The position numbers and the translations under genes were made by a program. Below, one piece after another: positions 1 to 20,708 of a DNA stretch of 20,708 nt. The stretch is from Bolinopsis microptera (Eukaryota > Ctenophora > Tentaculata > Lobata > Bolinopsidae), in contig NC_087073.1 in NCBI RefSeq assembly GCF_026151205.1, forward strand, positions 22,483,779 through 22,504,486. The letters run 5' to 3'. The notes under the pieces are model-generated. The model saw only the letters and a program-made list of their open reading frames with translations, ran no database searches and was not told the DNA's origin. Numbering within the stretch: position 1 is the first letter of the stretch; each line of letters opens with the position of its first letter.

Positions 1-227
1 TCATTTTCTCGTGTCAAAATACCTAAGGTTTGATATCCCACATGATGCTAAACAAAATTTGAAATTTCATCATTTTGCGCCAAAAATGGCGTAAATGGGC
101 GTGGTTAAGGCGCCACTTAAGTTCAATTAATCATATTTTACCTTGTTTATGTTCAAATTATACTGAAAATTATACTCACCGAAGCACCAACCTCAACAAA
201 CCGAAATTATAGCACTAGAAACCTTAA
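1..227. other. AT-rich sequence with no recognised feature
   Basis: I see no open frame of useful length, no terminal repeat and no tandem array here. The stretch ends where a GC-rich repeat block begins. It is probably decayed repeat or intergenic DNA. Confidence 0.4.
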
Positions 228-420
228 TTGACGATGTCAATTCATCTCAGCTCGGCGCGTTATTTGACGATGTCAATTCATGGCAGCTCGGCGCGGCACA
301 GTAACGCATCGCGCTACAACTCGGCGCGGCACAGTAGCGCATCTCGCCGATCTAGAAAGTCGCTGTGAGAAGCCTCATTGAGTGCGCGGCGCGGCACAGT
401 AACGCATCGCGCTACAACTC
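228..420. repeat. GC-rich short repeat block
   Basis: An 18-base word, TTGACGATGTCAATTCAT, occurs at 228-245 and 264-281 (period 36), each time followed by a CAGCTCGGCGCG core. A second word, GCGCGGCACAGTAACGCATC, occurs near 291-310 and 391-410, with a variant between them near 324-343. The block is much richer in GC and CpG than its surroundings and runs directly into the CAGCAGT arrays. I take it as the flank or interior of a composite repeat and see no coding capacity. Confidence 0.6.
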
Positions 421-610
421 ACTGCTGCTCACTGCTGCTCACTTCTGCTCACTGCTGCTGTCGAGCGCGCGCCCATAGCAGCAGTAAGCAGCAGTTTACT
501 GGGCGGCGCTCAGCCTGTCATTCCGCCGAATCTCTATTCGGCAGAACATAATAGCCTGGGGTCCCCAGGTAAGCAGCAGTGAGCAGCAGTGAGTAGCAGT
601 GAGCAGCAGT
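418..610. repeat. Inverted-repeat (foldback) array of ACTGCTGCTC / GAGCAGCAGT units
   Basis: The left arm (about 418-459) is a run of ACTGCTGCTC-type decamers. The right arm (about 570-610) is the reverse complement, GAGCAGCAGT units. Between them lie two perfect small hairpins: GCCGAA/TTCGGC around a 6-base loop (525-542) and CCTGGGG/CCCCAGG around one base (555-569). As single-stranded DNA or RNA the whole block could fold into a long stem. It resembles the interior of a foldback transposon or MITE cluster. No protein is encoded. Confidence 0.6.
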
Positions 611-635
611 TCCGCGCGGCGTGCATTGCGCAGTA

Positions 636-981
636 CACAGGAGGAGTAAAGTGCAAAGAAACTGCCACAAACTGCTAAAAACTGCTACAAACTGGCACAA
701 ACTGCTACAAACTGATGCAATCGCGCCTTCACATAGCCAATATGTCTACGCGTACTGCGTGACGCGCTTGTTGCAAGCGAGAGGGCTCTGGTTAGTGCAA
801 ATCGCGCCCACGCATTCGCGCGCCGTTTGCAGCAGTTAGTAGCAGTTTGTGGCAGTTAGTGCCGGTTTGTAGCAGTAAGTAGCCGTTTGCAGCAGTTAGT
901 AGCAGTTTGTGGCAGTTAGTACCGGTTTGTAGCAGTTAGTAGTAGTTTGTGGCAGTTCCTTTGCACTTAGCCCCTCCTGTG
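636..981. mobile_element. 346-bp foldback/MITE-like element with long terminal inverted repeats
   Basis: The left end starts CACAGGAGGAGTAAAGTGCA and continues as AAACTGC(C/T)AC units to about 715. The right end, read on the other strand, starts CACAGGAGGGGCTAAGTGCA and continues with the same units, giving imperfect inverted repeats of roughly 80-90 bp. The motif AGTA lies immediately outside both ends (632-635 and 982-985) and may be a 4-bp target duplication, though four bases could match by chance. The centre (about 716-835) is GC-rich and unrelated to the arms. There is no transposase, so the element is non-autonomous and cannot be assigned to a superfamily from these data. Confidence 0.6.
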
Positions 982-985
982 AGTA

Positions 986-1121
986 ATTAGACACGCATAA
1001 AACTGCTGCTAATTGCTGCTCACTGCTGCTCACTGCTGCTATAGGCGCGCGCGCGACAGCAGCAGTGACTATCAGTGAGCAGCAGTGAGCAGCAGTTTCT
1101 TTGCACTATAGTCCTCCTGTG
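986..1121. repeat. Second palindromic block ending in the same terminal motif
   Basis: ACTGCTGCTC units (about 1001-1040) are followed by a GCGCGCGCGC spacer and then GAGCAGCAGT units (about 1061-1099), so the block can fold on itself. Its right end (1093-1121) reads, on the minus strand, CACAGGAGGACTATAGTGCA, a third copy of the terminus seen at 636 and 981. The matching outer left end is not visible. It is probably the right half of an older, related element that the 346-bp copy entered or recombined with. Confidence 0.5.
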
Positions 1122-1455
1122 TCTATATCAATATTAATCAATGATAAGGTTATTACCAAATTCTTAGGTGTTGTCATAGATAATAAGCTAATCTGGATTG
1201 CCCACATGCACTACATCCGCAAAAACTGCGATCTATGATTGGTGCAATCTGTAGAATTCGGCACTCGATACCTACTATATTTGAAAATATATAACACTCT
1301 CTTTGAATCACATCTCAGTTATGGTATAAGTGTTTGGGATGTTGTCCTTAAAGAACGGTCCAATGGTAGTCTTTTTATCACACATAAGCACTGTATAAGG
1401 ATCCTTTTTGGTGATCTCTACGCATATTTAGATAAACAAGCAACATGTGCACGTA
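1122..1455 (+). pseudogene. LINE family J remnant, RT C-terminal part (left half of split copy)
   Basis: The + strand translation from about 1142 reads FLGVVIDNKLIW, then TLFESHLSYGISVW and RILFGDLYAYLDK. This is collinear with the thumb and C-terminal region of the J reverse transcriptase at 6052-7532 (FLGVVIDENLTW, TLFESHLSYCISAW, RVLFGDRAAYLDK). A stop (TGA, 1236-1238) interrupts the frame and the catalytic RT part is absent, so this is a dead fragment. It continues in the same frame at 8032 after a 6.5-kb insertion: the 14 bases AACATGTGCACGTA are at 1442-1455 and again at 8018-8031. It is older than both elements stacked inside it. Confidence 0.8.
1442..1455. repeat. 14-bp target site duplication, left copy
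   Basis: AACATGTGCACGTA is identical to 8018-8031. Joining the flanks through one copy restores the continuous J protein frame (KQATCAR followed by TRPY; the intact J copy has KFKTCVRTRPF). This is the footprint of the insertion that fills 1456-8017. Confidence 0.8.
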
Positions 1456-1682
1456 AAGAGTGTAAGCAGTTCGTCAACAGAGTAGCAGACCTCATTGAAA
1501 GAAAAAGGAAGGAAAGGTACTGCGATGTAGTAAGACACGTGAGAACTAGGATAAGATTTGCAATGTTGAGAACAACTCTTATTGCTCTACGAGGGTACCG
1601 AGGAAAGAAGGTGGACACCAAACGTGAGATTCAGCTATCAGAAGTTTCATACAACCTCATCCCTGCCCCTATAATGGAGTAG
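1456..1682 (+). pseudogene. C-terminal coding scrap of an unidentified mobile-element protein (X)
   Basis: The open frame of the left J remnant continues through the target duplication into about 75 further codons that have nothing to do with J, ending at TAG 1680-1682. The segment starts KECKQFVNRVADLIERKRKE and has the strongly basic motif RTRIRFAMLRTTLIALRGYR, then a tail ending LIPAPIME. A C-terminal pattern R-x-R-F-A-x-L-R-x-x-L-x-A-x-R-G seems familiar from transposon-like proteins of cnidarians and other invertebrates, but I cannot name the family. It is either the 5'-truncated end of a separate + strand element into which R later inserted, or antisense sequence in R's 3' UTR. The in-frame junction with J may be chance. 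Confidence 0.5.
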
Positions 1683-1689
1683 ATCATGT

Positions 1690-2472
1690 GTTTTGTTAAA
1701 ATGTTTTTGAAAAAATTATTGGTAGCAATGAATTGTGCTCTGCCAATTGCAACACTTAAAATTTGATTGTGCTCTGCCAATTGCATAGTTGAGACACAGT
1801 TAATAAACTGCGGAGTGACTAAAATGCTATACAGCAAAAACAGAAAGCTCCAACCAAACACTCCACCTACTGATCCTAACCACCCTAACAACTCTCAAGC
1901 TCTCTCTCTTCAACCCTCATTCCCTCACTCCTCTTGGTGCACAAAACCATTCTAACCTATGTATGTCCCCCTTACGGGTTCCACAAGCCCAACGGTACAT
2001 AGTTAGACGAAAAACAGAGAAGCCTTGATTGCCAGATCAAGGACTGCATCAGTAGCAGCGAAATACGGATATACCTTCTCCCTTACAGTCAGCGAGCTGA
2101 CAACTATCTGACTGTGTCTTTTAGGCCTTGCCACACCACCTTCGCTATTGCATCCGCTCGCCCGTATTCACTGACACATGCCACACCTGGGTTTAGTATG
2201 AAGATGTACGCATATTCACCCAAGATGCGGAGATGCCTCAGTTTAGCAAGTTGAGATACAACAGCAAACTCACAGGAGCATGGATCAGAATCATCAGTTA
2301 CCAACCTGACACCGTTTCGGGGCTTTAATCGCAATACGGTTTCCTGTCAGGCGCCCCAGCAGTCCACCCTTGAACCACCATCTGATCCAAGAGTCACTTG
2401 AGGAGACCCGTTAGAGCTCGCAATTGGCGACGAGATAACGTTTATGGTTCCTCTAGATGTTATAGTGAACTC
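1690..2472 (-). other. 3' UTR of LINE R with hairpins and a 34-bp duplication
   Basis: This follows the R stop codon. It contains a perfect hairpin, CCTTGAT/ATCAAGG with a 6-base loop (2023-2042), and a longer-range pairing of CTATGTA (1957-1963) with TACATAG (1996-2002) around a C/G-rich loop. A 20-base word, ATTGTGCTCTGCCAATTGCA, is present at 1732-1751 and 1766-1785 (period 34). In R2, a structured 3' UTR is what the reverse transcriptase binds to start reverse transcription, so structure here fits; that role is inferred. An open minus frame at 2104-2334 has no recognisable motif and I do not call it a gene. Confidence 0.5.
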
Positions 2473-5427
2473 TCAAGCTCCAACCTTCCTGAACTCCCAC
2501 TCCCTCTTTCTCGATAACAAGTAAATCCATCTGGAACAGTGGGCTGCCTCTTTCCCACTGTCCCGTACCAGCTTCTTCAGCTCTCTTCCTCTAAAACCAA
2601 TCCTCCTCGCAGCTCTCTCCAAACTCTGCGCAACCACTCCCCTAGCTCCAACTTCGACTGCGGCATTATAACAGCACCAACCTTTCGCCTGAATCTCAGC
2701 CTGCAGACCACTGTATCGGTCGAGTTTGTACTCGTGCGATTCAGCGATCCGCTCTTCAGATGGTACTGTTAGCTCCCACCAAATAACTGTCTTTGCCGAC
2801 CTTGAGAATATCACAAGGTCCGGCCTCAGCCGTGTTTCCACAATCTCACTGGGAAACTTAAGCTGCCCCTCAAGGTCTGACAGCACTATCCAATCCCGAT
2901 ACCCACTCAGGATCCCAAAACCACGACTCTCCTTCCGGTCGTCTGTACCTGCTTTTCTCCTCCCAGCAGGAACAAAATCAATGAACTGTCTTCCATTGCC
3001 GGCCTTGTTCTTATAAGTGTTCACTCGGCGATCACAATGGAAGACAACCTGTTCAGAGATCTGCTTCAGAACCTTGTCGTGCCGCCATCTATACCTTCCT
3101 TGACTAAGGGCCACCTTACACCCAGCCAAAATGTGCTGAATGGTGCCCATCCTCTCCTCACATAACTTGCACTTCCCATCCTCATCTTCACTCCACTTGG
3201 AAACCATAGAGGGGGTTAAGAGGGTGCCGTACACAGCACTTAGCATGAACCCAATAAGTGAGTCACCATACTTAAAAAGTGTATGCCAGCTCAAATCTGT
3301 CTTCATTACGAGCTCTCTCCACTCACCCCACCTGCTCTGCATCTCCAGAGAACCTACTTGCACCTCCCTCTCTCTTTCAATGTTCTCCTTCACTCTCAGC
3401 ATAACCTCCCTCTCTCTTTCCCGCTCATCCATCCTCTCCCAAGGTTTTTTCCAGTCACCAAAACCGATGCCAACTCTTTTTTGAGGTTGCACCATCCCTC
3501 GCACCGATTCACAGACCAAATCTCTTCTGGCCTCTTCCAGTTCTGTCTCAGGCCTCCAAACTCTACCAGAACGAACTTGGGGCTGGACTGCTTTAATCAG
3601 GTCATCCTTAGATGTCTGATAAGATTGCAACAGTCGACACTTCTCTATCTTCCATGTATCTGTCAAGCTGCTCACCGGTAAGGCCACACTGGATGATTGA
3701 CTGAACAGACAAAGACCACTCAGAGTGTGCCCCACCCCTAACCACTTTCTGAGGAAACTGTTGGTATTCTGTTCCCATCTGGTAACTGTTGTGAACGGAA
3801 TATCATAGATGGCAAGAGGCCACTTCAGTTTTGGAAGGACCATGTACTGATATCCCCAGCACTTCTGGAGTCCAGTAAGGGAACTTTCATCGAGTCTCCG
3901 AAGAAAAGTGTTAAGGTCGACCTTGGTTGAGTCAATGACTGATTTGTCATTTCCTTCCACTCTTATCCATCTCCCAAGGAATTTTATCGGCTTCTCTGAC
4001 ACATTCGGAATCACCTCACCACCCAACTGCAAACACAACTCTCTCTCCACCTCCTCCTCTCCTACCACTACCTCCTCAACCCACCTCACAGCCACTCCCT
4101 TCTTCAACACCAGTGCTCTGGACTTGGAGGACTTTAACTTAAATCTGGACCAGTCCACATACTTCTGAAACACATTGAGTAACGTTTGCATATCTTCTGC
4201 ACGTGCGGTGGTCAGACAGCTATCGTCCATAAACAGCTTCAGAGTTGGTATTGGTGTGTCATCCTTGATGTACTCAATGCTTCTCGGAACCTTAGACTTT
4301 AGGTGTTCATGCCCAAGGTTCATGCACAAGACAAACAAGATGACTGATATCACACACCCCATGAAGATTCCTATCTCAAACTGCTGCCAGTCTGATGTCA
4401 CCGTTCTTGAGGAGAACCTTCCGAATACCCCGGAGAAGTACCGTAGGATAATGTTGATAACCTTCTCAGGGACGTTGTAGAAACGGAGGGCCCTGGCAAT
4501 CAGAACATGGGGTACCGCTCCGTAAGCGTTAGCCAGGTCAAGCCATACTACACTCAGATCCTTCTTCTTGACCTTTGCCTCCTTCAGTACCTCCCACATG
4601 GCACCAAAATGCTCCGTGCACCCACGGACGCCTGGCACACCACCCTTCTGTATAGAGAGGTCTACATATCCATTCGAGACAACAAAGCTGGTCAACCTCT
4701 TCGCCAGGATCGCCAAATAGATCTTCCCTTGAATGTTACCCAGGGAAATAGGCCGTCCTGAACTTGGTGAAAAGTCGCCATCCGCCTTTGGGATGTAGAC
4801 ACCCTCGAAATACCTACAATTGTCAGGATATTCTTCTAACTTATATCCAGTTCTTAGCAGGTCCCAGAGATTCTTGGCAATACCAGGACATCTCTTGTAC
4901 ACTGTGTACGGGATCCCGTTGTTACCCGGGGCACTCTTGCTCCTTGCCTTCTTTACAACCTCCTCAAACTCCTTCTTGGATACCGTTGTGAGGTCAAAGG
5001 CAACAGAGGGTTCAGGAGCACACTCAGGCAGACCCTCAAGTATACCAAGGGGCTGCTGCCGGGCTGGATCTCCGTATGTTCTGGCCAAGTGATCATCTAG
5101 CTCCTCCTTTGAACACTTAAGCTCACCCACTGGACTTGGATTTAGCACTCCCTTGACTGTCTTGAAAGGGTCGCGTCCAAAATCCCCTCTAACTCTCCTT
5201 ATCTCTCTCTGCTTCTGTCTCCTTTTCTCAGCCCTCCTCAACTTCATCAAACGACCAGCCAACACTCTCAATAATGCTTCATAACCATCCTTCTCTATCT
5301 CACTCCTTGCCTTCCTTTTCTTCCTCCTCAACTGCTTCCTCTTTCCAATCAGGCTGTCAATCTCCTCCTTTCGTCTGTTCTTAAAGCTCATGGACTTCTT
5401 TCCACTACCAGCACCTACTTCAACAAT
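2473..5427 (-). CDS. LINE R polyprotein, main part: reverse transcriptase + CCHC + restriction-like endonuclease
   Basis: About 984 codons without interruption. Residue numbers count from the ATG at 5442, which lies in the tail of the inserted J copy; the R frame really enters at 5427. Residues 20-90 are basic and Arg/Lys-rich. RT follows: SAPGNNGIPY (170-179), motif A VVWLDLANAYGAVPH (298-312, catalytic D302), motif B-like GCVISVILF (362-370) and FMDD (404-407). A zinc knuckle, C758-x2-C761-x8-H770-x4-C775, precedes QGRYRWRHD. The endonuclease core is RPD (873-875) and WELT (889-892). Related elements, as I recall them, have YMDD and GCxISPILF; here they are F and V, which may weaken activity. 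The protein would nick target DNA and prime reverse transcription there. The frame is continuous with 7533-7975 across the J insertion. Confidence 0.85.
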   Translation of the reverse strand: MVEVGAGSGKKSMSFKNRRKEEIDSLIGKRKQLRRKKRKARSEIEKDGYEALLRVLAGRLMKLRRAEKRRQKQREIRRVRGDFGRDPFKTVKGVLNPSPVGELKCSKEELDDHLARTYGDPARQQPLGILEGLPECAPEPSVAFDLTTVSKKEFEEVVKKARSKSAPGNNGIPYTVYKRCPGIAKNLWDLLRTGYKLEEYPDNCRYFEGVYIPKADGDFSPSSGRPISLGNIQGKIYLAILAKRLTSFVVSNGYVDLSIQKGGVPGVRGCTEHFGAMWEVLKEAKVKKKDLSVVWLDLANAYGAVPHVLIARALRFYNVPEKVINIILRYFSGVFGRFSSRTVTSDWQQFEIGIFMGCVISVILFVLCMNLGHEHLKSKVPRSIEYIKDDTPIPTLKLFMDDSCLTTARAEDMQTLLNVFQKYVDWSRFKLKSSKSRALVLKKGVAVRWVEEVVVGEEEVERELCLQLGGEVIPNVSEKPIKFLGRWIRVEGNDKSVIDSTKVDLNTFLRRLDESSLTGLQKCWGYQYMVLPKLKWPLAIYDIPFTTVTRWEQNTNSFLRKWLGVGHTLSGLCLFSQSSSVALPVSSLTDTWKIEKCRLLQSYQTSKDDLIKAVQPQVRSGRVWRPETELEEARRDLVCESVRGMVQPQKRVGIGFGDWKKPWERMDEREREREVMLRVKENIEREREVQVGSLEMQSRWGEWRELVMKTDLSWHTLFKYGDSLIGFMLSAVYGTLLTPSMVSKWSEDEDGKCKLCEERMGTIQHILAGCKVALSQGRYRWRHDKVLKQISEQVVFHCDRRVNTYKNKAGNGRQFIDFVPAGRRKAGTDDRKESRGFGILSGYRDWIVLSDLEGQLKFPSEIVETRLRPDLVIFSRSAKTVIWWELTVPSEERIAESHEYKLDRYSGLQAEIQAKGWCCYNAAVEVGARGVVAQSLERAARRIGFRGRELKKLVRDSGKEAAHCSRWIYLLSRKREWEFRKVGA
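5420..5427. repeat. 8-bp target site duplication of inserted LINE J, left copy
   Basis: TCAACAAT, identical to 7533-7540. On the minus strand it reads ATTGTTGA and supplies codons Ile-Val plus two bases, in the same R reading frame at both copies. This shows that the R frame was intact when J inserted. Confidence 0.8.
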
Positions 5428-7532
5428 TAAACAAATAATCAATTAAACAAATAATCAAAGTTTTAGCACATTTTACAGCATAAAATTTAAACAAATGAAA
5501 ACATATAATGCTCTTAGTTGTAAATGGCCGTTTGTTCTGAGCTGTATGATTTTTTGACAATCAACTAGCGGGGCAAGGAATGTACTGGCTGGTAGCTTTT
5601 GTACACACCATAACGCTAGTCTGGTTGATTAGTGACCAAATTAGAGGCGTTGATAGGAAGGCATTATAATTTGTGGGTGTAAGAGGGAATATTTGGCATG
5701 CATTATTCTAGCAGCTATTTTGTAACAAATGGTCTTTACGATTATTAAGGACAGAAAGTATTTTGGGTGTCTAAGTGGGGGCCGGGGGTTTAAATTTAAG
5801 GGAGAAAAAGAAATGAATATTGGGTTATAATATTAATCATAGATGTCAACCCTGATATAACTATTGTACTAAAAATTTGATCATAATGCTTAGGGTCTTT
5901 ATTATAATTCAAATTGGATACAAAAATAGGATCTCTTTACACTACACTTACTCACTCACACATCACATTTAACTTGACAGAGGAATACGCTGGCAGAGTA
6001 AGTCTATTTGGTCATGAAATTTTGGAGGTCAGGTGGAATCCCTGCAGGAGCCTACGAAAATTTAAGGTTACAAATATCAAAGTCTTTATTTGTCCAGTCA
6101 TACACGGCATGACAATGCTGGTTGGAAAGTAGTGAAGATTTCAGTTTGGATTTCAGGCAAGAAATACTAACAGAACAATCAAAGATTTTAAGGTTAGGGG
6201 TTATTATATTCCATATTTTCGTTGACCTCGTGTTATGGTTGTCTGGGGGATCCGGTTTATTGATAATAAGCATTGGTTTCCTGGAAGAACGAGAATACTC
6301 TTCGTACATAGACATAGGAGTAGAAAACTTCATGATCTTGAATAATTCTATGTAGCTATGGTAAGTATAAAGATTTTGTACAGTAAGTATCTCGTTGTTT
6401 TTAAACAGAGGTTTAGTGTGCTCCTTTTTATAAAATTTACTATCAAGTTTCTGGTCAGTAAATGGTCTGGTTCGAACACACGTTTTGAATTTATCCAGGT
6501 AGGCTGCTCTATCACCAAACAAGACCCTCAGACAGTACTTCTGTGCAGTGAATATTGAGCTTATACGATTTTTGGCTGCCCCACCCCATGCTGATATGCA
6601 GTACGACAGATGGGATTCAAAAAGAGTGTAGTATAACTGTCTGTGGAGAAATTCTGGGAGGGAGCAGCGTAGACGACACAGAGTTGAGGTGGCATGGTTA
6701 AGCTTTCGTTTTAGAGCTATTATATGTTCTTCCCATGTTAGATTTTCGTCAATGACGACTCCTAAAAATCTAGCTGACGTTACTCTTTTGATGGGGTAGT
6801 TGTCTATATTCATTATGAATTCTTCTTCAACGTTTGCTTCAGTACGTGACTTAGGTCTAAAGTGGATGTAGCAGCATTTTGACATGTTTATGTGAAGCTT
6901 GTTAGCCCGCATGTATGTTTGAAGGTTCGAAAGTAGGGTGTTGCTGCGTTCATATGCTTCTTGTGCAGTTTTACCAACAACAAATATGTTGGTGTCATCC
7001 GCAAAGGTGACAAACGATCCCAAGCTAGAGCTATTAGAGATATCATTTATGTAAAGTAGGAATAAAAGGGGTCCGAGAATTGACCCCTGGGGAACCCCAA
7101 ATTTTATTGGAAGTAGGTCGGACTTTTCTCCTACAACATCAGTGTACTGAAATCGATTAGTTAGGTAGCTCTTGATCAGATCGTTTGCCACGCCACGGAT
7201 GCCATACCTTTCAAGTTTGGTAAGTAATGTTGAGTGATCTATAGTATCGAAGGCTTTGCTGAGGTCGATGAATATGCCTAACACATGGTGCTTCAATTTG
7301 ATGTGCTTAGATATGAGGTCAACAGAGTAGTTTACTGCATGGGAGGTTGAGTGCGATTGCCTGAAACCAAACTGAGTCTTAGATATTATTCCCTGAGAGC
7401 TGACAAACGAATAAATCCTAGAATATATGATTTTCTCAAATATTTTGCCAAATATGGACAAGGTGGATATGGGACGGTAGTTTTCTATTTCTTCTGGATT
7501 ACCTTTTTTGAAGACGGGTGTGATTCTGCCAG
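5428..7532 (-). mobile_element. LINE family J copy, 5'-truncated, inserted in LINE R
   Basis: A 2105-bp minus-strand insertion flanked by TCAACAAT duplications. Its 5' end (7532) is truncated just upstream of RT motif 1; its 3' end is a tandem tail of two 16-bp units, TAAACAAATAATCAAT (5428-5443) and a one-base variant (5444-5459). Between the tail and the stop codon (6052) is a 3' UTR of about 590 bp. It contains two blocks shared with the other J copies: TTTTAGCACATTTTACAG (from 5461; compare 17978 and 16632) and a GGGGCAA-GGA-TGT block (from 5570; compare 16752). It is the youngest element of the nest. Confidence 0.85.
6052..7532 (-). CDS. LINE J reverse transcriptase (5'-truncated ORF2)
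   Basis: About 493 residues belong to J; the open frame starts a few codons earlier in R-derived sequence. Motifs, numbered from the start of the frame (7557): ITPVFKKGN (12-20), YRPIS (27-31), GFRQSHST (64-71), motif A FIDLSKAFDTIDH (96-108, D98), motif B GVPQGSILGPLLF (154-166), FADD (185-188), FLGVVIDENLTW (264-275), then the C-terminal block TLFESHLSYCISAW and STKIWN near 445-450. This is a typical Jockey/CR1-group RT; I cannot fix the clade. The upstream endonuclease and ORF1 are missing, so the copy cannot move by itself. The coding part has no stops or frameshifts, which fits a recent insertion. Confidence 0.85.
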
Positions 7533-7540
7533 TCAACAAT
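7533..7540. repeat. 8-bp target site duplication of inserted LINE J, right copy
   Basis: TCAACAAT, matching 5420-5427, directly next to the 5' end of the J copy. Confidence 0.8.
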
Positions 7541-7975
7541 ACCAAACAACTTGACACCCTCGTCGTACACTACATCACAATGACTCACCATCTTCTCTTG
7601 AAATGGTTTCCGCTTGAGAACCACTGCAAACCTCTCTACCACACACTCATCAAACTTACTCCATCGACCATCATTGGACGCCGGCCACTTCACCTTGTCT
7701 CTTTTGCTAGCAGGTGGTTCGACTGAAATTCTCTTGTCAAGGAGAGCCCGGATATCTCTAGCACTGTGGTTGTTTTCCTGGCTAGATACCTCCGTCGAAG
7801 TTACAGGCATACTGCCAGCCGACGACTCCCCTTCCCAAATGCACTTCATTCGACCCCGATGGATATTCCTGCCTTTGACTGTGTCAAACCGACGTCCACA
7901 TACACAGATACAACTCTGTCCCTCTCCTGCTTCAACCGTCGAGGACTCTCGACTACCTAAGTTTGTCCACTTGAT
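7533..7975 (-). CDS. LINE R polyprotein, N-terminal part: zinc finger and pre-RT region
   Basis: An open minus frame from 7975 (after TAA at 7976-7978) to the J insertion. No ATG precedes the zinc-finger motif; the first ATG is at 7849, inside it. The motif is CICVCGRRF...IHRGRMKC: a cysteine cluster at 7898-7912 and an H-x5-C end at about 7841-7861. It matches the layout of the N-terminal DNA-binding finger of R2-type LINEs. Further on, KWPASNDGRWSKFDECV and a region ending KLFG correspond to the stretch that precedes the basic region of this LINE type. The codon phase at 7540 is the same as at 5427, so the two pieces formed one frame of about 1129 codons. Start-codon use is unclear; some R2 elements are thought to be translated without a canonical AUG. 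Confidence 0.75.
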
Positions 7976-8017
7976 TTAATTGAATGTATATATAATACTG
8001 TTTGACCCTTTTCCCAA

Positions 8018-8031
8018 AACATGTGCACGTA
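8018..8031. repeat. 14-bp target site duplication, right copy
   Basis: AACATGTGCACGTA, identical to 1442-1455. It contains the palindrome GTGCAC. It marks the right end of the 6.56-kb insertion in the old J copy. Confidence 0.8.
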
Positions 8032-8441
8032 CTAGACCATATGGCAAGCAATAATTATACCATAAACACTTTGAAAAGGAGCATACTAAACCCATGTTTA
8101 ATAGATTAAAAATTCTAACGGCTCAAAATTTGTACAAATATCACTGCATTTCAGAATTCTCTAAGATTATCAAGTACCACTGCCCATACTCCCTTTATGA
8201 GGCTATCAACATTTCAAACCGTGCAACGAGTCTAACGGTTATTCTTCTAAATAAATCAAATACCTCTTTGTTTAATGCAGCCAAGCTTTGGAACACTGTT
8301 TATAAAAAAATTTTAACTTCAAGCAATTGCATAGAAACTTCCATTAACTTGATAAAATTGAGAACTAAAGCACTATTAATACAAGAACAGGCAGCTGACT
8401 TAAAAGATACTTGGACTCCAAACAATTTAAAATTGCAGTAA
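8032..8441 (+). pseudogene. LINE family J remnant, C-terminus (right half of split copy)
   Basis: The translation continues the left half at 1455: TRPYGK, a TAA stop (8052-8054), then KEHTKPMFN (intact J: KEHTKPLFK), LTAQNLYKYH, AAKLWN, and a natural-looking end at TAA 8439-8441. An ATG at 8094 opens 115 codons, but this is the J C-terminus and not a separate gene. Together with the in-frame TGA at 1236 it shows that the copy was already decaying, or has decayed since. Confidence 0.8.
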
Positions 8442-9384
8442 TCTAATCTAATTGCAGCGGCACACGCTTACTATTACTATCATGATTGTACTATAGACTG
8501 ATAATCTCTCAAATCGATTTTGACGCATTTAACCATTTGTTGTAATGTTTTTAAATACTAAATATCTAAATTTATAAAATTTTTAATCAGAACGAATTAA
8601 TTAATATTTGACAATTCATTCGATAGTTGATTATATTGATATTGTTATTATTGAATGAAGCTAACTCTAGACATACAGTAAATAATATTACTTCTTTTAA
8701 CAAAGGGACTTGGAGTATAAACGATCAAGTTTGCATAAATTTCTATCCAACGAAGAATTCAGGAGGCAAAGGTGGGTGTGTAAACTTTATTGATTGAAAT
8801 AAATTTTCGTGCACATACAGAATGAATGGTTAATAATTTAATATATATGTAGACCAAGCTCTGTGCACGGGATGCTTCCTGGAAGAATCCAGTTCTTTTA
8901 GCGGGGCACCCTACCTAAAGCCAAATTGAGATATAATAATCATATTCCTAGAGAAATAATCAGAAATCGAATACCAATCAAATAATATGATATATATGAG
9001 TAGTAACCATATTTACTATGCAAAATGCCCCAACCACATAGTGTAAATTTATATAGAATTCAAATTCCATATCATCATTAAACCTCAATACCTAGTCAAT
9101 ATAATAGCCCAAGCAAAATTAAATAACTTCTTATATACCTTACTGTCATACTACAAATTAATTAAACATTTGAAATCTGTTGACCAGAGAATAAATTTCT
9201 AAGCCTAATGCAAGTGAAATAATTTAGATGCAATAATGAATGCCTAATGTGAGTATCATTTGTCAATGTCCTTGTAAAAAAGTCTGTACAAGAGATATGA
9301 GTAACTAATATAGAAGAAAAATGAGTAACTAATATAGAAGAAAAAACAGGAAGTTGTCGTCTGTTGTAAAATAAATAAAATATC
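8442..9384. other. AT-rich gene-free region with a short tandem repeat
   Basis: No open frame or RNA gene is recognisable. The left part follows the old J copy's stop codon, but I could not find the J 3' UTR blocks in it, so that copy is either truncated or of another subfamily. A perfect 24-bp tandem duplication (ATGAGTAACTAATATAGAAG plus AAAA) lies at 9297-9344. The right part could belong to the 3' UTR of LINE A. Confidence 0.4.
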
Positions 9385-9720
9385 TAGAATATAAATTAGA
9401 ATATAAAATAACATTCAGTCAATGTGTCGTCAATAAACTGTACAATTATCAAATGTTAAAACTGGGTGATACAGTCACCAAAAAAAAATACTAAGTATGA
9501 TAAGTTAATAAATTAAATGTGGTCTATAAAACTACCACTAAGTATAATAGGTCAATAAATTAAAAGTGGTTTATAAAACTACCACTGTGGGAACCCCTTC
9601 TCCAGTTAAAACATGTCAGTCATGTGCAAAATCAATCAGAATGGTAAGGTGGTAAAAAAGGGAATATCTTTTCGATACATCAATTATATATGCCTCAGAT
9701 TTAAAAGAATTAGAAGTTAC
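9385..9720 (-). other. Probable 3' UTR of LINE A with tandem duplications
   Basis: This lies downstream of the ORF2 stop on the minus strand. A 47-bp unit occurs twice, at 9493-9539 and 9540-9586, with a few differences; both end TATAAAACTACCACT. A 12-bp unit, TAGAATATAAAT, occurs twice at 9385-9408 and could be the 3' tail, because LINEs of the CR1/L2 group often end in short tandem repeats. I found no flanking target duplication, so the 3' limit of the element is a guess. Confidence 0.4.
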
Positions 9721-12696
9721 TTAGTTATCGGCGACTATGATTGCAGTGTAAAATTTGTCATATGAATTGTCGACGGTATAATTAGGGTCTGTTGTAATAG
9801 ATGATAGTAGCTGTTTCTTATACGAATCACTAAAGCTTTTAACATCGGGCAGATTTCGTAGATCTGTTGGAACATTATTCCAACATTTTGCCCCCAAGTA
9901 TTGAAAGTTTTTATGTGATGTTGATCTATTGACATAAAGGTTGCAGCTTTCGCCGCTCCTACTACCTCCTGATATGTAACTAAATTTGTTCATAAAGTTT
10001 GTAGGACAATTGTCATGGATGATTCTAAACATATAATTTGACAGATGGAGTTGTCGTCTAAGATGGAGTGGTAACCATTTCATGTCTCTATAAACATTAA
10101 GGCTGCTCTCTGTTTTTGGAACGTTGAGAGCTATTTTGGCTACCTTTTTGTACAGAGTGTCAAGTTCAGCAAGTTTTGTCTTGCCAGCTCTACAATAGAT
10201 CGTGTCTAAATAATCGAATTGTGGCAACATGAGTGCATTGGCAAACATTTTCCTATATTTAATGGGTAGCAGTGCTTTGCTTCTATACATGGCACCAATT
10301 CTCTTCATGACCTTCCTAATAATATAATCTACATGGCTTTTGAAGTTTAATTTACTATCTAGAATGAGGCCAAGATATTTTGTCTCTTTGCACTCCTTGA
10401 TTGTGAAAGTTACCTCATTACAATCAATGGTTATTTCATCATGTTGGTCAACAGAATCAAACAATAGGAATTCAGTCTTCTTTTCATTGAGTGATAATTT
10501 ATTAACACTGAGCCATTTAAAGATTGTCATAAGTTCTATTTTCATGTTTATAAATGTGCTTCTGCAGGTTTGATCAAAGAATAGTGCACCATCATCTGCA
10601 AATAGAAAGGGCTTAGATAGGTTACAGGCATAAATGATGTCATTTATGAAGATACTAAATAATATAGGCCCAATGATGCTTCCTTGTGGTACACCACTCA
10701 GAACTTCTAAAAATGAGCTTAGATTGCCATTGATCCTAGTGCATTGATATCTACAAGATAAGAAGTTCTTAAACCAGGTTAAAGCAATGCCACCAATTCC
10801 ATAATATGCCAATTTTTGAAGCAATATTTCATGATTCACTGTGTCAAAGGCCTTCTTAAGATCAAGAAAGATGATTCCTGGTTTATAAGACTTAGATTTA
10901 CTCATATATATTTCGTCCATCAGATCGTACATCAGATAAGTTGTGGAGTGATTTTTCCGAAAGCCATATTGATGCCGGATGAAAAGTTTGTTCTCTTCCA
11001 TGTAATCAGTGAGTTGCTTGCCGACAAAGTATTCTATAAGTTTTCCTACAAGTGGAAGGATGGATATTGGCCTGTAATTATTAGGATCATCTTTCATTCC
11101 TGCCTTATGGATGGGAGTTACTCTAGCTTTTTTACAAAGGGTTGGTACAACACCTGTATTAAGGCTCAGATTGACAATGTGGGTCAGTGGCTCAACTATG
11201 TGTGGTACAGCTTGCTTAAGTAAAAATAGAGGCACATTGTCATATGAGGCCTTGTCATTCTTGAGCGTTTCGACATACATTAGGATATCAGTTTCATTTA
11301 TTTCTTGGAATCTATCAAATGAGATATTAGAAGTTCTAGGAGGTAAAAAATCAGTAAAACTAACTCTTTCAATATTGGGGGCCTGATTTTGTAATCTTGA
11401 TCCAACATTTGCAAAATGAAAGTTAAATAGCTCAGGATCATTCTCATTGATAGTTTGACAATTAGTTGTACCAGGGGTCATATTTGATGCCAGTTTGATA
11501 GTTTTCCATATCCCTTTAAGATCATTCTTGGCACTTTTAACTTGTAGATCATCGATTACATTAGCCTTTTTGCAGGTTTTAGCTAATTTATTTCTAATAT
11601 TTCTCTGAATCTTGTAGCAATCCCAGGCCTCATTACACTTTATACATTTGCTACATGTACCACATTTATTGCAATTTCCATTGTCTCTCTTATCCTTCTT
11701 TTTACGGAATTTCTTTAGAAGAAAATGTGTATGATTAATGGCATATAAAAGTTCAGTAGAAGGTTTATGTATGAACTTTTCATGCCTTTCTATGGTCTTG
11801 CAAGGGAAGAAGGTTGCATATGCCTGTTCAATATGATGACAAAGGCCAGCTGTGATAGCTTCAACATCTGTACTTTCCAATAGTGGACTGTAATCAGAAC
11901 AGGTGTCTAGATAGTCTAAGAATTGTTTAACATTACGTTTACAATGATTTCTAATTTCAACCTTCTCAAATTTAGGAGCTATAGGTACTTTACAATCTAT
12001 CTCACACATAATAGCTTGATGATCTCCAATACGTTCATCAAGAACAGAAGATTGGACAAAATCTGCATAACAGTTAGTGAATATTACATCAATAGTAGTC
12101 TGGGTAACATTGTCTCCACGTTTAGCAACTCTAGTTATCCCTTGAATGGTTTGAACTAGATTGTAACATCTCAAGGTCATATCTAATTTTTTGTACTGGG
12201 TGGATGAGATATTATTCTGGTCAATGTTTATATCCCCAATCCAGATAACCTTTTTCCCATTCAATTTTTTCATGCAAAAATGAATGTATTCAATAAAGTT
12301 ATCAACACTGCAATAATTTCCAGAGCGATAGAAGCAGCAAACATTGATCTTGCTATTCTTAAGCTTCACCCATAATGCTTCAATGTTATCAAGCTTACTA
12401 TCCATAACTAATTCTGTGTAAGCTAGTTTTTTGTTTATCATTAAGCCACAACCACCCCTAGAACTGTTTGGCCTGTCGCATCGCATAAGGTTGAAGGAGG
12501 AAGGAATATTTATGGTGTCTGTGTCAATAGTATCATTAAGATTCATCTCATTTAGGGAAAGTATGTCTAATTTATGATCTCTAATAAGTTGGGAAAGTTC
12601 ATTACTTTTAGCTAAATTGAGAAGCCCTCCTTGAATGTTACAATGACCAATGCAGAGGTTGTGAAACCTATCAGCTGCATTATTAAAATTTGTCAT
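9721..12696 (-). CDS. LINE A ORF2: APE endonuclease + reverse transcriptase
   Basis: 991 residues, no interruption. The N-terminal domain (about 12-235) is an apurinic-type endonuclease: HCNIQG (N20), LSLNEMNL (E50), IWIGDINID (D155), TIDVIFTN (D203), IGDHQ (D225, H226). RT spans about 520-790: VTPIHKAG, YRPISILP (541-548), YGFRKNHST, motif A IFLDLKKAFDTVNH (D612), motif B GVPQGSIIGPILF (668-680), FADD (699-702), YLGLILDSKL (774-783). The C-terminal region ends with WNNVPTDLRNLPDVKSF, a block typical of the CR1/L2-like group. Between endonuclease and RT is a cysteine cluster (C342, C345, C348, C351, C354, C360) that could bind zinc. The ATG lies 155 nt after the ORF1 stop. Expected role: nicking chromosomal DNA and copying element RNA at the nick. 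All expected catalytic residues are present. Confidence 0.9.
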   Translation of the reverse strand: MTNFNNAADRFHNLCIGHCNIQGGLLNLAKSNELSQLIRDHKLDILSLNEMNLNDTIDTDTINIPSSFNLMRCDRPNSSRGGCGLMINKKLAYTELVMDSKLDNIEALWVKLKNSKINVCCFYRSGNYCSVDNFIEYIHFCMKKLNGKKVIWIGDINIDQNNISSTQYKKLDMTLRCYNLVQTIQGITRVAKRGDNVTQTTIDVIFTNCYADFVQSSVLDERIGDHQAIMCEIDCKVPIAPKFEKVEIRNHCKRNVKQFLDYLDTCSDYSPLLESTDVEAITAGLCHHIEQAYATFFPCKTIERHEKFIHKPSTELLYAINHTHFLLKKFRKKKDKRDNGNCNKCGTCSKCIKCNEAWDCYKIQRNIRNKLAKTCKKANVIDDLQVKSAKNDLKGIWKTIKLASNMTPGTTNCQTINENDPELFNFHFANVGSRLQNQAPNIERVSFTDFLPPRTSNISFDRFQEINETDILMYVETLKNDKASYDNVPLFLLKQAVPHIVEPLTHIVNLSLNTGVVPTLCKKARVTPIHKAGMKDDPNNYRPISILPLVGKLIEYFVGKQLTDYMEENKLFIRHQYGFRKNHSTTYLMYDLMDEIYMSKSKSYKPGIIFLDLKKAFDTVNHEILLQKLAYYGIGGIALTWFKNFLSCRYQCTRINGNLSSFLEVLSGVPQGSIIGPILFSIFINDIIYACNLSKPFLFADDGALFFDQTCRSTFINMKIELMTIFKWLSVNKLSLNEKKTEFLLFDSVDQHDEITIDCNEVTFTIKECKETKYLGLILDSKLNFKSHVDYIIRKVMKRIGAMYRSKALLPIKYRKMFANALMLPQFDYLDTIYCRAGKTKLAELDTLYKKVAKIALNVPKTESSLNVYRDMKWLPLHLRRQLHLSNYMFRIIHDNCPTNFMNKFSYISGGSRSGESCNLYVNRSTSHKNFQYLGAKCWNNVPTDLRNLPDVKSFSDSYKKQLLSSITTDPNYTVDNSYDKFYTAIIVADN
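11617..11673 (-). other. Cysteine-rich module between endonuclease and RT of LINE A
   Basis: Residues 342-360 of ORF2 carry six cysteines, five of them exactly three residues apart (C-x2-C repeated four times), then x5 and a sixth. A lysine-rich stretch (KKFRKKKDKR) lies just before. It may be a zinc-binding nucleic-acid contact module. I do not know it as a standard part of CR1/L2-type ORF2 proteins, where the zinc knuckle, when present, is usually C-terminal. Confidence 0.55.
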
Positions 12697-12851
12697 CTTG
12701 TGAATCTTATTAATTCACAATGGAATGAATAAAAGTTGTAAAGTTGTGTTTAAACTAAAAAACAGAATAAAAGCAGGTTGTATTTGTCTGGATGTCGTAC
12801 TGTAAAAATAAAACTGATGGTAGGAGTGTTATGTCAGTATTCAGCAGTATT

Positions 12852-14504
12852 CTAATGGTGTGCATGATACTTCAAGTGCCTTGCTAATTTAACTATGCCA
12901 TAATCATTGAGATGGACATTATCCTCTCCATAACTACTAAAAAATGACGATTTTCTAAAGCCTTTCTTATCACTAAACAAGAAACGATTTGTCTCGGTTG
13001 AGAGCAGTTTTACATAGGTGTATTTTCTTTGCAGATTTGATATACACTCATTGATATCAGTTATAACCTTGTTTCTGGAGAAACTCTCCCGAGGTAATAA
13101 GTTAACAATTTTAATATCAGCTCCAGGTGCCCACTTGTGAAGGAAAAGTACAAGTTTTTCAATACAATTGTTTGTAAAGTCAAGAGCTCTAGCATCACCA
13201 GAAAAACTATCAGGGCACAGAAGTTTAGTCCTCATGTTGCGAGGGCTGTTCAGGATAGAGTCCACGTCATTTGTACCACACATAAGTACAATGCTTTTCA
13301 CATTATTGGTATTAAGAGTGTCTTTTCTTACATCTGATTGAAACCGTTCATTGATTGCATTGGCTGTGGCACCAGGGTAGCTGAATACATGTGCCTCATG
13401 ATGTTTGGACGATAGCTTTTCTCCCTCTAATTTGGAGAACATACTAGAGCTAATGTAGACACACAAAGATTTACCAGAATGTTCTATTGATCTAGTCTTA
13501 GGGGCCGAGGGTTCAGTGTTCTTAACTTGACTGGAAACATCAGACAGAGTAGATAAGGTTGCGCTGCCATCAATTAGGCGCAGAGTAATGCTTATTCTCA
13601 TGGTTTCAGACTTGTCCTGGATGAGGCTGTGTTCAAAGCTGGTCTGGGATTGTCTGGTCATATTCATTATGTCACCATGGGAGAGGGTGAGGTCAGCAAT
13701 ATGAGCTCTAAGTTTGGATCTGAAGCTTAGGACTCTAGTAGCCCCTAAAGAGATGGTGGAGATCATGGAGCCTGGTGAAATTGACCTCTCGTCATCCGAG
13801 TGAAAGGGAATTCCTTGCTGACCATTTCTATACTTGGTAATCATAGCACTATTGAATTTCAATTTTGGGAACTGTGAGCGTAAGCGTTCTAGAATAGACT
13901 TTAGGTATGGATTGTCTGCTACTGGCCTTGTGTTATGAAAGCCTCCATTGTAAGCGTAGGGAAAGTCCCCGTAATATGCAACTGCCCTATTCTCAAACTT
14001 ATGAGTATAGTGGGTTTCTATATCTAACTTGGCAGTGTCAACAAACTGAAAAACTCCTCGACTCAAATCTTGGTATGGATTGATAGAGTTGCTCACATCA
14101 TTGTCACCATTTACAGAGTGTTTGGGATTTTCCAAATTGATAATTTCTGCTGAATGTTCACTGTCTTCTGCTAATTTGGATAGCTCTTGGGTTAACTCAG
14201 AAACAAGATGCGAGGATGACCTATTACTGAGGGGAACATTGATAGACTGTTCACAGTGATCAGGTACCTGGGGCAACACAGGGATAAATGAACCATCGCT
14301 GAGGGGAACTTTGAGTGCACTGTCACTTTCTGATAATTGTTTATAGAGAAAAGAAATTTGCCGACGAAGACTATCATTCTCTCTTAATAGAGTTAAACAA
14401 TTTGAACATTTATCAGTAGGACAAGAGCCGTTGCTGGGGAATTTAACAGAATTCCCTCGATATCTCAGATTGTAATGTCTTGAGCCAACTGGTATTCTAG
14501 ACAT
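12852..14504 (-). CDS. LINE A ORF1: Cys/coiled-coil + AlkB-like dioxygenase + SGNH esterase
   Basis: 550 residues, no interruption. N-terminus: cysteines C28, C33, C36, then a leucine-rich helix (about 38-57) that could be a coiled coil. Residues about 172-310 match the AlkB/ALKBH2 layout: AVAYYGDFPYAYNG, ITKYRNGQQGIPFHSDDE with iron ligands H235 and D237, PGSMISTISLGA, SHGDIMNM, third ligand H292, and R303-x5-R309, which in AlkB contacts 2-oxoglutarate. Residues about 345-545 match an SGNH hydrolase: ISSSMF (possible nucleophile S354), SYPGA (G378), CGTND (G410, N412), DNVHLNDYG (D528, H531). Esterase domains are known in CR1/L2 ORF1 proteins; I am not aware of AlkB joined to one. AlkB enzymes remove alkyl groups from DNA or RNA bases, so a role in protecting element RNA or cDNA is conceivable. 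Both active sites look intact; activity is untested. Confidence 0.88.
   Translation of the reverse strand: MSRIPVGSRHYNLRYRGNSVKFPSNGSCPTDKCSNCLTLLRENDSLRRQISFLYKQLSESDSALKVPLSDGSFIPVLPQVPDHCEQSINVPLSNRSSSHLVSELTQELSKLAEDSEHSAEIINLENPKHSVNGDNDVSNSINPYQDLSRGVFQFVDTAKLDIETHYTHKFENRAVAYYGDFPYAYNGGFHNTRPVADNPYLKSILERLRSQFPKLKFNSAMITKYRNGQQGIPFHSDDERSISPGSMISTISLGATRVLSFRSKLRAHIADLTLSHGDIMNMTRQSQTSFEHSLIQDKSETMRISITLRLIDGSATLSTLSDVSSQVKNTEPSAPKTRSIEHSGKSLCVYISSSMFSKLEGEKLSSKHHEAHVFSYPGATANAINERFQSDVRKDTLNTNNVKSIVLMCGTNDVDSILNSPRNMRTKLLCPDSFSGDARALDFTNNCIEKLVLFLHKWAPGADIKIVNLLPRESFSRNKVITDINECISNLQRKYTYVKLLSTETNRFLFSDKKGFRKSSFFSSYGEDNVHLNDYGIVKLARHLKYHAHH
12870..13472 (-). other. SGNH/GDSL-type esterase domain in ORF1
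   Basis: Codons for residues 345-545 of ORF1. Block I is ISSSMFSKL in place of the usual GDS; block II glycine is in SYPGA; block III is CGTND; block V is DNVH followed by LNDYG. Such domains in CR1 and zebrafish L2 ORF1 proteins have been described as esterases. Their role in transposition is not settled. Confidence 0.75.
13575..13991 (-). other. AlkB-like 2OG-Fe(II) dioxygenase domain in ORF1
   Basis: Codons for residues 172-310 of ORF1. The signature is H-x-D (HSD, 235-237) followed by D-E-R and P-G-S, a central S-L-G-A strand, H292, and R-x5-R (303-309). The HxDDER...PGS spacing resembles human ALKBH2 (HRDDER...PGS) more than bacterial AlkB. All residues expected for iron and 2-oxoglutarate binding are present. 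Confidence 0.85.
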
Positions 14505-15123
14505 AGTTTATCACAAAAAGATGCTACTGTTCGAAATTTAGTTAATGATTACAGTACCTTTGTAGCACTCCGGAGGATAAGGATAAGTGATGTCTGATAA
14601 TCTTTAGGTGATAGATGGGAGTAAACTGCTTTAAAAACCGATGTCTGATAGTCCTTAGGATGTCTTTAAGATAACTTTATCGTGCAACAACCATTTACAT
14701 TGACATACAACCTGTAATGGTCGTTACATTTACCGAGGCATTAGTTCCCACTGGGGGTCCTCAATAAATGTAATAGATTTGTAGTGTTGTAATTAGTTAA
14801 AAAGTTTTATGGTCTGCACTCTCCGATCCTGTATCACCCTGGATTATTTTCGGCGTATCTTTGTATATATACCTTCTAGTCAATCTCTTGCTACTCCAAG
14901 TCCCCTAGGATATCTGATCTAAAGTTTGTGCTAGTTATATAATATATGAAATATATTTTTGTCTGCTTTAATTGATACTAAATAAAATTGTTGTTTTTTT
15001 TTTATTTATTGCTGTGTAAATTTAATTCTAATTCTAATTCTAATAATGGAGGTGCTGCAAATTTTAATACTGTTCTAATCACAGTAGGTATATGTATTAA
15101 TATTTGGTAAGTACTAAGTAATT
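14505..15123. other. 5' leader of LINE A and upstream region of the kinesin gene
   Basis: The first part is A's 5' UTR on the minus strand; its 5' limit is not visible. GATGTCTGATA occurs twice near 14589 and 14640. Further right an AATTCT hexamer is repeated three times (15024-15041), after an AATAAA and a T-rich run near 14981-15005, which may be the 3' tail of another short + strand retroelement. No TATA-like promoter element can be assigned with confidence to the kinesin gene starting at 15124. Confidence 0.4.
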
Positions 15124-15195
15124 ATGGTAGAGGATGTTGGTGAGCTGCTGACAAAAGCAGGTTTGGAGGAGTTCTTGGACAATTTCAAGCAGCAG
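15124..15195 (+). CDS. KIF24: KIF24-like kinesin, exon 1 (first half of SAM domain)
   Basis: ATG at 15124 opens 24 codons reading MVEDVGELLTKAGLEEFLDN then FKQQ, followed by a donor CAG|GTTTGA (GT at 15196-15197, phase 0). This aligns without gaps to the start of the SAM domain of vertebrate KIF24, which also begins within a few residues of the initiator Met. If the donor is not used, the frame stops two codons later at TGA. The donor is weaker than consensus. The exon is too short to stand alone; its support is the fit in phase and sequence with exon 2. An exon or 5' UTR further upstream cannot be excluded. Confidence 0.72.
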
Positions 15196-15307
15196 GTTTG
15201 AAAGTGTGTAATTCACACCCATGTTATAATACCTTACGAGACATATTTAAATGGTACGAAAGTCCATTTATGCGGTGAAATTTTGGGAGTAGTGAAAGAT
15301 AAACACT

Positions 15308-15315
15308 GTCGGTCT
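15308..15315. repeat. 8-bp target site duplication of MITE, left copy
   Basis: GTCGGTCT, identical to 15652-15659 on the other side of the MITE. Confidence 0.85.
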
Positions 15316-15651
15316 CAGTGGCGTAACTTTGCCTGTTGGCGCCCCCCGATCAGTGACGAAAAGTGCCCCCCCTAAAATTTTTTGTGTCCCTAAAAAAAAA
15401 ATTAAAAAAAAAAAAAAAGGTTGGGTACTTTTTTTCTTGCCCCCCCCCCCCTACAGCTTTTTGCGCCCCCCTGAAGCAAAAAAGGTACCCCAAATATTTT
15501 TTTCGCGTCCACCAAACGCTAAATTGGACACGAAAATACACAAATAAGGCGTTTTTTCAGTGAAAGGGCCTAAAATTCAGGAAAATTGCGCCCCCTTATA
15601 CAGCGCCCCCCCCGCACAGCGGGGTCTGCGGGGCCCTAAGTTACGCCACTG
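15316..15651. mobile_element. 336-bp hAT-like MITE in kinesin intron 1
   Basis: Both ends carry the 14-bp terminal inverted repeat CAGTGGCGTAACTT, and the element is flanked by perfect 8-bp duplications GTCGGTCT. An 8-bp duplication with a CAG-type terminus is the habit of the hAT superfamily. The interior has no transposase; it is full of C runs (CCCCCC) and a long A run (15390-15418), and its short open frames on both strands are products of these homopolymers. Mobility would depend on an autonomous partner elsewhere. Confidence 0.85.
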
Positions 15652-15659
15652 GTCGGTCT
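15652..15659. repeat. 8-bp target site duplication of MITE, right copy
   Basis: GTCGGTCT, matching 15308-15315. Confidence 0.85.
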
Positions 15660-15677
15660 CCTATCCCCAAGGATCAA

Positions 15678-15763
15678 CGGGACCGCTTTTTTGGCCGGGA
15701 CCGGGACCGTGACTGGACCGGGACTGGACAGAGATTAATCCGGGACCGCGCGGGACCGGGATC
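15678..15763. repeat. GGGACCG degenerate minisatellite
   Basis: Several copies of GGGACCG and the variant GGGACTG follow the MITE, with spacing of about 6-12 bp. The array is GC-rich within AT-rich intron 1. No function is evident. Confidence 0.65.
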
Positions 15764-16380
15764 ATAGCTAAGAAAAATGTTACTTTCAATATTCTTTTAT
15801 CTTATAATGTATAATGGCGTTAGGTGCAGTATTTTAACAATATTTTATGTCAGAAAGTTGGTTGATCAATGTATTGGATTTCTAAAATATTCTACATATG
15901 ATTTGAGTGTAAAAAAACATACTACTGGCCCAGGTCAATATCATTAAAAATATGTTGTATATTATTATATCTAGGTGAAATATGTCGTGGTTTTTATCAC
16001 CCGATGGTGCATTTTTGGGCCCCACAATGATCCAAAGTGGCAGAGCCCGATCCAGGGGGGGGGGGGGGGGGGGGGGGGCATGATATCCCCCGTCAGATAT
16101 GTCAAATATTCATTCATCTGATCAAATATGCGGGAACGTTTTTCATGTCATGTTTTGCCTGTAAAAGACAGGTAAAAGTATTCGTAAACTTTCTCAGATA
16201 TTTGTAAATCATGACAAAATGTCATGATTTTGGATGTCATGATTTCGGATGTCTTGAAAATATCAAAATATTGCGCAACATTTTTTCAAGAAATAAAAAA
16301 AAGGAATTTTGTAATTCTTTCTGGTAACACAGCTTAATAACATATTATTGGATTTTAGTAATAATCTTACATTTTCCCAG
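15764..16380. other. Remainder of kinesin intron 1, including a 24-G run
   Basis: AT-rich sequence without open frames. A run of 24 G (16055-16078) is followed closely by CATGATATCCCCC. The 3' splice site ATTTTCCCAG is at 16371-16380. Apart from short ATGTCATGATTT-type repeats near 16220-16250 I see nothing else. Confidence 0.5.
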
Positions 16381-16516
16381 GGGTTCACTACCGGGGAATC
16401 TTTGATGATATTGACAATGCAAGATTATCCAAAGTTTGGCATTGTGCATACAGAAGACAAAAGAAAGTTGTTTCAAATTATACAGCAACAGAAACAGAGC
16501 AAGTCTAAGGACGGCA
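16381..16516 (+). CDS. KIF24: KIF24-like kinesin, exon 2 (second half of SAM domain)
   Basis: After the acceptor ATTTTCCCAG, 45 codons plus one base read GFTTGESLMILTMQDYPKFG followed by IVHTEDKRKLFQIIQQQKQ and KSKDG. The phrase LTMQDYPKFGI...DKRKLFQII matches the second half of the KIF24 SAM domain (ITMKDYSKLGV...DRKRLFQLI, as I recall it). The proposed donor is GGCA|GTAAGA (GT at 16517-16518), leaving one base that pairs in phase with the two bases at the start of the exon at 19920. If it is not spliced, the frame runs to TAG at 16612 inside a J tail repeat. The SAM domain is a protein-interaction module; in this family it sits ahead of the motor. Confidence 0.82.
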
Positions 16517-16591
16517 GTAAGAGAATGTCTTCTGTAATCGCTCGTCTCACTTCATCTGGTTTGTTTTACTTTAACCCTCTATCAGAGTATC

Positions 16592-17914
16592 TAGTTAAAC
16601 AAAAAATTTCTTAGTTAAACAAAAATTTCAATTTTATGCCATTTATTACAGATTAAACAAGTTTACAATAAATCAATTTGATATTTAACGGAATCCTAAT
16701 TCAATGTGCAGTATGGTTGTCACTCTTTAAATAGATTAGATATAGGTTGACGGGGCAAAGGAGTGTGCGTGCTGTTCGCTATTGCTCACACCAAACGGCA
16801 ACCTAGTAAATGTTTTGTATGAACACCGGTCTCCATCACGATACAAAATTAGGATTGTAGAATTTATTGTATAACTATTAGTGCAGTGGAGGTAGCGGTG
16901 TGGTGCATTAATAGAGTGACAGCCTACTGATTTAGAGTTGTTTTTAAGTGAGCATAATGGCCAATGGGTGTATTTTTGGATCTAATGGCAACTTTAAAAT
17001 TTGTTCTTTTAATCATTTATTAAATATCAGTTTAAAAATATATAAATCTGGAATCTGTTCACTCTGTGAACCAGTCCTATAAAAATTTCAAAAACCCTCC
17101 TAAATTAAATATTAAAAACGTCTCAGTAATGGAAATAGTCATACAATTAAGAAATTAACCAAATTCTTAATATCTACCTAAGAGAAAAATACCTACCTAA
17201 GTCAATTTCTACCTGTAATACACTAAATATTAGGTTAAATACATAGGTGGTGGAGTCAGCACACATTTACCAAAATCAAATTTGTTTAATAGGAGGAGCC
17301 TGTGGGCCGAGATCACTGGATTAAATTTGATGAAGGGGATTGTTTTCAAATGACAGCTGCATTATGTCATAATCGCTTGTGGTCCATGCCGAATCATTAT
17401 AAGCATGTTGCAGCTTTAGAAGTGCCTTTTTCAGGCGACTTTTAGCAAGGCTAATCTTGTAGGAGTAGTCAAAGAGCTTAAGTTTAGGTGCAATTGTGTT
17501 CCAAATTTTGGTGGATCTTGATATAAAGTCATTAGATGGGAGTTGTGAAATGATAGTGGTTTCCTTTCTAAAAGATGACTGATAATGCTGTTGCAGTGAT
17601 GCTGGGCACCTTAGTTTTAGTATTTTAAAAACTTCCATAAATGTGTGATATGTATATAAATTTTTGAAAGCCAGGATGTTTTGTTGCTTGAAAAGTGGTT
17701 TACAGTGCTCTAGTTGGAAGAATGTATGGTCAAGTGCCTGGCTGTCAAACTCTCTTGTTCTTGCACATGTAAGGAACTTGTTTAGGTATGCCTCTTTATC
17801 ACCAAAGAGGACCCGTACACAGTGCTTCTGAGACAGCCAGATACTTGCTGTCCTAAAGAGTGCTGCATCACCCCAAACTGAGATACAATATGTAATATGG
17901 GATTCAAATAGTGT
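16592..17914 (-). mobile_element. LINE family J copy C, 3' part only, in kinesin intron 2
   Basis: A minus-strand 5'-truncated J element. Its 5' end (17914) lies inside the TLFESH codons and directly meets the tail repeats of another J 3' end. Its 3' end is a tandem tail of two about 20-bp units, TAGTTAAACAAAAAATTTCT (16592-16611) and a close variant (16612-16630). The 3' UTR (16631-17320) contains diverged versions of the blocks in the copy at 5428-7532, for example TTTTATGCCATTTATTACAG (16632-16651) and GGGGCAAAGGAGTGT (from 16752). I found no convincing target duplication. Confidence 0.75.
17321..17914 (-). pseudogene. LINE J RT C-terminal fragment
   Basis: About 197 open codons collinear with the last 190 residues of the RT at 6052-7532: TLFESHITYCISVWG, RVLFGDKEAYLNKF, CARTREF, NILAFKNLYTYH, SRSTKIWNTIAPKLKLFDYS. 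The RT catalytic core is missing because of 5' truncation, so it has no enzymatic function. Many substitutions relative to the copy inside R suggest a different subfamily. It lies antisense within intron 2 of the kinesin gene. Confidence 0.8.
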
Positions 17915-18060
17915 CAATGAAACAAGAAATCAGGTATCAATGAAACAAGAAATTTTTCAATGAAACAAGAAATTTAATTTTAGCACATTTTACAGAATAA
18001 AAAGATGTACAACAATCCATAAAATATAATGCCCATTTGGTGTATGACTTTGGGGGAAAG
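17914..18060 (-). mobile_element. LINE family J 3' end fragment (copy B)
   Basis: Three tail units of the form TCAATGAAACAAGAAATTT (17914-17930, 17937-17955, 17957-17975) are followed by TTTTAGCACATTTTACAGAA (17978-17997), nearly identical to 5461-5480, and by about 60 bp of weaker similarity, including AAAATATAATGC. This is the last 100 bp or so of a J element, extremely 5'-truncated. The 5' limit is approximate. Confidence 0.65.
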
Positions 18061-19919
18061 CCAAGGGTTAATTCGAATTAGGAATATATCCCCTAAAAGC
18101 AGGGGTGTAGGAAGAGGGGGCAAGGGGGTGCGGTGCGCCCTCGAAAAGAGCCAATTTTTTTGCCTCATTTAGCCCCTTTGCCCAGAAAATTATACGTTTT
18201 GGACACTTTCTCAGATAATATAATTTTACCATTTGTATATTATATAATTTTACCATTTGCAGCTAAGCTATCTGTTGGCTGATGGATATTATTAGTATTA
18301 GTGGAGAACACTTTGCCTTAGCGAAACATTTTTTTGAAGATATTACTTGAGAAAAAGGCTTAGAAGCAATTTGGCAACAGAGATAATTTATTTTTCTTTT
18401 TTAAAACGCAGTTTCAAAAAAGAACAAGAAATGCGGCCGCTTTTCTTTTGTGGATGGCCGCTCAATTTCCCGATCCGTGATGGCGTATTTTATCATATTC
18501 CATACCACCTGGGGACCACAGTCTTTACTGGTTATAAGCATGCAGAATGCAGATATGGCGGAGTGACAGGCCGAGCGCCACCAAGTTAATATAATTCCAT
18601 ATTGAATTTGAAAATCGTGTATATTTCTATGTAACCATAATATGCTTATTGTTTATGCAACCTGACACCCGACACGGATCTGTGCAAAATAGTAATACTA
18701 ACTCAAAATAATAATAGTATGCTATCAATTAGTGCCTAGTGGGATATGTACATGGTGAAATTAATAATGTACTTGGTCAGTTCAGCGCCGTGCTCCAACA
18801 ATTATTTAATTCACATTATTGCGCAAAATAACTTTGCGCAGGTAGTCACGTGGGCGATAACAGTGCGCGAGGGCACGCACGCTCGCACGCAGGTATGGTC
18901 GCAAAGCTACCATATACAAAATAAACCTTGATCGCTAACCCTTGTCCTTGACTCTTTTGTGCCTTCGGCACTTTGAGTCATGGATCGGGAAAAAATAAAT
19001 CGGGGTTTTACTGTACTAGGAAACATTGTTAGACAAAAAATAAAGCTCATCTAGATATTTTTTGACGTGCTAGGATATTTGGGAGTGAAAATTAAATTTT
19101 GATCGGGTTTGGGCATGTTTGAAATTTGCTCAACTTTGAGCTGAAGTAACTTGTGAACTGAATGAGCAATTTCATCATTTAAAAAACATAAGACTCTCTG
19201 CCAGAAAAACAGACATTTTGAGAAGCTCAATTTTTGGCTAAAAGTCATAATGCCATTTCTCCGAGCATGTCCAATTAGTTTCCACTTTTCCTAGCACACC
19301 CCATTAGTTCCCACTTCTCTTAATATGCCCCATTAGTTCTCCTAAACGTTTGGACATGGCTTTGTCCCACAATGAGTGTGTTTTGTAATTATCATTCTTA
19401 TTGTCATTTTAAAGGTCCCATTAAAAAAACTAGATTTGTACCACTGTTATACTTGTAGCCACATTGAATTTTGAATCTGTACTTATTTTAAGATACCCAA
19501 TCCCCAATGCTTAACTTCCAGTCGCAAGCCTGGGACCACTACTAGCATAGTCACAACATCTACAAAGCTGCCATATAGCCTGACTGACAATTTTCTCGAC
19601 TGACTGACAATGTTTCTTCTTTTTCCCCATTTAGAATACAAAGATTAGTACTTTTAGCTTATGATTAATATTATATTTTGACCTATAGTTTACCTAGCTT
19701 AAGAACTGGCCCTACAGTTAAAGATAATCTGGTTGGTGCAATGTCACTAATTAATTATCAAATGATTTAAAATTTGTTTTCAGTCAAAATGGTCCCAAAT
19801 CTGAATTTTCAAGAAAACAACAAATTTTTTTAATTTAAATCAATTATAGCAACAATTTGAAAAACTTTTTTCTCTATAATAATCATTTAACCTATAAGTT
19901 AACCTATTTTCGACCTCAG
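18061..19919. other. Remainder of kinesin intron 2 with short tandem repeats
   Basis: No credible coding sequence. It holds: a G-rich patch, CAGGGGTGTAGGAAGAGGGG (18099-18118), like the end of a MITE but without a partner; an 18-bp word ATATAATTTTACCATTTG at 18218-18235 and 18242-18259 (period 24); a 29-bp unit around CCCATTAGTTCCCACTTCTC, about 2.8 copies (19265-19344); and TGACTGACAAT at 19581-19591 and 19601-19611. The 3' splice site is CTATTTTCGACCTCAG, ending at 19919. Confidence 0.5.
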
Positions 19920-20601
19920 AACGCAAATCAAAAGAGAAGAAAGAGTCAACCCCTGAACCCACACCCCCCAATAGCACATATTTCAACCGGGCAACGTTTT
20001 TACGTCGCAGTTTTAACAAAACAAAAGGCAATGATAACGAGCCCTCCTTACAGAGATCCACTAAACAAAGCATGTCCTCCCGAAATATGACGTCGCGTGA
20101 GAGAAACCGCTGTGCATCATCGCAACCTGCTCTTTCTAACAAGAAAATATCGTCTTCCGCTTCAGCTGAAAACATAAACAACCTCAAGTTAAATAACGGA
20201 AGCCACCTACTCCGCAAGTCTGCTAGCGGAAAAACTGTGTCGTATCTGGGGAAAACAGAATCAAACCCTCCCATTCGTACCCGGTCAAAAACCACTTCAG
20301 TATTTACCAGCTCGACAGACAAAGCAAGACCAACATCAGCGTCTAAAGTTTCAGATAAGATAAAAGTTTGTGTTCGAAAACGTCCCCTGAACCGAAGAGA
20401 GAAAACCCGGAACGAAGAGGATGTTGTAGAGATCCCGTCTGGCAATCAGTGCTTTGTGTATGAGAGTAAAACATCTGTTGATTTATCAAAGTTCGTACAG
20501 AAGCACTGTTACATGTTTGATAGGGCTTTTGGTGAGGCAGCGGATAATGAGCTGGTTTACTGCAACACAGCTAAACCCCTCGTAGACTGGGTCTTCCAAG
20601 G
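19920..20601 (+). CDS. KIF24: KIF24-like kinesin, exon 3 (linker and start of motor domain)
   Basis: After a pyrimidine-rich acceptor ending CAG at 19919, the frame stays open to the donor AAGG|GTAAGT (GT at 20602-20603). With exons 1 and 2 it gives 296 residues so far. The linker is Ser/Thr/Lys/Arg-rich and low in complexity. The motor begins near residue 217 with KIKVCVRKRPLNRREK, then DVVEIP, VDLSKFVQKHCYMFDRAFGE and NELVYCNTAKPLVDWVFQG, just before the expected P-loop (GQTGSGKT), which must be in the next exon. The VCVRKRPL strand and the FDRAF...VY...TAKPLV order are of the kinesin-13 type. Vertebrate KIF24 has SAM then motor at nearly this spacing; it is reported to depolymerise microtubules at centrioles and to restrain ciliogenesis. 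An ATG at 20072 could serve as an internal start if exons 1-2 are skipped. Confidence 0.88.
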
Positions 20602-20708
20602 GTAAGTAAACCTCTCGTAGACTGGGTCTTTCAAGGGTAAGTAAACCCCTCGTAGACTGGGTCTTCCAAGGGTAAGTAAACCCCTTGTAGACTGGGTCTT
20701 CCAAGGGT
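20573..20708 (+). repeat. 35-bp tandem array duplicating the exon 3 end and its splice donor
   Basis: Four units with a period of exactly 35 bp: 20573-20607, 20608-20642, 20643-20677 and 20678-20708 (the last cut by the window edge). Units differ by one or two bases (CCCCTCG, CCTCTCG, CCCCTTG; TTCC or TTTC). Each contains the last codons of the exon (AAACCC...TTCCAAGG) and the donor GGTAAGT (the fourth is truncated after GGGT). The first unit overlaps coding sequence, so the array grew from the exon-intron border. Reading past the first donor meets TAA at once (20603-20605), so use of a later donor would truncate the protein. Confidence 0.92.

Follow-up and report, generated by a model that had tools for sequence, protein, structure and literature searches.

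Zebrafish ZfL2-1 is a CR1/L2 LINE whose type IV (esterase) ORF1 combines a coiled coil with an SGNH esterase at the C-terminus and lies upstream of an APE–RT ORF2 (PMC4120745, PMC3905857), an arrangement that recurs, with a predicted coiled-coil-like stretch, in the locus described below. Binding of lipids and membranes has been proposed for the ZfL2-1 ORF1 esterase (PMC3905857). The published ORF1 types are without AlkB, neither that word nor ‘dioxygenase’ occurring in the main texts of these two papers (PMC4120745, PMC3905857). The esterase module is likewise common to unrelated types of retroelement, for bdelloid rotifer LTR elements carry a GDSL/SGNH esterase as ORF3; AlkB has no occurrence in the available text of that study (PMC5408684). 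Retrotransposons bearing an AlkB-type domain are known from orchids, where the AlkB (2-ODD) ORF of Ty3/Gypsy elements demethylates m6A RNA in vitro (PMC9289625). What appears from the sequences to be new here is an esterase-ORF1 LINE that has acquired an AlkB enzyme, and a Helitron in which both domains likewise occur. A literature search of limited extent, largely of titles and abstract openings, found no LINE or Helitron with AlkB, and so far bears out the preliminary description, which knew of no LINE ORF1 joining AlkB to SGNH. To our knowledge, base-modifying enzymes are rare on transposons.

The window, by which we mean the whole stretch of 20,708 nucleotides analysed, contains a LINE of about 6015 bp at 8789..14803. 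All its parts lie on the minus strand, with the 5′ end at 14803 and the 3′ end at 8789; these limits are the points where most full-length copies elsewhere cease to align. Alignment of copies from other sites delimits a 5′ UTR (14505..14803) and a 3′ UTR (8789..9720). Between them lie ORF1 (12852..14504, 550 residues and a stop) and, downstream of it, ORF2 (9721..12696, 991 residues). The preliminary description had reported an uninterrupted 550-residue frame upstream of an APE/RT ORF2. Both are there: ORF1 is a single unbroken frame, its strand is minus, and the plus-strand reading of 12852..14504 is full of stops, while Pfam recognises the endonuclease (PF03372, E 3.6e-7) and the reverse transcriptase (PF00078, E 6.3e-36) of ORF2. 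Could a frame as long as ORF1 be open by chance? Order-1 shuffling of the window, repeated 100 times, gave no first-ATG frame longer than 190 residues, against the 550 of ORF1, which rules chance out. With APE and RT in ORF2 and near-identical copies interspersed in the genome, the element is a LINE. Between APE and RT, ORF2 has a Cys-rich patch, CNKCGTCSKCIKC, and a similar patch occurs in the ORF2 of another family (L058). An Rfam search at the gathering score gave no match.

Three other features of the window may be recorded. At 2473-5442 (minus strand) there is a reverse transcriptase frame of 989 residues with a zf-RVT match below cut-off, which we take to be ‘R2-like’. A second RT frame, at 6052-7557 (minus strand), lacks the upstream part of a LINE; its RT is 69% identical to that of L053, an ORF2 from a LINE with PHD finger, AlkB and SGNH. 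Lastly, a kinesin-like frame begins at 20072 (plus strand), and its exon end with the splice-donor-like GGTAAGT recurs in a 35-bp tandem repeat of 3.9 copies at 20572-20708.

ORF1 opens with a cysteine motif, CPTDKCSNC, and a predicted helical, coiled-coil-like stretch (residues 28-60, 14325..14423); the motif was read in the translation and the helices (30-58) come from a low-confidence model alone. There follows an AlkB-type 2OG-Fe(II) dioxygenase domain at residues 160-312 (13569..14027). PF13532 matches residues 183-309 with E 7.7e-19 and 69.1 bits, against a curated cut-off of 31.2. In the preliminary description its DDER...PGS stretch is called ALKBH2-like. A PDB sequence search with ORF1 returns ALKBH2 (best E 4e-13) and ALKBH3 (best E 2.5e-11), and no other chain with E below 0.1. 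The AlkB equivalog model TIGR00568 scores 17.5 bits, so far below its cut-off of 231 that the domain is no close AlkB orthologue. In a single-sequence, low-confidence model of ORF1 the AlkB part has a pLDDT of 23-40 and no beta-strands. APOBEC chains head the Foldseek ranking for both low-confidence models, and were treated as noise. Phage and plasmid tblastn searches with AlkB gave 3, 73 and 15 records, 22-33% identical among the matches listed, and no lead; nor did ORF1 queries against viral contigs and prokaryote genomes or an ORF2 query against viral contigs. Plasmid tblastn with ORF2 gave RT matches, mostly group II introns, at 23-28% identity among those listed.

Does the domain retain what a dioxygenase needs? 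The signature listed in the preliminary description was found residue by residue: HSDDE from 235, PGS at 244, H292, R303 and R309. The iron ligands H235-x-D237, followed by D238 and E239 (13794..13802), the third iron ligand H292 (13629..13631) and the two arginines of R303-x5-R309 (13578..13598) are the same in 17/17 copies of the element. In a residue table aligned with MAFFT-localpair, HxD, H, R and R are intact in 28/28 AlkB rows, of which 14 are element rows, each with the complete H-x-D...H...R-x5-R. In the block R-x-N-L-T-F-R, Ser replaces Asn in 14/14 element rows and also in three bacterial or phage rows. The preliminary description overlooked one departure from the AlkB consensus. 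This concerns the motif N-x-Y, which we take to be N159/Y161 in ALKBH2 numbering and whose Asn is presumably a 2OG-contacting residue. The Tyr (Tyr225 in the window) is present in 28/28 rows, and the Asn in 24, among them all 14 cellular and phage rows; in its place the window (Thr223), L040 and L048 have Thr, and L044 has Ser. Since Thr stands where the cellular and phage rows have Asn, binding of 2OG by the window AlkB is not certain, and this reading of the alignment leaves a real doubt on the activity of the window family's own enzyme.

This doubt bears on the view that AlkB was retained merely as a nucleic-acid binder in place of the RRM found in other ORF1 proteins, with no need for catalysis. 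Besides Thr223, the finding of no RRM within reporting limits in the proteins scanned speaks for such a role, as does the orchid AlkB protein, which binds RNA even if catalytically dead (PMC9289625). A mere binder, however, would be expected to lose some of the five iron and arginine residues, and these are invariant across the diverged element rows, the other rows compared and the copies alike; a pure binding role is for this reason quite unlikely.

The remainder of ORF1, residues 343-550 (12855..13478), is an SGNH esterase domain with S354, G378, N412, D528 and H531. The SGNH blocks named in the preliminary description were recovered, with SSSM at 352, CGTND at 409 and DNVH at 528; block I thus reads SSS instead of GDS. 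The Pfam GDSL model PF13472 falls short of its cut-off of 32.9 bits both with whole ORF1 (22.5 bits, E 1.7e-4) and with residues 338-550 alone (24.4 bits, E 4.7e-5). The five residues, from blocks I, II, III and V, are nevertheless unchanged in 17/17 copies, and in 12 aligned SGNH proteins the Ser, the block-III Asn and the His are present in 12/12 and the Asp in 11/12, L048 lacking it. SGNH folds head the VIA lists for the esterase part, from low-confidence models. With this part as query, the PDB by sequence gave no match, nor did plasmid and phage tblastn at E 10.

How widespread is this LINE? A search of the genome (264.65 Mb, 232 contigs) with the ORF1 protein gave 82 matches, 79 of 813 candidates being scored, so that the counts are lower bounds. 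There are at least 23 full-length copies (residues 1-550, the window included) at 95-100% identity, 22 of them stop-free, and a sister family at 65-67% identity has at least 16 copies, all stop-free. In 20 stretches compared with the window copy, alignments of 5.7-6.0 kb are 97.1-99.5% identical; one stretch (L036) belongs to another family, and some copies are 5′-shortened or interrupted by other sequence. Near the element ends, strings of 6-7 nt that may be target-site duplications are shared in 13/21 stretches and none of 6 or more in eight, counts that include stretches without the 3′ end and stand without a chance baseline. From the near-identity of the copies, most of them stop-free, we infer that the locus is a young LINE, mobile until recently.

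Seventeen copies, the window and 16 of the 20 stretches, were compared codon by codon, changes being counted against the commonest codon without a tree. Left out were L023 and L035 (one-codon length change), L037 (frameshift) and L036. ORF1 is stop-free in 16 of the 17, L038 being the exception, and both ORFs are intact in 11. The AlkB part has 6 nonsynonymous and 17 synonymous changes (pN/pS 0.10), the SGNH part 15 and 10 (0.40) and the N-terminus 21 and 9 (0.66). Under neutrality, at a chosen transition weight of 2, about 75% of changes should be nonsynonymous; AlkB departs from this with p 1.6e-6, SGNH with p 0.10 and the N-terminus with p 0.68. AlkB differs from the N-terminus and SGNH together with p 0.002, and from SGNH alone with p 0.02. 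The comparison with the sister family (L040) follows the same order, with dN of 0.10 for AlkB, 0.23 for SGNH and 0.56 for the N-terminus; dN/dS is rough here (0.08 for AlkB), synonymous sites being near or at saturation. We conclude that, of the parts of ORF1, AlkB is under the strongest constraint and that purifying selection acts on it. Taken with the intact iron and arginine residues, this constraint suggests an enzyme that is probably both active and required.

A PF13532 search of the genome gave at least 151 AlkB matches (587 candidates, 150 scored) in frames of 142 to 3388 residues, a single one with internal stops among the matches listed; the families described here are a sample of these. 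AlkB followed by SGNH is found in ORF1s of 537, 611, 646 and 417 residues (L040, L046, L017 and L036, respectively) and in one of 599 residues (L048). Three further ORF1s (L043, L044, L047) have an N-terminal PHD finger, below cut-off in Pfam, before AlkB and SGNH. The SGNH assignment comes from motif alignment in L044, which misses the E limit of 0.05, and in L043, where PF00657 alone (E 0.007) is within it. A more distant LINE (L045/L057) has AlkB and, beyond a long linker, an SGNH at the C-terminus that was recognised by motif only. Pfam detects RT downstream in all six cases scanned (L036; L052 for L017; L053 for L043; L054 for L044; L055 for L047; L056 for L048), with an APE match in five of the six, some below cut-off; the endonuclease and RT that go with L046 (L058) and L045 (L057) were recognised by reading the translations. 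The clade names used for these LINEs (CR1/L2, L2-like) are labels that we assume, the RT tree being confined to sequences of this genome.

The 646 family (L017 with L052) and the 611 family (L046 with L058) are 98.5% identical in a stretch of 2987 bp that begins close to the ORF2 start, whereas on the ORF1 side blastn aligns only 1.2 kb, at 72%. This module swap indicates that ORF1 is exchanged between LINEs. Two further arrangements were seen. Directly upstream of the AlkB-SGNH LINE of L036 lies a second, different AlkB-bearing frame of 491 residues with coiled-coil-like Pfam matches (L036:1-1473). In the ORF2 of the 599 family (L056:1-2622, minus strand) APE and RT are preceded by a PHD finger at the very start (E 2.6e-4 with PF00628, under the cut-off).

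Is the enzyme confined to LINEs? L015:223-3402 and L039:1-4197 together form one frame of 2459 residues in which SGNH (E 4.2e-7, 31.1 bits against the cut-off of 32.9) comes first, then AlkB (2.1e-22), both ahead of a Rep domain and a PIF1 helicase; DUF6570 (5.3e-14) is also present. The L039 part holds Helitron_like_N (PF14214, 4e-23) and PIF1 (6.2e-21), and with Rep and PIF1 in one protein the frame is that of a Helitron. Compared by position, strand and frame length, the AlkB list and that for Helitron_like_N (41 matches) have at least six frames in common (2225, 2459, 3226, 3321, 3366 and 3388 residues). The full domain scan covers the 2459-residue frame, from which alone SGNH is known, and the 3388-residue frame (L050) was read around AlkB. 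A LINE nested in a Helitron is ruled out, for the six frames agree in place, strand and length between the AlkB and Rep lists, the domain order being taken from one.

The AlkB tree was built from a MAFFT-auto alignment of 28 rows, of which 14, one per family sampled, are from elements; near copies (L014, L016, L018, L041, L042, L049 and other ‘551’ copies) were omitted. A branch with support 100/99 sets apart twelve element rows, comprising LINE ORF1s, the upstream piece of L036 and both Helitrons. On the other side a stand-alone ALKBH2-like frame (L011), which we take to be a host gene, groups with human ALKBH2 (97/93); the bacterial and phage rows and the host-like L012 and L013 are on this cellular side as well. 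In L013 the AlkB frame (296 aa) is followed on the same strand by a separate SGNH frame. The remaining element pair, L045/L051, has a long branch and is placed with the cellular rows, and a tree uniting all 14 element rows is not rejected (p-AU 0.323). The deep branches suggest that AlkB has long resided in the elements and was not copied from the present host gene. Might the window nevertheless owe its AlkB to a host transcript, captured by one LINE copy not long ago and carried along since without a role? Such an accident would fit the GC content at third positions, which is 0.46 in the AlkB part against 0.32-0.36 in the rest of the ORFs. It is exceedingly improbable, being already contradicted by the tree and the selection tests: AlkB occurs in many families and two classes of transposable element, on deep branches and under purifying selection, and L011 lies beyond the well-supported branch.

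What, then, might the LINE do with the enzyme? The preliminary description had named, as possible roles, repair or demethylation of alkylated RNA template or cDNA and the removal of a host base mark. We lean, by a little, towards ORF1 demethylating the element's own RNA and/or cDNA so that translation and copying proceed, with the esterase binding lipids and membranes. ORF1p, with its cysteine and coiled-coil-like start, AlkB and SGNH, would self-associate and coat the element RNA. AlkB would then oxidatively strip methyl groups from this RNA and/or the first-strand cDNA, its likeliest targets being N1-methyl-A and N3-methyl-C because ALKBH2 and ALKBH3 are the nearest solved relatives. These two bases are the substrates of ALKBH2 and ALKBH3, known as lesion-repair enzymes, and both stop reverse transcriptases. 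Once demethylated, the RNA or cDNA could be translated and copied. The SGNH esterase would probably bind lipids or membranes, by analogy with the proposal for the ORF1 esterase of ZfL2-1.

Two considerations complicate the demethylation of the element's own nucleic acids. Helitrons have no RNA template, and the presence of AlkB in them argues that repairing templates for reverse transcription is at most part of its function; LINEs and Helitrons have mRNA and single-stranded DNA in common, which leaves removal of a host mark and repair of single strands equally open. Moreover, ALKBH5, an m6A eraser, is reported to suppress L1 in human cells (PMC7873242), and RNA demethylation could thus harm a LINE. 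Might AlkB instead erase an RNA or DNA methyl mark that lets the host recognise or silence the transcripts or insertions of elements, LINEs and Helitrons sharing the enzyme since they face the same silencing? A retroelement and a rolling-circle DNA transposon of the same genome do carry AlkBs of one branch; both make mRNA and only one has an RNA template. The authors of the orchid study propose a role in host epitranscriptomic control (PMC9289625). Yet the nearest solved relatives are ALKBH2 and ALKBH3 and not m6A erasers, and we think this counter-defence rather improbable.

Leaving demethylation of the LINE's own RNA and cDNA as the favoured reading for the window, we may ask what the wider distribution implies. 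The occurrence of AlkB and SGNH in several jumping-gene lineages of one genome suggests that such elements carry their own nucleic-acid demethylase. Tentatively, and with some reserve, we entertain the possibility that the two domains are a portable two-enzyme kit that passes, within one lineage, between unrelated transposable elements (L2-like, PHD-type and distant LINEs, and Helitrons) and lets elements of both kinds, RNA- and DNA-based, clear methyl marks or lesions from the nucleic acids that are their own, as epitranscriptomic counter-defence or as repair. Recurrent AlkB in RNA-copying and rolling-circle elements of one genome, strongly constrained where tested, brings within reach of experiment the question whether host and transposon confront each other over nucleic-acid methylation. 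It also supplies a naturally occurring set of divergent AlkB enzymes in fusion with a putative RNA-particle protein.

How does this AlkB compare with those already described? With ALKBH2, ALKBH3 and bacterial AlkB it has in common the H-x-D...H...R-x5-R, HxDDE and FNS blocks, at 23-35% identity to 11 rows; those, however, are stand-alone enzymes, whereas the window AlkB is fused in ORF1 and has Thr223 for Asn. The orchid elements resemble the present ones in being retrotransposons with an AlkB-type domain. But in that case a plant LTR element carries AlkB in an extra, separate ORF, ALKBH5/9B-like and with no esterase mentioned in the text consulted (PMC9289625), whereas in the genome of the window AlkB belongs to a LINE ORF1 and to a Helitron, has its best matches in ALKBH2 and ALKBH3, and is accompanied by SGNH.
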